Under the pieces are notes generated by a model. That model had not been told where the DNA came from, did no database searches, and saw only the letters and a program-made list of their open reading frames with translations. DNA of 64,000 bases from Sphingopyxis sp. BE259 (GTDB taxonomy: Bacteria > Pseudomonadota > Alphaproteobacteria > Sphingomonadales > Sphingomonadaceae). Shown here in pieces: positions 1 through 64,000 of this stretch (position 1 is its first letter; each line of letters begins with the position of its first letter). The stretch covers positions 3,150,001 through 3,214,000 of the forward strand of contig NZ_JAVDWM010000001.1 of the NCBI RefSeq assembly GCF_031457495.1, written 5' to 3'. The position numbers and the translations under genes are program-made.

Positions 1-1
1 C

Positions 2-802
2 GCGACGCAGCAGGCGCAGCGCTTCGCCGCCGAGCGGGTCCAGTCGGCGCTCGCGGGCGGCACCGACCGCACCCCCGTCACCATCGACCAGCACCCTGAT
101 GTGCGCCGGATGCTATGGCGGATGCGCGCCCAGACCGAGGCGGCGCGCGCGCTGACCTATTACGCGGCGGCGCAGACCGATTTCGGCAAATTGGGCGACG
201 AGGCGGCGGCGCAGCGCGCCGAAATCCTGATCCCGCTGGTCAAGGCGCACGCCACCGACATCGGCTGCGAAGTCGCCAGCCTGGGCATCCAGGTTCATGG
301 CGGCATGGGCTTCATCGAGGAAACCGGCGCCGCCCAGCATTATCGCGACGCGCGCATCGCGCCGATCTACGAAGGCACCAACGGCATCCAGGCCGCCGAT
401 CTCGTCGGCCGCAAGCTCGGCATGGCGGGCGGCGATCTGGTCCGCGAATTGATCGACGACATCGCGGAAGGCGCGGCGGATTTCGCCGAGCTTCAGCAAC
501 TCGCCCACGCCTGCCGCGCGGTAACCGATTGGATGACCGGCGCAAACACCGCCGATCGGCTCGCGGGCAGCTACCCCTATCTCACCATGCTCGCCACCGC
601 GACGTGCGGCTGGTTGATGGCGCTCCAATATATCGCCGCGAAAGCTGCGCTCGATGAAGGCAGCGGCGACCGGATCTTTCTCGAAGCCAAGCTCGCCTCG
701 ACGCATTTTTACCTGGCACAAATCGTCCCCGCGGCGATCGGTCTGGCGCCGTCGGCGCTGGCCGGCGACGCCGTGCTGGCGCCGCTCCCGAAACTTGCGT
801 GA
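2..802 (+). CDS. acyl-CoA dehydrogenase, C-terminal part (5' truncated)
   Basis: The reading frame is open from the left edge, so the start lies outside the window. About 266 C-terminal residues are present. They include the segment IQVHGGMGFIEETG and then IAPIYEGTNGIQA, whose YEGTN carries the catalytic glutamate of the acyl-CoA dehydrogenase family. The last 120 residues resemble the extra C-terminal domain found in the long, FadE5/DmdC-like members. The expected reaction is FAD-dependent alpha,beta-dehydrogenation of an acyl-CoA thioester in the cytoplasm. Chain-length specificity cannot be read from this fragment. The next gene begins about 115 bp downstream on the same strand. Confidence 0.9.
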   Translation, partial: ATQQAQRFAAERVQSALAGGTDRTPVTIDQHPDVRRMLWRMRAQTEAARALTYYAAAQTDFGKLGDEAAAQRAEILIPLVKAHATDIGCEVASLGIQVHGGMGFIEETGAAQHYRDARIAPIYEGTNGIQAADLVGRKLGMAGGDLVRELIDDIAEGAADFAELQQLAHACRAVTDWMTGANTADRLAGSYPYLTMLATATCGWLMALQYIAAKAALDEGSGDRIFLEAKLASTHFYLAQIVPAAIGLAPSALAGDAVLAPLPKLA

Positions 803-859
803 AACCGCAGGATTCAAGCCGATTAGCGCGCATCAGCGCCAGCAAGAATTTGTTCATGA

Positions 860-875
860 TTAACGCGATGATAAC
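860..875 (+). promoter_or_regulatory. CtrA-like box upstream of the CHASE2-EAL gene
   Basis: TTAA, seven bases (CGCGATG), then ATAAC, followed by CAT. This matches the alphaproteobacterial CtrA consensus TTAA-N7-TTAAC with one mismatch in the right half. It lies about 42 bp upstream of the preferred GTG start, a plausible promoter position. CtrA binding is an inference from the motif only. Confidence 0.4.
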
Positions 876-916
876 CATCTGACACTAGGCACGACCGGCA
901 ATTGCTGGAGACGTGC

Positions 917-3208
917 GTGCCCATTCCGGTCAAAAATCTGGTCATCAGCTGGCGGACGATCGGCCTTGCGCTGCTGCTCAGCTTGATCGTCGGTATCAGC
1001 GGCGCGGGCGAATTGCCGGACCGTTTTGCCGCGATGGCGACTAGTCGCATTGCTGCTCGTGCAGTGTCGGGTGACACGGTCGTCGTCGCGCTCGACGACA
1101 AGACGCTGCAAGCCATCGGCAATCAGGATTTCGACAGCACCCAGCACATGCAACTGGTGCGCGCCATCAACGCTTCTCCGGCAAAACGCCTGTTTGTGGA
1201 CTTTTCTTACGAACGTCGGACCAAGGACCGGGATTTTCCGAAACTTGCCGCGGCGGTGCGCCAGATGGGCAATCGCATCATCCTCGCCGTTCCGTCTGCC
1301 AACTTTCAGGGAACGACGGCCACCGCCACGCAATGGCCCGATGCTCGTTTTGGTCGGGAGGCCAAACGCGGCTTCATCGGCTTGGAGTATGAGTTCTGGC
1401 AGGTATGGAAAGTGCCGCTGGCGGTAAAAGCCGAAGGCCGCATCCTGCCCAGCTTTGCAGCACTGCTGGCCGACCGCCCGCTCGATGCCCCCGGCCAATT
1501 CGCCCTCGATCTATCCTACGATCCGGATACGATCACGCAATATAGCGCGATCGACGTCATGACGGGCAAGCTGGATCCAGCACTGCTGCGCGGCAAGGAT
1601 GTGATCTTTGCGTCGGCGTCGGCGACCTTGCCCGACCAGCATTATCTGCCCGGCCATGACAAGGTCCACGGCGCCTATATCCACCTCATCGCGGGTGAGG
1701 CACTCAAACGCGGCCAGCCGGTCGATATCGGCTGGCTTCCGGCGCTCGCGGTGTCGTTCATCGTCATGCTTTTGGCGCTGGCGCGGCGCAACGGCCGCTG
1801 GCACGGCGTCGTGGCGCTGGGCCTTACCGCTGCGTTGCTCGCAATTAAGGTGGTGGCCAGCCTGTCGCTGGTCACGGTCCAGATCGGCGCCGCATGTTTT
1901 CTAATCGCGGCGATCAGCGCCAACGTTGCACGCACCCGCCGCCGGTCCTCGGCGCAGCGCGAAAACCCCCTTTCGGGCCTGCCCAATTTCGAAGCGTTGC
2001 GCACCCAGGCGTCGTTCGGCAGCGCGACGGTCGTCGCCGCGAAGGTCGTCAATTTCGAAGACCTCGCCGCCTTCATCCCCGGCGATGGCATCGGCAAGCT
2101 GGTCGAACAGGTCACCCGCCGCCTGCAACTCGCATCACAGGGCACCACCCTGCACCATGATCTCGACGGCACCTTCGCCTGGCTCGTCCCTTATTATCAG
2201 CACAGTCAGATCGAGGGGCAGCTGGCGGGGCTCGCCGCGCTGTTCAACGCGCCGCTGACCATCGGCGAATTGCGCGTCGATGTCGCCATTGCCTTCGGGG
2301 TCAATGACGAGTTCGAGGGATCGAACGCCCAGCGGCTGGCGGCCGCGCTGGTCGCCGCCGAACGCGCGATCCGCACCCGCGCGCTGTGGACCAAATATGT
2401 CCCGCGGCAAAAGGACGATGCCGGCTGGCAACTCTCGTTCCACTCGCAGCTCGAGGACGCACTCACCGGCGGCGACATCTGGGTCGCGTTCCAGCCGCAA
2501 TATGAAATTTCGACCGGCAAGCTGGTCGGGGTCGAGGCGCTGGCGCGCTGGACCCACCCGACGCGCGGTCCGATTCCGCCGGACGAATTCATCGTCCAGG
2601 CCGAAAAGAGTCAGGACATCTACCGCCTCACCCTGTTCGTCATGGATCAGGCGATCCGGTCGGCGGCCCAGCTGCACGAACGCGGCCAGCGGATCAACAT
2701 GTCGGTCAACCTGTCCGCGACGCTGCTCGACCATAGCGATCTGGTCGGAACGATCCGCGTCATGCTGACCGCGCATCATCTGCCGCCCGAAATCCTGACG
2801 ATCGAGATCACCGAAACCGCCCAGATCGAAAACAGCCGCCAAGCCCGCCAGACGCTGGCGCAGCTGCGCCGCACCGGCATCCGCCTGTCGATCGACGATT
2901 ATGGCACCGGCCAGTCGAACCTGGAATATCTGACCGAGATCGAGGCTGACGAGATCAAAATCGACAAGCGATTCGTGATGACGATGCGCGATTCGCAGCG
3001 GAACCTGGAAGTCGTTAAGTCGACCATTGACCTAGCACATCGTCTGGGGGCGGTTGCGGTCGCCGAAGGCATTGAAGATGCTGAAACCATGACCCTTCTC
3101 GGCCAACTTGGCTGCGATGTTGGCCAAGGCTATCACCTTGGCAAGCCACAGTTATTTTCCGAACTTGCGACTACGCTCGCGTCCCCGCCGCAAAACCGCA
3201 CCGCATAA
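917..3208 (+). CDS. CHASE2 sensor, degenerate GGDEF, EAL cyclic-di-GMP phosphodiesterase
   Basis: A membrane-bound signalling protein of about 763 residues. There is one N-terminal membrane segment, an extracytoplasmic CHASE2 domain (roughly residues 40-270), a cluster of membrane segments (about 270-335), a GGDEF-like domain (about 345-495) and an EAL domain (about 505-755). The GGDEF signature position reads LDGTF, so cyclase activity is unlikely. The EAL domain looks intact: VEALARW, a conserved Asn in VNLSATLL, EITE, IDDYGTG, the Lys of IKIDKRF, VAEGIED and GQGYHLGKP. It should hydrolyse c-di-GMP in response to an unknown external signal. GTG at 917 is preferred because GGAG lies 5 nt upstream; an in-frame TTG at 902 has no ribosome-binding site. 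Confidence 0.88.
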   Translation: MPIPVKNLVISWRTIGLALLLSLIVGISGAGELPDRFAAMATSRIAARAVSGDTVVVALDDKTLQAIGNQDFDSTQHMQLVRAINASPAKRLFVDFSYERRTKDRDFPKLAAAVRQMGNRIILAVPSANFQGTTATATQWPDARFGREAKRGFIGLEYEFWQVWKVPLAVKAEGRILPSFAALLADRPLDAPGQFALDLSYDPDTITQYSAIDVMTGKLDPALLRGKDVIFASASATLPDQHYLPGHDKVHGAYIHLIAGEALKRGQPVDIGWLPALAVSFIVMLLALARRNGRWHGVVALGLTAALLAIKVVASLSLVTVQIGAACFLIAAISANVARTRRRSSAQRENPLSGLPNFEALRTQASFGSATVVAAKVVNFEDLAAFIPGDGIGKLVEQVTRRLQLASQGTTLHHDLDGTFAWLVPYYQHSQIEGQLAGLAALFNAPLTIGELRVDVAIAFGVNDEFEGSNAQRLAAALVAAERAIRTRALWTKYVPRQKDDAGWQLSFHSQLEDALTGGDIWVAFQPQYEISTGKLVGVEALARWTHPTRGPIPPDEFIVQAEKSQDIYRLTLFVMDQAIRSAAQLHERGQRINMSVNLSATLLDHSDLVGTIRVMLTAHHLPPEILTIEITETAQIENSRQARQTLAQLRRTGIRLSIDDYGTGQSNLEYLTEIEADEIKIDKRFVMTMRDSQRNLEVVKSTIDLAHRLGAVAVAEGIEDAETMTLLGQLGCDVGQGYHLGKPQLFSELATTLASPPQNRTA

Positions 3209-3234
3209 CGGCCAGATTGGCAGCGATGCTATGG

Positions 3235-3250
3235 TTAAGACTCGATTTAC
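3235..3250 (+). promoter_or_regulatory. CtrA-like box overlapping a GANTC methylation site
   Basis: TTAA, seven bases (GACTCGA), then TTTAC: one mismatch from TTAA-N7-TTAAC. The spacer contains GACTC, a GANTC site of the kind methylated by CcrM. A second TTAAC-type half-site lies near 3276, and a 5-bp inverted repeat (TACCA, AAGA, TGGTA) lies near 3253-3266. The box sits about 65 bp upstream of a 20-codon gene, a position suited to cell-cycle control. Binding is inferred. Confidence 0.42.
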
Positions 3251-3315
3251 CTTACCAAAGATGGTATATGCTTCGTTAACTGTTCTTCGTGGGCAGTGCC
3301 GACAGGAGATATCTT

Positions 3316-3378
3316 ATGGGTTGGTTTTGGCGATGGATGGGCGGCGGCGGCTCCGGTAACGGCGGCGCATCGGCCTAA
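3316..3378 (+). CDS. 20-residue Trp/Gly-rich small protein, unknown function
   Basis: A short frame reads MGWFWRWM followed by GGGGSGNGGASA and TAA. AGGAGAT lies 5 nt before the ATG, which is a strong ribosome-binding site, and an intrinsic terminator begins 18 nt after the stop. It therefore looks like a complete monocistronic unit rather than a chance frame. The N-terminal half is aromatic with two arginines, suggesting membrane or RNA contact. The C-terminal half is a flexible Gly/Ser/Asn tail. No family is recognised. A CtrA-like box with a GANTC site lies upstream. An alternative is that the peptide is a leader whose translation affects the terminator. Confidence 0.55.
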   Translation: MGWFWRWMGGGGSGNGGASA

Positions 3379-3396
3379 TCTGAATATCAGATAGAA

Positions 3397-3427
3397 AAGG
3401 GTCTCGGACATGTCCGGGGCCCTTTTT
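3397..3427 (+). terminator. intrinsic terminator after the 20-residue gene
   Basis: The stem has arms AAGGGTCT-CGGACA and TGTCCG-GGGCCCTT (two G.U pairs). Its core CGGACATGTCCG is a perfect palindrome. The stem is followed by a T-rich run (TTTCTTTG). Confidence 0.75.
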
Positions 3428-3428
3428 C

Positions 3429-3705
3429 TTTGCCTGCTATTTGCCTGCCTGGGGTTTCACACCGCATTGCGGATCGGGCGCGCTCATCGGGCAGAAAGGC
3501 CATGGCGCGGACAGCGTCGTCGCCGTCCTTCGCACTTAAAAAAATTGCCCACGCGGTCGGCCATCCTCGATCGCGCGCGCTATCCCGCGGAAACGCTGGC
3601 GCGGCCGCTCGCCAGCGGGCATTCGCCGCGACGAGACGAATCAAATTATCGACGAACCGAGTCTCTAATCCGTCATTTACCGTCTTGCATCGTCGCGCCG
3701 ACGTG
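3429..3705. other. intergenic region with no supported gene
   Basis: Open frames exist on both strands. The longest, on the minus strand, runs into the terminator stem at its 3' end and has no good start or ribosome-binding site. No repeat or RNA gene is recognised here. Together with the leader at 3753-3930 it separates the small-peptide unit from nrdA. Confidence 0.5.
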
Positions 3706-3752
3706 GCACTATAGATGGTGGGTAGACCACGGGGGCACCCCAAGAAATAGTG
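3706..3752 (+). promoter_or_regulatory. tandem NrdR boxes (nrdA operator/promoter)
   Basis: Box 1 (3706-3721) is GCACTATAGATGGTGG and matches about 12 of 16 positions of the NrdR consensus ACACTATATATAGTGT. Box 2 (3737-3752) is CCCCAAGAAATAGTGT and keeps the full right half. The boxes start 31 bp apart, about three helical turns, as is usual for paired NrdR boxes. TATAGAT in box 1 could serve as a -10 element, so repressor binding would block RNA polymerase. This supports NrdR control of the ribonucleotide reductase genes. Confidence 0.6.
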
Positions 3753-3930
3753 TTTGGCCAAAAATGGCGGATTTCCGTCGCCCACGGCATGTGGGCACGG
3801 GAAAGTGCTTTGTGCGGCCAAAATAAGTGCCCCCCGGGTCGGTTTAGATGCTAAGACCGGGGCTTCGTCCCGAGTCGAACAAGACAGGAACAAACGCGCC
3901 AGCTGCGCGTTCAAATCGGGGGCGATTGTG
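3753..3930 (+). other. putative untranslated leader of nrdA
   Basis: If transcription starts near box 1, about 170-200 nt precede the nrdA start. The stretch contains an imperfect hairpin (CGGTTTAG, ATG, CTAAGACCG, near 3842-3865) and a GC-rich hairpin near 3864-3882. The open frame continues through it from 3754, but those residues do not resemble a conserved NrdA N-terminus. No known riboswitch motif was recognised. Confidence 0.35.
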
Positions 3931-5871
3931 ATGGATTTTCGGGAAACGGAACGGGTGGAGACGAGCGACGTGGCGACGATGGAACTGACGAAAAACGAAG
4001 CGCCGGTCGCAAACGAATCGGTCGCCGATTCGGCTCCGGCCGCCAAGCTCAATGATAGCGGCGAAGCGAAAGTCCACGCGCGCCGATTCGACGTCGTCAC
4101 CGACCGCAGCCGCGACGCGCTCCTCACCGACTTCGGCAAGGAAACGCTAGAGGACCGCTATCTTCTGCCCGGCGAATCATACCAGGATCTCTTCGCGCGC
4201 GTCGCGTCGGCCTATGCCGACGATCAGGAGCATGCCCAGCGGCTCTATGATTATATCAGCCGCCTGTGGTTCATGCCCGCGACCCCCGTGCTATCGAACG
4301 GCGGCACCGGCCGCGGCCTGCCGATCAGCTGCTACCTCAACTCGGTCCCCGACAGCCTTGAGGGCATTGTCGAGACGTGGAACGAGAATGTCTGGCTCGC
4401 CAGCCGCGGCGGCGGCATCGGCACCTATTGGGGCAGCGTGCGCGGCATCGGCGAACCCGTCGGCCTCAACGGCAAGACCAGCGGCATCATCCCCTTCGTC
4501 CGCGTGATGGACAGCCTGACCCTCGCAATCTCGCAGGGCAGCCTGCGCCGCGGCTCGGCCGCCTGCTATCTCGACATCAGCCACCCGGAGATTGAGGAGT
4601 TCCTCGAAATCCGCAAACCCTCGGGCGACTTCAACCGCAAGGCATTGAACCTCCACCACGGCGTACTGATCACCGACGAGTTCATGGAAGCGGTCCGCGA
4701 CGGCCGCGAATTCAACCTCCGCTCGCCCAAGGACCAGAGCGTCCGCGGCGCCGTCGACGCGCGCAGCCTGTTCCAGAAGCTCGTCGAAACGCGCCTCGCG
4801 ACCGGCGAGCCCTACATCATCTTCATCGACCAGGTGAACCGCATGATGCCGAAGCATCACCGCGACCTGGGGCTGAAGGTCACCACCTCGAACCTGTGCA
4901 GCGAGATCACCCTCCCCACCGGCCGCGACCATCTCGGCAACGATCGCACCGCAGTCTGCTGCCTCTCGTCGCTCAACCTCGAAACCTGGGACGAGTGGAA
5001 CGGTGACAAGATGTTCATCGAGGATGTCATGCGCATGCTCGACAATGTCCTTCAGGACTATATCGACCGCGCCCCGCCCGAAATGGCGCGCGCCAAATAC
5101 AGCGCCAGCCGCGAACGCTCGGTCGGCCTTGGCGTCATGGGCTTCCACAGCTTCCTCCAGGCGCGCGGCCTGCCGTTCGAGGGCGCGATGGCGAAATCGT
5201 CGAACCTGCGCGTCTTCAAGCATATCCGCGCCCAGGTCGATCAGGCGTCAATGCTGCTCGCCAAGGAACGCGGCCCCTGCCCCGACGCCGCCGATCAGGG
5301 CGTGATGGAACGCTTCAGCTGCAAGATGGCGATCGCGCCGACCGCGTCGATCAGCATCATCTGCGGCGGCACCAGCGCGTGCATCGAGCCGATCCCGGCG
5401 AACATCTACACCCACAAGACGCTCTCGGGCAGCTTCTCGATCCGCAACCCGCACCTCGAAGCCCTCCTCGTCGACAAGGCGAAGAACAGCGACAATATCT
5501 GGAACTCGATCCTCGAAAAGGGCGGCAGCGTCCAGCACCTCGACTTCCTGACGCAGGACGAGAAGGACTGCTACAAGACCAGCTTCGAGATCGACCAGCG
5601 CTGGCTGCTCGAACTCGCCGCCGATCGCACGCCCTATATCGACCAGGCCGCGTCGCTGAACCTGTTCATCCCGGCGGACGTCGAGAAATGGGATCTGCTG
5701 ATGCTCCATTATCGCGCGTGGGAACTCGGCATCAAATCGCTCTATTACCTCCGCTCGAAATCGGTCCAGCGCGCCGGCTTCGCGGGCGGGGTCGAGGCCG
5801 ACAACACCGCCGAAGCGCCGGTGTATCAGCTGGAGAGCACCGATTACGACGAGTGTCTGGCCTGTCAGTGA
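3931..5871 (+). CDS. nrdA: ribonucleoside-diphosphate reductase alpha subunit
   Basis: The catalytic subunit of class I ribonucleotide reductase reduces NDPs to dNDPs. From ATG 3931 it is 646 residues. Active-site residues are visible: Cys134 (PISCYLN), Asn321/Cys323/Glu325 (NLCSE) and Cys343-344 (VCCLSSLN), equivalent to E. coli C225, N437/C439/E441 and C462. A redox pair closes the protein (Cys642 and Cys645, ECLACQ). The usual N-terminal ATP-cone (about 90 residues) is absent, so the dATP overall-activity switch should be missing from this subunit. ATG 3979 is an alternative start. It forms an operon with the next gene and nrdB. Confidence 0.95.
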   Translation: MDFRETERVETSDVATMELTKNEAPVANESVADSAPAAKLNDSGEAKVHARRFDVVTDRSRDALLTDFGKETLEDRYLLPGESYQDLFARVASAYADDQEHAQRLYDYISRLWFMPATPVLSNGGTGRGLPISCYLNSVPDSLEGIVETWNENVWLASRGGGIGTYWGSVRGIGEPVGLNGKTSGIIPFVRVMDSLTLAISQGSLRRGSAACYLDISHPEIEEFLEIRKPSGDFNRKALNLHHGVLITDEFMEAVRDGREFNLRSPKDQSVRGAVDARSLFQKLVETRLATGEPYIIFIDQVNRMMPKHHRDLGLKVTTSNLCSEITLPTGRDHLGNDRTAVCCLSSLNLETWDEWNGDKMFIEDVMRMLDNVLQDYIDRAPPEMARAKYSASRERSVGLGVMGFHSFLQARGLPFEGAMAKSSNLRVFKHIRAQVDQASMLLAKERGPCPDAADQGVMERFSCKMAIAPTASISIICGGTSACIEPIPANIYTHKTLSGSFSIRNPHLEALLVDKAKNSDNIWNSILEKGGSVQHLDFLTQDEKDCYKTSFEIDQRWLLELAADRTPYIDQAASLNLFIPADVEKWDLLMLHYRAWELGIKSLYYLRSKSVQRAGFAGGVEADNTAEAPVYQLESTDYDECLACQ

Positions 5872-5881
5872 GGACCAGCCG

Positions 5882-6274
5882 ATGAACAAGAACGCCGGCT
5901 GCACGCTCGCCGCCATTGGGGCCACAGTCGTTTTTCTGCTGGTCGTGCTGATCGGATACCCGCAGTACCGCGTCTATTCGCAGCGCCTGTCGGGCGAAGC
6001 CGCGCTGGCCGAGGCGCAATCGTCGCGGCAGGTCGCAATCCTTGAGGCGCGCGCCAAAAAGGAAAGCGCCATCTCGCTGGCCGAGGCCGAGGTCATCCGC
6101 GCCAAGGGAGCGGCCGAAGCCAATCAGATTTTGCAGAACAGCCTCGGCGGCCCCGAAGGCTATCTGCGCTACCTGCAAATTCAGGCGCTCGAATCGTCGC
6201 GCGCCTCGCTGATCTATGTTCCGACCGAGGGCGGCCTTCCCGTTACCGAAGCCCGCCGCCTCGCACCGCAATAA
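5882..6274 (+). CDS. small membrane-anchored, SPFH-tail-like coiled-coil protein between nrdA and nrdB
   Basis: A 130-residue protein with one N-terminal membrane segment (about residues 8-26). An Ala/Glu-rich helical region follows, containing AEAEVIRAKGAAEANQI and then GGPEGYLRYLQIQALES. This resembles the C-terminal part of prohibitin/HflK-type SPFH proteins without the globular SPFH domain, a comparison made from pattern only. It starts 10 nt after nrdA and ends 24 nt before nrdB, so it is almost surely co-transcribed with them. A role in oligomeric membrane assembly is possible. No link to nucleotide reduction can be shown from sequence. Confidence 0.7.
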   Translation: MNKNAGCTLAAIGATVVFLLVVLIGYPQYRVYSQRLSGEAALAEAQSSRQVAILEARAKKESAISLAEAEVIRAKGAAEANQILQNSLGGPEGYLRYLQIQALESSRASLIYVPTEGGLPVTEARRLAPQ

Positions 6275-6298
6275 CCGCTACACCCAAGGAAGCCCGCC

Positions 6299-7363
6299 AT
6301 GCCGTTGTTAGAAGCCCGCAACACCTACAAGCCCTTCGAATACCCCTGGGCGTTCGATTTCTGGAAGCGCCAGCAGCAGATCCACTGGGTTCCCGAGGAA
6401 GTGCCGCTGGGCGAGGATTGCCGCGACTGGGCGCAAAAGATCAGCGACCATGAACGCAATCTGCTCACCCAGATTTTCCGCTTCTTCACCCAGGCCGATA
6501 TCGAGGTGCAGGATTGCTACCACGACAAATATGGCCGCGTGTTCAAGCCGACCGAAATCAAGATGATGCTGACCGCGTTCAGCAACATGGAAACCGTGCA
6601 CATCGCGGCGTACAGCCACCTGCTCGACACCATCGGCATGCCCGAAAGCGAATATGGCATGTTCCTCGAATATGACGAGATGCGCGCCAAGCATGATTAT
6701 ATGCAGCAGTTCGGCGTCGACAATGACGAGGATATCGCGCGCACCCTCGCGATGTTCGGCGGCTTTACCGAGGGGCTCCAGCTCTTCGCCAGCTTCGCGA
6801 TGCTGATGAACTTCCCGCGCTTCAACAAGATGAAGGGCATGGGCCAGATCGTCAGCTGGTCGATCCGCGACGAAAGCCTGCATTGCGAAGGCATCATCAA
6901 GCTGTTCCACACCTTCACCAAGGAACGCGACTGCCTGACCAAGGCGGTGAAGGAAGACATCATCGACACCTGCCAGAAAACGGTGCGGCTCGAGGATGCG
7001 TTCATCGACCTGGCGTTCGAACAGGGGCCAGTCCCCGGCATGACGCCCAAGGAAATCAAGCGCTACATCCGCTACATCGCCGACTGGCGCCTCGGCCAGC
7101 TGGGGTTCCAGCCGATCTACATGATCGACGAACACCCCCTCCCCTGGCTCGCCCCGCTGCTCAACGGCGTCGAGCACGCCAACTTCTTCGAAACGCGCGC
7201 CACCGAATACAGCAAGGGCGCGACCCGCGGCGAGTGGAACAATGTCTGGTCCAGCTTCGACAACCGCAAGAAGGCCAAGGCGAATGACGACACCGCCCCG
7301 GTGATCACCGCCGAAACCGACGGCGAAGACATGTTCGCCAAGGCGGGGATCGCCGCCGAGTAA
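6299..7363 (+). CDS. nrdB: ribonucleoside-diphosphate reductase beta subunit
   Basis: A 354-residue radical-generating subunit. The diiron ligands appear as Asp67, Glu98, His101 (METVHIAAY), Glu158, Glu192 and His195 (RDESLHCEG). Tyr105, four residues after the histidine, sits at the position of E. coli Tyr122, the tyrosyl radical, so the protein should be a normal class Ia type. No ATP-cone is fused at its N-terminus, so neither subunit carries the dATP-sensing domain. The ribosome-binding site is AAGGAAG upstream of ATG 6299. A repeat element follows the stop. Confidence 0.96.
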   Translation: MPLLEARNTYKPFEYPWAFDFWKRQQQIHWVPEEVPLGEDCRDWAQKISDHERNLLTQIFRFFTQADIEVQDCYHDKYGRVFKPTEIKMMLTAFSNMETVHIAAYSHLLDTIGMPESEYGMFLEYDEMRAKHDYMQQFGVDNDEDIARTLAMFGGFTEGLQLFASFAMLMNFPRFNKMKGMGQIVSWSIRDESLHCEGIIKLFHTFTKERDCLTKAVKEDIIDTCQKTVRLEDAFIDLAFEQGPVPGMTPKEIKRYIRYIADWRLGQLGFQPIYMIDEHPLPWLAPLLNGVEHANFFETRATEYSKGATRGEWNNVWSSFDNRKKAKANDDTAPVITAETDGEDMFAKAGIAAE

Positions 7364-7376
7364 ACGCCCATCACAA

Positions 7377-7443
7377 CCCCTCCCGCTTGCGGGAGGGGCA
7401 CGAGACTTGGTGGCTATGCCACCTAAGTCGCAGCGGGGAGGGC
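7377..7443. repeat. palindromic intergenic repeat, family A (half element)
   Basis: A perfect 22-bp palindrome (CCCCTCCCGC, TT-centred, 7377-7398) is followed by GACTT-GGTGGC-TAT-GCCACC-AAGTC and GCAGCGGGG. Read on the minus strand it has the same order as the right halves at 28971-29033 and 36401-36463, with a different inner hairpin. It may also terminate nrdB transcripts. Confidence 0.75.
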
Positions 7444-7490
7444 AACAACACCACCCCACGCCCCAGAACAAGAAGTCAGAAGAAAACCCA

Positions 7491-7721
7491 ATGACCGAAG
7501 AGAAAAAACCTAAACTCCTCATCCTCAGCCAGCCGCAGCGTTCGACGCTCGAAGGCCTGTCGAACCGCCGCCCCCAACTCCCCACCGACCCGATCCGCGA
7601 CGAACTCGTCACGCTGGGTCTGGTCGTCAAGCAGGGCGCCAAATGGGCCCTGACCCCGCAGGGCAAGAAGGTACTGGCGGCGAGCTCGAACCGCCGCAAT
7701 GCGGGCGGGTTTTCGGTTTGA
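7491..7721 (+). CDS. small basic hypothetical protein, possibly winged-helix
   Basis: A 76-residue basic protein with the central segment RDELVTLGLVVKQGAKWALTPQGKKVL. This has the look of the wing and last helix of a small winged-helix DNA-binding fold, but the match is by impression only. ATG 7491 is chosen because an AGAAGAAAA purine stretch precedes it. It follows nrdB after a family A repeat, so co-transcription is uncertain. No catalytic residues are evident. Confidence 0.55.
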   Translation: MTEEKKPKLLILSQPQRSTLEGLSNRRPQLPTDPIRDELVTLGLVVKQGAKWALTPQGKKVLAASSNRRNAGGFSV

Positions 7722-7787
7722 TTAGATTGACGACGTAAAAATCTTTCGCGTCATAACACCGACAAGAATGAGGGGTGACGTCTGACG

Positions 7788-8882
7788 ATGAGGCCGATGC
7801 ACCGACCCAGTGTAACTCGACGCATAAAGTCGCGTTCCGAGGCAGGAGATCTGCTCCAATCACCCGTTACGTTCTCGAAGATTAACATTTCAGACGCAGT
7901 TTCCGCAGCTTGCCAGCTAGCTTTGTTGCTGTTGGCGATATGGGGAATATTTTTTTCTGAAACCGGAGACCGGCTGATAAATGCGCTCCGGGCGGACATC
8001 GTAGATGCCAAAGGGGAACTATCAGTTGTTCGAGGACAACGTGTATCAGCCGAAAATCAACTAGCGGATCAGCAAAAGGAAATTTTTTCCAATCAGGCAT
8101 CTTTGCTAGAAAGCAGCGTACAACTTGCGCTTTTAGAACAGCAGAAAATTCAGGTCTTTCGCGAACTAGAAGTATCGAATTTGGCCTTAAAAGATGAAAA
8201 AATGAAAGCTTCCATCATGAAGGCTTCATTGGATGTTACGATACCAACCAGGAAGAGACTAACTTGTTCAAGCACGCTCTCGCATGCTGAAAGAATGTCG
8301 ACCATAATTAGCCTGATGGGAATTTTGTCAAATTATAGATATGAAAGGTTTCTTATAGAGACAAGCTCTAACGATGACAAAACTTGGTCAGACACCCTGC
8401 ACAGATTTAAGCAATGGTCGTCCTCAAGCAACCGCGACAATACGTATATAAAATCGGCTGATAGTCGAGTTGAAACTGACATGGAAACTCAGTCAGAATT
8501 CAACGGATACGCCGAGGAAACACGACGTTATATGCGCAACAAGATCATTCCCGCTGGAAAAAAACTTGAAATAGAGACCCATTTTCCTTTTAGGGAATCA
8601 AGCAAAAATTACCAAAACATTGAAAAATACAATCCTTGGACTTCCATATCAAATACAATATCGAGAGATGAGCTAGCTCAGATTGACCCATCATACAAAA
8701 AGTGGATATCCAATTTGGAGAATATATTTCAAGATGAAAAGTTCTCTTTAGATTTTGATTTCCCGATTGAAACTCCCTCCGATCTAAGCAGGTCAGACAT
8801 TATGTTGATCGGCTCGAGAATGGAATCTTGGCTATATGCTTCTGATAGAATTATTGAAAAATCTAAACCTGTTTGTGGCTAA
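7788..8882 (+). CDS. AT-rich gene: membrane-anchored coiled-coil protein of unknown function
   Basis: A 364-residue protein with a basic N-terminus and one membrane segment (about residues 38-57, ALLLLAIWGIFF). A predicted coiled coil (about 66-150) rich in Gln, Glu and Leu follows, then a polar C-terminal region of about 200 residues. Its base composition is strikingly lower in G+C than every neighbour (AAA, AAT, TTT and ATA codons are common), which suggests recent horizontal gain. No family is recognised and no catalytic motif is seen. ATG 7797 is an alternative start. It stands alone between the small basic gene and a repeat/GIY-YIG unit. Confidence 0.7.
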   Translation: MRPMHRPSVTRRIKSRSEAGDLLQSPVTFSKINISDAVSAACQLALLLLAIWGIFFSETGDRLINALRADIVDAKGELSVVRGQRVSAENQLADQQKEIFSNQASLLESSVQLALLEQQKIQVFRELEVSNLALKDEKMKASIMKASLDVTIPTRKRLTCSSTLSHAERMSTIISLMGILSNYRYERFLIETSSNDDKTWSDTLHRFKQWSSSSNRDNTYIKSADSRVETDMETQSEFNGYAEETRRYMRNKIIPAGKKLEIETHFPFRESSKNYQNIEKYNPWTSISNTISRDELAQIDPSYKKWISNLENIFQDEKFSLDFDFPIETPSDLSRSDIMLIGSRMESWLYASDRIIEKSKPVCG

Positions 8883-8950
8883 TTAGGTTAGCAGTTTAAG
8901 CTTAGCATGACGACCCGAACAGCAGCCTCCAGTCCGGCCCAATCTTCGCC

Positions 8951-8976
8951 ACCCTGGACTTGATCCGGGGTCCATC
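8951..8976. repeat. family B repeat fragment (GGACTTGATCCGG)
   Basis: CCCTGGACTTGATCCGGGG is one arm of the repeat found complete at 9356-9433, 32511-32593 and 41689-41761. It lies 20 bp before the GIY-YIG gene. Confidence 0.65.
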
Positions 8977-8996
8977 GCCGCCCTAGCCTCCACCCC

Positions 8997-9311
8997 ATGC
9001 ACGCCGACTTCCAGCCCTGCGCCTATATCATGGCCAGCGCCCGCCACGGCACGCTCTACACCGGCGTCACCTCGCACCTGATCCAGCGCATCGTCCACCA
9101 CCGCGACGGCAGCTTCGACGGCTTCACCAAACGCTATGGCGTCAAAACGCTCGTCTGGTTCGAACTCGCCGGGACGATGCACGCCGCGATCACGCGCGAG
9201 AAGCAGATCAAGAATTGGCAGCGCAAGTGGAAGATCGACCTGATCGAGGCGGCTAACCCGGACTGGCGCGACTTGGCGGAGGAATTGGGGTTGCCGCCGT
9301 TGGGTGGGTGA
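8997..9311 (+). CDS. GIY-YIG family endonuclease-like protein
   Basis: A 104-residue protein with the GIY-YIG core: AYIMASARHGTLYTGVT (residues 8-24), a conserved Arg in LIQRIVHH, and REKQIKNWQR with the likely metal-binding Glu. It is a stand-alone single domain with no UvrC-like partner domain, as in the YhbQ/COG2827 group. Nuclease function is expected from the family but the substrate is unknown. The gene is bracketed by family B repeats at 8951 and 9356. Confidence 0.85.
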   Translation: MHADFQPCAYIMASARHGTLYTGVTSHLIQRIVHHRDGSFDGFTKRYGVKTLVWFELAGTMHAAITREKQIKNWQRKWKIDLIEAANPDWRDLAEELGLPPLGG

Positions 9312-9355
9312 CGTCCGCAACCGCACCTACCCGCGTCATCCCGCACCTCCCCCTC

Positions 9356-9433
9356 ATTCGTCATGCCGGACTTGATCCGGCATCCATGCCAGCGGCGCCG
9401 AATGGACCCCGGATCAAGTCCGGGGTGACGAAA
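9356..9433. repeat. family B palindromic repeat
   Basis: CGTCATGCCGGACTTGATCC at one end and GGATCAAGTCCGGGGTGACG at the other form an imperfect inverted repeat with about 20-bp arms. It follows the GIY-YIG stop by 45 bp. Confidence 0.75.
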
Positions 9434-9522
9434 GAGGGGCGGCGCTTCTTTTCTTCGCGCCTGCGCGTGAAACCCAATCCTTGCCGCCCCACACCCGCCC
9501 AAATCCTATTTCGCACACCCCA

Positions 9523-9551
9523 CCCCAAAAACCCCTGTCCTACATTATTCC
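9523..9551 (+). repeat. 29-nt motif shared in inverted orientation with 22740-22768
   Basis: The motif runs CCCC(A-rich)CCCCTGTCCTACATTATTCC and matches the reverse complement of 22740-22768 at 27 of 29 positions. Here it ends 20 bp before the ATG of the helix-turn-helix gene, so it may be a promoter or operator; TACATTAT could be a -10 element. Confidence 0.5.
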
Positions 9552-9571
9552 CATGTGCTCCAAACTGACAG

Positions 9572-10282
9572 ATGAGCCACATCGCCCCCATCCCCGCGCC
9601 CGACGCGGCCCTCGCCCCCACTCCCGAAACCTCCCCCGCGCTCGACGCGCACGGCCACGACCCCGCCGCTTATAACTGGGTGCCAGTGCTGAAGAAACGC
9701 CGCAAGGATGGCTGGTCGCCCGACAAGCAGCGCGCCTTTGTCGAGGCGCTGGCCGACAGCGGCTCGGTCGCCACCGCGGCGCAGCGCGTCGGCATGTCCG
9801 AATCCTCCGCTTATCGCCTGCGCCGGTCGCCCGGTGCCGAGGCATTCGATCGCGCCTGGTCCGCCGCGATCGATGCGGCGGCGAAGAAACTGCTCGACGC
9901 CGCGTTCGAACGTGCGCTCGTGGGCAGCGACGAGCCGGTGTTCGACCGCGACGGCAACCGCGTCGGCCGCCGCCTGCGGCAAAGCGACCGCTTGCTGATG
10001 TTCCTGATCCGCGCCTATGGCCCCGACCGCTTCCGTGAGGGCGCCGCGGCGCATGTCGCCGCCACGACCCCGGTCGCCGAAGCGCTGGTCCACCTCCACC
10101 CCGAACCGCCCGCCGCGCCCGCCGCGCTGATGGCGCCCGACGATCTCGCGGTGGCGCTCGAGGTTGCCGATCTGTGCGACGGCGATCTGCCGCGCTGGTA
10201 TCGCGACGATGCGGACACGGCGCTCGTACCCCCCGCCACCCCGCCCGTGGTGGCGGCGTGGGATGAGGCTGAACTTCGCTGA
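9572..10282 (+). CDS. helix-turn-helix protein, terminase-small-subunit/transposase-like
   Basis: A 236-residue protein. After a Pro/Ala-rich N-terminus, residues 48-90 (WSPDKQRAFVEAL, then GSVATAAQRVGMSESSAYRLRR) form a clear helix-turn-helix like those of phage small terminase subunits and IS-type DNA-binding domains. The remainder is Ala/Asp-rich with no nuclease motif. No large terminase or other phage gene lies nearby, so it may be a domesticated regulator. The stop codon falls inside a tandem GCTGAACTT repeat, and the shared 29-nt motif precedes the gene. Confidence 0.65.
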   Translation: MSHIAPIPAPDAALAPTPETSPALDAHGHDPAAYNWVPVLKKRRKDGWSPDKQRAFVEALADSGSVATAAQRVGMSESSAYRLRRSPGAEAFDRAWSAAIDAAAKKLLDAAFERALVGSDEPVFDRDGNRVGRRLRQSDRLLMFLIRAYGPDRFREGAAAHVAATTPVAEALVHLHPEPPAAPAALMAPDDLAVALEVADLCDGDLPRWYRDDADTALVPPATPPVVAAWDEAELR

Positions 10283-10330
10283 ACTTTGACCAGCGCGCCG
10301 CGCCGTCGGGCTGAACTTTGCTGAACTTTG
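10268..10330. repeat. two pairs of 10-bp tandem GCTGAACTTT repeats
   Basis: GCTGAACTTC-GCTGAACTTTG occurs at 10268-10288 and GCTGAACTTT-GCTGAACTTTG at 10310-10330. That is four copies with a 10-bp period inside each pair. The first copy contains the stop codon of the helix-turn-helix gene. Confidence 0.7.
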
Positions 10331-10343
10331 GGGCGCACCCGGC

Positions 10344-10850
10344 CTAATTCAGCACCGATCCGCTGGGAAACCCGCGCAATCCCGCGACCGCAAACATCAC
10401 CCCGCCGCGCACCGCCTCGGGCGCGTCCTCGAGCAAATACAGCTTCACCAGCTCGCGCGTCACCTCGCTGTCGTCGTCGACGACCAGCCGCAGCGACGCG
10501 ATGCCCAGTTCGCTGCGCGCGATCACCACGTCGCGGATCAGCGGCAACGGCCAGCTTTCGCGCGCGCCGCGGTACAGCCGCGCGCCGTCGTGCCAGATAA
10601 AGGCGTCGCGCCGCCGCCAGGCGCGGTGAAAGGCGGCAAAGCCCAGCACCGCCAGCAGGATGCCGGCGCTCACCAGCAGGTTGCCGAACAGGATCGCGCG
10701 CAGCATCGCCGCCGCGCCGTCGCTCCAAACCGGCACCGCCTGCCACGCGATCAGCGCCGCGGCGGCCAGCGCGCACAGCAATTGCCCGGCGAGCAGCGGC
10801 TTTGCCTTCAGCCGCCCGATCACGATCATCCTGTGGTTCTGCCCCGCCAT
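10344..10850 (-). CDS. hypothetical two-segment membrane protein
   Basis: A 168-residue protein starting MAGQNHRM. Two hydrophobic segments lie near the N-terminus (LLAGQLLCALAAAALIAW and AMLRAILFGNLLVSAGILLA). A cytoplasmic region of about 100 residues follows with WHDGARLYRGARESWPLPL, resembling small bacterial PH-like membrane proteins by impression only. A GTG at 10868 and an ATG at 10829 are other in-frame starts. It lies 55 bp downstream of the secreted protein at 10906-11682 on the same strand. Function unknown. Confidence 0.6.
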   Translation of the reverse strand: MAGQNHRMIVIGRLKAKPLLAGQLLCALAAAALIAWQAVPVWSDGAAAMLRAILFGNLLVSAGILLAVLGFAAFHRAWRRRDAFIWHDGARLYRGARESWPLPLIRDVVIARSELGIASLRLVVDDDSEVTRELVKLYLLEDAPEAVRGGVMFAVAGLRGFPSGSVLN

Positions 10851-10905
10851 CGCCGCGCCTATAGGCACAGCGGCGGCGCGGCGCCAGTCGCGATCGCAGC
10901 GCCGC

Positions 10906-11682
10906 CTATCGGCAGCGCGGATGGGTGCCGATGTCGCGGATGTCGTAAACGCGTCCGTCGGCGACCGTCATCTGGACGCACTGGCGGCTCGCGCGGCGGT
11001 TCCACACGCTATACGCGGTGTTGCCCGATTTGAAGCTGTCGACATTGCTGAACCCGCGGCTGCGCATCGCTTCGTCGGCGCTCGACGCGCGCGCGCCATT
11101 GAGGTCCATAAACTGTCCGACCTCGGCATAACCGCCGCCACCATAGTGATGGCCCAGGTTCGAACTGCGCTCGTTCACGCCGGCCTGATACCCGCTCGAA
11201 TAGGCGTCGGACCGGCCATAATTATGGTAGGGCGCATTATACAGGCCGTCGCGGTAACCGCGGTCGAACTCGCCCGTCCCCTGCTGGTCATAGTCCTTGT
11301 CCTTGTGGTGCTTCTTGCTCGCGAGCGCCGCGATCAGGGCGATCCCGGCGACCGCCGCGACCGCGGCACCGGCATTGTCGCCGCCGCCACCTTGGTTGCA
11401 ATCGGACCGCGACGCGGTCTCGACCGACTGGTACCGGCCGTCCCACGTCACGACATGCGCGCACTGCTTGTTGTCGCGGTTCCACCAATAGCTATGCTTG
11501 CGGTCGCCGTCGTTGTGCGTTTCGATATGCGTATAGCCGCGCATTTCCAGCTGTGTTTCGCCGCCGGCACCACGCGCGCCGACCAGGTCCTGCAACCCCG
11601 GCACCTGTTTCGCCAGCACCGGCGTCGCCAGCATCGACGCCGCCACCAGCGCCGCGATGGACTTCATCGAAAAATGCTTCAA
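10906..11682 (-). CDS. secreted protein with a duplicated Trp/Cys domain flanking a Gly-rich hydrophobic segment
   Basis: A 258-residue protein with a Sec signal peptide ending at ATPVLAKQ. Two related domains of about 50 residues are visible. The first (about residues 47-95) has MRGYTHIETHNDGDRKHSYWW, NRDNKQCAHV, DGRYQSV and a final Cys. The second (about 203-257) has MRSRGFSNVDSFKSGNTAYSVW, NRRASRQCVQM, DGRVYDI and a final Cys. Between them lie a Gly/Ala hydrophobic stretch followed by KKHHKDKDYD, and a Tyr/Gly-rich linker. The pairing of Cys residues in each copy suggests disulfides. The protein is probably periplasmic or outer-surface. No known family is assigned. Confidence 0.7.
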   Translation of the reverse strand: MKHFSMKSIAALVAASMLATPVLAKQVPGLQDLVGARGAGGETQLEMRGYTHIETHNDGDRKHSYWWNRDNKQCAHVVTWDGRYQSVETASRSDCNQGGGGDNAGAAVAAVAGIALIAALASKKHHKDKDYDQQGTGEFDRGYRDGLYNAPYHNYGRSDAYSSGYQAGVNERSSNLGHHYGGGGYAEVGQFMDLNGARASSADEAMRSRGFSNVDSFKSGNTAYSVWNRRASRQCVQMTVADGRVYDIRDIGTHPRCR

Positions 11683-11859
11683 GTTCTTTCCCCTGCTGCA
11701 TTGTCACATGGGGGATGGCGCGGCGATTTTCGCCTGTCGCGCAGCCCGGACGACCCGATCGGCGACGCCGCCCGGCGCCAGTCCGATTACGGCATGCTTA
11801 TAGCGCACGACGCGGCTGGAGTCTTGGGCGCCGTGCAAATTGCCGACGCGACGGCGGGG

Positions 11860-13455
11860 TCAGTTGCTGGCCGTTCCCGGGAACGCGGGCCCGACGGTAA
11901 CGTCAATCGCGGTCTCGGCGCCCGTCGGGATCACCGTTCGCCCGAACCACACATAACGCGCGGTTGGCTGGACCAGGTCGCGGTCGTATCGCGCGGTCAC
12001 CGGCGCGGCGTCATAACCCATCCAGATCAGCGTCGCGGGCAGGATCTGGCTTGCCGAATGGCCGTGACGCCGCGCCGCGGCATAGCGCGCCGCGAGCGGA
12101 TCGGACAGGAACGCCAGCAACGGCACCCGAAACTCGTCGGCCACCGCCTCGCGGCTGCAATGCGGCAGCGCCCCGGGGGTCAGGTTCTGGCCATGATCCG
12201 ACGTATAGACGATCGCAACGTCGCCGCGATCGACCCCGGCGAGCAACCGCGCGAAAAACGCCCGCTTCGACCAGCGCAGCGCGGCGTCATATTGCACCGC
12301 GACCGGCGCATCCGCCGCCACCGCGCCCTTCGGATAATGGTCGCGATACTGGAAATGCACCCCGCGCAGCACCGCATAGGTAAAGCTCTTGCCGCCGCGC
12401 TTCAGCTGCGCGTTCAGCACTTCGGCGATCTTCAGGTCGGTGTCGATGCCGCCGACCATCGAACGATAATCATCGATCAATGCGCGTTCGGGCGGCAGCA
12501 ACAGATTCTGCGGCGCCCCCGCGGTCTGTCCGTCGATCAGCGTCGTGCGGTAACCGGCGCGCTTGGCATAGCCCCAGATCGACGGCGTCGCGCGCAGATC
12601 ACTCGCCGCCGACACGCGCCGCACATTGACCCCCGACCGCAGCGCGACCTGCGCCGGGGCGCTGCAATGTCCCAGCGCTGCGGCGACGCCAAAGTCGTTG
12701 TGCGGCACCTGGGCCAGAGTCGGTGCGATCAGCCGCTGGAACGGGTCCGCAGCGACGCTCTCGTCGATCACCCAGACGATATGCCGCGGGGCTGGCGCGC
12801 CGGGATCGCGCGCCACGGCGACCGCGGCGCGCGGCGGCGGCGACGGCGCGGTCAGCAGATCCCAGCCCAGTCCATACAGGCTGCGCTCGGCGGCTTCGGG
12901 AAATGCTGCGCTGTGACGATAGATCGGGCTCGGCGCGATCAGCAGGATCAGCAGCGCCGCCGCAATCCCCTTGCTCCACGGCAGCGGCGGCCCTTGCCGC
13001 GCCACCGCACGCGCCGCAACGAAAAACGCCAGCGCTGCGGCGACCTGCGCGCCAACGAACAGGAATTCGCTGCCGAATTCGCCCGCCGCGTTGCCCAGCT
13101 GGCGCAGCTCGGCGATCATCCATGCCAGCGACCCGCCGTCGACCAGTTCTGGAACGATCTGGCTATACCCGATGTTGATCAGGATCGATGCGCCCGCCAG
13201 CGCGATCAGCACCGCGCCCCAGCGGCGCGGCATCAGAATCAGCGCCGCGCAGAAGATAGCGGCCTGGAACGCCATGAACAGCAGGGCGGTCATCGCGCCC
13301 GCGCCATCGCCCGCCGCGTATCGATACAAGATGCCGTGGGTCAGCTGGAACCGGTTCGCGATGCCATAACCGATCGCGAACAACAGCAGCGCGGCCGCCA
13401 ATTGCCCCAGCCCGGCGCGTCCGCCGCGCGATCCCCCGTCCGCTCGCCCCATCAT
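11860..13455 (-). CDS. membrane-bound sulfatase-fold (alkaline phosphatase superfamily) hydrolase/transferase
   Basis: A 531-residue protein with about five membrane segments (residues 17-33, 54-76, 80-100, 133-150, 163-177) and a periplasmic catalytic domain. Superfamily motifs are visible: WVIDES (residues 228-233), a GHCSAPAQVALRSG segment in the nucleophile region, YTSDHG and GHSAS. The architecture recalls lipid A phosphoethanolamine transferases and LtaS-like enzymes, which modify surface glycolipids. The nucleophile cannot be fixed with certainty, because the usual Thr/Ser-containing motif is replaced by CSAPAQV. It could be a sulfatase or a phospho-transferase. Confidence 0.72.
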   Translation of the reverse strand: MMGRADGGSRGGRAGLGQLAAALLLFAIGYGIANRFQLTHGILYRYAAGDGAGAMTALLFMAFQAAIFCAALILMPRRWGAVLIALAGASILINIGYSQIVPELVDGGSLAWMIAELRQLGNAAGEFGSEFLFVGAQVAAALAFFVAARAVARQGPPLPWSKGIAAALLILLIAPSPIYRHSAAFPEAAERSLYGLGWDLLTAPSPPPRAAVAVARDPGAPAPRHIVWVIDESVAADPFQRLIAPTLAQVPHNDFGVAAALGHCSAPAQVALRSGVNVRRVSAASDLRATPSIWGYAKRAGYRTTLIDGQTAGAPQNLLLPPERALIDDYRSMVGGIDTDLKIAEVLNAQLKRGGKSFTYAVLRGVHFQYRDHYPKGAVAADAPVAVQYDAALRWSKRAFFARLLAGVDRGDVAIVYTSDHGQNLTPGALPHCSREAVADEFRVPLLAFLSDPLAARYAAARRHGHSASQILPATLIWMGYDAAPVTARYDRDLVQPTARYVWFGRTVIPTGAETAIDVTVGPAFPGTASN

Positions 13456-13650
13456 CGCGCCAGCCTAGCCGCAACGCCTTGGGAAATCACCAATCACCGT
13501 AATCATCAATCGTCAAACGATCGCGGCGGGCATGAAATTGGCCCGCGGCGAGGGGGCAGACGCGGGCCAGTTTCAGCGTCGGGGCGCCCGATTGCGCCGC
13601 CGCCCTCTGTTATCTCAATCAGCTATTACGGGCGGGTATCTCCTGCCGCG

Positions 13651-13890
13651 CTATTCAGCCTCTTCGAACAGGTCGACCGCGGTGGCACCGGTCGCCGACA
13701 GGCGGATCGTGTCACCCTCGACCGCAGCAACCAGCCCGGCGGGCAGATAATGATGCTTGCCGTCCCCGCTGTCGCCTTTGGTCAGCTTGATGCGTTCGCC
13801 GTCGAGATGATCGACAGTGCCGACATGGACGCCGTCGGCGCCGATGACATCCATATGTTCCTTGATCGCGCTATGGTCATGCTCAGCCAT
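13651..13890 (-). CDS. DUF2171 domain protein
   Basis: A 79-residue protein starting MAEHDHSAIKEHMDVIGADG, with VGTVDHLDGERIKLTKGD and HYLPAGLVAAV. This is the pattern of the small DUF2171/PRC-barrel-like proteins common in sphingomonads. ATG 13890 is preferred because AAGGAGAATGACG precedes it. A small frame ends 2 nt upstream of its start. No enzymatic role is apparent. Confidence 0.8.
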   Translation of the reverse strand: MAEHDHSAIKEHMDVIGADGVHVGTVDHLDGERIKLTKGDSGDGKHHYLPAGLVAAVEGDTIRLSATGATAVDLFEEAE

Positions 13891-13892
13891 CG

Positions 13893-14012
13893 TCATTCTC
13901 CTTGCCATGCTGCGGACGGGGGTCCGCCGGGGCCGTGCTGCGGAGGGGGGCCGCGAGGGGCACCCACATCATACGCCGGATCGGGGCGTTCGATCCAGCG
14001 CCACTCGATCAT
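13893..14012 (-). CDS. putative 39-residue protein upstream of the DUF2171 gene
   Basis: A short frame starts MIEWRWIERPDPAYDVGAPR and ends in a Pro/Gly-rich tail. Its TGA is separated by 2 nt from the next ATG (TGACGATG), which suggests translational coupling. GGAG directly abuts the ATG, so its ribosome-binding site is poorly spaced. The frame is open further upstream without another start codon. It may be a real conserved small gene or a chance frame. Confidence 0.35.
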   Translation of the reverse strand: MIEWRWIERPDPAYDVGAPRGPPPQHGPGGPPSAAWQGE

Positions 14013-14068
14013 CTCCGACGAGCCGCCCGAAAGCCGCGCCCGCTTCCGCGTGCCGAACCATGCGCTCG

Positions 14069-14380
14069 CTAAGACGCGCCGCGCGGTTCGTCGTCTTCAA
14101 TGCCGCCAGGGCCAAGTTCGCCGTCCTCGTCGTCGTCGCTACGTTCGCCGCGATAGGCGTCCATATCGATCCGGCCCGATCGTTCCATCTGGTTCATATG
14201 ATCGACCAGATCCTGCACATCGTCACTCGCTTCGCCTGAGCCGACCTTGGTGCTGTCGGCCAGCGGGCGCTCGTGCCGCGCCGCGGCGGCGACGGTTTGC
14301 GCCTGGGCGTCCTCGTCATCCTGCTCGCGGTTGGTCGCTTCGGGGGCTTCGGTATCGGGCTTGCGCGGGCTATCGGTCAT
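14069..14380 (-). CDS. small acidic hypothetical protein
   Basis: A 103-residue, very acidic, Gln/Ala-rich protein starting MTDSPRKPDTEAPEATNREQ. A helical segment DVQDLVDHMNQMERSGRIDM and an Asp/Glu-rich end follow. ATG 14380 has AAGGAGCCG upstream. It is likely intrinsically disordered outside the helix. The function is unknown. It lies in a same-strand run with the small genes and the FrnE-like gene. Confidence 0.7.
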   Translation of the reverse strand: MTDSPRKPDTEAPEATNREQDDEDAQAQTVAAAARHERPLADSTKVGSGEASDDVQDLVDHMNQMERSGRIDMDAYRGERSDDDEDGELGPGGIEDDEPRGAS

Positions 14381-14456
14381 GATCGGCTCCTTGAAAGAGG
14401 GACGATCGAAAACGCCCCGCCGCCCCGACATGTTCCATGGCCGACCCGGCCAACCG

Positions 14457-15152
14457 CTAAGCCGTGGCGGCCGCCAGCACCTTGTTTTCAATGACGCGAA
14501 TAAACACCTCAGGATCCTGCGCCCCCGGCACCAGCATCCGCCCGCCGAGGATGAAGGCAGGCACGCCGGTAATGTCCTGGTCGGCCCAATACGCCTCTTC
14601 GGTGCGCACCATCTCGCCAAACTCGCCCGATGCCAGGATCGCCGCGGCGCGCCCTGGGTCGAGGCCGACCGACGCAGCGACATCGGTCAACACGGCATGA
14701 TCGCTGACATCGCGGTTGTCGGTGAAATGCGCCGCGAACAGCGCGAGCTTGAGCGCCGTCTGGACCCCGGTCGCGGCCGCTTGCTCGGCGTCCTCCAACG
14801 CTCCCGCCCAAGTCAGCAGCCGGTGCGCGTCGAAACTGTTCCGCATCCGGAAACCGGGACCGCTGTTGAATGTAAAGCCCAGATCGGCGGCGACCGCTGC
14901 CATCCTGCCGCTATTCGCGCGGCTCTGTTCGGCGGTGATGCCATATTTGCGCATGACATGCTCCGCCGCATCCTCACCCTCGGGCGGCATGGCGGGGTTA
15001 AGTTCGAACGGATGCCACTGGACGCGGAAATCGAGGCGACCGTCGAAATGGGCCATCGCCGTCTCGAACTTCAGCCAGCCGATGATGCACCATGGGCACA
15101 TCACGTCGGACACAATATCGACGCTCAGCCGCGGCACGCTTGGTTCGGTCAA
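14457..15152 (-). CDS. DsbA-family oxidoreductase, FrnE-like
   Basis: A 231-residue thioredoxin-fold protein with the active-site motif Cys19-Pro-Trp-Cys22 in SDVMCPWCIIG, followed by a helical insert. Conserved features of the FrnE/2-hydroxychromene isomerase-like group are visible: FRVQWHPFELNP, NSFDAHRL and TGVPAFILGGR with the cis-Pro loop. There is no signal peptide, so it acts in the cytoplasm, probably as a thiol-disulfide oxidoreductase or polyketide/stress-related isomerase. A 46-codon gene ends 21 bp upstream, suggesting an operon. Confidence 0.87.
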   Translation of the reverse strand: MTEPSVPRLSVDIVSDVMCPWCIIGWLKFETAMAHFDGRLDFRVQWHPFELNPAMPPEGEDAAEHVMRKYGITAEQSRANSGRMAAVAADLGFTFNSGPGFRMRNSFDAHRLLTWAGALEDAEQAAATGVQTALKLALFAAHFTDNRDVSDHAVLTDVAASVGLDPGRAAAILASGEFGEMVRTEEAYWADQDITGVPAFILGGRMLVPGAQDPEVFIRVIENKVLAAATA

Positions 15153-15173
15153 TGAAAGCCTCCTTGCCCGCGC

Positions 15174-15314
15174 TCAATCGGTCGACCGGCGATCCTTGCC
15201 CGTCCGCCGGTCGGCGGTGCGACGGTCGGGGCCCTTATATCCGGGATCATCGGCGACGCGGCGATCGGTCGATCGCCGGTCCGAGCGTGCCCGCTTGTCA
15301 TCTTCGGCTGCCAT
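15174..15314 (-). CDS. 46-residue Asp/Arg-repeat small protein
   Basis: A compact, highly charged protein built on a repeated DRR motif: SDRRSTDRR, GYKGPDRRTADRR and GKDRRSTD. The ATG at 15314 is preceded by GAGGGGGGTGT, a plausible ribosome-binding site. The DRR units recur every 5-8 residues, so the protein is probably disordered and may bind nucleic acid or a protein partner. No family is known to me. It lies directly upstream of the FrnE-like gene on the same strand. Confidence 0.55.
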   Translation of the reverse strand: MAAEDDKRARSDRRSTDRRVADDPGYKGPDRRTADRRTGKDRRSTD

Positions 15315-15426
15315 ACACCCCCCTCACGGGAAAAGACGCGACCCAGTGCGCAGTAGCTCACAAAATGACTGGAAAGACAATAAGGGTGCCGCGTCTGGCG
15401 CCAGAACCTGGGCCTTTGGCGCCGCG

Positions 15427-15867
15427 TTATCCGACAATATGGTCAGGGCCGCCGGCACTTGTCACCGGCTCAAGCACGGCCGAAGGCCGCGACAGCGCCC
15501 ACCAGCTGGCGAGCATCAGCACGACGGTCAACGCCTCGGCAATCATGCCTTGGATGATGGCCCAATTGGTCGGGTCGCCCAAGCCGATGCCGATCAGCCG
15601 ACCCGCAAGTGCGGTGCCAAACAGTGCGGCCGGGACCAGCAGTGCGCGGGTCCACGACGGCAAAAGCGCGCCAATCGCAGCGGCGCCGGACGCGACCAGG
15701 AAAAAGGCCGACAGGTCCGCGCGCAGCGTATTGATCGCAACCCCAGTGATCGCAAATTTGAACGTTTCGGAATAACTCGCCGGATCAAGCAGCCCACGCA
15801 GACCGACGATCGCGAAAAAGGCAGCCCACAACAGCACTGCACCGCGCCATACCCAATTGGTCATCAT
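15427..15867 (-). CDS. DUF4345-like membrane protein
   Basis: About 146 residues and four membrane segments (GAVLLWAAFFAIVGLRGLLD, RADLSAFFLVASGAAAIGAL, LLVPAALFGTALAGRLIGI and ALTVVLMLASWWAL). A conserved inner motif ADLSAFFLV is typical of DUF4345/YrzE-like proteins. The start is ATG 15867 or the adjacent ATG 15864, both close to GGGGAG. mnmA ends 64 bp upstream of this start, so the two may be co-transcribed. The function is unknown. Confidence 0.72.
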   Translation of the reverse strand: MMTNWVWRGAVLLWAAFFAIVGLRGLLDPASYSETFKFAITGVAINTLRADLSAFFLVASGAAAIGALLPSWTRALLVPAALFGTALAGRLIGIGLGDPTNWAIIQGMIAEALTVVLMLASWWALSRPSAVLEPVTSAGGPDHIVG

Positions 15868-15930
15868 CGTCTCCCCATGGTTAAGTTTCACGCTGAACCA
15901 ACAGGCAGAAATGTCAATGGTTGCACCCAT

Positions 15931-17082
15931 TTATGCTGTGTCGGCGGCAAATGTCTGTTCAATCCAGCCGCCACCAAGCACCCGGCTTGCGTCCGCGGCG
16001 TCGTACAGCACCGCCGCCTGCCCAGGCGCAACGCCATATTCCGGCGCCGCGAAGATCAGCCGCTCGCCCGCCACGCGTGCCGCCACCGGCCGCGCCATGC
16101 TTCGCACCTTGGCCAGCACCTCGCGGCCATCGACCGCGCCCAGCCAGTTCGCTTCGCCCAACCGCGCCCCCGCCACCGCCAGCGCGCGGCGCGGCCCGAC
16201 GATCACCTGCTTGGCGACGGCGTCGAGGCGCACGACATACAACGGCTCGGCCTGACCGCCGATCTCGATCCCGCGGCGCTGGCCGACGGTGTAGTGAATC
16301 AATCCCTTGTGCGCCCCCAGCACCGTGCCGTCGACATGGACAATCTCACCCTGATCGTCGGCTTCGGGACGCAGCTTGCGGACGAGCGTCGCATAATCGC
16401 CATCGGGAACGAAGCAGATGTCCTGGCTGTCGGGTTTCGCCGCGACGCCCAGCCCCAGGTCGCGCGCGATCTCGCGCACCACGCTCTTTTCCAGGCCGCC
16501 CAAGGGAAAGCGCAGAAAATCGAGCTGTTCCTGCGTCGTCGCGAACAGAAAATAGCTTTGATCGCGCGCCGGATCGACCGCGCGGTGCAGCTCGGCGCCG
16601 GTCGGCCCGATCATGCGCCGGACATAATGGCCGGTTGCCAGGCAATCGGCGCCCAGTTCCTTGGCCAACGCAAACAGGTCGGTGAATTTGACTCCCATAT
16701 TACAACGCACGCAGGGAATCGGCGTCCGACCGTTCAGATACTCGTCGGCAAACTGATCGATCACTGTGTCGCGAAAGCGGCTTTCATGGTCATAGACATG
16801 ATGCGCGAAGCCGAGCCGATCGGCGACTGCACGCGCGTCCTTTATGTCCTGCCCGGCGCAGCACGCGCCGACGCGCTTCGCCTTGGCACCATGATCGTAA
16901 AGTTGCAGCGTCACGCCGATCACTTCGGCGCCTGATTGCGCCGCCAGCGCAGCGACCACGCTCGAATCGACTCCGCCCGACATCGCGACGACGATTCGCC
17001 GATCCTTGAGCGGCGCGGCGAGCTGAAAGTCGACTTGGGCAAGCCCGGCAGGAGAAATCATCGTCGTCATGATCGGCGCCAT
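15931..17082 (-). CDS. mnmA: tRNA-specific 2-thiouridylase
   Basis: A 383-residue enzyme that thiolates U34 of tRNA-Lys, Glu and Gln, using ATP and sulfur from an IscS-type relay. The PP-loop SGGVDSS (residues 35-41) is present. So are both catalytic cysteines: Cys in IPCVRCN and Cys in [12 protein letters not shown]. The tRNA-binding motif GHYVRR is also visible. The exact start is unclear; ATG 17070 (MTTMIS) is an alternative to 17082. The length is usual for the family. Confidence 0.95.
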
Positions 17083-17214
17083 CTAGGGACGCAGCGGCAA
17101 AAATACCAGCTTTTCCGCCATAACTGTCAAGATATTGACGGGGATTAAGGTTCGCTAACAAGCCATGAAATGAGCATTTACGTGACCTTAGGCGGTCTGC
17201 GCTAGACCGGCAGC

Positions 17215-17595
17215 ATGAATGTCTCCCCGACCGAATTTCCGCGCCTGGCCGGTGCGGCCAGACTGTCGAAGCCCGGCTTTGATATCGTCTTGGCCGTATC
17301 CAGCGCGCGCCAAGCGGCGCAGCCGACCGTTCGTTTGCTGCGTGCGCAAACGACTCGCCACGTGCACGCGGCAACGCTTAACGCGTTGCAGCGGATGTTG
17401 AGCGGAATGCGCCGCGCGCCGGAACAAAATGCACCGCGCGTCGTTCGTTTCTTCGCCCTGTCGGACGATACGAACGCCCTGCCCGAAACTATGAACAGCC
17501 TGTTTACCAGAGGATTTCAGCCGATGTTGAACCCCTCTGATGTAGAGAAGAATGCGTCGGACAAATCCCCCCCCGACGTCGAAACCATGGAATGA
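17215..17595 (+). CDS. hypothetical protein translationally coupled to sciP
   Basis: A 126-residue frame starting MNVSPTEFPRLAGAARLSK, Arg/Ala-rich with a basic helix RLLRAQTTRHVHAATLNAL and an acidic tail. It ends in TGA overlapping the sciP ATG (ATGA), the usual sign of coupled genes. Its third-position base pattern fits coding sequence. No clear ribosome-binding site precedes ATG 17215, and no family is recognised. An opposite-strand frame covers the same DNA but lacks any context support. Confidence 0.45.
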   Translation: MNVSPTEFPRLAGAARLSKPGFDIVLAVSSARQAAQPTVRLLRAQTTRHVHAATLNALQRMLSGMRRAPEQNAPRVVRFFALSDDTNALPETMNSLFTRGFQPMLNPSDVEKNASDKSPPDVETME

Positions 17596-17897
17596 ATATG
17601 ATCGAGAATCAGAAAATCCGGCCGGCACAGGTCATTGGCCCCTTGGGCGAGCCGCTGACGATCGACTCGCTGCCGCCGCCGTCGACGACCCGCTGGGTCG
17701 TGCGCCGCAAGGCCGAAGTCGTCGCTGCGGTCAACGGCGGTCTATTGACCGTCGATGAAGTGTGCGAACGTTATGGGCTGACCCTCGAGGAATTTGCCGG
17801 CTGGCAGCGATCGATCGATCGCAGCGGCATGCCGGGGCTGCGTGTCACGCGCATCCAGCACTATCGCGATCTGTATGAGCGCCAACAACGCTTTTGA
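17592..17897 (+). CDS. sciP: CtrA inhibitor SciP (DUF1153)
   Basis: A 101-residue protein whose core TTRWVVRRKAEVVAAVNGG, then CERYGLTLEEFAGWQRSIDR and LRVTRIQHYR, is diagnostic of DUF1153. In Caulobacter, SciP binds DNA and CtrA and blocks activation of CtrA-dependent promoters in G1. A helix-turn-helix (about residues 50-75) is visible. The start ATG 17592 overlaps the stop of the upstream frame; ATG 17598 is an alternative. A strong terminator follows 24 bp after the stop. Two CtrA-like boxes occur elsewhere in this window (860 and 3235). Confidence 0.9.
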   Translation: MNMIENQKIRPAQVIGPLGEPLTIDSLPPPSTTRWVVRRKAEVVAAVNGGLLTVDEVCERYGLTLEEFAGWQRSIDRSGMPGLRVTRIQHYRDLYERQQRF

Positions 17898-17920
17898 TCG
17901 TCGTCGGACCGGGATCATTG

Positions 17921-17949
17921 AAAAAGGGCGCCCTAGGCGCCCTTTTTTA
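17921..17949 (+). terminator. intrinsic terminator after sciP
   Basis: The arms AAAAAGGGCGCC and GGCGCCCTTTTTT form a stem with a 3-nt loop CTA, ending in a T run. Confidence 0.9.
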
Positions 17950-18068
17950 TGTCGCACGCGCCATCGGCCTGTCGGAATCGCAAGACTTTTTGCGCTTTGG
18001 CATTTTTGTTGCAACCCTATTGTTCACCCCGCGTTAAGCCCCGGAGTCAACTTTGGGAGTCACTCGAT

Positions 18069-18344
18069 ATGCGTAAAATGTTCGTTACCCTCGCCGCCAC
18101 CTCTGCTCTCGCTCTTGGCGCTTGCCAGAGCCCGGCCGCCGACAAGGTCGAAGATCAGGCCGAAGCACAGGCCGAAGTCATCGACGAACAGGCCGATGCC
18201 ATGCCCGAGGGCCCGGCGAAGGAAGCCATGGAAAACAAGGCCGACGTCGTCGAGGAAATGGGTGAAGAAAAGGCCAATGCCATGGACGACAATGGCGAGA
18301 TCGCCCCGTCGGAAACCGGCGTTGGTGATACGCAGACGAAATAA
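18069..18344 (+). CDS. small acidic lipoprotein
   Basis: A 91-residue protein with a lipoprotein signal peptide ending LALGAC (acylated Cys19). A very acidic Ala/Glu/Asp-rich helical region with repeated EDQAEAQAE and ENKADVVEE segments follows. The mature part is probably a periplasmic coiled coil tethered to a membrane. Two GANTC sites (GAGTC at 18044 and 18057) lie within 25 bp of the ATG, so CcrM methylation could affect expression. A strong terminator follows. It is a stand-alone unit of unknown function. Confidence 0.8.
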   Translation: MRKMFVTLAATSALALGACQSPAADKVEDQAEAQAEVIDEQADAMPEGPAKEAMENKADVVEEMGEEKANAMDDNGEIAPSETGVGDTQTK

Positions 18345-18371
18345 GCGCTGCCTTCCCTAACAGGCAGAGCG

Positions 18372-18404
18372 AAGGGCGCCGGAACCAGATTCCGGCGCCC
18401 TTTC
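18372..18404 (+). terminator. intrinsic terminator after the small lipoprotein
   Basis: The 13-bp arms AAGGGCGCCGGAA and TTCCGGCGCCCTT, with loop CCAGA, are followed by TTCTC. Confidence 0.88.
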
Positions 18405-18441
18405 TCATGCTTGAATTTTTCTCCGCGATCCAGGGTCGAAA

Positions 18442-18455
18442 GTGACGCGCGTCAC
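18442..18455. promoter_or_regulatory. perfect 14-bp palindrome, possible operator
   Basis: GTGACGCGCGTCAC is a perfect inverted repeat between two terminator-like hairpins. No gene start lies close by on either strand, so its role is unclear. Confidence 0.25.
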
Positions 18456-18526
18456 CACAATATCATTTGGCCTGCGATAAGGGGGCTGCGTGGACGGAAA
18501 CGCTTCGGCGCTCGCCCGCAGCCTAC

Positions 18527-18564
18527 CTTCCCGCCGCCGGTAGCGACCCCCGGCGGCGGGAGGG
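18527..18564 (-). terminator. GC-rich hairpin after the GNAT gene
   Basis: The 14-bp arms CTTCCCGCCGCCGG and CCGGCGGCGGGAGG (one mismatch) lie directly after the GNAT stop codon. There is no T tract on the minus strand, so it may stabilise the 3' end rather than terminate. Confidence 0.45.
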
Positions 18565-18565
18565 A

Positions 18566-19228
18566 CTAGACCATGCTCGTCGGTCCGCCTTCAAGCGCGC
18601 GCAACACATCCTGAACCCCCGGCGCATCGGCGTCGGCCCGCAGTGCGGAGATTCCCGCCGCGACGTCGAGTCGATATTCGGCAACCCCTGCCGACTCTCC
18701 GGTCCATGCCGCATCAAGCGACTTCACCAACCGCTTCGCAGCGGCGTTCTCCGACAAGATATGAACGTCGAGCACCGCCAGCCCGGCGGCCAAACAGTTA
18801 ACCAGCAAGGCCGCGGTCATCATCCGCGCCAGCCCTTGCCCCTGAAATTCGTCGACGACGGCAACCGAAAACTCGCCTACGGGCCCGCCGCCGCGATACC
18901 GCACGGCATGAACGGCGCCGATCGCCGGCTGCCCTTCGCACTGGGTGCAGATCGCGCCCCAGGCGATGTGGTCGTGGCCATCGACGTCGACCAGCCGCTC
19001 GATCACCGCATCCGGTAGCACCGGGACGGGCGAGAAAAACCGCAGATACCGCGACTCCGCCGACAATTTGGCAATTCCGTCGCGCAGCAATTGCTCATCG
19101 TCGGGCGTGATCGTGCGCAGGCACACCACGGTCCCATCGTTCAGCGCGCTATGCACGGCGATGTCCTCGATCGCCTTCGCCAGCGTCACCGGTTCCTGTC
19201 TTGGCGCCTGCCCGTCCGTCGTGGTCAT
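18566..19228 (-). CDS. GNAT-family N-acetyltransferase
   Basis: A 220-residue protein starting MTTTDGQAPR, with GGGAGGCCGTG upstream of ATG 19228. The GNAT fold is indicated by RTITPDDEQLLRDGI, RYLRFFSP (typical of Pat/PatZ-like acetyltransferase domains) and AVVDEFQGQGLARMMTAAL. The last contains the acetyl-CoA-binding Q/RxxGxG/A motif. The substrate is unknown; the RYLRFF segment suggests protein-lysine acetylation. It is divergently oriented to the XRE regulator. Confidence 0.82.
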   Translation of the reverse strand: MTTTDGQAPRQEPVTLAKAIEDIAVHSALNDGTVVCLRTITPDDEQLLRDGIAKLSAESRYLRFFSPVPVLPDAVIERLVDVDGHDHIAWGAICTQCEGQPAIGAVHAVRYRGGGPVGEFSVAVVDEFQGQGLARMMTAALLVNCLAAGLAVLDVHILSENAAAKRLVKSLDAAWTGESAGVAEYRLDVAAGISALRADADAPGVQDVLRALEGGPTSMV

Positions 19229-19384
19229 CACGGCCTCCCAGCCCGGCGACGATAAGCGCCGCGAACGCCGCTGGCAAATCAAGCCGACGCGGCGCCGGAC
19301 GATCGGTGAGATGTTGAAAGCGGTTGCGGTTGTAAACTTGTAAGATCGGTCCGTTCAAACAGCGTCCGAGAGGTAGCCGATTTC

Positions 19385-19738
19385 GTGATCCACACGCCGA
19401 TCGACAGCATGATCGAACAGGCTCCCGTGCTGGAGACGCTCGGCGCGCGGCTGGCGCGGCTGCGCCGGACGCAGGGGTTAAGCAAGACCGACGTCGCCGA
19501 CCGGCTGGGGATCAGCGTCACCGCGATCTGCCACTGGGAACAGGACCGGTCGCGGCCAAAACCGGCGCGGTTGCAAGCCTTGTCGCAGCTGTTCGGCCTG
19601 TCTGCCACCGATCTGCTGAGCCCCGCGGGCACACCGAACAGCCCTAATCTTGCCGACCTGGTCGCGCGTACCCGCGCCGAAATCGCCCGCGTCGCCGGAA
19701 CCAACCCGTCGAAGGTGCGGATCGTTATCGAGATGTAG
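19385..19738 (+). CDS. XRE-family helix-turn-helix regulator
   Basis: A 117-residue protein with a single Cro/CI-type helix-turn-helix (about residues 18-75: LGARLARLRRTQGLSKTDVA, DRLGISVTAICHWEQDRSRP). A short C-terminal segment may mediate dimerisation. The start is GTG 19385, with GAGAGG upstream; ATG 19409 is an alternative. It is convergent with the hydrolase gene, overlapping by 14 bp at the 3' ends, and divergent from the GNAT gene. Confidence 0.82.
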   Translation: MIHTPIDSMIEQAPVLETLGARLARLRRTQGLSKTDVADRLGISVTAICHWEQDRSRPKPARLQALSQLFGLSATDLLSPAGTPNSPNLADLVARTRAEIARVAGTNPSKVRIVIEM

Positions 19739-20650
19739 GCATCCCCAGCGCCGCCAGGATAGCCGTGCGCTGTTTCGCCCAACTCACACTGTCCGGCGCA
19801 ATCAGTTCGACATGCCCCTCACCCCGTGTCACCTCCATCGGCACCGTCACGCCGCGGGCGGCCATCGCGGCGCCATAGGCAGCGCCGGTCGCGGGCGGGG
19901 TGATGCGGTCGCGGTCGTTGTTGAACTGCATCTCGCGACCGCTGCCCAGCGGCATTTCCGGCGGCGAAGTGCGGGCAAAGTCGCCGCGCGCCATTGCGGC
20001 AGGCGCGTCAGCGCCGCAGGCATGGCCGGTGCTGGCAGCCCCGGCGCGCAGATCGGGAAGGCCGCCCTGGCTGACCGCCAGGTCGATCCGGATCGGGTCG
20101 GCGCCCCGGAGCGGATCGTCCGCCGCCAGCGCCGGACGCCGCGCCAGCCACAGCGCCAGATGCCCGCCGGCACTATGTCCGATCGCGATCCGCAGCCCGT
20201 CGGTCTTCAGCCCGTGCTTTGCGCCCTCCGCGACAAACAAGTCGGCGGCGCGCGCCACGTCGTCATAGGTTCCCGGCATCCCGCCGCCGCGATCGACGCC
20301 GCGATATTCGATGTTCCAAACCCCGACGCCATGCGACCGCAGGTCGCCCGCGATCCAGTTCATGATGTCGCGCTCGGCCACGGAAGTCTGCCAGCAGCCG
20401 CCGTGGATCATGATCACCGCGGGGTGCGGGCCAGCGCCCTTTGGCACCCAGACATCGACCAGCTGCAACGCATCCTCGCCATAGCGGATCGTCGCATCGG
20501 GCGCCGGTTTGGCGCGGGTCAGCAGGTCGGGCCATGTCATGATCGGCTTGTCGCGCACCGCCCGCTCTCCCTTCACCGGTCCGACTGTGGCCGGAGCGCA
20601 GGCGGCGAGCAGCAGCGCCAGCCCGGCAACCGCGCTTTTGCCAAGCCCGA

Positions 20651-20654
<4 letters not shown>
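19725..20654 (-). CDS. alpha/beta hydrolase lipoprotein, probable CTG start
   Basis: A hydrolase of about 309 residues with a signal sequence ([15 protein letters not shown], lipobox LAAC). HGGCW forms the oxyanion region, [11 protein letters not shown] holds the nucleophilic Ser, and a late GEGHVEL holds the probable catalytic His. This fits the BD-FAE/esterase-lipase group with an unknown ester substrate. No ATG, GTG or TTG precedes the signal peptide in frame. CTG 20654 overlaps the lepA stop codon (CTGA) and is the best start. A frameshift, or a downstream ATG (which would remove the signal peptide), are alternatives. Confidence 0.72.
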
Positions 20655-22474
<1,820 letters not shown>

Positions 22475-22773
22475 GCGGGCGCGTTAGCAGGGGAAATGCG
22501 CGCTGTCAGCAGGGAGCGGACCGGTCGGCAGGGCGGCGCGCGGAAGTTGTCAAACTTGTCACCGCATCGACGCCGGAAACAAGGGGTTAGCGGCCAGCCA
22601 TGGGCGAAGATCGCCAAGGTTGCCCAGCGCGGCGGGGGCATGAAACATCGCAAAGGTCGCGCGCGGCCGCGATGTTTGGCGCGCGGGGAAGCAGCGGGGC
22701 CGGACGAGTCAAAGAGCCAGAGCGTGAGGGTGGCATGGCGGAATAATGTAGGAAAGGGGTTTTGGGGGCAGCG
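22475..22773. other. intergenic region between lepA and res
   Basis: No confident gene. A 29-codon minus-strand frame at 22559-22648 (MFHAPAALGNLGDLRPWLAA...) has plausible composition but no ribosome-binding site, and may be a gene remnant. The right end holds the shared 29-nt motif. Confidence 0.4.
22740..22768 (-). repeat. second, inverted copy of the 29-nt motif
   Basis: Read on the minus strand it matches 9523-9551 at 27 of 29 positions, including the invariant CCTACATTATTCC. It lies 6 bp past the res stop codon. Confidence 0.5.
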
Positions 22774-25359
22774 CTATGGGGCGTGCCGGAATGGCCGGAC
22801 GACGTCGCTAAATGCCGCCTGACTTTTCCAGTCGGTGGGGTCGAAGAAGGGCGCGCCCTCCACGCGGTGGGTTGAAACATAGAAATCGGGCAGCTTCGCC
22901 TGCTTGCCGATCGCATCCAGAAACACCTGCTTCCATGCGTCGCCTGCGGCCAGATGGGTGCCCTTGGGTTCGACAAAAATCTGCACCATCTTGGCAGACC
23001 CATCGCGGTCGCGTTCGAGGAACAGCAGGAAGTCGGGTTCGAACCCCGCGCCGTCGTCAAAGGCGTAAAGCTTGACCGCCTTTTCATTGCGGATGAGGCG
23101 GATTTCGCCAAAGTCGGCGCGCAAACGGTCGATCTGTTTGGCGATCGAAAGGATCAGTTCCATCTCGGCCGAGGTGCCGAAAAAATCATCGTGCGCGAAC
23201 CAGTCGAGGGTCGCTAGGTCGATGCCCTCGTTGCGCGTCCAATCTTTCCATTGCGTGCGGTAGGTGCCGCCGACGGTCAGCGTCACGTCCGCGATGCTTT
23301 TGTTCACCCGATGCGGGGTGAAATCGCGCGTTCCGATGTGATCAAAACTGCTGACCGCAATCTGGCTGGCAATCGCGTCGAGCGCGCCGCGTGCCAGAGT
23401 TAGTCGCGCGGTGACGTCGAGCGAAGCCAGCGCGGCCTTCGGCCCTGAAACTTCAAGCCGCACGCCGCCCAGAAAATCGACGCCCGAAACAAATGCGGCG
23501 CGGCTCGCCAGTTTGGGGAAATGGCGCCGCAGGTTGGCGAAGTGGAAAAAGGGATCGGCGTCGAGCGCATGGCGGATCACGCCGGGTCCAAGATCGGCGA
23601 ACGCAAGCGTCCGCTGCGCGATGCGGTCACCGGCGCGGCTGCTGTCATCGCCGTCAAAGGCGCTGCCCTCGCTGGTCCGCCCGCTATGGCCGAGCGAGAG
23701 CTGGATCAGCCGGGGAACCTGATAATCGTCGAGTTTGAAAATCGTCTTGCGGTCATTTTTCTGGCGGCTGTTGGCGAACAGCAGCCCGGATTTGAAGAAG
23801 TCGGTCTGGCGAAAGCTGTCCTTTACCTTCACCGTCGCTTTGCGCGTGTCGGCGTCGATCAGCCCCGATTCGACCAGCGCCTTCTTAATGTCGCCGACAT
23901 AGGCGGGGTCGTGGGTGCAATGATAATGGAGCTGTTCGATCGCGCGCAGCGGATGATCCTCGTCGGCGTCATATTTGCGCTGCTCACGGGGTTCTTCGGG
24001 CAGATCGGACGCCACGAACGGCCAGTAGCGGGCGCCGCGCCCGATCAACTGCGCTTCCTGATTGGTCGTGCTGTTCGTCCCCTGATCGTACAGGCGGACG
24101 ATGTCGAAGAGGTTCAGGACGTCCCAGCCCTCGTTGAGTTTATCGACGGCGAAGATACAGCGTACCTCGTTGTCATGATCCTCCAGACTGTTGAGTTCGA
24201 TCTGCTGACGCGCGAGGTCTTCGGGCTTGTTGACGTTGCGGACTTTTGTCGGGGCAAAGTCGAGGCGGATTTCGCGCGCGAAGTCGTCGACCGAAATCCC
24301 GCCGCCCGCGCGGGTCACGTGGCGCAGCGCATCGCCAACGGTGTCACCAGCGGGAAGCGCCGACATCATCGCGGTCAGCCGGTCGCCATCGAGCGTTTCG
24401 ATCAGCGCATGAAACGCCGCCTCATTGTCGGCGGAATCGGCCACCCGCCGCGATTTCATCATCACCACGGGTTTCAGCGACAGGCCATATTCGCCCGCCA
24501 GCTTACGGCGATACTGGCTGAGCACTACCGCCTGCAACATGCGTTGATCCAGCGAAATATCGGCGCGGCGCAGTTCGATTTCTTTCGAATAGCGATCGGC
24601 ACGAAACTGGCGCAGCGAATAGTCGTAGAGAATCTTGTCGTGATATTTGGCGGCGATTGCGGCGTGGCCCAGGTTGGCGGTGGCGGTAAATTCCAGCAGC
24701 AGATTGTCCGGACTGGCGCGAAAGACGGCATCGACCGTGCTTTCCCAGCTCGCCTCCAGCTTCAACTCCTCGCCCTTTTTGGTATCGGCATTCAGGTGGT
24801 GCGCCTCGTCCGAGATCAGCACGACCTTTCGTCCGGCGAAGTCCTCGACCGAAACGCCGTTTTCGCGCGGATTGACCATCCGGCTGTGTAGCCCCTGAAT
24901 GGTGGTGAAGTGGATGTTGATGCTGTCGGCGTCGGCTTCGTCGAAATTGCTGACCTCGCGGACCGTGACCGGCCTGCCGTCGAACCGCAGCGGATCGGCG
25001 AACAGATATTTGGACGACGTTGCGGCGAGGAAATTGGCCTTTGTCTTTTCGATAATCTGGGTCGAATTGACGAAGAACAGGAAGTTGCGATGACCGCGGG
25101 TGTACAGATCGAGGATCAGCGCCGCCATGATCACCGTCTTGCCGCTGCCGGTCGCCATATGAAACAGCAGGTGGGCGGGTTTCGGCCGTTGAGGATATTT
25201 GTCCATGTAGAACGCGAAGCGTTCCAGCGCTGTTGTCTGGTAGGGACGCAGTGTGATCGTCGGCGCAATGTTGGCCGCTACATGATCGGGAAGATCGGCA
25301 TTCAGCGCACCATATTTGGCGAGCGCATCGAATTCCTGGGCAAGCGATTGGCCATTCAC
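22774..25359 (-). CDS. type III restriction enzyme, Res subunit
   Basis: An 861-residue SF2 helicase-nuclease. Walker A ATGSGKT (residues 69-75), SDEAHH (183-188), a motif III-like TATAN, and QLIGRGARYWPF as motif VI are visible. The C-terminal nuclease reads FEPDF (Asp776), with VEPKG (Glu797, Lys799), a PD-(D/E)XK-type site. In type III systems Res cleaves DNA only in complex with Mod, after translocation or sliding between inversely oriented sites. The locus order is mod, two small genes, res. Mod is interrupted here, so the enzyme is probably idle. Confidence 0.9.
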   Translation of the reverse strand: MNGQSLAQEFDALAKYGALNADLPDHVAANIAPTITLRPYQTTALERFAFYMDKYPQRPKPAHLLFHMATGSGKTVIMAALILDLYTRGHRNFLFFVNSTQIIEKTKANFLAATSSKYLFADPLRFDGRPVTVREVSNFDEADADSINIHFTTIQGLHSRMVNPRENGVSVEDFAGRKVVLISDEAHHLNADTKKGEELKLEASWESTVDAVFRASPDNLLLEFTATANLGHAAIAAKYHDKILYDYSLRQFRADRYSKEIELRRADISLDQRMLQAVVLSQYRRKLAGEYGLSLKPVVMMKSRRVADSADNEAAFHALIETLDGDRLTAMMSALPAGDTVGDALRHVTRAGGGISVDDFAREIRLDFAPTKVRNVNKPEDLARQQIELNSLEDHDNEVRCIFAVDKLNEGWDVLNLFDIVRLYDQGTNSTTNQEAQLIGRGARYWPFVASDLPEEPREQRKYDADEDHPLRAIEQLHYHCTHDPAYVGDIKKALVESGLIDADTRKATVKVKDSFRQTDFFKSGLLFANSRQKNDRKTIFKLDDYQVPRLIQLSLGHSGRTSEGSAFDGDDSSRAGDRIAQRTLAFADLGPGVIRHALDADPFFHFANLRRHFPKLASRAAFVSGVDFLGGVRLEVSGPKAALASLDVTARLTLARGALDAIASQIAVSSFDHIGTRDFTPHRVNKSIADVTLTVGGTYRTQWKDWTRNEGIDLATLDWFAHDDFFGTSAEMELILSIAKQIDRLRADFGEIRLIRNEKAVKLYAFDDGAGFEPDFLLFLERDRDGSAKMVQIFVEPKGTHLAAGDAWKQVFLDAIGKQAKLPDFYVSTHRVEGAPFFDPTDWKSQAAFSDVVRPFRHAP

Positions 25360-25367
25360 GATGTTGT

Positions 25368-25583
25368 TTACGCCGCCTTCAAGGTAACGAAGGGCAAGGA
25401 CGTCGCCTCCAGCGTCGTCAGGTCGAGCTGTTCGGAGGCGCGATCGATGTCGATCCCGACGACGACGCCATTGGCGTCCAGATCGGCATTGAGCCCGTCA
25501 GCGATTTCGCGCGTTTCGGTTCCCGGTCCGGCCTTCAACTCGATATAGAGGCTGTCGGTTTCGGGGTAATAATGCAGCTTCAT
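25368..25583 (-). CDS. DUF2283 family protein
   Basis: A 71-residue protein starting MKLHYYPETDSLYIELKAGP, with ETREIADGLNADLDANGVVVGIDID. This is the DUF2283 pattern (Y.e.DaLYI.l, then DiDe.G.vvGIEi). It overlaps the upstream small gene by 4 nt (ATGA). Such proteins often pair with a RelE/DUF4258-like partner, as here, which suggests a toxin-antitoxin-like or regulatory pair inside the restriction locus. Confidence 0.85.
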   Translation of the reverse strand: MKLHYYPETDSLYIELKAGPGTETREIADGLNADLDANGVVVGIDIDRASEQLDLTTLEATSLPFVTLKAA

Positions 25584-25831
25584 GCCTGATCCTCGGTAAA
25601 GTCGCGGTCGATAAACGCATTGTGCAGCGTTTCGCCGTCCGCCAGCGTGACGACGCGCAAGATGCGCTCTTTTGCTTCATTTGCCAAGCGCACCGGCCCC
25701 CAATGGCGAATGCGCCCGTCGGGCTGGACGGTGCGCCGCACCGGCGATGCCACCACGTCCTGGCACATTTCGACCGTCAGATAAGGGCGCTTGCGCAGCA
25801 CCTGTTCGGTGAAATAGCGCGTGGTTTTCAA
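25580..25831 (-). CDS. small protein paired with DUF2283 (DUF4258/RelE-like?)
   Basis: An 83-residue basic protein: YFTEQVLRKRPYLTVEMCQ, RRTVQPDGRIRHWGPVRL and LRVVTLADGETLHNAFIDR. The order of a helix, a basic strand segment and a final strand-rich region recalls small RelE-like/DUF4258 toxins. This is a judgement by pattern. Its start overlaps the mod stop and its stop overlaps the DUF2283 start, so the four genes form one transcript. Confidence 0.6.
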   Translation of the reverse strand: MKTTRYFTEQVLRKRPYLTVEMCQDVVASPVRRTVQPDGRIRHWGPVRLANEAKERILRVVTLADGETLHNAFIDRDFTEDQA

Positions 25832-27759
25832 CGATCGCCCTCATAAAAAGCCTTGTTCACCGCAATGTCGGCGGCGGACAGGCCATAGGCGGCGTCGGCG
25901 ATGTCACCATGATTGACGTAAAGATGATTGGCGTCGAGCGCCTCCAGCAGCGTCGCCTTACGCTGGTCGAATTCCAGCGTGGCAAAGGCGTCCCAATCCC
26001 ATAGCGCCTGATCGACCGTGTAACGCCAATAGCCGTTAGCGCGCATGTCCGCGGTCACTTGCCCCAGCGCCTGTTCGTCGTCCGCTTCGCGGATCCGGCT
26101 CCCGAGGGCTTCGTTCCATTCGGCGAGTTCCAGATAGACGAACGAACCGCCGCCCTGCCAGTTCTGCGCCTTTGAAACGCCGCCCTGTTCGCCTTCGATG
26201 ACTTTTTTCAGGCGCGTCATCGTGACGTCGCCGACATAGTCCATCTGATCGACGCCGATCCAGCGGCGACCCATTTTGTGCGCAACGGCGCAGGTCGTGC
26301 CGGAGCCGAGGAAGAAGTCGAGAATGAGGTCCTTGGGTTGGGTTGAAATTTCAATGATCCGCTCGATCAACCCTTCCGGCTTCGGCGTATCGAATGCTGC
26401 CTTCTCACCAAAAATGAGTTCCAGTTCCCGAGCGGCGTGTTGGTTAAAACCAACATTGTCCCAAATAGAAGGTGTCGTCATTCCCCGGGTTGCTTCAGAC
26501 TTGAACAGCTTTCGCATCGGGGTGCCGGCACGTCCATCTTTTCCCCAAAAATATCGGCGGTCGGCGATAAGTCGCTTCATTTCAGTTTCGTCGTAAACCC
26601 AGCAACGCCCCTTTCGCGGGTAAACGATTTCGCCTGTGAAGGGATTTTGGACGCCATAGGTTAGGCTCTCAACATAGCGACCGCCCTTCGCGTTGCCTGT
26701 CGAATCTACTTTGCGGAATGGCCCACGGTCATCAATACCAAACGGCTCTTCATATTCGCGATACTCAGCGTCGGCCTTCTCTGTCCGCCCCATAGGATAT
26801 AGAGATGCCGACGCCTCGCTATTCTCTTTCTTCGCAACGCCCTTTGAGTAGATCAAGGTGTGGTCATGGATCGATCCAATTCGCTTATCGTTCGGCGGAC
26901 CGTCACGGCGTTGCCATGCGACGTCGACGATAAAACGATCTCGTCCGAAAATTTCGTCCATCAAAACCTTGCAGTAGTGAGCTTCTCTACTGTCTAGATT
27001 AACGAATATGACACCCGAAGACGAAAGCAAATCTTTGGCGATTTCAAGTCGGCTTTTCATAAAAGTTAGCCACGCGGAATGTTCAAACCGGTCGTTATAG
27101 CCGAACCCCTCGTTTTCTGTATTATAGGGCGGATCAATATAGACTAGCTTCACCTGCCCGGCATAACGCGCCTTCAGACTGTGAAGCGCGAGCAGATTAT
27201 TGCCCTTGATCAGCAGATTGTCGTCGGCGCCGATGGTGCCGACCGGCTTCGGCTTGCCCGCCGCGACGGCTTCGGCATCCCAGCGTTCAAAGCCGGTCAG
27301 CGCCTTGGGTTCGAACAGCCGGGTGATGTCGTCGGGCGCAAGCGTGGTATTCTAGAACAGCTCGTCGCGTTTGGCATCTTCCTTCGTCATCCCGCCTTCG
27401 AGCACGCAATCCTTGTACGGCCACGCCAGCACGACGTCGCGGCTGTCCTTCAGATAGCGGCCCTGCCCATCAGTCAGGCCGATGCGATTGCGAAAGGCGG
27501 TGTAGCTGTCGGGCAGGAATGCCTTGTTCGACACAAATTCGGCAAATTTCACCTTGTCGAACACCAGCGTACCGCCGACGTCGGCAAAGAAATGCGCCCG
27601 GATCGGGTCCGACGACAGCAGGGTTTGCAGGAAATCGGCATCAAGCCGTGTCGCCCGGTCGATGACCGCATTTTTGATGAGATGGCCGCTCCCGTCGATC
27701 AGCGCCTCGTTCGTCGCCAGCAGTTGTTCAAGATCGTGGAACAGGTTTTGCATCATCAT
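25828..27759 (-). pseudogene. type III DNA methyltransferase (Mod), interrupted by an in-frame TAG
   Basis: One reading frame of 643 codons is broken by a single TAG at 27352-27354, about codon 136 counted from ATG 27759. The 135-residue N-terminal part ends DAKRDELF. After the stop the frame continues NTTLAPDDITRLFEPK, then IKGNNLLALHSL, DPPYNT (motif IV) and DFFLGSGTT (motif I), the beta-class order of type III N6-adenine methyltransferases. TAC or TAT to TAG would be a one-base change. Reinitiation downstream would have to use a start near 27153, inside the catalytic domain. It could be a true nonsense mutation, suppression or a sequencing error. Confidence 0.85.
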
Positions 27760-27849
27760 CCCTTCGTCGCGCCTCCTTGCATCAAGTCGGCGTCGATTGG
27801 CAACCGGGATGGGCCGGGCCAACACGGGAATGGCGCGGGCGGGTTTGGG

Positions 27850-27983
27850 AATCCTCCCTGTGCCTCAGGCATGGGGAGGGGGACCGTCCGAAGAGTGGTG
27901 GTGGGGCTGCGACGGTAGCGCCAAAGCCCCTCCGTCAGCGCTTCGCGCTGCCACCTCCCCATGGCTTCGCCACAGGGAGGATT
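27850..27983. repeat. long imperfect palindromic repeat (CCTCCCTGTG ends)
   Basis: The ends AATCCTCCCTGTG and CACAGGGAGGATT are perfect inverted arms. Inside, ATGGGGAGG and CCTCCCCAT form a second pair. The total length is about 134 bp. The right end reaches into the stop codon of the next gene. Confidence 0.7.
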
Positions 27984-28893
27984 ATTGCGTTAGCCACCGC
28001 CTGCAATCATCCCGGACCCGCGCATCGCTGTCCCGCATCCCCCGCTCCAGCACCGCCGCCCTGCCCTCGCCCTCCGCCACCGCCGCCAGCGCGGCGATGG
28101 CGCCCGCGCGGACTCTCGGGACGGGGTGCGTCTGCGCGATGTGGTCGGCGATGCCCTGCGCCTCTTCGCTCAGGTGGACGGCGCAGCGGAGGAGGAGTTC
28201 GCCGCTGGTCAGGGTGGGGCGGCGGGCGATGGTGGGGGGCTGGCCCGCGCGCGCGCGCGCTTCGCTGCCCAGATCGACGATATATTGGTCGCGCCAAGGG
28301 ACATGCTCGCCCTCGTCCATGATGTTCAAGCTGACCGACAGGCTGGCGGGGGGCTGCTGGCAGTGGAGGTCGCGGTGGGCGCGATAGAGGAGCATCTGGC
28401 CTTCGCCAAGCTGGCTGCGCCCGGTGAAGGTCGGGGTCAGCGGCTCGCCGTGGCGGCCGTCGATCGCCTCTGGATCGACCTCATAATCGTCGCTGAGATA
28501 GCCGGGGCCGAAATAGCCGATGGTGAGGAAGTTGAAATTATGGTCGTGCGCGACGCCGTAGGAGAAGGCCGCGGCGCCGCTGGTCCGATAGGCGGCGTCG
28601 GGCGCGGCGGGCCAGATGTTGGCGCGCAGGTACCAGCCGCGCGGGCTGCGGTGGAGGAGGATGACCTGCGCCGAATAGCGGTTGGCGGGCTGTGGTTCGG
28701 CGGCGTCGGATACGAGCGCGGCGATGAGGTGGTCGGCGAGAAAGTCGCGGTTGCGCTGGAGGCCGGCGAGGAGGGTGGCGCAGCGGTGGATACTGGCCTC
28801 GTCGGTGAGGTCGACACCGTGCTGGTCGAGGGTGCCGGTGACTTCGGCGAGGGTGAGCGGGGGTCCGGGGGGTGGAGTTACTGGGCGGGGCAT
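27982..28893 (-). CDS. cupin-like/HEAT-repeat protein in a small-peptide operon
   Basis: A 303-residue protein, not assigned to a named family. The central part has AFSYGVAHDHNFNFLTIGYF (His116 and His118) and LLYRAHRDLHCQ (His173, His177). This is the spacing of metal-binding histidines in cupin-type oxygenases. Residues about 240-303 form HEAT-like helices (HPVPRVRAGAIAALAAVA, DSDARVRDDCRRWL). The gene is third in an operon behind a 48-residue peptide gene and another HEAT protein. A role as an iron-dependent peptide-modifying enzyme is an inference from context. Its stop codon lies at the edge of a palindromic repeat. Confidence 0.65.
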   Translation of the reverse strand: MPRPVTPPPGPPLTLAEVTGTLDQHGVDLTDEASIHRCATLLAGLQRNRDFLADHLIAALVSDAAEPQPANRYSAQVILLHRSPRGWYLRANIWPAAPDAAYRTSGAAAFSYGVAHDHNFNFLTIGYFGPGYLSDDYEVDPEAIDGRHGEPLTPTFTGRSQLGEGQMLLYRAHRDLHCQQPPASLSVSLNIMDEGEHVPWRDQYIVDLGSEARARAGQPPTIARRPTLTSGELLLRCAVHLSEEAQGIADHIAQTHPVPRVRAGAIAALAAVAEGEGRAAVLERGMRDSDARVRDDCRRWLTQ

Positions 28894-28907
28894 GGAGTTT
28901 CCTCTGC

Positions 28908-29033
28908 TCCCCTCCCGCAGGCGGGAGGGGTTGGGGGTGGGGTTGGCGGTTTGGCGCTGTGCTTGATGCCCACCCCGCTGCGACTAGCCAGCAAGCTGGC
29001 AAGTCTCGCTGCCCCTCCCCTGAAGGGGAGGGG
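28908..29033. repeat. family A palindromic repeat, full element
   Basis: The left palindrome (28908-28930) is CCCCTCCCGC/GCGGGAGGGG. A spacer follows, then CCCCGCTGCGACT-AG-CCAGC-AA-GCTGG-C-AAGTCTCGCTG and a right palindrome CCCCTCCCC/GGGGAGGGG. It lies between the two HEAT genes and supplies the last codons and stop of the upstream one. Confidence 0.8.
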
Positions 29034-30039
29034 ATTGGAGGAGTGCGAGCGTGGCTTGGGCTGCGGCGCGCACTTCGGGGTGCGGATCGTCCGCTGCCAT
29101 CGCGGCGAGCGGGGCGTGGGCGGCGGTGGGGTTGAGCGCGATCAACTCGCGCATTGCGTGCCAGCGGGCGGCGAAATCCTGGCTGTGCGTCTCGACCTCG
29201 AACAACGCCACAGCGTCGGGGCGACCGAGGTGGCGGAGCAGGGTCAGCGCCATGGCGCGGAAGCTGCTGTCGCGGCGCGAGGCGCTGATGTGGAGGAGGT
29301 GGCCGGTGGCAGGGTCGTAGCTGCGGATCGGGAGCGGCGACGGCGGCTGGACGGTGAGTTCGAGGAGGAGCGTGTCGTGCGCACCGGGGACGAGAGTGAA
29401 GCCTTCGCGCGCGGTGTCAAGGTCGAGCGTCTCGCCGGTCCTGAGCGGGCGCGGCGGATCGCTTTGGCAGGGCGCGGCAGCGCTGGCGGTGAACGCGCCC
29501 GCTTCCTCGGCCGGGGTGAGCGCGACATGGTGTTGGCAAAGCTGCGCCCCGCCGCTGGCAAGGACATGGATCGCGGTGCGTCCGGGGACGAAAATGGCGG
29601 GCGTTTCGGGCGGTGCGGAGGAGGCGAAGGGCCAGACGCGCAAGGTCAGGCGGACGTGGCCGCGTTCGGCAAGCACGAGTCCGCCCGGCGCCGGGTCGCC
29701 GCCGGCGCCCTCCCCGCCACCGAAGGCGCGCAGCGGTGGGCGCGCGAAGGGGTCGGCGCGGAGGAGCGCGAGCGCGCTGTCCAGTCGGCGTTCCAGCCAG
29801 CGCCTATCGGTGAGCCATGGGCGCAGCGCCGCCATGGCATCAGCGGGGGCGGCGTCCGCCTGCGCCGCGATCGCAGTGAGCAGCCCGTCGGGCGCGGTGT
29901 CGGCGGCGGTCCACGCGGCGTCGACCCTGGCCACGGCGGTGCGGATCGTATCACGGCGCGCGCCGTCGTGGCGCGGGAAATGATCGTGGCGGGAGGCGCT
30001 GACGGGCATCGCGGTGGGGCGGGAAAGCCGGGGCGCCAT
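28984..30039 (-). CDS. HEAT-repeat protein, second gene of the small-peptide operon
   Basis: A 351-residue protein. The N-terminal 100 residues are helical with WLTDRRWLERRLDSALALL. The middle (about 125-250) is strand-rich (VRLTLRVWPFAS, AIFVPGRTAIHVLA, TLLLELTV) and could be a degenerate cupin-like barrel. The C-terminal part (about 260-340) has HEAT-like helices (SSFRAMALTLLRHLGRPDAV, DPHPEVRAAAQATLALL). The final residues PPLQGRGSETCQLAG are encoded by the family A repeat, so the original 3' end was probably replaced. ATG 30039 has AAGGGACGG upstream; ATG 30009 is an alternative. The function is unknown. Confidence 0.6.
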   Translation of the reverse strand: MAPRLSRPTAMPVSASRHDHFPRHDGARRDTIRTAVARVDAAWTAADTAPDGLLTAIAAQADAAPADAMAALRPWLTDRRWLERRLDSALALLRADPFARPPLRAFGGGEGAGGDPAPGGLVLAERGHVRLTLRVWPFASSAPPETPAIFVPGRTAIHVLASGGAQLCQHHVALTPAEEAGAFTASAAAPCQSDPPRPLRTGETLDLDTAREGFTLVPGAHDTLLLELTVQPPSPLPIRSYDPATGHLLHISASRRDSSFRAMALTLLRHLGRPDAVALFEVETHSQDFAARWHAMRELIALNPTAAHAPLAAMAADDPHPEVRAAAQATLALLQSPPLQGRGSETCQLAG

Positions 30040-30063
30040 GCCCCGTCCCTTCCCGCCGCCCTG

Positions 30064-30210
30064 TCAGTCGTACACGATAAGCGCGATGGTGACCGCGATT
30101 TCGAACACCGACGGCCCCGACGATGCGCTGTCACCGACGAACGAGCCGAAAAGCCCGACCGCGGTGTCCAGCAACGGCAGCGCGTCTATATCGATAGGTG
30201 GCAGATCCAT
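30064..30210 (-). CDS. 48-residue peptide, candidate precursor peptide
   Basis: The frame starts MDLPPIDIDALPLLDTAVGL, continues with GSFVGDSASSG, and ends in a hydrophobic FEIAVTIALIVYD. AGGGGAA lies 6-12 nt before the ATG, a plausible ribosome-binding site. The acidic, leader-like first half and hydrophobic tail, directly upstream of two HEAT proteins (one with cupin-like histidines), resemble the layout of a ribosomally made and modified peptide system. No known RiPP class is matched. It could instead be a membrane-inserted small protein. Confidence 0.5.
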   Translation of the reverse strand: MDLPPIDIDALPLLDTAVGLFGSFVGDSASSGPSVFEIAVTIALIVYD

Positions 30211-30375
30211 GTGGCATTCCCCTGGCAAACGGCGGCGCGACCCGCCGCCAGGGGTGAGGCTAGGTGGCGCTGCACGGGGTGCCAGTTAACTTACCGTAAT
30301 GTCGCTGGTCGAAGGTAGCTTGCTCCGGCGGCGGCGCGGCATAGGATGGTGTGGAAACGAACCGGGAGATTTGCC

Positions 30376-31323
30376 ATGCGCCATATCTTTGCCGCCGCCC
30401 TCGCCCTGCTGCTGGCTACGCCCGCCGCCGCCGAAACATTGCTGATCGGCAACAAGGGCGAGGATACGTTGAGCCTGGTCGCGTTGTCATCGGGCGCGGA
30501 ACTAGCGCGATTGCCGACGGGCAAGATGCCGCACGAAATCGCAGTGTCGCCCGACGGCAAGCAGGCGGCGGTGGTGGCTTATGGCGGGACGACGATCGAC
30601 GTGTTCGATGTCGCGGCGCGGACGAAGGTCCGGACGATCGACCTCAGCCCCAACCAGCGGCCGCACGGGCTGCTGTGGCTGACCGACGGGCGGTTGGTCG
30701 CGACGACCGAGGGCAGCCAGTCGGTCGCGGTGGTCGCCCCGGACGGATCGGTGACGTCGATTGCGACGGGGCAGCAGGGGTCGCATATGGTCGTCGTCGC
30801 GCCTGACAACCGCACTGCCTATACCGCCAACATCGGGTCGGGCACGGTGAGCGTGCTGGATTTGCAGGTGGGGGCGAAACTGCGCGACCTGACCATCGGC
30901 GGCAAGCCCGAGGGGTTGGCGCTGACGAAGGGCGGGCGCGAGCTGTGGGTCGGCGACCTCGATGCACCGCGGGTGACAGTGTGGGACACGGCGAGCGGCG
31001 CCAAGGTCGCCGAGCTGCCGGTCGATCCGGTGGCGATTCGAGTGCTGGCGAGCCCCGACAGCAAGCTGATCGCGACGAGCAATATCGGCAAGGGGACGAT
31101 CAGCCTGTTCGACGCCGAAACGCGCGCGCCGATGCGGACGATCCAGGTGTCGGAGGGCGATGCGGCGCGGCAGGTGACCTTGCTGTTCAGCCCCGATTCC
31201 AAGCGGCTCTATGCGGCGGAAACGGGGATCGACAAGGTGGCGGAGATCGATGTCGCGACGGGCAAGGTGCTGCGCCGGATCGCGGCGGGCAAGCAAGGCG
31301 ACGGATTGGCGATTGCGCCTTAG
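30376..31323 (+). CDS. YncE-like periplasmic beta-propeller protein
   Basis: A 315-residue protein with a signal peptide ending TPAAAE. Repeated propeller blades follow, of the type GTVSVLDLQVG, GTTIDVFDVAARTKV and ISLFDAETRAP, each with the SPDGK or SPDSK turn of the YVTN/YncE family. It probably forms a seven-bladed propeller in the periplasm that binds a ligand or protein. ATG 30376 has GGGAGA upstream. It is divergent from the peptide/HEAT operon across a 165-bp gap. The stop overlaps the convergent gene by 4 bp. Confidence 0.85.
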   Translation: MRHIFAAALALLLATPAAAETLLIGNKGEDTLSLVALSSGAELARLPTGKMPHEIAVSPDGKQAAVVAYGGTTIDVFDVAARTKVRTIDLSPNQRPHGLLWLTDGRLVATTEGSQSVAVVAPDGSVTSIATGQQGSHMVVVAPDNRTAYTANIGSGTVSVLDLQVGAKLRDLTIGGKPEGLALTKGGRELWVGDLDAPRVTVWDTASGAKVAELPVDPVAIRVLASPDSKLIATSNIGKGTISLFDAETRAPMRTIQVSEGDAARQVTLLFSPDSKRLYAAETGIDKVAEIDVATGKVLRRIAAGKQGDGLAIAP

Positions 31324-31688
31324 CGGGGCACCTTCCCGGTTTTGATATAGCTTTCCTGATCGGCAGCGAACGCGGTTCGCCCGTTGACGATGTTGCCGTC
31401 GATTTCTGCCAGCGCCGCGGCTTCCGAACGGCCGCTGGCCATGGCCACCTTGACGGCGAGGGGGCGGAAACGGGCTTCCTGCTCGAGGCAGCTTTTCGCC
31501 AGACCCTCCTTGAATTTTGCCGGATCCATCTTCGTCGTCATGCCCATTTGCACGGTCGCTCGCAGGCACCCGATAAAGGCGTTTGCGGCGGCTTCGAATT
31601 CGGCGCGATCGGCCTCGCCGACCTGCGCCGCGGCGCCGACGGGCACCGCCAATGCGACAAGCGCGGCCAGCGAATTTGCTCGTAACAT
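31320..31688 (-). CDS. small secreted hypothetical protein
   Basis: A 122-residue protein with a signal peptide (MLRANSLAALVALAVPVGAAAQ). The mature domain is helical with two cysteines (IGCLRAT and KSCLEQE) that could form a disulfide. ATG 31688 is chosen because CAGGAGAG precedes it. It is convergent with the YncE-like gene. No family is recognised. Confidence 0.72.
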   Translation of the reverse strand: MLRANSLAALVALAVPVGAAAQVGEADRAEFEAAANAFIGCLRATVQMGMTTKMDPAKFKEGLAKSCLEQEARFRPLAVKVAMASGRSEAAALAEIDGNIVNGRTAFAADQESYIKTGKVPR

Positions 31689-31726
31689 CTTACTCTCCTG
31701 ATGCTCATTAATATCCAACGATATCT

Positions 31727-32494
31727 TCAGGCCATAATCCACAGCGATAGCCCCGGCGGCGGGTCAGCTGGTGGCATATCCGCGACATGGCGCACCGCAT
31801 CGGCGCGCGCGCGGGCGAGGATGGCGGCAGGAATGGCGGCGGGGTGGAAGATATGATCGGCCTCGCCGAGCAGGCGGGCGGCGCGGAGGGTGAGGTCGTC
31901 GGGGTCGGGGCTGGTCAGGTGGATCGTTTCGAGGCGCGACGGTTGGATCGCTGCTTCGCTCGCTAGCCAGCTTTCCAGCTTGTCCGCCGCATCACCAGCC
32001 AGCGGATCGAGCGCGCCGCCACTCGCCAGCGCCGCGTCGATCGCGCGGCGGCGGTCGGCGGCGGCGGGCCAGCGCACCTTCATCGCGTCGCGCGCGGCGT
32101 GCAGCGCCGATGCGAGCGCGCCCAGCCGCGCGGGGAGCAGCGCCTCGATGCGTTGACGGACGGCTTTCGCAAGCCCCGCCGACGCGCCGCCGGTGCCAAT
32201 GGCGATGGTGACGGGGGCGCGGTCGACGATTGCAGGGGTGGTGAAATCGCAGAGGTCGGGGCGGTCGACGACGTTGACGAGCAGGCCGTGGGCGCGGAGT
32301 TTGCCGGCGGCGGCGCGGGCTTCAGCTTCGTCGTCGAGCGCGACGAAGGCGATGGTCGCGCCTTGCTCCCATGCCCGGACAATGCGGCCCCCGGCGCGCT
32401 CGATCAGCCGCGCCTTGGCTTCGGCGGCCTCGCCCTCCCCCACCAGCACGACGGTGCGGCCGGTGAGGGTCAGGAAGATCGGGAGTTGGTGCAT
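31727..32494 (-). CDS. precorrin-2 dehydrogenase / sirohydrochlorin ferrochelatase (CysG N-terminal type)
   Basis: A 255-residue protein with MHQLPIFLTLTGRTVVLVGEG (NAD-binding fold), GLLVNVVDRPDLCDFTTPAI and IAIGTGGASAGLAKAVRQRIE, the CysG-N/Met8p signature. It would oxidise precorrin-2 and insert iron to make siroheme. About 60 residues at the C-terminus (ETIHLTSPDPDDLTLRAARL, then LLGEADHIFH) resemble the start of a uroporphyrinogen methyltransferase domain (normally VGAGPGDPDLLTLRA). That domain stops early and lacks the rest of the fold. It may be a remnant of a full CysG fusion. ATG 32494 is preferred. Confidence 0.8.
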   Translation of the reverse strand: MHQLPIFLTLTGRTVVLVGEGEAAEAKARLIERAGGRIVRAWEQGATIAFVALDDEAEARAAAGKLRAHGLLVNVVDRPDLCDFTTPAIVDRAPVTIAIGTGGASAGLAKAVRQRIEALLPARLGALASALHAARDAMKVRWPAAADRRRAIDAALASGGALDPLAGDAADKLESWLASEAAIQPSRLETIHLTSPDPDDLTLRAARLLGEADHIFHPAAIPAAILARARADAVRHVADMPPADPPPGLSLWIMA

Positions 32495-32510
32495 GGATTT
32501 GCCCTTTTTC

Positions 32511-32593
32511 TCGTCATGCCGGACTTTATCCGGCATCCATGAACCCTGCCGCGCGGTTGGGCCATGGGCCCCGGATCAAGTCCGGGGTGACGA
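32511..32593. repeat. family B palindromic repeat
   Basis: TCGTCATGCCGGACTTTATC and GGATCAAGTCCGGGGTGACGA form the arms of an imperfect inverted repeat upstream of the CysG-N-type gene. Confidence 0.72.
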
Positions 32594-32635
32594 GGAAAAG
32601 ATAGTGTCGCTGCACAGCGGCGCAACCGCGCCGTA

Positions 32636-33895
32636 TCAATCGATCCAGTCCGGCACGCGCTCGGCGGCCATGATCGTGCTCGCGGCGATGCGGTCGGCGA
32701 CCTTGATATAGCGATCGCCGTCGACCAGCACTTCGGGCACCAGGCTGCGGCTGTTGTACGTCGATGCCATCGTCGCGCCATAGGCACCCGCGGTGCGGAA
32801 CACCGCGAGGTCGCCCGATTCGACCGCGTCGGTCACGCGGTCGCGCGCGAAGGTGTCGCCGGTCTCGCACACCGGGCCGACGATCGATGCGGTCATCTTT
32901 TCGCCGCTCGGCTTGACCGCGACGAAATCATGATAGGCGTCGTAGAGCGCGGGCCGCGCCAGATCGTTCATCGCCGCATCGACGATCACGAACGGATTGG
33001 TCGCGCCCGGCTTGACCCACAGAACCTCGGTCAGCAGCACCCCGGTGTTGCCCGCGATCACGCGGCCGGGTTCGAACATCAAGGTGACGTCCCAATCCCT
33101 GGTTACCCGCGCGACCATCGCGCCATAATCGGCCATCGACGGCGGATTGTCGTCGGCCTTGTATCGGACGCCCAGCCCGCCGCCGAGATCGACATGGGTG
33201 ATGCTGTGTCCCGCGGCGCGCAAGTCGGCAACGAGACGCCCGACGCGCTCGAACGCCGCCTCAAGCGGGTCGAGGCTGGTCAGCTGGCTGCCGATATGGA
33301 CCGCGATGCCGCGCATCTGAAGTCCCGGCAGCGCGGCGAGGCGGTCGAACATCGCGGGCGCGACGTCGATGCCGACACCGAACTTGTTGTCGGCCTTGCC
33401 GGTCGAAATCTTGGCATGGGTGCCTGCATCGACGTCGGGATTGACGCGCAGCACCGCGCGCGCTGTCATTTCCTTCGCCAGCGCGATTTCGGCGAGCGCG
33501 ATGCCTTCGGGTTCATGTTCGATATTGAACTGGCCGATGCCGCGGTCGAGCCCCTGCGCCAGCTCGGCGCGGGTCTTGCCGACGCCCGAAAAAACGATGT
33601 CGTCGGGCGCCATGCCCGCGGCGAGCGCACGTTCGAGCTCGCCGCCCGACACGACGTCGGCGCCATAACCCTGCCGCGCGAGAACGCGCAGCACGCCGAG
33701 GTTGGGGTTGCTCTTGATCGCAAAGGCCAGGTGCTTGCGCGGCACGTCCTTCAGCCCGTCGCGGAATTCCTGCGCGTGGCGTTCGAGCATGGCGCGCGAA
33801 TAGACGTAAACGGGCGTGCCGATTTCTTCGGCGATGCGGGGCAGCGGAATATCTTCGGCGTGGAGGACGCCGTCACGAAGGGCAAATTGATCCAT
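32636..33895 (-). CDS. lysA: diaminopimelate decarboxylase
   Basis: A 419-residue PLP enzyme that makes L-lysine from meso-diaminopimelate. The PLP lysine is Lys61 in AFAIKSNPNLG. Other family motifs include GADVVSGGELERAL, HIGSQL, DLGGGLGVRY, EPGR and CETGDTFA with the active-site Cys. ATG 33895 gives the usual N-terminus MDQFALRDGVLH. It lies in one run with the lipoprotein gene and argH, with a long repeat between. Confidence 0.96.
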   Translation of the reverse strand: MDQFALRDGVLHAEDIPLPRIAEEIGTPVYVYSRAMLERHAQEFRDGLKDVPRKHLAFAIKSNPNLGVLRVLARQGYGADVVSGGELERALAAGMAPDDIVFSGVGKTRAELAQGLDRGIGQFNIEHEPEGIALAEIALAKEMTARAVLRVNPDVDAGTHAKISTGKADNKFGVGIDVAPAMFDRLAALPGLQMRGIAVHIGSQLTSLDPLEAAFERVGRLVADLRAAGHSITHVDLGGGLGVRYKADDNPPSMADYGAMVARVTRDWDVTLMFEPGRVIAGNTGVLLTEVLWVKPGATNPFVIVDAAMNDLARPALYDAYHDFVAVKPSGEKMTASIVGPVCETGDTFARDRVTDAVESGDLAVFRTAGAYGATMASTYNSRSLVPEVLVDGDRYIKVADRIAASTIMAAERVPDWID

Positions 33896-33933
33896 GGAAT
33901 GAAATCCTAAAGGTCGGTCTTGATCACATTGAG

Positions 33934-34047
33934 CCGTTCGTTCTGAGGAGGGGCTGAGCCTGGCGAAGACCCGTCTCGAAGGATGCCTATGCAACGATCC
34001 TTCGAGACGCCATTTCGACAAGCTCGATGGCTCCTCAGGACAAACGG
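33934..34047. repeat. family F long palindromic repeat
   Basis: The ends CCGTTCGTTCTGAGGAG and CTCCTCAGGACAAACGG pair. Inner arms CGTCTCGAAGGAT and ATCCTTCGAGACG are perfect. It is related to 48331-48453. Confidence 0.75.
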
Positions 34048-34077
34048 ATATTATTCTTCCCGATCATTCGCCCGATC

Positions 34078-34341
34078 TCAGCCCGGAGGCGGCAGGTCGA
34101 AATCGTCGGGTTCGCGTTGTTCGGACCGTTTGAGAAGTTCGTCGCTGCGCGCAGGCCGGGCCTGCGCGTCAGGCGTCGTAAGCTCCTCCGTGGTCGGGGC
34201 GCGCGTCGCGCCCAACGGGACGACCGGGGCGGGCTGGCCCGCCACCGGCTTCAGATCTTCCTTGCTGCCGCACGCACCAAGCGTCGCGAGCAGGGTGGCG
34301 CCCGTCAGGGCGGCGGCGATTGTGCGGCGATGCGCCATCAT
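34078..34341 (-). CDS. small lipoprotein, LptM/YifL-like
   Basis: An 87-residue protein with a lipoprotein signal ([11 protein letters not shown], acylated Cys24) and a Pro-rich, disordered mature part ending DDFDLPPPG. Short lipoproteins (YifL, now LptM) are commonly found next to lysA, as here between argH and lysA. The E. coli protein promotes LptD maturation; the same role here is an inference from position and type. The ATG overlaps the argH stop by 4 nt. Confidence 0.75.
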
Positions 34342-35741
34342 GCGGTTCCTTCCAGCGCGGCGCGCGCCGCGGATATGGCCTGCCTTACCCGTTCGGGGGC
34401 GGTGCCGCCATAGCTGGTGCGGCTGGCGACCGACGCTTCGACGGTCAGCGCCGCGAGCACGTCAGGGGTGACCGCGACGTGGATCGCGGCAGCGTCGGCG
34501 GCGGGCAGCGCCGACAGCTCGACGCCCAGTTCCTCGGCGCGCTTGACGCAGGCGCCGACGACATGGTGCGCCTCGCGGAACGGCAGCCCGTTTTCGCGCA
34601 CTAGCCAGTCGGCGAGGTCGGTCGCGGTCGAATAGCCCGAGGCGGCAAGCGCGCGCATCCGGTCGGTGCGAAAGGTCAGCGTTTCCACCATGCCGGTCAT
34701 GGCGGCAAGCGACAGCGCCAGCGCGTCGAAAGCGCCGAACACGGTCTCCTTGTCGTCCTGCAGATCCTTCGAATAGGTCAGCGGCAGGCCTTTGACGATC
34801 ACCGCCAGGCGCTGGAACGCGCCGAGCAGCATCCCCGCGCGCCCGCGCACCAGTTCGGCGGCGTCGGGGTTGCGCTTTTGCGGCATGATCGAGCTGCCGG
34901 TCGACCAGGCGTCGGGCAGGCTGATGAAGCCGAAGGGCTGGCTGGCCCAGATTACGATTTCCTCGGCGAGGCGCGACAGGTGGATCGCGGCGATCGATGC
35001 CGAGGCGCAAAATTCGAGCGCGAAGTCGCGGTCGGACACGGCGTCGATGCTGTTTGCCATCGGGCGGTCGAAGCCGAGCGCGGCAGCGGTCGCGGCGCGG
35101 TCGATCGGAAAGCCGGTGCCCGCCAGCGCCGCCGCACCGAGCGGCGATTCGTTGAGGCGGCGCCGCGCATCGGCGAAGCGGCTGCGGTCGCGGCCGAACA
35201 TCTCGACATAGGCGAGCAGATGATGGCCTAGCGTCACCGGTTGCGCGACCTGGAGGTGCGTAAAGCCGGGCATGATGCTGCTGGCATGTTCGTCGGCGCG
35301 CGCGAGCAGCGCGGCCTGGATCGCCGTTAGCCCCGCGTCGATGCGTTCGCAGGCTGTCCGCGTCCACAGCCGGAAATCGGTCGCGACCTGATCGTTGCGC
35401 GAGCGTGCGGTGTGGAGGCGCCCGGCGGCGTCGCCGACGATCTCTTTCAGCCGTGCCTCGACCGTCATGTGGATATCTTCGAGCGCGAGGTCGACGGGAA
35501 CGCCGTTCGCGGCAAATTCTTCGGCGATCTGGGCGAGGCCGCGGTCGATCTGCACCGCGTCGTCGGCGCCGATGATCCCGGCGGCGCCGAGCATCGCAGC
35601 ATGGGCGCGGCTGGCGGCGATATCTTCTTCCCACAGGCGTTTGTCGATCGGGATCGAGGCGTTAATCTCTTGCATGATCGCCGCGGGTCCGCCACCGAAG
35701 CGGCCGCCCCACATGCTGTTGCTGTCCGGAGTATTCGCCAT
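34338..35741 (-). CDS. argH: argininosuccinate lyase
   Basis: A 467-residue member of the fumarase/aspartase superfamily. It cleaves argininosuccinate to arginine and fumarate. The [10 protein letters not shown]-terminus, [17 protein letters not shown] and the signature [12 protein letters not shown] (with the catalytic Ser loop) are present. ATG 35741 is used; ATG 35714, just before WGGRF, would avoid overlap with the divergent TlpA-type gene. The operon order is argH, small lipoprotein, lysA. Confidence 0.96.
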
Positions 35742-36333
35742 CCGCCGCGTTCCAAGCCCGTATCTTGCGATCCTCGCCGTGTTTCTGGCCGGATCGATCG
35801 CGGGCTGCGATAGGGAAAAGCCGTCGGGCGGGCAAGCGGCAGACGGCCAAGCAAATGTTTCGGCTGGCCAAGCGAAGGCCATCGGCAAATTCGAATATGT
35901 CGTCGACCGCAGTCACAAGGGCGAAGCGGCGCCGACGGCGGCATTCACTGGCCCCGACGATGCCGCGGTGACGTTGGCGACGTTCAAGGGCAAGCCGTTG
36001 CTGCTCAACCTGTGGGCGACTTGGTGCGCGCCGTGCGTGGCGGAAATGCCGACGCTGGATGCACTGGCGGCTCAGAGCAGCGAGACGATGGCGGTGATCG
36101 CGGTGGCGCAGGATCTGCAAGGCGCCGAGGCGGTCGATCCGTGGTTCCAGAAGGCGGGATTGAAGGCGTTGCAGCCGTATCTCGATCCCGAGAACGGGTT
36201 GCTGGATGCGTATAACAGCGCGTTGCCGACGAGCATTTTCTATGACGCTGAAGGTCGCGAATTGTGGCGCGTTGTTGGCGCGATCGATTGGCAGGGGACC
36301 GAGGCGACGGCGTTGCTGGCGGAGGCGGCTTAG
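35713..36333 (+). CDS. TlpA-type thioredoxin-fold lipoprotein
   Basis: A 206-residue protein with a lipoprotein-like signal (FLAGSIAGC, Cys32) and a thioredoxin domain with WATWCAPC (Cys105, Cys108). The cis-Pro region reads ALPTSIFYD. It should act in the periplasm as a disulfide reductase, for example in cytochrome c or oxidase maturation. The start ATG 35713 lies 28 bp inside the divergent argH coding region. A GTG at 35779 is possible but would destroy the signal peptide. A family A repeat follows the stop at once. Confidence 0.87.
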
Positions 36334-36334
36334 T

Positions 36335-36463
36335 CCCCCTCCCGCGCGCGGGAGGGGATAGGGTGGGACGAGCGTAGCGAACAGCGGCGTGTAAGCAACC
36401 CACCCCGCTGCGACTAGCGAACAAGTTCGCAAGTCTCGCTGCCCCTCCCGCAAGCGGGAGGGG
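36335..36463. repeat. family A palindromic repeat, full element
   Basis: The left palindrome CCCCTCCCGC/GCGGGAGGGG lies at 36336-36357. The core is CCCCGCTGCGACT-AG-CGAAC-AA-GTTCG-C-AAGTCTCGCTG, and the right palindrome ends at 36463. It has the same order as 28908-29033, with a different but paired inner hairpin. Confidence 0.82.
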
Positions 36464-36533
36464 AAAAGAAAAGGGCGAGCGCCCCATGACGCCCGCCCTT
36501 CCCTTGCGACCCAGAGCAAGCTCCGGGGAAACT

Positions 36534-36872
36534 CTAGCCGCCGACGGTCACGCGGCCGGTGCGATAGCCCTTCTTGCGCATTTCCTTGGTGTAATCCTTG
36601 TCGGCGTCGACCACTTCGTTCTGCCATTCGTCCCAGGCATCCCAGCGATCCTCGCGGTCAGTCGCATGGCGAAGGTCGCTGGTCAGTTCTTTCTCCGCCT
36701 CCAGAATGTCGGCCTTGTAATTATACCATTGCTGGTTGACGATGCCCGCGATCGGCGAAGTACGGATATGCGGCGTTTCGAAACCCGGGGGCTGCGATCC
36801 ATAGGGAACGGCGGCCATAGCGGCGGTGGCGGGCAGGGCCACTGCGACGGCAAATAGGGTCCACTTTTTCAT
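36534..36872 (-). CDS. small periplasmic hypothetical protein
   Basis: A 112-residue protein with a signal peptide (MKKWTLFAVAVALPATAAMA). The mature helical domain is rich in charged residues and Trp (ATDREDRWDAWDEWQNEV, DADKDYTKEMRKKGY). GGAGATGG precedes ATG 36872. No family is recognised. It stands alone between two repeats. Confidence 0.75.
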   Translation of the reverse strand: MKKWTLFAVAVALPATAAMAAVPYGSQPPGFETPHIRTSPIAGIVNQQWYNYKADILEAEKELTSDLRHATDREDRWDAWDEWQNEVVDADKDYTKEMRKKGYRTGRVTVGG

Positions 36873-36992
36873 CGTCCATCTCCTGATTGCCCGCCCGGTC
36901 GAGAGGCGGTCCGGGGAGTCAACGAAGCAGGAGGCGATTTTCTTCCCCGCTAAACCGAGATTCGGCACGGCTGGCAGCGGATTTTTCTATTT

Positions 36993-37088
36993 TCGTCATT
37001 GCGACCCCGGCGAAAGCCGGGGGAAGCAATCCAGAGCGGTTACCGCACACTCTGGATTGCCGCGTCGCTTTGCTCCTCGCAATGACGG
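36993..37088. repeat. family D palindromic repeat (CATTGCGA...CAATCCAGAG)
   Basis: TCGTCATTGCGA at the left pairs with TCGCAATGACGG at the right, and GAAGCAATCCAGAG pairs with CTCTGGATTGC. Related copies are at 45804 and 53413. It lies just past the gpsA stop. Confidence 0.75.
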
Positions 37089-37097
37089 GAAGAGAGG

Positions 37098-38099
37098 TTA
37101 TCCCGGATGCGCTTCGTCGCCGACCGCCGAGCGGAGCAGGCCGCGAAAGACGTCCTGCGCGGTGCGTTTGCCCTGGGTCACATCGAACACGTCGCGCGCA
37201 ATCGGCATGTCGACGCCATGCTTTTCGGCCAGCGCGATCACGGTCGGGGCGCTTTTCACCCCCTCGGCAACCATGTTCATGCCCGCGATGATCTCGTCGA
37301 TCGGGCGCCCCTTGCCGAGTTCGACCCCGACATGGCGGTTGCGGCTCAAAGGGCTGGTGCAGGTCGCGATAAGGTCGCCCATGCCGGTCAGCCCGGCGAA
37401 GGTTTCCGGGCGCCCGCCCATCGCGACTCCCAGCCGGGTGATCTCGGCCAGCCCGCGCGTCATCAGCGCCGAGCGGGTGTTGTCGCCGGCGCCCTGTCCG
37501 TCGCCCATGCCGACCGCGATCGCGATGATATTCTTGAGCACCCCGCCGAGTTCGCAGCCGAGCAGATCGGTGTTGGTGTAAACGCGGAACAGCCCCGAAT
37601 GGAACACCGGCTGGAGCGCGCGGACGACGATCTCGTCCTCCATCGACAAGACGCTGGCCGCCGCCTGTCCGGTCATGATCTCACGCGCCAGATTGGGGCC
37701 GGTGAGGACGCCGACCGGGTGACCGGGCAGCACGTCCTCGATCAACTGGGTCATCCTTTGTCCTGACGACAGTTCGAGGCCTTTGGTCAGGCTGATCACT
37801 GGCACCCACGGGCGCAGATGGTTGCGCGCTTCCTCCAGCACGGCGCGAAAGCTGTGCGAGGGCACGCCCATGATCAGCACGTCGGCGCCAGCGACGACTT
37901 CAGCCATGTCGCGCGTCGCGCGCAGCGTCGTCGGCAGCTTGATACCGGGCAGATATTTGCGGTTCTCGTTATACTGGTTGATGCCCTCAACCGTTTCGGC
38001 ATCGCGCGCCCACAGGGTGATCGGCGCGTTGCGCGACACCACCGCCGCGACCGTCGTCCCCCAGCTGCCCCCACCGAGCAGGCCGACCTTCAGGCGCAT
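37098..38099 (-). CDS. gpsA: glycerol-3-phosphate dehydrogenase [NAD(P)+]
   Basis: A 333-residue enzyme. It reduces dihydroxyacetone phosphate to sn-glycerol 3-phosphate, the precursor for PlsB. The dinucleotide-binding motif LLGGGSWGTT (residues 7-16), VISLTKGLE, GPNLAREI, the catalytic Lys in LKNIIAIAVG, and GDLIATCTSPLSRN are present. It opens a lipid-related block of genes. Its ribosome-binding site lies inside a perfect 10-bp hairpin (38104-38126), which suggests translational control. Confidence 0.96.
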   Translation of the reverse strand: MRLKVGLLGGGSWGTTVAAVVSRNAPITLWARDAETVEGINQYNENRKYLPGIKLPTTLRATRDMAEVVAGADVLIMGVPSHSFRAVLEEARNHLRPWVPVISLTKGLELSSGQRMTQLIEDVLPGHPVGVLTGPNLAREIMTGQAAASVLSMEDEIVVRALQPVFHSGLFRVYTNTDLLGCELGGVLKNIIAIAVGMGDGQGAGDNTRSALMTRGLAEITRLGVAMGGRPETFAGLTGMGDLIATCTSPLSRNRHVGVELGKGRPIDEIIAGMNMVAEGVKSAPTVIALAEKHGVDMPIARDVFDVTQGKRTAQDVFRGLLRSAVGDEAHPG

Positions 38100-38103
38100 A
38101 TGT

Positions 38104-38126
38104 CTCTCCCCTGTTTCAGGGGAGAG
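38104..38126 (-). promoter_or_regulatory. hairpin sequestering the gpsA ribosome-binding site
   Basis: On the minus strand the leader reads CTCTCCCCTG-AAA-CAGGGGAGAG, then ACAT and the ATG. The right arm contains AGGGGAG, the ribosome-binding site, and pairs fully with the left arm over 10 bp. No T run follows, so it is not a usual terminator. Confidence 0.6.
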
Positions 38127-38151
38127 TGGCGTGGGAATGGGGGGTTGGCAA

Positions 38152-38253
38152 GCATCCCGTCGCCCCCGCGACGGCGGGGGCCGTTGGAGGCCTTACCCTG
38201 CGCCGTTAGATAGAACGCCTGCGGCCCCCGCCTGCGCGGGGGCGACGGGATGC
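38152..38253. repeat. family G palindromic repeat (GCATCCCGTCGCCCCCGC)
   Basis: GCATCCCGTCGCCCCCGCG at the left is the perfect inverse of CGCGGGGGCGACGGGATGC at the right. Secondary hairpins CGGCGGGGGCC and GGCCCCCGCC lie inside. It encodes the C-terminal residues and stop of the hydrolase gene. Confidence 0.8.
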
Positions 38254-39179
38254 TGCGCCAGAAACGCCTTCATCACCGCCGCCGTCGCTTTCGGATCCTC
38301 GATCATCGGGACATGGCCGACATGCTCGAAGACGTGACTCTGGCTGCCCGCGATCCCCGCTTCGAGCACCGGCACGCAGCTGACGTCGAGCAGGCGGTCG
38401 TGGCGGCCCCAGATGATCAAGGTCGGCGCCCTGACCTCGCCCAGCCGGTCGTTGAGCGGATGGTCGCGGCCCTCATTCGCGATCGTCCAGAAAATGCCGT
38501 CGAGCTGGTCGCGATATTTCAGCGCGTCGGCGTAAAGCACCGGTTTCAGCCGCGCGGGGATATAGGGCGGTTTGTGGACGACCATGCCGACCAGCCGGTC
38601 GGCGTCCTCCAGCCCCGCGAGGACGAGCGGGTTGTAATCCTCGTTCGCCGCCTGTTTCTGCAGGTCGCTTTCATGTTGGCCGTTGACCCCGGCGTTGTTG
38701 AGCAGGATCAGGCTGGCAAGCGCGTCGGGGTAGTCGATCGCGTAGCGCAGCGCGATCCAGCCGCCCATGCTGTTGCCGCCGACATGCGGACGGACGAGGC
38801 CGAGGGTGTCGGCGAATTGCTTGAGCCGCGCGGTCTGGGCGCCAAGATCATAGGCGAGGTCGGGGTTGCGCTCATTCTCGCCGAAGCCGGGCAGGTCGGG
38901 GGCGATGACATGATAATCACGGGTCAGATACGGCGCGATCATCGACCAGTTATCCTTGTCGCCGGCAAAGCCATGCACAAGCAGCAGTAAGCGTTTCGCG
39001 GGGTCGCCGCCCTCCAGATAGGGCCAGTTGCGCCCGTCGACGGTGACGCTTTTCTGCACCATCCGGCCGCGCTGACGCAGCAACGCGCGCCCAAGCGCGA
39101 CGAGGCGGCCGGGGAAGACGAAATATAGCAGCGCCAGCGCTATCAGCGGCGCGAAGAGGAGGATCAGGAGGATTTTCAT
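38193..39179 (-). CDS. membrane-anchored alpha/beta hydrolase
   Basis: A 328-residue protein with an N-terminal membrane segment (ILLILLFAPLIALALLYFVF). The alpha/beta hydrolase domain has LVHGFAGDKDNW as oxyanion loop, GGNSMGGWIAL (nucleophilic Ser), WGRHDRLLD (Asp) and HVGHVPMIEDP (His). It belongs to the group of acyl-glycerol or ester hydrolases. The last residues (HPVAPAQAGAAGVLSNGAG) fall in the family G repeat, so the original C-terminus was probably altered. The gene precedes gpsA on the same strand. Confidence 0.85.
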   Translation of the reverse strand: MKILLILLFAPLIALALLYFVFPGRLVALGRALLRQRGRMVQKSVTVDGRNWPYLEGGDPAKRLLLLVHGFAGDKDNWSMIAPYLTRDYHVIAPDLPGFGENERNPDLAYDLGAQTARLKQFADTLGLVRPHVGGNSMGGWIALRYAIDYPDALASLILLNNAGVNGQHESDLQKQAANEDYNPLVLAGLEDADRLVGMVVHKPPYIPARLKPVLYADALKYRDQLDGIFWTIANEGRDHPLNDRLGEVRAPTLIIWGRHDRLLDVSCVPVLEAGIAGSQSHVFEHVGHVPMIEDPKATAAVMKAFLAQHPVAPAQAGAAGVLSNGAG

Positions 39180-39202
39180 CTGTTTCTAACTCGGTCCTAA
39201 AT

Positions 39203-39284
39203 CCGTTCGTGTCGGACGAAGTCGAGACACCTGTCGGGGCAGCGCAAGTGCTCGGGGTGTCTCGACTTCGCTCGACACGAACGG
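39203..39284. repeat. family E palindromic repeat (CCGTTCGTGTCG)
   Basis: CCGTTCGTGTCGGACGAAGTCGAGACAC pairs with GTGTCTCGACTTCGCTCGACACGAACGG, with a short interruption. It lies between two hydrolase genes. Confidence 0.75.
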
Positions 39285-39297
39285 GATTGGGGTTTGT

Positions 39298-40143
39298 TCA
39301 AGGTTTCGGAACATGCGCGTCGAACCAGCCGATCAAATCGTCCAGCACCGCTTCGCGTTCCGGTTCGTTGTAAATTTCGTGGAACAGGCCCGGGTAGATT
39401 TTGAGCGTCTTGTCGGTCGAGGCGACATGATCGAACAGATATTGCGAACCCGCCACCGACGCGAGGCTGTCATCCGAACCATGCTGGAACAGGATCGGCA
39501 GGGCGATGCGCGGCGCGCTCGCCTGCGCTGCGGCCATCGCGTCCATGAATTCCTTGCCCAGCCGTGCGCCGATCTTGCCGGTGTAAACGAGCGGGTCTGC
39601 GAGATAGGCGGCGACTACGGCGGGATCACGGCTCACGCCGTTCGCGTCGAGCGACAGCACGCCAAGCCGCGGGAAGAAGCGCGAGAGGAAGCGGCTGATC
39701 CAGACGGTGAAGCGCGACGGCGGCGCGGCGGGGACGATCGCGGGGCCGGAGAGCGCGGCGGCGGCAAATGCCTGCTGCCGCTCAATGAGGAACAGGGTCG
39801 AAATCAGCCCACCCATGCTGTGGCCGAGCAGCAGGCGCGGCCTGTCGCCGTGGTTGACCTCCACGAGAGTCAGCAGTTCGGCCATGCCGTCGGTGAAGGC
39901 CGAGAAGTGCGGGACGAAACCGCCCTCGCCGTCCGACTGCCCATGCCCCCAATGATCGATCGCATAGACGGCATAACCCGCGTCGGTCAGCCGTTTAGCA
40001 ACATGGACGTAGCGGCCTGCGTGTTCGGCATAGCCGTGCGCGAGCAACACCACGGCTTTCGGCAATCCGGCGGGCAGCCAGTGGGTGACGTGGAGCTTTG
40101 CCCCGGCGCCGGTCGATCCCGCGGGCAGGATCACCGCAGTCAT
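39298..40143 (-). CDS. monoacylglycerol lipase-like alpha/beta hydrolase
   Basis: A 281-residue Hydrolase_4 type protein. Visible motifs are LLAHGYAEHAGRY (oxyanion loop), DHWGHGQSDGEGG, LLGHSMGGLIS (nucleophilic Ser), HGSDDSLASV (Asp) and GLFHEIYNEPERE (His). The HGYAEHxGRY and FHExxNEPER patterns are typical of monoacylglycerol lipases and lysophospholipases. It starts 3 nt after the patatin-like gene and is surely in the same transcript. No signal peptide is seen. Confidence 0.88.
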   Translation of the reverse strand: MTAVILPAGSTGAGAKLHVTHWLPAGLPKAVVLLAHGYAEHAGRYVHVAKRLTDAGYAVYAIDHWGHGQSDGEGGFVPHFSAFTDGMAELLTLVEVNHGDRPRLLLGHSMGGLISTLFLIERQQAFAAAALSGPAIVPAAPPSRFTVWISRFLSRFFPRLGVLSLDANGVSRDPAVVAAYLADPLVYTGKIGARLGKEFMDAMAAAQASAPRIALPILFQHGSDDSLASVAGSQYLFDHVASTDKTLKIYPGLFHEIYNEPEREAVLDDLIGWFDAHVPKP

Positions 40144-40145
40144 GG

Positions 40146-41597
40146 TCAGCGCACCGCCTTTTTCAGCGCCGCGGTGCTGCGGTGGCCAGGGCCGTCGTCG
40201 CCCGCCTTGTCGATCCGCGCCAAAATGCCTTCCAGCGCGCGGCTGATCGCGGTCTGGGTGCGGACCATCTCGACCTTGGGCCAGGCGGTGCGCTCGCCGG
40301 TATCGATCAGCTCGTCGATATCCTCCTGCCCCAGATCGCTCAATATCTTGGCCGGCGACCAGAATTTGGGCGGGCGGATGATATTGATGTCGCCGGTATA
40401 TTCCTGATTGATCACCGACCGTGCCATATTGGCGAGGCTGTTGAGCGGCGGCACCCATTCGAGCGGTTTCTGGAAGATGATCATATTGGCGTTCAGCCAC
40501 GCCTTGAAGGTCGCCATCGACGCATGTTGAATGGCCTCGATCGGCGCCATCTGCTTGCGGGTGTCGGTCGCAAAGGGCAGCGCGATCGGGTTCGCCTGGC
40601 TGACAATATGATGGTTGACCCCGTAGAGCCGTTCGAGCCGCTTGGTCGGGATGTCGTGGGTCACCGACCCGTCGACCCAGCGCCGGTCGGGCTGGTACGG
40701 GACGCGGTTGCCGCTGTCGTCGCGCGCCATCAGCATCACCGGGGGAAAGACGCCGGGAACCGCGCATGATGCAAGGACGGCTTCGCGGATCAGCACGTTG
40801 GGGGCAGTGATCGCGTTGAGCAGGCGGCCGTTCTGATGCTTTTCGGCCGGGGCGACCGAGACGTTCAGGTGACGGCCGCTGATCTCGAACGCTTCCTGAA
40901 ACGTCAGGTCGGGGATGAGGTCGGCAAGCCGGTCGCGCACTTCGTCCGAGGCGAGGCGCTTTTGCTTGGGATCGCGCGCGGGGTTGGCGAGGCGCTCGCT
41001 TTCGAGCAGCGCGCCGATTTCGCTGTCCTTGCGGGTGCAGACGACTGCGGCGACGATCGATCCGCCGCTGGCGCCCGACATGATCGCGGGGAGCACGCCT
41101 TCGGACCACAAGGCTTTGACGACACCGATGTGGAAGAACAGGAAGCTCCCCGAGCCCGACAGCAGCAGCGCCGAGCGGCCGTAGCAATGCTGGGCACGGC
41201 GGAAGAAGTCGCGCTTTTCCTCGCGGGGGATGCTGCGCGCGGCGGCGATCTTGTCGAGCGAGGCGACGACCTCGGCGACATAATCCTCGATCAGCTTTTT
41301 GGTGCCGAAGCGCGCCTTTTGGTAGAGGCGCTCGTGGCCCATGCCGTCGATATTGCCGTGAATGCCTTCGTTGAGGACAAACAGCAGCCCCTTGACGTCA
41401 CCCGCCGCCGACAGCTTGCGCAGCCGTTCGAGCCGCGCGCGGATCGCCTTATAATCGAAATGCTTGCTCTCGTCGGCGTCGCGCCACGTTTGCAGCCCCG
41501 ATTTCTTGTCATGCGCGCGCGCGGCCTTGGCCCAGGCGATGTAGTCGGGTGCGGTCACGAGATCGCGGTCGGCGCTGAGCGTCGGGGTGAAAAGCAT
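40146..41597 (-). CDS. patatin-like phospholipase with DUF3336 domain
   Basis: A 483-residue protein with an N-terminal helical domain (residues 1-135, DUF3336-like, as in TGL3/TGL4/TGL5-type triacylglycerol lipases). The patatin domain has the oxyanion loop SGSGSFLFFH (147-156), GASGGS (nucleophile Ser177) and WVDGSV (Asp309), giving a complete Ser-Asp dyad. The related eukaryotic enzymes act on lipid droplets. In this cluster it would release fatty acids from stored acylglycerols or phospholipids. Confidence 0.9.
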   Translation of the reverse strand: MLFTPTLSADRDLVTAPDYIAWAKAARAHDKKSGLQTWRDADESKHFDYKAIRARLERLRKLSAAGDVKGLLFVLNEGIHGNIDGMGHERLYQKARFGTKKLIEDYVAEVVASLDKIAAARSIPREEKRDFFRRAQHCYGRSALLLSGSGSFLFFHIGVVKALWSEGVLPAIMSGASGGSIVAAVVCTRKDSEIGALLESERLANPARDPKQKRLASDEVRDRLADLIPDLTFQEAFEISGRHLNVSVAPAEKHQNGRLLNAITAPNVLIREAVLASCAVPGVFPPVMLMARDDSGNRVPYQPDRRWVDGSVTHDIPTKRLERLYGVNHHIVSQANPIALPFATDTRKQMAPIEAIQHASMATFKAWLNANMIIFQKPLEWVPPLNSLANMARSVINQEYTGDINIIRPPKFWSPAKILSDLGQEDIDELIDTGERTAWPKVEMVRTQTAISRALEGILARIDKAGDDGPGHRSTAALKKAVR

Positions 41598-41688
41598 TCA
41601 ATGTTCCTGTTGCGCATGGTCTATTTTTTCGGAGTCTTGCGGGTTGCGTTGCCTTTGGCAACTGTTTTGACATTGGTCTCGCCACCAC

Positions 41689-41761
41689 CGTCATCCCGGA
41701 CTTGATCCGGGATCCATTCCAGCGCCGGCGTCATGGATCCCGGATCAAGTCCTGGATGACG
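41689..41761. repeat. family B palindromic repeat
   Basis: CGTCATCCCGGACTTGATCC and the inverse end GGATCAAGTCCTGGATGACG form about 28-bp arms. It contains the stop codon of the acyltransferase gene at 41745. Confidence 0.8.
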
Positions 41762-43331
41762 AAGAGGAGGGCTTTTTCTTTCCCTTTGCCGGGGCTTTCG
41801 GTTTTACGCCGGGGTTGGCGGCAGGTTTTGGGACGACTTTCGCTTTTGCCTTGGGTTTTGGCGCTGTTTTGGCCGTCGGTTTCGGCGTTGCCGTAGCGGC
41901 TTTGGGCGTTTCGGCTTTCGGCGCCGCCGCCATCAGATCGGCGAAACTTTCCTCGATACACTCCCTGAAAAAGGCGATGTCGGGCATGATCGCGCGTTCG
42001 CAGATGATCGAAAAGGCGATGCGGCCGTTGTAGCTGGGGGTCGCGACGAACAGCCCCATATTGTTCGCCAACGGCGCCATGCCGTGCTGCATGACAAGCT
42101 GCGCGCCCGCGAGATAGAGCGGCACCTGCGCGCCCGGCACGTTCGAGATGAACAGATTGGTGCCGCGCACCGCGAACCGTTCGCTGGTGACGAGCCGCGC
42201 GACCGCCGCCATCGTCGCGCCGGGAATATGTTGCGACAGGTCGGTCATGATCCGCGCGCTGACGCCAGCCTTCGCCTCCTTTGCCTCGACCGTATAGTCG
42301 CGGATCGCGGCGAGCCGCGCGAGCGGATCGGCGATGTCGCTGCGCACCGGCACGCTCATCGCCGACACCTGATTGCCGGGGGTCGAGGCTTTGCCAGCCG
42401 CCTTTTCCTTGCCGCGCAGGTTAATCGGCGCGACCGCGACCAGACTGTCCTTGGGCAATTCCTTGTGCTTCGCCAGATATTTGCGCAGCGCGCCGCCGAC
42501 CGTGGTCAGCACGACGTCGTTGACCGTCGCGCCCGGCACCTTCTTGCGGACCAGCGCAACATCGGACAGCGCGACCGACGTCCCGTCGAACATCTTGTGC
42601 GGCCCGACGGGGACGTTGAAGCGCGTCTCGGGAACCCCCGCGGTCATCCCGCCCTCGATCGCCTTGCGCGCCGACGAGAGGATCGCGGGCGACATTTTCA
42701 TCAGCGCGTTCATGAATTTGACCGGCGATTGCAGCGACGCCGACCAGGCGCGCGACAGCGTTTCGGCGCTCGACGGCGGATCGCCGAGATCCTCGACCGG
42801 CGGCGGTTCGGGAATCGCGGGGGTGCCCTTGGCATCGATGTCGCTCATCGCGATGAAGGCGTGCGCGCCCGACGCGCCATCGACCGCCGCGTGGTGGACG
42901 CGGTGGAGCATCGCGAAGCTGCCCTTGGGGATGCCAGGAATCCGGTCGAGCCCCTCGATGATATAGATGTCCCACAGCGGGCGGTTCATATCCATCGGCT
43001 TGGAAAAATAGCGCGCCACCGCGATGCAGAATTGCCGCCAGTCGCCGGGTTCGGGCAGCCGCGCATGGCTCATATGCGCCTCGATGTCGAAATGCTCGTC
43101 CTCGACCCAATAGGGGTGGTCCATGTCGAACGGCAGGCGGTGGAGGCGCCGCTTGAACAGCGGCGATGTGTCGACGCGGCTTTCGACGTGGCGGATGATG
43201 TCCTTGAAGCGCACAAAGCCGCCCGGTGCGGTCGAGGGGTCGTAGATATAGACCCCCATGATGTGGGTCAGGTTGTTCGCGGTCTGGGTGTAGAGGAACT
43301 GGGCGTCCTGCGCGCTGAGCTGTTTGAGCAT
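41745..43331 (-). CDS. wax ester synthase/diacylglycerol O-acyltransferase with Lys/Pro/Ala-rich tail
   Basis: A 528-residue WS/DGAT-family protein. The active-site motif HHAAVDG (residues 146-152, HHxxxDG) is complete. The later motif VAPINLRG and the C-terminal domain with NVPG are present. It esterifies acyl-CoA to fatty alcohol or diacylglycerol. The last 65 residues are a low-complexity tail of PKA, KPK and AKP units (TAKTAPKPKAKAKVVPKPA), resembling histone H1 or PhaF tails. The final SSRT and the stop are encoded by a family B repeat. ATG 43331 has GGGGAATA upstream. Confidence 0.9.
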   Translation of the reverse strand: MLKQLSAQDAQFLYTQTANNLTHIMGVYIYDPSTAPGGFVRFKDIIRHVESRVDTSPLFKRRLHRLPFDMDHPYWVEDEHFDIEAHMSHARLPEPGDWRQFCIAVARYFSKPMDMNRPLWDIYIIEGLDRIPGIPKGSFAMLHRVHHAAVDGASGAHAFIAMSDIDAKGTPAIPEPPPVEDLGDPPSSAETLSRAWSASLQSPVKFMNALMKMSPAILSSARKAIEGGMTAGVPETRFNVPVGPHKMFDGTSVALSDVALVRKKVPGATVNDVVLTTVGGALRKYLAKHKELPKDSLVAVAPINLRGKEKAAGKASTPGNQVSAMSVPVRSDIADPLARLAAIRDYTVEAKEAKAGVSARIMTDLSQHIPGATMAAVARLVTSERFAVRGTNLFISNVPGAQVPLYLAGAQLVMQHGMAPLANNMGLFVATPSYNGRIAFSIICERAIMPDIAFFRECIEESFADLMAAAPKAETPKAATATPKPTAKTAPKPKAKAKVVPKPAANPGVKPKAPAKGKKKPSSSSSRT

Positions 43332-43356
43332 CTTTATTCCCCATTCCAATCTAAAA

Positions 43357-43434
43357 CTTCGTCATTCCCGCGAAAGCGGGAACCCAGTTGCGACGGTAGC
43401 TCGCTGGGTTCCCGCTTTCGCGGGAATGACGAAG
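43357..43434. repeat. family C palindromic repeat with perfect 31-bp arms
   Basis: Arm 1 (43357-43387) begins CTTCGTCATTCCCGCGAAAG. Arm 2 (43404-43434) is its exact inverse complement. The loop is 16 nt. It lies between plsB and the WS/DGAT gene. Confidence 0.9.
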
Positions 43435-43443
43435 AAAGGCCGG

Positions 43444-45789
43444 TCACACTTGTCCTCCCGATCCCGGCAACCGATCGGCAAGAGCCACCGTCGACAGTCG
43501 CATCGTTTCCATCACGTTCGCCAGCCCGCGCAGTTCCAACAGCAGCGCGCGGCGCGCGGCGAGGAGGTTGGGGGTCGCGGGCTCGGCCAGCCCCATGTGG
43601 CGCATCAGCGACAGGCCGTTGGCGAACAGCAATTTGCCGATCGCGGCCTCGCTGCTGATCCGGCGGAGCAGATAGGCTTGCTTGCCCTCGGTCAGCGCAG
43701 CATCGAGCAGCGCCTTGTCATCGACCGCATCACCCGGCCGCGCGCGGGCGAGCAGGTCGGCGACGACCGAATAGGCCTCTGCGAACGGCAGCAGGATCGC
43801 GTGGCCGACGACGGGCTGGCAGCGGCGCAGCAACTGCGCGATGCCGCGGTCGCCGCTGGCGAGGCGGCGGTCCCACACCGGGTCGATGCGTTCAAGTTCG
43901 GCGCGCAGGGCGGCCATATGCTCGTCGCGCGGCGGATAGAAAAATTCGAATTTGAACAGGTCGCGGAGGCGATCGATCTTGGCCCAGAACGCCGCGGTGG
44001 CGTCGCCGCTGTCGCCGTCGCGCAGTTCGAACAGCGCGAGTTCGATCATCGCGCGGTCGAGGAAGTGATGCGCGATGATGTTGCGATAATAGCTCGCCAT
44101 CGGATGCTTGGCGGGGTCGATCGAATAGACGCGCTCGCTGCCCGCTTCAAAACGCGTCAGTAGCCCGCTTGTCACAAGCGTATCGACGGTAACCGCCAGC
44201 GCCGCCCGATCGCCGCTTTCCAGCTCGCTGCTGATCCGGATACCGCGCACCCGCGCCCAGTCGGTCACCGCGCCGATCGCGCCGAGCAGTTCGGCAGCGG
44301 TGGCGCCGCGCGGCGCCATCCCGAGCAGGATCAGGCACATCACCGACGTGACGGTCAGCGGGGTGACGCGATTGGCCTCGACCGCGACGGCAAAGGCGAT
44401 TTTTTCGAGCGCGCGCTTGTCGTCGGGGCCGGGCGCGGCGTCGATCACCACCGGGTTGCCGATGTCGAGCCGGATGCGACCCGAGGGTTCTTTCAGGCTT
44501 TTCATATAGCCGAGGAACCACGACAGGCTCTCGGGCTTCTTGTTCCGCCCCGTCTGTTCGGCGGCATATTCCTCGACGTCGCGGATCAGGTCGAAACTGG
44601 TGACGAACGGCACAAAATGCACCCCGCGCGTCCCCGTCGCGTGGGCGGCGTCGAGGACATATTTCATCAAGCCATATTTGGGCGGCATCAGCTTGCCGAG
44701 CCGCGAGCGCGTCCCTTCGAAAGCCCAGCTCAAGGGGAAACGCTTGGCGAGCAGCCAGGCGATATAGTGGCGCAGCACGAGCTTGTAGACTGGCTGGTCC
44801 TGAAAGCTGCGGCGGATGAAGATCATCCCCGAGCGGCGGAAAAATTCACCCATGATCGCGAAATCGAGATTGGCGCCGCCGAAGCTGTGCAGCATCGGCA
44901 TGTCGTTTTCATAGGTGAGGCGGCTGGGGGTCGCGCCGTCGATATAGGTTTTGTGGGTGAACAGGATCGCGGTCGGATGTTCGCGCAGGATCGCGCGCAG
45001 CCGCGCGAGTTCGGCGGCGTCGACCTCCATCTCGGGCGCGTAGCCGCCGAACATCATCCGGTCGAGCCGGGCGCGCAGATCGAGGAAGATCGCACTGGGC
45101 CGCGCGATGACTTCCTTCATCAACGGCCGCGCCTCGCGGAACAGGTCGGCGACCGGACGGCCTGTCGCTTCGGCGAGATCGGCGAGCGCGGCGCGGAACT
45201 TCGGGCTGGTGCGCAGGCCATCGGCGACGAAGCGCGGTACCTTGTAGCGCGTCCCGCGGATGCCGCGTTCGGCGACGTCGAGCGCGAGCGACGCCTGCCG
45301 CGCGATGAAGGCGGCAAATTCGGCGCTGTCGCAGCCCGCGCCATCGCCGCCGCCGGTCTGCGCGGCGAAGCGGTCGCGCAGCGCGTCGAGCGTCGCCGCC
45401 TCGCCGACCAATATCTGTGCGCGGCGGCGGTCGCGGAGCAGGATCAGCCGCGAGCGCAGCGAGCCGGGATGGCGCGGGTCACCGAACAGGATGTGGCGGA
45501 ATTTGAGTGCGCGGTCCTTGTCGAAGCCCGGGATGCGCCACGCGACGCGCAGCGGCACGACCTGCCGCGACGGCTGCCCATCAAGCCGGGCGCGGAGGGT
45601 TTCGAGCGGGAGGGCGTGATCGTCATCCTCGATCGCGAGGCTGGCCCATTGCGGATCGTTATCGCCAGCGGTGGCGTGGACCCAGTCAAGCAACAGCTGC
45701 CGCTCGACCCCGTTGCGCGCGTCGATGATATAGAGCCGGTCGGCCGCGTCCTCCGTTGCGACGGGCTGGCGAGGCGTGCCGTCGGCCAC
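43444..45789 (-). CDS. plsB: glycerol-3-phosphate 1-O-acyltransferase (PlsB type)
   Basis: A 781-residue membrane-associated acyltransferase of PlsB length. It acylates position 1 of glycerol 3-phosphate, using acyl-CoA or acyl-ACP. Motif I is His279-KTYI-Asp284 (HX4D). Motif III is FEGTRSR (Glu358-Arg361), preceded by FIRRSF as motif II. The N-terminal helical and C-terminal regions are also PlsB-like. It is flanked by WS/DGAT and HAD-PlsC genes on the same strand, giving successive steps to phosphatidate. Confidence 0.93.
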   Translation of the reverse strand: MADGTPRQPVATEDAADRLYIIDARNGVERQLLLDWVHATAGDNDPQWASLAIEDDDHALPLETLRARLDGQPSRQVVPLRVAWRIPGFDKDRALKFRHILFGDPRHPGSLRSRLILLRDRRRAQILVGEAATLDALRDRFAAQTGGGDGAGCDSAEFAAFIARQASLALDVAERGIRGTRYKVPRFVADGLRTSPKFRAALADLAEATGRPVADLFREARPLMKEVIARPSAIFLDLRARLDRMMFGGYAPEMEVDAAELARLRAILREHPTAILFTHKTYIDGATPSRLTYENDMPMLHSFGGANLDFAIMGEFFRRSGMIFIRRSFQDQPVYKLVLRHYIAWLLAKRFPLSWAFEGTRSRLGKLMPPKYGLMKYVLDAAHATGTRGVHFVPFVTSFDLIRDVEEYAAEQTGRNKKPESLSWFLGYMKSLKEPSGRIRLDIGNPVVIDAAPGPDDKRALEKIAFAVAVEANRVTPLTVTSVMCLILLGMAPRGATAAELLGAIGAVTDWARVRGIRISSELESGDRAALAVTVDTLVTSGLLTRFEAGSERVYSIDPAKHPMASYYRNIIAHHFLDRAMIELALFELRDGDSGDATAAFWAKIDRLRDLFKFEFFYPPRDEHMAALRAELERIDPVWDRRLASGDRGIAQLLRRCQPVVGHAILLPFAEAYSVVADLLARARPGDAVDDKALLDAALTEGKQAYLLRRISSEAAIGKLLFANGLSLMRHMGLAEPATPNLLAARRALLLELRGLANVMETMRLSTVALADRLPGSGGQV

Positions 45790-45803
45790 CGGCTAAAACC
45801 CCT

Positions 45804-45894
45804 CCGTCATCGCGAGCGAAACGAAGCAATCCAGGGTGTGGCAAGCCGCTCTGGATTGCTTCCCCCGGATCAAGTCCGGGGTCACAATGACGAG
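45804..45894. repeat. mosaic repeat: family D left part, family B right part
   Basis: CCGTCATCGCGAGCGAAACG and GAAGCAATCCAGGGTG match family D. The right end continues CCCCCGGATCAAGTCCGGGG, then TCACAATGACGAGG, which matches family B. It lies between plsB and the HAD-PlsC gene. Confidence 0.7.
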
Positions 45895-45906
45895 GTGAGA
45901 CATGCG

Positions 45907-47502
45907 CTAGGCCGTCCTTCCCTTTCGCGGGGAGGCTTTCTTGGCCACGGCTTTCTTGGCTGGCGACTTTTTTGCGGCGGCCTTTCTCGGTTTCGCCTTT
46001 TCGGCCTTCGCCTCTGGCGGTGCGGCCTCGGCGACCTCTTCCTTCGCCACCGATTCCGCAACGCTCTCCTCGGGCTGGCCCAGCGTCCGCAGGAACATGT
46101 TTCGCACGTCGCGGACATGATTGTTGATCGTCCGCGGGGTCCACTTCGACGTATCGACCGGCGGCAGCACGGTGACGCGCACCGTCGCGGGACGCATCAC
46201 AAACTCGTTCTTCGGCGCGACGTCGGTCGCATTGTGAATGACGATCGGGACGATCGGCACCTCCGCCTGCATCGCGAGGTGGAAGGCGCCCTTCTTGAAC
46301 GGTTCGAGCTTCGGGGTCAGGCTGCGCGTGCCTTCGGGCGAGATGCAGATCGACTTGCCCTCGATCTTGATCGCATCGACCAGCGGCTCCATCGCCTTGA
46401 TCGCGCTCTTGCCGTCGGCGCGGTCGACGAAGACGGTGCCGCCCCATTCCATCAGCTTCCCCAATATGGGGATATTCTTGATCTCTTTCTTGCCCACCCC
46501 GCCCATGTCGCGGCGGATGAGCTTGGCGAGGATCATCACGTCCGCCTTGCTCTGGTGGTTGAAGATGAAGACGCACGGACGCGACGACCACAGGTTCTTT
46601 TCGTCCTCGACCTCCAGCTCGACCCCGGTGATCGCGGTCGCGAAATCGCCAAACAGCCCGATCGAGAAATTCGCCGCCTCACGCTGCGAGCGGGTGAGCG
46701 CCCAGATCGGCAGCCCGGCGGCAAAGGCGCCGACGAGCGAGCCGGTGGCATAGATGGTGCGGGTATAATCGACCCACGACGGCGTGCCGCGGCTGCCGAA
46801 CCGTTGCACCGGCCAGCCATTTTCCTCGGCGATGGCTTTCAATTTCAGGTTCGGGTTCAGCGGGCGCGGCTTGCCGACGCGTTCGAGCAGTTCGATATCG
46901 TCGTCGCTGTCCGAGTAGAAAAAGCTCTGATCGAGATCGAGGCCATATTCGGCCGCAAGTTCCTCCGCCGCTAGCACCTTGCCCTCGCCGAAGCACAGCG
47001 GGCGGATGATGTCGCCGGTGAACACCCCGTCCTCGATCTCATAGGCCGAGCATTTGATGTCGGTGATGCCAAGGTCGCGCGCGGTCGGTTCGATCTGGTA
47101 GATCGTCGCCGACGAGATGATCGCGACGCGGTGACCCTTCGCCTGATGCGCCTCGATGATCGCGCGGGTTTCGGGGTAAATCTTGCGGGCGATATGCTTT
47201 TTGTAGAGTTCCTCGCCGAATTGGGTGAAGCTCTCTTCCTCGACACCCTTCATGAATTTCGCGGCGCCCGACATCAGCCCCGAAAAGCCGATGGTGCCGA
47301 GGCTGTGTTGCGCGATGACCTGCGCGGTCTCGGCGATTTCCTCCATCGACATTTCGCGGCGCTGGAATTTCTCGCGCAGCATCGCGGTGGCGGAGTAGCC
47401 CGAGATGATCGTGCCGTCGAAATCGAACAGGGCGGCGATATGCGATCCAGGCTCTGATGCGAGCACTTCTTCCAAATGCGGCTGCAGTCTCGGCACGCAC
47501 AT
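45907..47502 (-). CDS. HAD phosphatase-PlsC acyltransferase fusion with Lys/Ala-rich tail
   Basis: A 531-residue two-domain protein. The N-terminal HAD-IB domain (about residues 22-225) has LFDFDGT (Asp27, Asp29), SSAT and SDSDDD. The C-terminal 1-acylglycerol-3-phosphate acyltransferase (about 275-465) has NHQSKAD (His316, Asp321) and ISPEGTRS. It may acylate lysophosphatidate and also dephosphorylate a product or related phospholipid. Mycobacterial and plant relatives share the fusion. The tail has KKSPAKKAVAKKASPRKGR, histone-H1-like. GTG 47496, with better spacing from GGGGAG, is an alternative start. Confidence 0.9.
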   Translation of the reverse strand: MCVPRLQPHLEEVLASEPGSHIAALFDFDGTIISGYSATAMLREKFQRREMSMEEIAETAQVIAQHSLGTIGFSGLMSGAAKFMKGVEEESFTQFGEELYKKHIARKIYPETRAIIEAHQAKGHRVAIISSATIYQIEPTARDLGITDIKCSAYEIEDGVFTGDIIRPLCFGEGKVLAAEELAAEYGLDLDQSFFYSDSDDDIELLERVGKPRPLNPNLKLKAIAEENGWPVQRFGSRGTPSWVDYTRTIYATGSLVGAFAAGLPIWALTRSQREAANFSIGLFGDFATAITGVELEVEDEKNLWSSRPCVFIFNHQSKADVMILAKLIRRDMGGVGKKEIKNIPILGKLMEWGGTVFVDRADGKSAIKAMEPLVDAIKIEGKSICISPEGTRSLTPKLEPFKKGAFHLAMQAEVPIVPIVIHNATDVAPKNEFVMRPATVRVTVLPPVDTSKWTPRTINNHVRDVRNMFLRTLGQPEESVAESVAKEEVAEAAPPEAKAEKAKPRKAAAKKSPAKKAVAKKASPRKGRTA

Positions 47503-47578
47503 CTCCCCAAGGGCGGCTATATTGCCGCTTACCCTAGGCACAGTGGCAGTAAAGATGGCGTTTATCAATGCGGCCCTT

Positions 47579-47669
47579 CGTCGTCCCAGCGAAAGCTGGG
47601 ACCGCTGGCGGTTTACGCAGCGACGAAGGAAAAGACCGACAGCGATCCCAGCTTTCGCTGGGATGACGA
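47579..47669. repeat. family C palindromic repeat, abutting the eda stop
   Basis: CGTCGTCCCAGCGAAAGCTG at 47579 is inverse to CAGCTTTCGCTGGGATGACG at the right end. A spacer of about 45 nt contains GCAGCGACGAAGG. It touches the eda stop codon at 47670. Confidence 0.78.
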
Positions 47670-48290
47670 TCAGGCTTTGAGCGCCGCCGCTTCTCTTGCC
47701 AACGCCTCGACCCGAGCCGGATCGAGCGGCCCCGATGGCACCACCCAGCTGCCGCCGACGCACAGCACCGCTTCGAGCGCGAGCCATTCGGGCGCGGTCG
47801 CGAGGCTGATGCCGCCGGTCGGACAGAAACGCGCCTGACCGAACGGTCCCGCCAGCGCTTTCAGCGCCGGGATGCCGCCACTGGTCGCGGCGGGGAAGAA
47901 TTTGAAGCGGTCGAGCCCGAGGTCCATGCCGCGCATAATGTCACCGGCATTGGCAGTGCCGGGCAGGAACGGGATGCCGCTGGCCACCGCCGCCTTGCCG
48001 AGATTGTCGGTGAGGCCCGGCGAGACGATGAACTCCGCACCCGCATGGATCGCGGCGTTCAGCATCGCGGGATCGAGCACCGTCCCCGCGCCGACAACCG
48101 CGCCCTTGACGCTTTTCATCGCCGCAATCGCGTCGAGCCCGGCGGGGGTCCGCAGCGTGACTTCGAGCACGGTCAGCCCGCCCGCGACGAGCGCCTCGGC
48201 CATCGGCACCGCGTCCTCGACCCGGTCGATGACGATCACCGGGATGACGGGGGCAACGCGCATGATCTGGTCGATGGATTTGTCGGTCAT
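47670..48290 (-). CDS. eda: 2-dehydro-3-deoxy-phosphogluconate aldolase
   Basis: A 206-residue class I aldolase cleaving KDPG to pyruvate and glyceraldehyde 3-phosphate, the last step of the Entner-Doudoroff pathway. Visible motifs are EVTLRTPAGLDAI, GAGTVLDPAMLNAA, the Schiff-base Lys in DRFKFFPA, CPTGGIS and GGSWVVP. It lies downstream of edd on the same strand. A 170-bp gap holding a long repeat separates them, so eda may have its own promoter. Confidence 0.97.
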   Translation of the reverse strand: MTDKSIDQIMRVAPVIPVIVIDRVEDAVPMAEALVAGGLTVLEVTLRTPAGLDAIAAMKSVKGAVVGAGTVLDPAMLNAAIHAGAEFIVSPGLTDNLGKAAVASGIPFLPGTANAGDIMRGMDLGLDRFKFFPAATSGGIPALKALAGPFGQARFCPTGGISLATAPEWLALEAVLCVGGSWVVPSGPLDPARVEALAREAAALKA

Positions 48291-48330
48291 TCTTCACTCC
48301 ATTTGCGCCGATTGCGGCGCATTTCATTTT

Positions 48331-48453
48331 CCGTTCGTGCTGAGGAGTGATTGAGACTGAGCTTCGGCGAAGGCTCGATCGCGTCTCGAAGCACCGCTCC
48401 CGGTCCTTCGAGACGCCGCTTCGACAGGCTCAGCGGCTCCTCAGGACGACCGG
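48331..48453. repeat. family F long palindromic repeat
   Basis: CCGTTCGTGCTGAGGAG at the left pairs with CTCCTCAGGACGACCGG at the right. Inner arms CGTCTCGAAG and CTTCGAGACG are perfect. It shares layout with 33934-34047. Confidence 0.75.
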
Positions 48454-48460
48454 CTGAAAA

Positions 48461-50302
48461 TCAAATCACCGTCTCCATCGCTGCCAGCACCGCCGACCCG
48501 CCCTTCTCAGCCTCATCGGCGTAGTGGCGGAACAGCGCGAACAATTCGCGCCCGACGCCCAGCGCGGGCGGCGGCGGCACCGCGGGCGAGCGTGCCGCCC
48601 AGATCGCAGGATCGACCAGCGCCAGCACTTCGCCCTGCCGCGCGCAGACGCGGACGATGTCGCCGTCGGTCAGGAAGGCGAGCGGGCCGCTGACCCCGTC
48701 GGCGCCGGGCAAGGCTTCAGGCGAGAGGTGGATCACCGCAGGCACCTTGCCGCTGGCGCCCGACATCCGGCCGTCGGTAAGCAGGGCGACGCGGAACCCG
48801 CGGTCCTGCAACACGCCGAGCGCCGGGGTCAGCTTGTGCAATTCGGGCATGCCATTGGCGCGCGGCCCCTGAAAGCGGACAACGACGATGACGTCCTGTT
48901 CGAGCTCGCCCGCCTTGAACGCCGCCAGCACCGCGTCCTGATTGTCGAAAATCCGGCATGGCGCCTCGATCGTCCAGCGATCCTCGGCGACGGCGCTGGT
49001 CTTGATGATCGCGCGACCGAGGTTGCCCGCGAGCAGGCGCATGCCGCCGTCGGGCGAGAAAGGCGCCGCGACGGGGCGCAGCATCGTGTCGTCGCGGCTG
49101 GTCGCGGGGGCGGCCTGCCATTGCAGCGCATCGTCGACCAGCACCGGCTCGCCGCCATAATCGGCCATCGTGCCGCCGACGGTCAGCACATCGCCGTGGA
49201 GCAAACCGGCATCGAGCAGTTCGCGCACGACATAGCCGATGCCGCCCGCCGCGTGAAAATTGTTCACATCGCCCGCACCGTTCGGATAGACGCGCGCCAG
49301 CAGCGGCACCGCATGGCTGAGTTCGTCGAAATCCTGCCAGTCGATAATTATCCCCGCGGCGCGGGCGATGGCGGGGAGATGGATCGCATGGTTGGTCGAG
49401 CCGCCAGTGGCGAGCAGACCGATCGCGGCGTTGACGATCGCCTTTTCATCGACGCAGCGCGCCAACGGTCGGTAATCACTGCCGTCCCAGCCGATTTCGG
49501 CGACGCGGTGGGTCGCGGCGCGGGTCAGTTCCTGGCGCAATTTCGTGCCGGGATGGGTGAAGGCACTGCCGGGGATATGCAGCCCCATCAGCTCCATCAT
49601 CATCTGGTTGCTGTTCGCGGTGCCATAGAAGGTGCAGGTGCCTGCGCCATGATAGCTTGCCGCCTCGGCTTCGAGCAGTTCGTCGCGCGTCGCCTTGCCC
49701 TCGGCATAAAGCTGGCGGACGCGCTGCTTTTCCTTGTTGGCGAGGCCCGAAGGCATTGGCCCCGCGGGGATCAGGATTTGCGGCAGATGGCCGAAGCGCA
49801 ATGCGCCGATCAGCAGCCCGGGGACGATCTTGTCGCAGATGCCGAGCAGCAGCGCGCCCTCGAACATTGCATGGCTGAGCGCGATCACCGTGCCCTGCGC
49901 GATATTGTCGCGGCTGAACAAAGACAGGTCCATCCCCGCCTGCCCTTGCGTTACCCCGTCGCACATCGCGGGAACGCCGCCCGCGACCTGCGCGGTGGCA
50001 CCGACTTCGCGCGCGAAGAGTTTGATCTGTTCGGGATAGCGTCCGTAGGGCTGATGCGCCGACAGCATATCGTTGTAGCTGGTGACAATGCCGATGTTCA
50101 TCGCGCCGCCGGTGCGGATCACCGCCTTATCATCGCCAGCCGCCGCGAAACCGTGCGCGAGATTGCCGCAGGAGAGATTGCCGCGGTTCGTCCCGGCCTC
50201 GCGCTGGCGCTCCATCAGGTCGAGATAGGCGGCGCGGCGCTGGGCGCTGCGGGCGACGATGCGGTCGGTGACCGTAGCGATGGTGGGGTGAAGTTCAGTC
50301 AT
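48461..50302 (-). CDS. edd: 6-phosphogluconate dehydratase
   Basis: A 613-residue IlvD/Edd-family Fe-S dehydratase converting 6-phosphogluconate to KDPG. Characteristic segments are [65 protein letters not shown] and [16 protein letters not shown]. The cluster-binding cysteines are in MCDG, GICDK and TCTF. Its start overlaps the zwf stop by 8 nt, indicating coupled translation. Confidence 0.97.
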
Positions 50303-51776
50303 GCCAGCTTGCCCCGTCGCGTTCGATCAGCGCGATCGCGCTCGACGGACCCCAACTGCCGGCCGTGTAAGTCTGCGGCGCCATGTCGACCGCGGCCCAG
50401 GCATCGCGGATCGAATCGATCCACTGCCACTGCGCCTCGACCTCGTCGCGGCGCACGAACAGGGTCTGGTCGCCCTCGATGAAATCGAGCAGCAGGCGTT
50501 CGTAGGCAATGCGCCGCCGCTCACCCGCAAAGCTGTGCGAGAGCGAGACGTCCATCGTCACTTCCTTCAGCTTCACTCCGTCGCGGTCGAGGCCCGGCTG
50601 CTTCGCCATAACCTTGACCCGGATATTCTCCTCGGGCTGGAGGTTGATGATCATCATATTCGCATCGAGCTTGCCCGCGCCGACCCGGGCGAAGATATTG
50701 TGCGGCACCGGCTTGAACTGGATGAGCACCTCGGACTTGCGTTCGGGCATGCGTTTGCCGGTGCGCAGGTAGAAGGGCACGCCCTTCCAGCGCCAATTGT
50801 CGATATAGGCCTTGATCGCGACGAAGGTTTCGGTGTTCGAAGGCTGACCGAGCTCGTCGGCATAGCCGGTCACCGCACCGCCATTGACTGCGCCGCTGCT
50901 ATATTGGCCCTTGACGCTGTGCGCCTTCACATCCGCGGCGGTCATGCGGCGGAGCGAACGGAGCAGCTTGACCTTTTCATCGCGCACCGCGGTCGACGAT
51001 ACGCTAGCCGGCGGCTCCATCGCGATGATCGCCAGCAGCTGGAGCATATGGTTCTGGACCATGTCCTTCAATGCACCGACCCCGTCATAATAGGAGACGC
51101 GACCTTCAAGGCCGACAGTTTCGGCGACGGTGATCTGGACATGGTCGATCGCCTGCGCGTTCCACAGCGGCTCGAAGAGCATGTTGGCAAAGCGCAGCGC
51201 GAGCAGATTCTGCACCGTTTCCTTGCCGAGATAATGGTCGATGCGGAACACGCGGTCCTCGGCAAAGGCATCGCCGACCTGCGCGTTCACTTCTCGCGAC
51301 GAGGCGAGGTCGTGGCCGATGGGCTTTTCCATCGCGATGCGGCATTCGGTGCAGGCGATCCCGGCGGCGTTCAGCCCCTGTGCGATCGGGCCGAACATCG
51401 ACGGCGGGGTCGACAGATAGACGCCGATCGGGCGCTGCATACGGTCGCCGAGCAGCGCGGCCAAATCGTCATAGCCGGTGCCCGCCCCGGCATCGATCGC
51501 ACAATAATCGATGCGCGCCACAAAGGCATCGACAGCAGCCGACTCGATCCGATCGGCAGGTAGATGCTCGGTAAGCGCCGCGCGGACCTGCACATGAAAG
51601 GCGGCACGATCCATCGGCGAGCGTCCCGACCCGATGATCGTCAGCGCGTCGGCCAGCAGGCCGTCGAGATGGAGATTGTAGAGCGAGGGAAAGAGCATGC
51701 GCTGCGCCAGGTCGCCGGTCGCGCCGAACAGCACCAATGTTTCGACTTTTACGCTCACCACCATCCCCTTGGACAT
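50295..51776 (-). CDS. zwf: glucose-6-phosphate 1-dehydrogenase
   Basis: A 493-residue enzyme that oxidises glucose 6-phosphate to 6-phosphogluconolactone and feeds edd directly. The coenzyme motif [11 protein letters not shown] (residues 16-26) and the active-site RIDHYLGKE are visible. The family substrate site [11 protein letters not shown] is also present. The first residues MSKGMVV are uncertain; ATG or GTG starts four to six codons in fit the AAGGGG ribosome-binding site better. The gene is divergent from glpD. Confidence 0.97.
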
Positions 51777-51881
51777 CCATTACGGGAAATGGCGGAGCGG
51801 GGGCATGATTGCAACGCGCATACGTAGGCCGATGATGATGTCCCCTTGGCAAAATCGGCATTGCTGGCATAGGGACAGCCG

Positions 51882-53390
51882 ATGCCCGACAGTCCCCAAC
51901 CTTATGACGTCATCGTTATTGGCGGCGGCGTCAACGGCGCCGGGGTGGCGCGCGACGCCGCGGGACGCGGCGCGCGGGTGCTGCTGCTCGAAGCAGGCGA
52001 TCTGGCGCAAGGCACCTCGTCGGCGTCGACCAAGCTGATCCACGGCGGGCTGCGTTACCTCGAACATTATGAGTTCGGGCTGGTCCGCGAGGCGCTGAAA
52101 GAACGCGAAACCTTGTGGGGCATCGCGCCGCATATCATCTGGCCGCTGCGCTTTGTCCTGCCGCACCGGCCGGGGCTACGGCCGCGCTGGCTGCTGCGAC
52201 TCGGACTGTTCCTGTATGATCATATCGGCGGGCGCAAGAAGCTGCCTGCGACGCGCTCGATCGACCTCAAGCGCCATGTCGCGGGCGAGCCGTTGCAGCC
52301 GCAATATGCCCGCGGGTTCGAATATTCGGACGGCTGGGTCGACGACGCACGGCTGGTAGCACTCAACGCGCGCGACGCCGCCGACCATGGCGCCAAGGTC
52401 CGCACCCGCACCCGCGCCGAGGCACTGCGCTGCGAAGACGGGCTGTGGGTGGTCGAGGCGAGCTGCGACAATGGCCACAGCTATCGCTTCACCGGCCGCA
52501 GTGTCGTCAATGCGGCGGGTCCGGCGGTGCTCGATCTGCTGCGCCGCGCCGATGCCGAGCCCGATCATGCGATGCGGCTGGTGCGCGGATCGCATATCGT
52601 GGTGCGGCGGCTGTTTCAGCATGACTATGCCTATTTCTTTCAGCTCCCCGACGGGCGCATCTTCTTCGCCATTCCCTATGAGCGCGACTTCACCCTGATC
52701 GGCACGACCGACGTCGATCACGACGGGCCGGCGAACAAAGCGCGCGCGAGCACCGAGGAAATCGCCTATCTGTGCGAGGGGGCCAGCCTGTATTTTCGCG
52801 AACCGATTACCCCCGCCGACGTGGTGTGGACCTATTCGGGGGTGCGGCCGTTGATCGAGGATGGATCGGGGCGGCCCGAAGCCGCGACGCGGGGTTACCG
52901 GATCGACCTCGATCTGGCCGAAGGCGCGCCGCTGCTCACCATCTATGGCGGCAAGATAACCAGCTATCGCCATGTCGCCGAGGCTGCGGTCGATGAGCTG
53001 GTAGGACATGTTCCGGCGCTGACCGGCAAGCGCTGGACCGCCAGGGCGGCGCTACCGGGCGGCGATTTTCCGACCGGTGGCGTCGCGGCGCTCAAGGCCG
53101 AAATCAAGCTCGCCCACCCCTTTCTGTCCGTCGATACCGTCGATCGCATCGTCAAGGCCTATGGCACCGACGCGCGGAAATGGCTGGGCGATGCCGAAAG
53201 CTGGGCCGCGCTCGGCGGCGAAATCTCCCACGGCCTCTCCGCCGCCGAAGCGGCGTGGCTGGTGGATCGCGAGTGGGCGCAGACCAGTGACGACATATTG
53301 TGGCGGCGTAGCAAGCTGGGGCTGCATTTCAGCGCCGAGGATGCGGCGAAGCTGGATGCGTGGCTGGGTGGTAAGAGCGAACGCGCTTAG
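51882..53390 (+). CDS. glpD: FAD-dependent glycerol-3-phosphate dehydrogenase
   Basis: A 502-residue membrane-associated flavoenzyme. It oxidises glycerol 3-phosphate to dihydroxyacetone phosphate and passes electrons to quinone. The Rossmann motif VIVIGGGVNGAG (residues 11-22), TSSASTKLIHGGLRYLEHYE, DGRIFFAIPYE, TDVDHDGPA and YGGKITSYRHVAE are present. It is catabolic, opposite in direction to GpsA of the lipid block. A repeat follows the stop. No glpF or glpK is in the window. Confidence 0.96.
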   Translation: MPDSPQPYDVIVIGGGVNGAGVARDAAGRGARVLLLEAGDLAQGTSSASTKLIHGGLRYLEHYEFGLVREALKERETLWGIAPHIIWPLRFVLPHRPGLRPRWLLRLGLFLYDHIGGRKKLPATRSIDLKRHVAGEPLQPQYARGFEYSDGWVDDARLVALNARDAADHGAKVRTRTRAEALRCEDGLWVVEASCDNGHSYRFTGRSVVNAAGPAVLDLLRRADAEPDHAMRLVRGSHIVVRRLFQHDYAYFFQLPDGRIFFAIPYERDFTLIGTTDVDHDGPANKARASTEEIAYLCEGASLYFREPITPADVVWTYSGVRPLIEDGSGRPEAATRGYRIDLDLAEGAPLLTIYGGKITSYRHVAEAAVDELVGHVPALTGKRWTARAALPGGDFPTGGVAALKAEIKLAHPFLSVDTVDRIVKAYGTDARKWLGDAESWAALGGEISHGLSAAEAAWLVDREWAQTSDDILWRRSKLGLHFSAEDAAKLDAWLGGKSERA

Positions 53391-53412
53391 AGCAGAATGC
53401 CTTCAGTTTGAA

Positions 53413-53491
53413 TCGTCATTGCGAGCGAAGCGAAGCAATCCAGGGTGTGCGTACACTGCCCTGGATTGCTTCGCTTCGCTCGCAATGACGA
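53413..53491. repeat. family D palindromic repeat with perfect 33-bp arms
   Basis: Arm 1 (53413-53445) starts TCGTCATTGCGAGCGAAGCG. Arm 2 (53459-53491) is its exact inverse complement. The loop is 13 nt (TGTGCGTACACTG). Confidence 0.92.
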
Positions 53492-53516
53492 GTGTGTAAC
53501 CTAAGCTCATCAATCT

Positions 53517-54182
53517 CTAACGGTCGGCGCCAAATTGCTCCGCCAGCTTGGCGCGCCTGACCTTCCATGTTTCGGCAAGCATCGATACGTCGCGCAGCGC
53601 GCGCAGGTCCGCCAGGCGATCCTTCGCTTCGCCGCCGATCAGCAGACCGAACAGCGAGGCGAGCGGCCAGTCGGGCCAAGGCCGTTCCACCAGTTCAAGC
53701 GTATCACCCGCGCGGACCTGCCCCGTTTCGAGGACGCGGTAGTACCAGCCCGAACGGCGGGTCTTCACGACCGCGGCCATCACCCCCTTTGTCCCGAAGC
53801 GATGGTCGAGTTTCCAGCACGGCTGGCGCGCCTGACTGACCTCGACCAGCGCGGTGCCGAGGCGGAAGCGGTCGCCGAGGCAGACGTTGGTTTCGTCGAG
53901 ACCGGTCGTTGAAATATTCTCGCCGAACGCGCCGGGCGCATCGAGCAGCGGCACATCGCCCAGATGCGCGCGCCACCATGCGTAATGATCGGCGGGATAG
54001 TGGTGGACCGCCTTGTCGATGCCGCCATGGACGGTGCGATCGGCCTGCTCGTCCCCCGCCAGCCCCATGGCGCCGACCGCGACCGCGGCGGTGACCGGCA
54101 GCTTGCCGATCGCGCTGGGTTCGTCTTCGCCGCGGAACGGCTGAACCTGTCCCAGCAGGACCGCGAGAATGTCACTTTGCAT
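53517..54182 (-). CDS. MOSC domain protein, YiiM-like
   Basis: A 221-residue protein with the MOSC pattern: DRTVHGGIDKAVHHYP, GAFGENISTTGL, CLGDRFRLGTALVEVSQ and ARQPCWKLDHRF, which holds the conserved Cys. YiiM-type proteins use molybdenum cofactor to reduce N-hydroxylated compounds. ATG 54182 gives the usual start MQSDILAVL. It is divergent from fdhD and mobA, consistent with a molybdenum-enzyme neighbourhood. A three-helix extension of 3-alpha-domain type closes the protein. Confidence 0.88.
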   Translation of the reverse strand: MQSDILAVLLGQVQPFRGEDEPSAIGKLPVTAAVAVGAMGLAGDEQADRTVHGGIDKAVHHYPADHYAWWRAHLGDVPLLDAPGAFGENISTTGLDETNVCLGDRFRLGTALVEVSQARQPCWKLDHRFGTKGVMAAVVKTRRSGWYYRVLETGQVRAGDTLELVERPWPDWPLASLFGLLIGGEAKDRLADLRALRDVSMLAETWKVRRAKLAEQFGADR

Positions 54183-54264
54183 GGCGGTGATTGATAGGCC
54201 GCGCACCGCAAATGGCAATCGTCGCGGCGGGGACAAGCGCGCCGCGATACGTTAGGGTGCCGCC

Positions 54265-55068
54265 ATGAACGATGCGACGATCGACCTGCCCGTCCGGCGA
54301 TTGGGCCTGGCCAACCCCGGCGATGCCGCGCTGATCCGCAGCATGGCGGTCGAGGCGCCGGTGTCGGTCGAGGTCGGCGGCATCGGCTATGCCGTGATGA
54401 TGGCGACCCCCACCGATCTGGAAGATTATGCGCTGGGCTTTGCGCTGAGCGAAGGGCTGGTCGAAACCCCCGACCAGGTCGAGCGTATCGACGTTCACCC
54501 GGTCGAGGGCGGCTGGGCGCTGCGCCTCTGGGTGCCGCCCGAGCTTAAGGCGCGCGCACTCGAGCGCGCGCGCCAGCGGGTGAGCGAAAGCAGCTGCGGG
54601 CTGTGCGGGATCGAGAATATCGAACAGGTCTTGCGCCCGCTGCCGCCGCTGACCGCGCGCATCGCGACCGATCGCACCGCGATCGCCGCGGCGCTGGCGG
54701 CACTGACCGGTCATCAGCCGCTCGGCGGCGCCACCGGCGCGGTCCATGCTGCCGCTTTCTGTTCGCCAGCAGGCGAAATTCTGTGCGTGCGCGAAGATGT
54801 CGGGCGGCACAATGCGCTCGACAAACTGATCGGGGCGCTGGCGCGCGCGGGTATCGATCCCGCCACCGGTTTCATCCTGCTGTCGGCGCGGTGCAGTTAC
54901 GAACTGGTTGAAAAGACGGTGCGCGCGGGTTGCCCGATGCTGATCACCTTGTCAGCGCCGACCAGCCTCGCCGCAACCCGCGCGGCGCAGGCGGGGCTGA
55001 CGCTGGTCGCGCTGGCGCGCGCCGACGCGGCGCTGATCATCTGCGACGCCGCGGGCATGATCGCATGA
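54265..55068 (+). CDS. fdhD: formate dehydrogenase accessory sulfurtransferase
   Basis: A 267-residue protein that transfers sulfur to the molybdenum cofactor of formate-dehydrogenase-like enzymes. The functional cysteine pair is Cys111 and Cys114 (SSCGLCG). The signature EDVGRHNALDKLIGA and the later SARCSYELVEK are present. It overlaps mobA by 4 nt. The convergent YdeP-type enzyme 1.1 kb away is the probable client. Confidence 0.95.
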   Translation: MNDATIDLPVRRLGLANPGDAALIRSMAVEAPVSVEVGGIGYAVMMATPTDLEDYALGFALSEGLVETPDQVERIDVHPVEGGWALRLWVPPELKARALERARQRVSESSCGLCGIENIEQVLRPLPPLTARIATDRTAIAAALAALTGHQPLGGATGAVHAAAFCSPAGEILCVREDVGRHNALDKLIGALARAGIDPATGFILLSARCSYELVEKTVRAGCPMLITLSAPTSLAATRAAQAGLTLVALARADAALIICDAAGMIA

Positions 55069-55577
55069 CGACATTAGGCGCCGTGCTCGCGGGGGGGCGC
55101 TCCAGCCGCTTTGGTTCGGACAAGGCGCTGGCCGTGCTCGACGGGCGGGCGTTGATCGATCATGCGCTGGCCGCCCTCCGCCCCCATTGCGACACGCTGA
55201 TCATCGTCGGGCGCGCGGGCGGCATCGCCGACTGGCCGCGCCCCGACATGGGGCCGCTGGGCGGGATCGCCGCCGCGCTGATCGACGCCGCCGATCGGGG
55301 CTTTGACCAAGTGCTCACCGCGCCGGTCGATTGCGTCCGCCTGCCGCCCGACCTCGGCGCGCTGCTCGCACCCGCGCCCGCTTTCCTTGCCGCCCAGCCG
55401 GTGATCGGGCTGTGGCCGACCGCCGCGATCGACGACCTGAAAGCGCAACTGAGCGATGGCAGCGACTTGGCCGTTCGCGCCTTTGCCCGGCGGATCGGGG
55501 CGCGCGCAATCGACAGCGATTTCGTGCCGCCCAACGTCAACAGCACCGCTGATCTGGCGCGGCTGGGCGGATCATGA
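55065..55577 (+). CDS. mobA: molybdenum cofactor guanylyltransferase
   Basis: A 170-residue nucleotidyltransferase with the GTP-binding motif LAGGRSSRFGSDKAL. MGPLGGIAAALI, TAPVDCVRLPPDL and NVNSTADL are also visible. It attaches GMP to molybdopterin to form the (bis-)MGD cofactor used by DMSO-reductase-family enzymes such as the neighbouring YdeP type. ATG 55065 overlaps the fdhD stop (ATGA). The 3' end overlaps the convergent DUF1345 gene by 6 bp. Confidence 0.93.
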   Translation: MTTLGAVLAGGRSSRFGSDKALAVLDGRALIDHALAALRPHCDTLIIVGRAGGIADWPRPDMGPLGGIAAALIDAADRGFDQVLTAPVDCVRLPPDLGALLAPAPAFLAAQPVIGLWPTAAIDDLKAQLSDGSDLAVRAFARRIGARAIDSDFVPPNVNSTADLARLGGS

Positions 55578-56222
55578 TCCGCCGATGGCGTTCACCGTGA
55601 ACGCCAATATGCCCATGTTGAAAATGAACGCCGCCATGCAATGGCCCAGCACGACGCGCCGCATATGTGCGCCCGAAATGCTGACGTCCGACGTCTGGAA
55701 CGTCATCCCCAGGGTGAAGGCGAAATAGAGGAAGTCGGGGTATCCGGGTTCGTCGACCCCCGGTACTTCGATCCCGCGCTGGTCGCGGCCATGGTCTTGC
55801 CGATAGTAAAGATGGGCATAGTGGAGCGTGAACACCATATTTGCGAACAGCCACGCCAGCGCCAGCGTCGCTATGATCAGCAAAATGGCGCCGCGATCGA
55901 GCTGCCCCGGACCGGCGATCAATGTCCCCACCGCGAACAGGATCACCAGCGACAGCAGGACCGCAATCGCCAGCAGCCCGGCGCGGTTGGCGTCGTTACT
56001 TGCGGCCGTCCGCCGCATCTGCTGCGGGTCGGCACCGAGCAGCGGCACGAGGACGCCCAGAAAGACGAGCGTGGCGACGTCGAACCCGATCAGCAGCGCT
56101 GTGCGCGGATCGCAGCCGAGCGCCGACGCGATGCCGCCCGCGGCGACCAGCGCCCCGGCAAAGATCAGGAAGCGCGCCGGGGCGATGCGGTGCCCCACCG
56201 CGATGTCGGCGCGCTTGGTCAA
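55572..56222 (-). CDS. DUF1345 membrane protein
   Basis: A 216-residue protein with about five membrane segments (FLIFAGALVAAGGIASALG, LLIGFDVATLVFLGVLVPLL, LLAIAVLLSLVILFAVGTLI, AILLIIATLALAWLFANMVF and a final one). The conserved segment HYAHLYYRQ, then GYPDFLYFAFTLGMTFQTSD, is diagnostic of DUF1345. The function is unknown. Its start overlaps the stop of the upstream YdeP-type gene by 4 nt, so the two are translated together. Confidence 0.9.
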   Translation of the reverse strand: MTKRADIAVGHRIAPARFLIFAGALVAAGGIASALGCDPRTALLIGFDVATLVFLGVLVPLLGADPQQMRRTAASNDANRAGLLAIAVLLSLVILFAVGTLIAGPGQLDRGAILLIIATLALAWLFANMVFTLHYAHLYYRQDHGRDQRGIEVPGVDEPGYPDFLYFAFTLGMTFQTSDVSISGAHMRRVVLGHCMAAFIFNMGILAFTVNAIGGS

Positions 56223-58483
56223 GCGACGACCCGCACCGGGATGGCTTTGGCGGCCGGACAGCCGCTGGTCTTGTCATAAAAATCGAGCGGCAGCAGCGGG
56301 TTGAGTTCGGGATAATAGCCCGCGACCGACCCGCGCGACATCGGATAGTCGACGATGGTCAGCCCCTCGACGCGGCGGATGACGTCATCGTCGCTGAAGG
56401 TTTCAAGGGCAATTTTGGCGCCCGCCGCCAGCCCGCGATCGGCCATATCCTCGGCGTTCATGAACAGCACCATCCGGTCGCCCGACACGCCGCGATAGCG
56501 GTCGTTGTAGCTGTAGATCGTCGTGTTGAACTGATCGTGCGAGCGCACCGTGGCAAGCCGCAGCATCGCCGGATCGGCAACCGGCGCGTTGACCGCGAGG
56601 CCCGGCAGGATCAGGAAATTAGCCTTGCCGTTGGGGGTCGCCCACGCGCGGCGGCGCGGCGGGATGTCGAGATGAAAGCCCAGCGGCGCCTTGATCCGTT
56701 CGGAGAAGCTCTCGTAGATCGCCGGATAGACCGCGGCGATCTTGTCGCGGATCAGGCTGTAGTCGTCGATATAACTGGCCCAATCGACCATGCTGTCTGG
56801 CAAGGTCGCCATCGCGATGCGGCAGACGATTTCGGTTTCGGGCAGCAGATGTTCGCTGGCGGGTTCGAGCACGCCGCGCGAGGCGGTGACGTTCGACATC
56901 GAATCCTCGATGGTGACGAACTGCTCGCCCGCCGCGGTCTCGATCCGTTCGGAGCGCGCGACGACGGGCAGGATCAGCGCATCCTTGCCATGGACCAGAT
57001 GGCCGCAGTTGAGCTTGGTCGCGATCCCGACGGTCAGGTCGAGCTGGCGCATCGCCGCATAGGCACGGTCGGTGTCGGGCACCGCGCGCACGAAATTGCC
57101 GCCAAGACCGATGAACACCCTGGCGCTGCCGTCCAGCATCGCCTGAATCGACTCGACCGTGTGATGGCCATGGCTGCGCGGCGGTTCGAAGCCGAATATG
57201 TCGCGCACCTTGTCGAGATAGGTCTGGCTCGGCCGTTCATCGATGCCGACGGTGCGGTCGCCCTGCACGTTCGAATGGCCGCGGATCGGCGAGATGCCCG
57301 CCCCCGGCTTGCCGAAATTGCCCTTGAGCAGCAGCAGGTTGGCGATCTGCTGAACCAGCTGCGACCCCAGCTGGTGCTGGGTGATCCCCATGCCGTAACA
57401 GATGATCGTCGCGTTCGAGCGGATATAGATGTCGGCGCAGCGGCGGATCTGCGCCTCTTCGATCCCTGCTGCCGCGATCAGGTCGGGCCATTGCTGCGCC
57501 TCGATATCGGCCTTCAGTGCCTCGAAACCCGCCGTATGTTCGGCAAGGAAATCATGGTCTAAAACCGTCTCGCCCGCCGCCTCGCGCTCGAACATGACCT
57601 TCATCATGCCCTTGATCAGCGCGAGATCGCCGCCGATCTTGATATGGACGAACTCGCTGGTGACCGCGGTCGACCCGAAGGTCGCCATCTGGACGATGTC
57701 CTGCGGTTCGGTGAACTGGATCAGCGCGCGTTCGGGCATCGGGTTGACCGCAACGATCGGCACCCCGCGTTTGCGCGCCTCGACCAGCGGGGTCATCATC
57801 CGCGGTGCGTTGGTCCCCGCGTTGTGCCCGATCAGGAAAATCGCCTCGGCATGGTCGAAATCGTCGAGCACCACCGTGCCCTTGCCGATGCCGATCGCTG
57901 GCGGCAGGCCGCGGCTGGTCGGTTCGTGGCACATGTTCGAACAGTCGGGGAAATTGTTCGTCCCGAACTCGCGGACAAAGATCGAATAGAGGAAGGCTGT
58001 CTCGTTCGCGGTGCGGCCCGAGGTGTAGAATTCGGCCTGGTGCGGACTGTCCAGCGCGCGCAGATGCTGGCCGATCAGCGCGAAGGCATCGTCCCAGCTG
58101 ACCGGCACATAATGGTCGGTCACGGCGTCATAACGCATCGGCTCGGTCAGCCGCCCCTGCATTTCCAGCCAATGGTCCGACTGCTGCATCAGGTCGGACA
58201 CGCTGTGCGCCGCAAAAAATTCGCGCGTAATGCGAAACTTCGTCGCTTCATGCGCCAGCGCCTTGGCGCCATTTTCGCAGAATTCCAGCTTTTTGGTGCA
58301 GGTCGCGTCCGGAAACGCACAGCTGGGGCATTTGAACCCGCCCGGCTGGTTCATCGCCAGCAGCGCGCGCGATCCCTTGGTCACGACGCTCTGTTCCATC
58401 AGCACCTTCGCGGTCGCCGCAGCGGCGCCCCAGCCGCCCGCGGGGCTGGTGTAGGTTCGATAGCGCGGTTTCCGATCGGCCAT
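56219..58483 (-). CDS. ydeP: FdhF/YdeP-family molybdopterin oxidoreductase
   Basis: A 754-residue enzyme of the DMSO-reductase superfamily. The N-terminus has GGFKCPSCAFPD (Cys52, Cys55) and LEFCENGAKA (Cys69), the reduced cysteine set of YdeP proteins. The likely Mo ligand is Cys in NMCHEPTS, followed by His, as in the U-H pair of FdhF. GHNAGTNAPRM and the cofactor-binding SPIRGHSNVQGDRTVGI follow. The physiological substrate of YdeP proteins is not settled; E. coli YdeP is tied to acid resistance. Cofactor genes mobA and fdhD are adjacent. Confidence 0.92.
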   Translation of the reverse strand: MADRKPRYRTYTSPAGGWGAAAATAKVLMEQSVVTKGSRALLAMNQPGGFKCPSCAFPDATCTKKLEFCENGAKALAHEATKFRITREFFAAHSVSDLMQQSDHWLEMQGRLTEPMRYDAVTDHYVPVSWDDAFALIGQHLRALDSPHQAEFYTSGRTANETAFLYSIFVREFGTNNFPDCSNMCHEPTSRGLPPAIGIGKGTVVLDDFDHAEAIFLIGHNAGTNAPRMMTPLVEARKRGVPIVAVNPMPERALIQFTEPQDIVQMATFGSTAVTSEFVHIKIGGDLALIKGMMKVMFEREAAGETVLDHDFLAEHTAGFEALKADIEAQQWPDLIAAAGIEEAQIRRCADIYIRSNATIICYGMGITQHQLGSQLVQQIANLLLLKGNFGKPGAGISPIRGHSNVQGDRTVGIDERPSQTYLDKVRDIFGFEPPRSHGHHTVESIQAMLDGSARVFIGLGGNFVRAVPDTDRAYAAMRQLDLTVGIATKLNCGHLVHGKDALILPVVARSERIETAAGEQFVTIEDSMSNVTASRGVLEPASEHLLPETEIVCRIAMATLPDSMVDWASYIDDYSLIRDKIAAVYPAIYESFSERIKAPLGFHLDIPPRRRAWATPNGKANFLILPGLAVNAPVADPAMLRLATVRSHDQFNTTIYSYNDRYRGVSGDRMVLFMNAEDMADRGLAAGAKIALETFSDDDVIRRVEGLTIVDYPMSRGSVAGYYPELNPLLPLDFYDKTSGCPAAKAIPVRVVA

Positions 58484-58516
58484 GGCGACGCGATTACCGC
58501 ATTGCGCCGCGCTTTT

Positions 58517-59809
58517 CTATCGAGCGCGGAATTTTAGTGCAAAGCACGCGCCCTGACCGTCGGCACCCGCGCCGACGGTCAGGGCGATGTCCGTTGCCGC
58601 GCACAGGCGGCGCACGATGTCCAGGCCCAGCCCACTGCCGATACTGGCGTCCCCCTTGGCAAAAGGCGCCAGCGGATCGGCGACCGCGGCGAGGCCGGGG
58701 CCGTCATCGCAGATCGTCAGGACGTTGCCGCTGAACCGGATGTGCAGTGGAGCCGCGGCGGCATGTTGAAAGGCGTTGCCGATCAGGTTGTTCAGGATCA
58801 ACTGCAACGCCGTCGGCTCGGCCAGCGCCAGTGTTTCGGGCGGCATTTCGATCGTCACGACCGGCTGCGGGGCGGGAAAGCGCAGCGCCGCTGACACCAG
58901 CGCCTTTTCGACCACGGGATACAGCATCACCGGCTGCGACGGCAGCATGTCGCCTTCGCGCGCCAAGGCGAGCAGCAGGTCGAGGGCGTGCATCATGTCG
59001 ATCGTCGCGGTTTCGATCCGGCGCAGCGCATCGGGCACCGGCGCGGGCAGGTCTTTGTGCAGCGCGATGACTTCGGCGGCGCCGCGGATCACCGCCAGCG
59101 GAGTCCGCAATTCATGGCTGGCGTCGCGGGTAAAGCTGCGCTCGCGATCGACAAAGCCGCGGATGCGGTCGAACGCTTGGCCCAGCGCGCGCGCCAGCAC
59201 GCCGATCTCGTTTGCCGGATAATCCGCGGCCCGCACCACCGGGACCGCGGCATCGCCAGCCCCGACATCCCTGGCCAGCCGACTCAGCGGCCGCATCGCC
59301 CGGCTGGCCAGCCACCAGCCAAGCAGCGCCATGACCAGCGCGACGAACAGGCTGAGCCCGATCAGAAACCGGATCATCCCATCGCGCACCGGCCGTACGA
59401 GCAGATAGCGGCCGACCTCGGCCACCGCGATCGCGCGTTTTGCGTCCTGCCCCGCGCCGCCCCGCTGATCGAGGCGGAAACGGGCGACATGATAATGCCG
59501 CCCGCCGGTGCCATAAAATTCGCTCTGCCGCGGGTTGGCGGCGACTTGCCGCGCCAGATCGGGTGGCAGAGCGGCGGCCTGGCGATAAATCCGGATATAG
59601 GGAAGTTCGGGCGCGGGCAATTGGCCATCGCGGCGCCAGCCTTGCTGTTGCCGCGCAATCTCGTCGGCGATCGCGTTGCTGAACAGCCGATCTTCGAGCG
59701 TGTAGGCAAAGATGAAGGTCGCGATCCCGAACAGCGCGCTGGTCGCCAGGACCGCCGCGACCAGCGCCGCGATGACGCGGCGGCGCAGGCTGTGCCGCGC
59801 GGCGATCAT
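58517..59809 (-). CDS. sensor histidine kinase
   Basis: A 430-residue kinase. The first membrane segment is at 11-36, followed by a periplasmic domain of about 105 residues and a second segment at 146-169. HAMP follows, then the phospho-acceptor His232 in DASHELRTPLAV. The ATP-binding N box NNLIGNAFQHA and the G boxes CDDGPGLA and GSGLGLDIVRRL are intact. The start ATG overlaps the regulator stop (ATGA), so the pair is one operon. The signal is unknown; the periplasmic domain has no recognised fold. Confidence 0.93.
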   Translation of the reverse strand: MIAARHSLRRRVIAALVAAVLATSALFGIATFIFAYTLEDRLFSNAIADEIARQQQGWRRDGQLPAPELPYIRIYRQAAALPPDLARQVAANPRQSEFYGTGGRHYHVARFRLDQRGGAGQDAKRAIAVAEVGRYLLVRPVRDGMIRFLIGLSLFVALVMALLGWWLASRAMRPLSRLARDVGAGDAAVPVVRAADYPANEIGVLARALGQAFDRIRGFVDRERSFTRDASHELRTPLAVIRGAAEVIALHKDLPAPVPDALRRIETATIDMMHALDLLLALAREGDMLPSQPVMLYPVVEKALVSAALRFPAPQPVVTIEMPPETLALAEPTALQLILNNLIGNAFQHAAAAPLHIRFSGNVLTICDDGPGLAAVADPLAPFAKGDASIGSGLGLDIVRRLCAATDIALTVGAGADGQGACFALKFRAR

Positions 59810-60492
59810 TGCGGCGCGCTCAGGCGAAAGCCGATGCTGTGCACGGTTTCGATCATCGCCCCATCGAACGGCTTGTCGACGATCTGGCGGAGCAGGTGAA
59901 TATGACTGCGCAGCGCATCCGACGACGGCGGCTCGTCGCCCCACAGCTTGCGCGCGAGCTCGGCGCGGGTGACTGGCTGCGGCGCCGCTTCGGCGAGCAG
60001 CAGCAGGATGTCCCACAGCAGCGGTGACAGCCGTAGCGATTGTCCGGCCCGCGTCGCGGTCCGCATCTGGCGGTCGATCGTCAGCGATCCGATCACCAGG
60101 CTGTGCGACTGACCCAGTTGCGGCCGCAGCGCAAGCGCCTGGATACGCGCCGCCAGCTCGGCGAGCGAAAAGGGTTTGACCAGATAATCGTCAGCGCCGC
60201 TGGCAAAGCCCGCGAGTTTGTCATCAAGTGTATCGCGCGCCGTCAGCATGAGGATGGGGATCCGATGGTCGCTGCGGCGGCGGATTTCGGCACATACGCT
60301 CAGACCTTCGCGGCGCGGCAACGCCAGGTCGAGCAAGATGACGTCGATCGCACGGGTCAGTGCCTCGCGCAGCCCCGCCTCTCCGTCGGCCGCGTAATGG
60401 AGCCGGTGACCGAGCGCCTCGAGATAATCGATAACATTATCGGCCAGATCGGCGTTGTCCTCGATCAGCAAGATGTCGAACGCATTGTTCAA
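59806..60492 (-). CDS. OmpR-family response regulator
   Basis: A 228-residue regulator. The receiver domain has Glu11/Asp12, phospho-acceptor Asp55 (ILLDLALPR), Thr84 and Lys106 (LVKPFS). The C-terminal winged-helix domain has RLSPLLWDILLLLAE, LWGDEPPSSDALRSHIHLLR and IETVHSIGFRL. It is divergent from the DJ-1/PfpI gene across 145 bp, which contains CGTCAAA repeats that could be its binding sites. Confidence 0.94.
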   Translation of the reverse strand: MNNAFDILLIEDNADLADNVIDYLEALGHRLHYAADGEAGLREALTRAIDVILLDLALPRREGLSVCAEIRRRSDHRIPILMLTARDTLDDKLAGFASGADDYLVKPFSLAELAARIQALALRPQLGQSHSLVIGSLTIDRQMRTATRAGQSLRLSPLLWDILLLLAEAAPQPVTRAELARKLWGDEPPSSDALRSHIHLLRQIVDKPFDGAMIETVHSIGFRLSAPQ

Positions 60493-60546
60493 GCGATGCC
60501 CTTTGTCCCGCGCGCCTTACTCCGCCGCAAAGCCTTGGCGATGCAA

Positions 60547-60576
60547 CGTCAAAATAGCGTCAAACCCGCTTTGACG
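60547..60576. promoter_or_regulatory. CGTCAAA direct/inverted repeats, candidate response-regulator operator
   Basis: CGTCAAA occurs at 60547-60553 and 60558-60564, start to start 11 bp. An inverted TTTGACG is at 60570-60576. An 11-bp direct repeat is the usual layout for OmpR-type dimers. The site is shared by the regulator promoter and the DJ-1/PfpI promoter. Confidence 0.5.
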
Positions 60577-60637
60577 TCGTCCCGACGTCCACTCTGCCAG
60601 ACCGCACACCATCGTGAAACGGTTTGGAGTTTGGACA

Positions 60638-61690
60638 ATGCAGAATCGGAAAAACATCGTGGCAGCATGGGCGCTCGGCCTGATCGTCATGGGCGCCGTG
60701 CCCGCACAGGCGGAGACGGGCGCTGGATCCGACCGCGTGCTGCTCGTGGTCAGCAGCCATGGCGCCGACGAAGGCAAGACCCGCCCCGGCTTTGAAATGG
60801 ACGAGCTGACCCAGGCCTATGCGGTGTTCGCCGACAACGGGCTGACGGTCGATATTGCCAGCCCAAAGGGCGGCGTGGTCGTTGCCGACAGGTTCAACCC
60901 GAAAAAATCCTACAACAGCCGGTTCACCGCCGACCCCGTCGCCAGCGCCAAGCTCGATGCCACGCTGACGCTCGCCAGCGTGCGCGACAAAAAATATTCG
61001 GCTGTATTTCTTGTCGGCGGCAAGGGCGCGATGTTCGACCTGCCGGTGAACGCCGATCTGAAAACGTTGCTCGCGCAAACCTATGACGCGGGCGGGGTCA
61101 TCGGCGCCGTCTGCCACGGCCCGGCGGCGCTGATGAACGTGCCGATGAAGGACGGCACGTCGCTGATCGCCGGACGCGCGGTCACCGGCTTTTCCAACGA
61201 GGAAGAAGCGCTGTTCGGCAAAGGCTGGGCGATCGCCTTTCCCGTCTTGCTCGAGGATGGCCTGCGCGGCGCCGGAGCGCGGTTCAGCGAAGCGCCGATG
61301 ATGCTGAAGCACGTCGTCACCGACGGCCGCATCGTCACCGGTCAGAACCCCCATTCGACCTTTGGTGCTGCCGAAGCGGTGGTACGCGCGCTGGGCCGCA
61401 AGGTCGCGCCGCGCGAGATGCTGGCCGAAGAACGCAGCATCGCGTTGATCGGCCAGGTGCTGGCGGGCGAAGCGGCCCAAGCAGGCGCCGCGCTGACCGC
61501 CAACCCGGCGCAATATGACGTGCCGCTGGTCGCGATGTGGGGATTTTACCGCGCTCAGACGCCAGGCGCCGACCGCGCAATGCTGGAAAAAGCGGTCGCG
61601 GTGATGGAGGTCGCCCAGCCGCATTTTTCCGAGCCGCAACTGGCGACCGCGATCATCAATGCCCGCAGCAAGCTGGCGGCAGGGCAATAG
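60638..61690 (+). CDS. exported DJ-1/PfpI family protein
   Basis: A 350-residue protein with a signal peptide (AAWALGLIVMGAVPAQAE). The DJ-1/PfpI domain (about residues 32-255) has FEMDE with the conserved Glu53, FLVGGKGAM and GAVCHGPAALM with the nucleophile Cys159-His160. This is the Hsp31-like type, with glyoxalase, deglycase or chaperone roles. A C-terminal helical extension of about 90 residues is unusual. ATG 60638 has GGAG upstream. The neighbouring two-component system may regulate it. Confidence 0.88.
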   Translation: MQNRKNIVAAWALGLIVMGAVPAQAETGAGSDRVLLVVSSHGADEGKTRPGFEMDELTQAYAVFADNGLTVDIASPKGGVVVADRFNPKKSYNSRFTADPVASAKLDATLTLASVRDKKYSAVFLVGGKGAMFDLPVNADLKTLLAQTYDAGGVIGAVCHGPAALMNVPMKDGTSLIAGRAVTGFSNEEEALFGKGWAIAFPVLLEDGLRGAGARFSEAPMMLKHVVTDGRIVTGQNPHSTFGAAEAVVRALGRKVAPREMLAEERSIALIGQVLAGEAAQAGAALTANPAQYDVPLVAMWGFYRAQTPGADRAMLEKAVAVMEVAQPHFSEPQLATAIINARSKLAAGQ

Positions 61691-61691
61691 G

Positions 61692-61768
61692 TGGTGCGCC
61701 CGGCAGGATTCGAACCTGCGACCACCCGCTTAGAAGGCGGGTGCTCTATCCAGCTGAGCTACGGGCGC
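61692..61768 (-). tRNA. tRNA-Arg (anticodon UCU)
   Basis: On the minus strand the gene starts GCGCCCG and the acceptor stem closes with CGGGCGC. The D arm TAGCTCAGCTGGATAGAGCA, the anticodon stem CCCGC/GCGGG with loop CTTCTAA (anticodon TCT), the T arm GGTTCGAATCC and an encoded CCA are all present. Length 77 nt. It reads AGA and AGG, which are rare in such GC-rich genomes. Confidence 0.97.
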
Positions 61769-61839
61769 GTGCACAGGGTTGTGGCCTGCGCGAATAGCGT
61801 GGTTTGCGTAGGCTGCAAAGCGGGTTAAGCAGCGTGCCG

Positions 61840-62628
61840 ATGACCGAATCCACGCCCGCCGCTGTCCAGCCCGCCCGCACCAGCGCGGCCGCCGTCCATC
61901 AGTTCCGCTATTACGACCTGGTCATGGCGGCGTTTGTCGCGGTGCTGCTGCTCAGCAACATCATCGGCGCGTCGAAACTGGCGATGGTCGGCGGGCTGAC
62001 CTTTGGCGCCGGGATCCTGTTTTTTCCGATCAGCTATGTGATCGGCGACGTGCTGACCGAAGTTTACGGCTATGCCCGGGCGCGGCGGGTGATCTGGGCC
62101 GGGTTCGGGGCGCTGATCTTCATGGCGGTGATGAGCTGGATCGTGCTGGCCATGCCGCCCGCGCAGGATTGGTGGTGCAGCGGCACCGAAAGCCTGACGT
62201 TGAAATCGGGCGAAGCCAGCGGCACCGGCGCCGTGTGCCAGGCGACCTACGACAGCGTGTTCGGCAGCGCCTGGCGCATTGTGCTGGCGTCGATCGTCGC
62301 CTTCTGGGCAGGGGAATTTGTGAACAGTTACGTGCTCGCGCGGATGAAGGTGGCGACGGGCGGGCGGTTCCTGTGGATGCGGACGATCGGATCGACCATC
62401 GTCGGACAGGGGATCGACAGCCTGATTTTCTATCCGATCGCTTTCCTGGGCATCTGGGAAACCGAACAGGTGGTGCTGGTGATGGCGACCAACTGGGCAA
62501 TGAAGGTCGCGTGGGAAGCGGCGCTGACCCCGGCAACCTATGTCGTGGTGGGCGCGTTGAAGTGCCGCGAAGGTGTCGACGTGTTCGACGAGGGCACCGA
62601 TTTCACGCCGTTCGCGGCCAAGGTCTGA
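61840..62628 (+). CDS. queuosine precursor transporter (YhhQ family)
   Basis: A 262-residue membrane protein with about six segments. YhhQ-type motifs are visible: LLLSNIIGASKLAM, FFPISYVIGDVLTEVYGYARAR and GEFVNSYVLARMK, with IGSTIVGQGIDSLIFYPIAF later. Members import preQ0/preQ1 for queuosine-modified tRNA. The start is ATG 61840 or GTG 61834. It follows the divergent tRNA-Arg gene. A putative periplasmic insert with two cysteines (WWCSGTE and GAVCQATYD) is seen between segments three and four. Confidence 0.9.
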   Translation: MTESTPAAVQPARTSAAAVHQFRYYDLVMAAFVAVLLLSNIIGASKLAMVGGLTFGAGILFFPISYVIGDVLTEVYGYARARRVIWAGFGALIFMAVMSWIVLAMPPAQDWWCSGTESLTLKSGEASGTGAVCQATYDSVFGSAWRIVLASIVAFWAGEFVNSYVLARMKVATGGRFLWMRTIGSTIVGQGIDSLIFYPIAFLGIWETEQVVLVMATNWAMKVAWEAALTPATYVVVGALKCREGVDVFDEGTDFTPFAAKV

Positions 62629-62631
62629 TCG

Positions 62632-63030
62632 ATGACGCTGATTGAAATTGCCTCGCTGTTCGAGGAACGGAAGCTCTCGGTCATCGAAGCCAGCGGCCTC
62701 GGCAAGGACGCGCTGCATATCTATTTCGGGTTAGCGCTGTTCCTGGCGGTGCGGCTGGTGTGGCGGTGGCGCGGCGGTTGGGTCGTTGCCTGGCTGGCGG
62801 TGCTCGCGATGGCGTGCGGCGGCGAATGGCTCGACATGACCGCCGAGCACAGCCGATCAACGATCCAGCCCGACGCGGCGCATTGGCACGACATCTGGAA
62901 CACGATGTTCTGGCCGACGGTGCTGCTGGTCATCGGCCGCTGGCTGCAACCGGTGGGAAAGCCGAAAGACGAGACCGCTGATGCGGGGTCGTTAAGCGAG
63001 GACGCCGAGCGCCGCCTCGAACAGGCGTAG
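62632..63030 (+). CDS. small membrane protein of unknown function
   Basis: A 132-residue protein with three or four hydrophobic segments ([52 protein letters not shown]). A conserved-looking core contains GGEWLDM, then [13 protein letters not shown]. It begins 3 nt after the YhhQ gene and is likely co-transcribed with it. The last 13 codons overlap purQ on the opposite strand. No family is assigned. Confidence 0.75.
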
Positions 63031-63657
63031 CCCGTCGGTGCCGCCGTGGGCGCGGTCGATCGCGCGCTCGGGGTGCGGCATCATGCCGAGCACATTGCCC
63101 GCGTCGTTGAGCACGCCCGCAATGTCGCGCGCCGACCCGTTGACGCTGCCCGTGTAGCGGAATGCGACGCGGCCTTCGCTCTCGATACGATCGAGCGTCG
63201 CGGCATCGGCGAAATAATTGCCGTCATGATGCGCGACCGGGATGTTGATCATCTCGCCCGCCTGATAGCTGGCGGTGAACAGAGATTGGCTGTTCTCGAC
63301 GGTCAGCTCCACGGTGCGACAGACGAAGTTGAGCCCGGCGTTACGCATCAGCGCGCCGGGCAGCAACTGCGCCTCGGTCAGCACCTGAAAGCCGTTACAC
63401 ACCCCCAACACCGGCACGCCGCGACCCGCGGCATCGGCCACCGCGCGCAGGATCGGCGAGCGCGCCGCCATCGCGCCCGAACGCAGATAGTCGCCATAGG
63501 AAAAGCCGCCAGGCAGCGCGATGAAATCGGTTCCCACGGGCAGGTCGGTGTCGCGGTGCCACACCATCGCGGGGGCTTGGCCGGTAACCTGTTCGAGCGC
63601 GACCGCCATGTCGCGGTCGCAGTTCGAGCCGGGAAAGACGATGACAGCGGTCTTCAT
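62992..63657 (-). CDS. purQ: phosphoribosylformylglycinamidine synthase, glutaminase subunit
   Basis: A 221-residue class I glutamine amidotransferase that supplies ammonia to PurL in purine synthesis. Visible motifs are [25 protein letters not shown] and [11 protein letters not shown] with the nucleophile Cys. The catalytic His-Glu pair is in MMPHPERA. It starts 15 nt after purS, forming the PurS-PurQ-PurL small-subunit arrangement. PurL is not in the window. Confidence 0.97.
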
Positions 63658-63672
63658 GGATCGCGGCTCCTG

Positions 63673-63903
63673 TTACGGGCGTTCGATGCGGTAGTTTTCG
63701 ATCACCGTGTTGGCGAGCAGCTTGGCGCACATCGCGTCGAGATCGGCATCGCTGGTGCCGTCGGCGACGTCGAGTTCGATGAAACGGCCGGCGCGCACGT
63801 CGGCCACCCCGGCAAACCCCAGCCCTTCGAGTGCATGATGGATCGCCTTGCCCTGCGGGTCGAGCACCCCCGGCTTGAGCGTCACATAGACATTCACTTT
63901 CAT
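63673..63903 (-). CDS. purS: phosphoribosylformylglycinamidine synthase subunit PurS
   Basis: A 76-residue protein: VYVTLKPGVLDPQGKAIHHA, then VRAGRFIEL and NTVIENYRIE, the full PurS pattern. It bridges PurQ and small-type PurL in the FGAM synthase complex. ATG 63903 begins MKVNVYVTLK. The stop is 15 nt before purQ. Upstream, 97 bp to the window edge hold no further gene; purC would be expected further out. Confidence 0.96.
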   Translation of the reverse strand: MKVNVYVTLKPGVLDPQGKAIHHALEGLGFAGVADVRAGRFIELDVADGTSDADLDAMCAKLLANTVIENYRIERP

Positions 63904-64000
63904 CGGGGCAGACCTTTGCTGGGCGGGGTGCGGGAGGATGGCCGCGCCTATGCCCGCGAATCACTTTGGGAGCAAGGGGCCGGGGGCGCGGGTAGCGGCG

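Follow-up and report, generated by a model that had tools for sequence, protein, structure and literature searches.

A short peptide gene kept beside a predicted three-histidine cupin and its degenerate homologue in Sphingomonadaceae: a candidate RiPP-like operon

The window analysed here is a 64,000-nucleotide stretch of a 3.67 Mb genome assembled as a single contig, whose nearest named relatives, judged by gene C, are Sphingopyxis. It contains three genes, denoted A, B and C (Table 1). The initial annotation had described three same-strand genes with short gaps, and this layout was recovered on the minus strand with gaps of 24 nt (A–B) and 90 nt (B–C). An alternative TTG start would give a gene A product of 54 aa. 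Among 67 B–C pairs, counted after leaving out loci without B or with a B of at most 150 aa, the two genes overlap or are at most 20 nt apart in 60. An interspersed repeat occupies positions 28894–29040 between B and C of the window (41 matches in its own genome for the 147-base query, self included) and encodes the final residues of the window's gene B. Downstream of the operon lie type III restriction-modification genes; the methylase parts are split over separate ORFs, so this gene may be broken or phase-variable.

Table 1. Positions of the operon genes and neighbouring features in the window
Feature	Position	Strand	Description
Gene A	30064..30210	minus	48 aa from ATG
Gene B	28984..30039	minus	351 aa; predicted degenerate cupin with C-terminal HEAT repeats
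Gene C	27982..28893	minus	303 aa; predicted 3-His cupin of thiol-dioxygenase type with C-terminal HEAT-like helices
Conserved upstream site ATTACGGTAAGTTAACTGG	30282..30300	minus	90 bp before gene A start codon
Type III restriction-modification genes (TypeIII_RM_meth, N6_N4_Mtase, ResIII)	27352-27825, 25828-27153, 22774-25359	minus	downstream of operon

Searches of NCBIfam, PHROGs and PADLOC were uninformative for all three genes, and HEAT profiles were the sole informative matches in Pfam. A reading as a defence system was discarded on the lack of any PADLOC match at E up to 1, and one as phage proteins on PHROGs matches found only at E 0.12 and 0.25.

In the predicted model of C, a strand-rich middle folds as a cupin, most similar to the 3-His thiol dioxygenases, and is followed by five C-terminal helices. 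The model thereby supports the cupin fold that had been proposed for this region from its histidine motifs. The Foldseek comparison with 4tlf returned modest TM-scores (0.38 by query, 0.55 by target). At the profile level, hhalign gave a weak match of C to a CDO profile of 10 sequences (8 of 10 fetched regions and two loci) with a probability of 37% and E 3.5e-4; run against two CDO-like proteins as single sequences, hhalign was uninformative (probability <1%). CDO_I (Pfam PF05995) did not match the window's C at E up to 1 or any of 54 C proteins at E up to 0.01, phmmer retrieved nothing from the PDB at E up to 1, and a C-profile search of the PDB yielded just three weak matches to a transcription factor IIF domain (E 0.04–0.08).

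The hhalign alignment places H116, H118 and H177 of C on the CDO histidines. After removal of C proteins of at most 230 aa and of identical proteins, H116 and H118 were found in 120/120 sequences and H177 in 119/120, a complete or almost complete conservation of the ligand-type histidines, and a three-histidine metal site formed by H116, H118 and H177 is predicted. The initial annotation had pointed to two pairs, H116/H118 in an HDH motif and H173/H177. The positions are right, although in the second pair H177 alone is the likely ligand; H173, a histidine in 101/120, is ruled out by its conservation. The Ser-His-Tyr motif of small-molecule thiol dioxygenases is replaced by S188-N190-M192, with N190 present in 119/120, and, on a weak alignment, no arginine occupies the position of the CDO substrate Arg; position 75 is Pro or Ala in 104/120.

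Database names for C relatives point elsewhere. A search returned 1912 relatives among 8000 candidates scored, and those listed are named transposase, hypothetical or nothing, with 16 of 120 listed relatives carrying the name transposase, one of them as "ISXo8 transposase". We give virtually no credence to C being a transposase: the predicted fold is a thiol-dioxygenase-like cupin, no transposase Pfam family matched among the 54 members and the gene is present in a single genomic copy. The naming is apparently a propagated misannotation.

Gene B is predicted to encode a degenerate cupin–HEAT protein homologous to C, a relationship that was missing from the first reading of the sequence. It lacks the conserved metal histidines, and its hhalign probability against the CDO profile is 2%. 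HEAT-like helices had been proposed at the ends of both proteins. For B this is upheld by a Pfam HEAT_2 match above the cut-off (33.2 vs 27.7 bits). For C the HEAT_2 score of 16.6 bits stays under the cut-off, and the helices are those of the model; among the 54 C proteins at E up to 0.01, HEAT_2 matches seven and HEAT three.

The gene A product combines a conserved N-terminal half, LPxIDIxALPLLDTAVGLFGS, a variable linker (about residues 25–30) and a conserved hydrophobic C-terminal tail: SGPSVFEIAVTIALIVYD. It begins with MDLPP and thus has no N-terminal Cys. A profile search of the database returned 220 relatives, of which the 120 listed are all hypothetical or unnamed. These include 97 distinct 48-mers, in which residues 12, 14, 16, 18–20, 22 and 45 are invariant, residues 25–30 vary and residues 31–48 (SGPSVFEIAVTIALIxxD) are mostly conserved again. 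Within Sphingopyxis, both ends are conserved, the tail as much as the front, and the linker varies. Across genera, the front IDIxxLPxLDTxxGxFGS stays constant and the tail changes, falling into DDRIVIIMVYxYE types, GG-types such as QQEVGGPLCLGVVVAVLLAL, and others. A set of 110 peptides was compiled, in which twelve, mostly found by eye, were added to or replaced profile matches; 103 of these are net acidic and 91 contain no Cys. Every one of the 110 contains a 12-mer whose mean hydropathy reaches 1.2 or more, and in 108 this segment starts past 40% of the length. The median pairwise dN/dS of A was 0.30 over 209 of 210 usable pairs from 21 Sphingopyxis-type loci (20 of the 23 loci positive in tblastn, and the window), a value that indicates purifying selection on the coding sequence in this group.

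The A–B–C order is conserved in many Sphingomonadaceae, a family that lives in water and soil. In a first set of 33 loci, A was found by tblastn in 23. Of the ten others, three (L001, L003 and L007) start at C and one (L021) within B, L032 has no more than a C remnant, and the remaining five (L027, L029, L030, L031 and L033) are distant. The A profile identified a clear relative in L031 (E 1e-12), which also served as a seed, and a doubtful one in L027 (E 0.34); no A peptide was found at the distant loci L029, L030, L033 and L183. A second set of 40 Sphingomonadaceae loci (L064–L103) supplied most of the profile seeds and contained 36 loci with a match at E <0.05. Candidates were picked by eye in L085, L086 and L087, and in L066, where the start of B is gone, no A peptide was found and C is kept. 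Since the profile was trained on part of these loci, its only independent test is a further 40 fresh loci: here the frozen profile gave 39 matches, each in the same orientation as B and with its end no more than about 120 nt from the estimated B start (worst E 0.0034; the sole match elsewhere had E 0.22). In the fortieth, L138, a 45-aa peptide of like build was recognised by eye. The short gene first noticed upstream of B in the window is thereby confirmed as a conserved neighbour. In L084 (3874–8597) two B–C pairs follow one another and three peptide candidates were seen, of which two stand in tandem ahead of the second pair.

Within the genus, A was present in 24 of 36 genomes, and all 24 also have C, full-length in 22 and as a remnant in G313 and G293; in the latter, A is partial and lies within a longer frame. 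In four of the 22 genomes with full-length C (G302, G307, G338 and G224) A and C are on different contigs, so their adjacency is not visible. Full-length C without an A match occurs in G316 and G337, where C or B stands at a contig start, and in G311, where B is divergent. Outside the family, 24 genomes of the same order gave no match to the A query. Purifying selection on A, its retention upstream of B across genera and the tight B–C spacing make the arrangement more than chance.

C matches, fragments included, were obtained in 105 of 298 genomes of the family. Sampling more widely gave matches in 5/385 genomes of the class, four of these in the family, and in 16/398 genomes of the phylum, 13 in the family; the other three phylum matches are clear in G995 and G839 and weak in G831, and the G839 locus (L191) showed no B by tblastn. 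Occurrence outside the family is sporadic (Lysobacter, Nevskiaceae, Stagnimonas and a Blastopirellula-labelled MAG), and the Lysobacter C protein used as query retrieved only 12 relatives. Four same-genus genomes carry broken copies, which implies that the operon is not essential there. At one of these loci (L184, in G313) C is internally deleted with A and B present; L185 and L186 retain C fragments, and L187 a C fragment and a partial A.

The broken copies bear on a toxin–antitoxin-like arrangement, in which A would be a small hydrophobic toxin neutralised by B and C. The short peptide with its hydrophobic tail would suit this role, as would L066, which keeps C where the B start and the peptide were not found. 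In G313, however, A and B are intact beside an internally deleted C, which argues against A being lethal in the absence of C. A simple antidote would not be expected to conserve a 3-His active site, and PADLOC returned no match; we hold this explanation very improbable.

A conserved element precedes A, roughly ATTACrATnnkTTAAyT. It scores above 8 bits in 77 of 88 upstream regions, 70 of these matches lying at −72 to −103, and is missing from 11. Regions were included if the A-profile match was below 1e-5 and a suitably spaced ATG was preceded by 200 bp of sequence; the duplicate L099 was excluded. The matrix was trained on the sequences that it scored, and the sole control consists of random 200-mers from the same loci, 3 of 833 of which matched. 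The motif is a probable operator or promoter element. CtrA recognises TTAA-N7-TTAA; the spacing differs here, and the motif was left unnamed. At up to two mismatches the site occurs once in the window's genome, which gives no sign of a wider regulon.

A gene for an OmpR-type winged-helix regulator lies downstream of C in the same orientation in 17 rows of 121 loci (L138 and L196 being one genome), 49 to 603 nt past the end of the C match, for example in L067, L073, L078, L082 and L138; it was not found in the other 104 rows, some of which have little downstream sequence. Judged by eye, these regulators occur mainly where the A peptide is not of the DD type. All five that were checked contain Trans_reg_C; one has a receiver domain, below cut-off, and four have no recognised receiver. 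Together, site and regulator raise the prospect of a sensor, in which A with B and C would detect oxygen, a metal or another cue, the state being read by the OmpR-type protein acting on the upstream site. ADO, a relative of this fold, is described as an oxygen sensor (PMC8503633). Given the single site in the genome and the many loci in which no OmpR-type gene was found, we consider a sensor unlikely. Other regulators were seen in the Blastopirellula-labelled MAG (L027), where the operon is placed between a LytTR response regulator (2131–2868) and a LuxR-type autoinducer-binding regulator (5914–6717). Two loci, L068 and L078, have about 1.4 kb after the C start a gene for a putative TIR-domain protein.

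Modification or sensing of the A peptide is what we infer from these data, and on balance we lean towards the first, with A–B–C as a RiPP-like peptide maturation operon. The genetic linkage of a short precursor gene to a candidate maturase, by which RiPP systems are recognised, is found both in the fresh loci and in the co-occurrence across the 36 same-genus genomes. The conserved front of A would act as a leader recognised by B, by the HEAT-like helices of C or by both, and C would bind one iron through H116, H118 and H177 and use O2 to oxidise the tail of A as the core. The product may be cut and act outside the cell or at the membrane, the upstream site and, in some genomes, the OmpR-type regulator beside C controlling the operon. 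The picture for a conserved leader and a more variable core is mixed: across genera the front is constant and the tail varied, but within Sphingopyxis the tail is as conserved as the front, which a free-running core would not need and which speaks against maturation. The weak link to CDO, the four distant loci in which no peptide was found and the broken copies also count against it.

The main difficulty of the maturation reading is the chemistry. Known thiol dioxygenases and relatives of this fold act on thiols, yet most A peptides contain none, so the reaction would not be an ordinary thiol oxidation of A. ADO and the plant cysteine oxidases (PCO) act on an N-terminal cysteine, which A, largely Cys-free, does not offer; this difference matters only if A is the substrate. 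From the small-molecule enzymes (cysteine, 3-mercaptopropionate and mercaptosuccinate dioxygenase) C is set apart by the missing Ser-His-Tyr motif and, with the caveat of a weak alignment, the missing substrate Arg, as well as by its extra HEAT-like C-terminus and its coupling to a peptide gene.

The scarcity of thiols in A would be accounted for if A were a small structural partner, its front docking on B or C and its hydrophobic tail adding a strand or anchoring B–C to the membrane, with C acting on another, small-molecule substrate. Conservation of both ends within Sphingopyxis, as for a subunit, the tight coupling of B and C, and tails that are hydrophobic throughout (in 0/110 does the best 12-mer fall below a hydropathy of 1.2) are in keeping with such a role. 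Conversely, the tails differ strongly between clades while the active site of C is nearly invariant, two candidate peptides stand in tandem in L084, and C lacks the SHY motif of enzymes for small-molecule thiols. We judge a structural role for A rather unlikely.

Maturation of A would resemble RiPP clusters that pair an unusual iron maturase with a partner protein, such as the MNIO systems: in both, the short precursor gene is accompanied by genes for a predicted iron enzyme and its partner. MNIOs have another fold, and the partner protein here is a degenerate paralogue of the maturase candidate. In the system described in PMC12257519, an MNIO is accompanied by a hypothetical partner protein and by a cupin-like hydroxylase related to JmjC; that cupin, pbsQ of the pbs system, differs from the present candidate, a thiol-dioxygenase-type cupin with HEAT-like helices. 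RiPP-like operons are already known, but a maturase candidate of the thiol-dioxygenase type was not found in them in the literature searched, nor was a description of the A–B–C operon found in the open-access part. The one paper found on Sphingopyxis RiPPs (PMC11006600) concerns lasso peptides.

The near-constant adjacency of a tiny gene, a probable iron enzyme and its inactive-looking twin suggests an undescribed way to make or use a modified peptide. A more specific proposal, which we hold tentatively and at somewhat less than even odds, is that the operons represent a new class of peptide maturation, common among Sphingomonadaceae: a 3-His iron enzyme of thiol-dioxygenase type would have switched from thiols to a mostly Cys-free ribosomal peptide, by aliphatic or backbone oxidation of the Ile/Val-rich tail, and the degenerate paralogue would serve as peptide-recognition subunit. 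If true, this would add a new maturase fold to RiPP chemistry, raise the question of how a 3-His iron site activates O2 on a mostly thiol-free substrate, and give a function to the C family and to the A peptide family. With regard to processing and export, the flanking ORFs, which were clustered, not systematically annotated, included none recognisable as a transporter or protease, and C39 peptidase had no match in the window's genome; two TldD/PmbA-type genes are present elsewhere in that genome.
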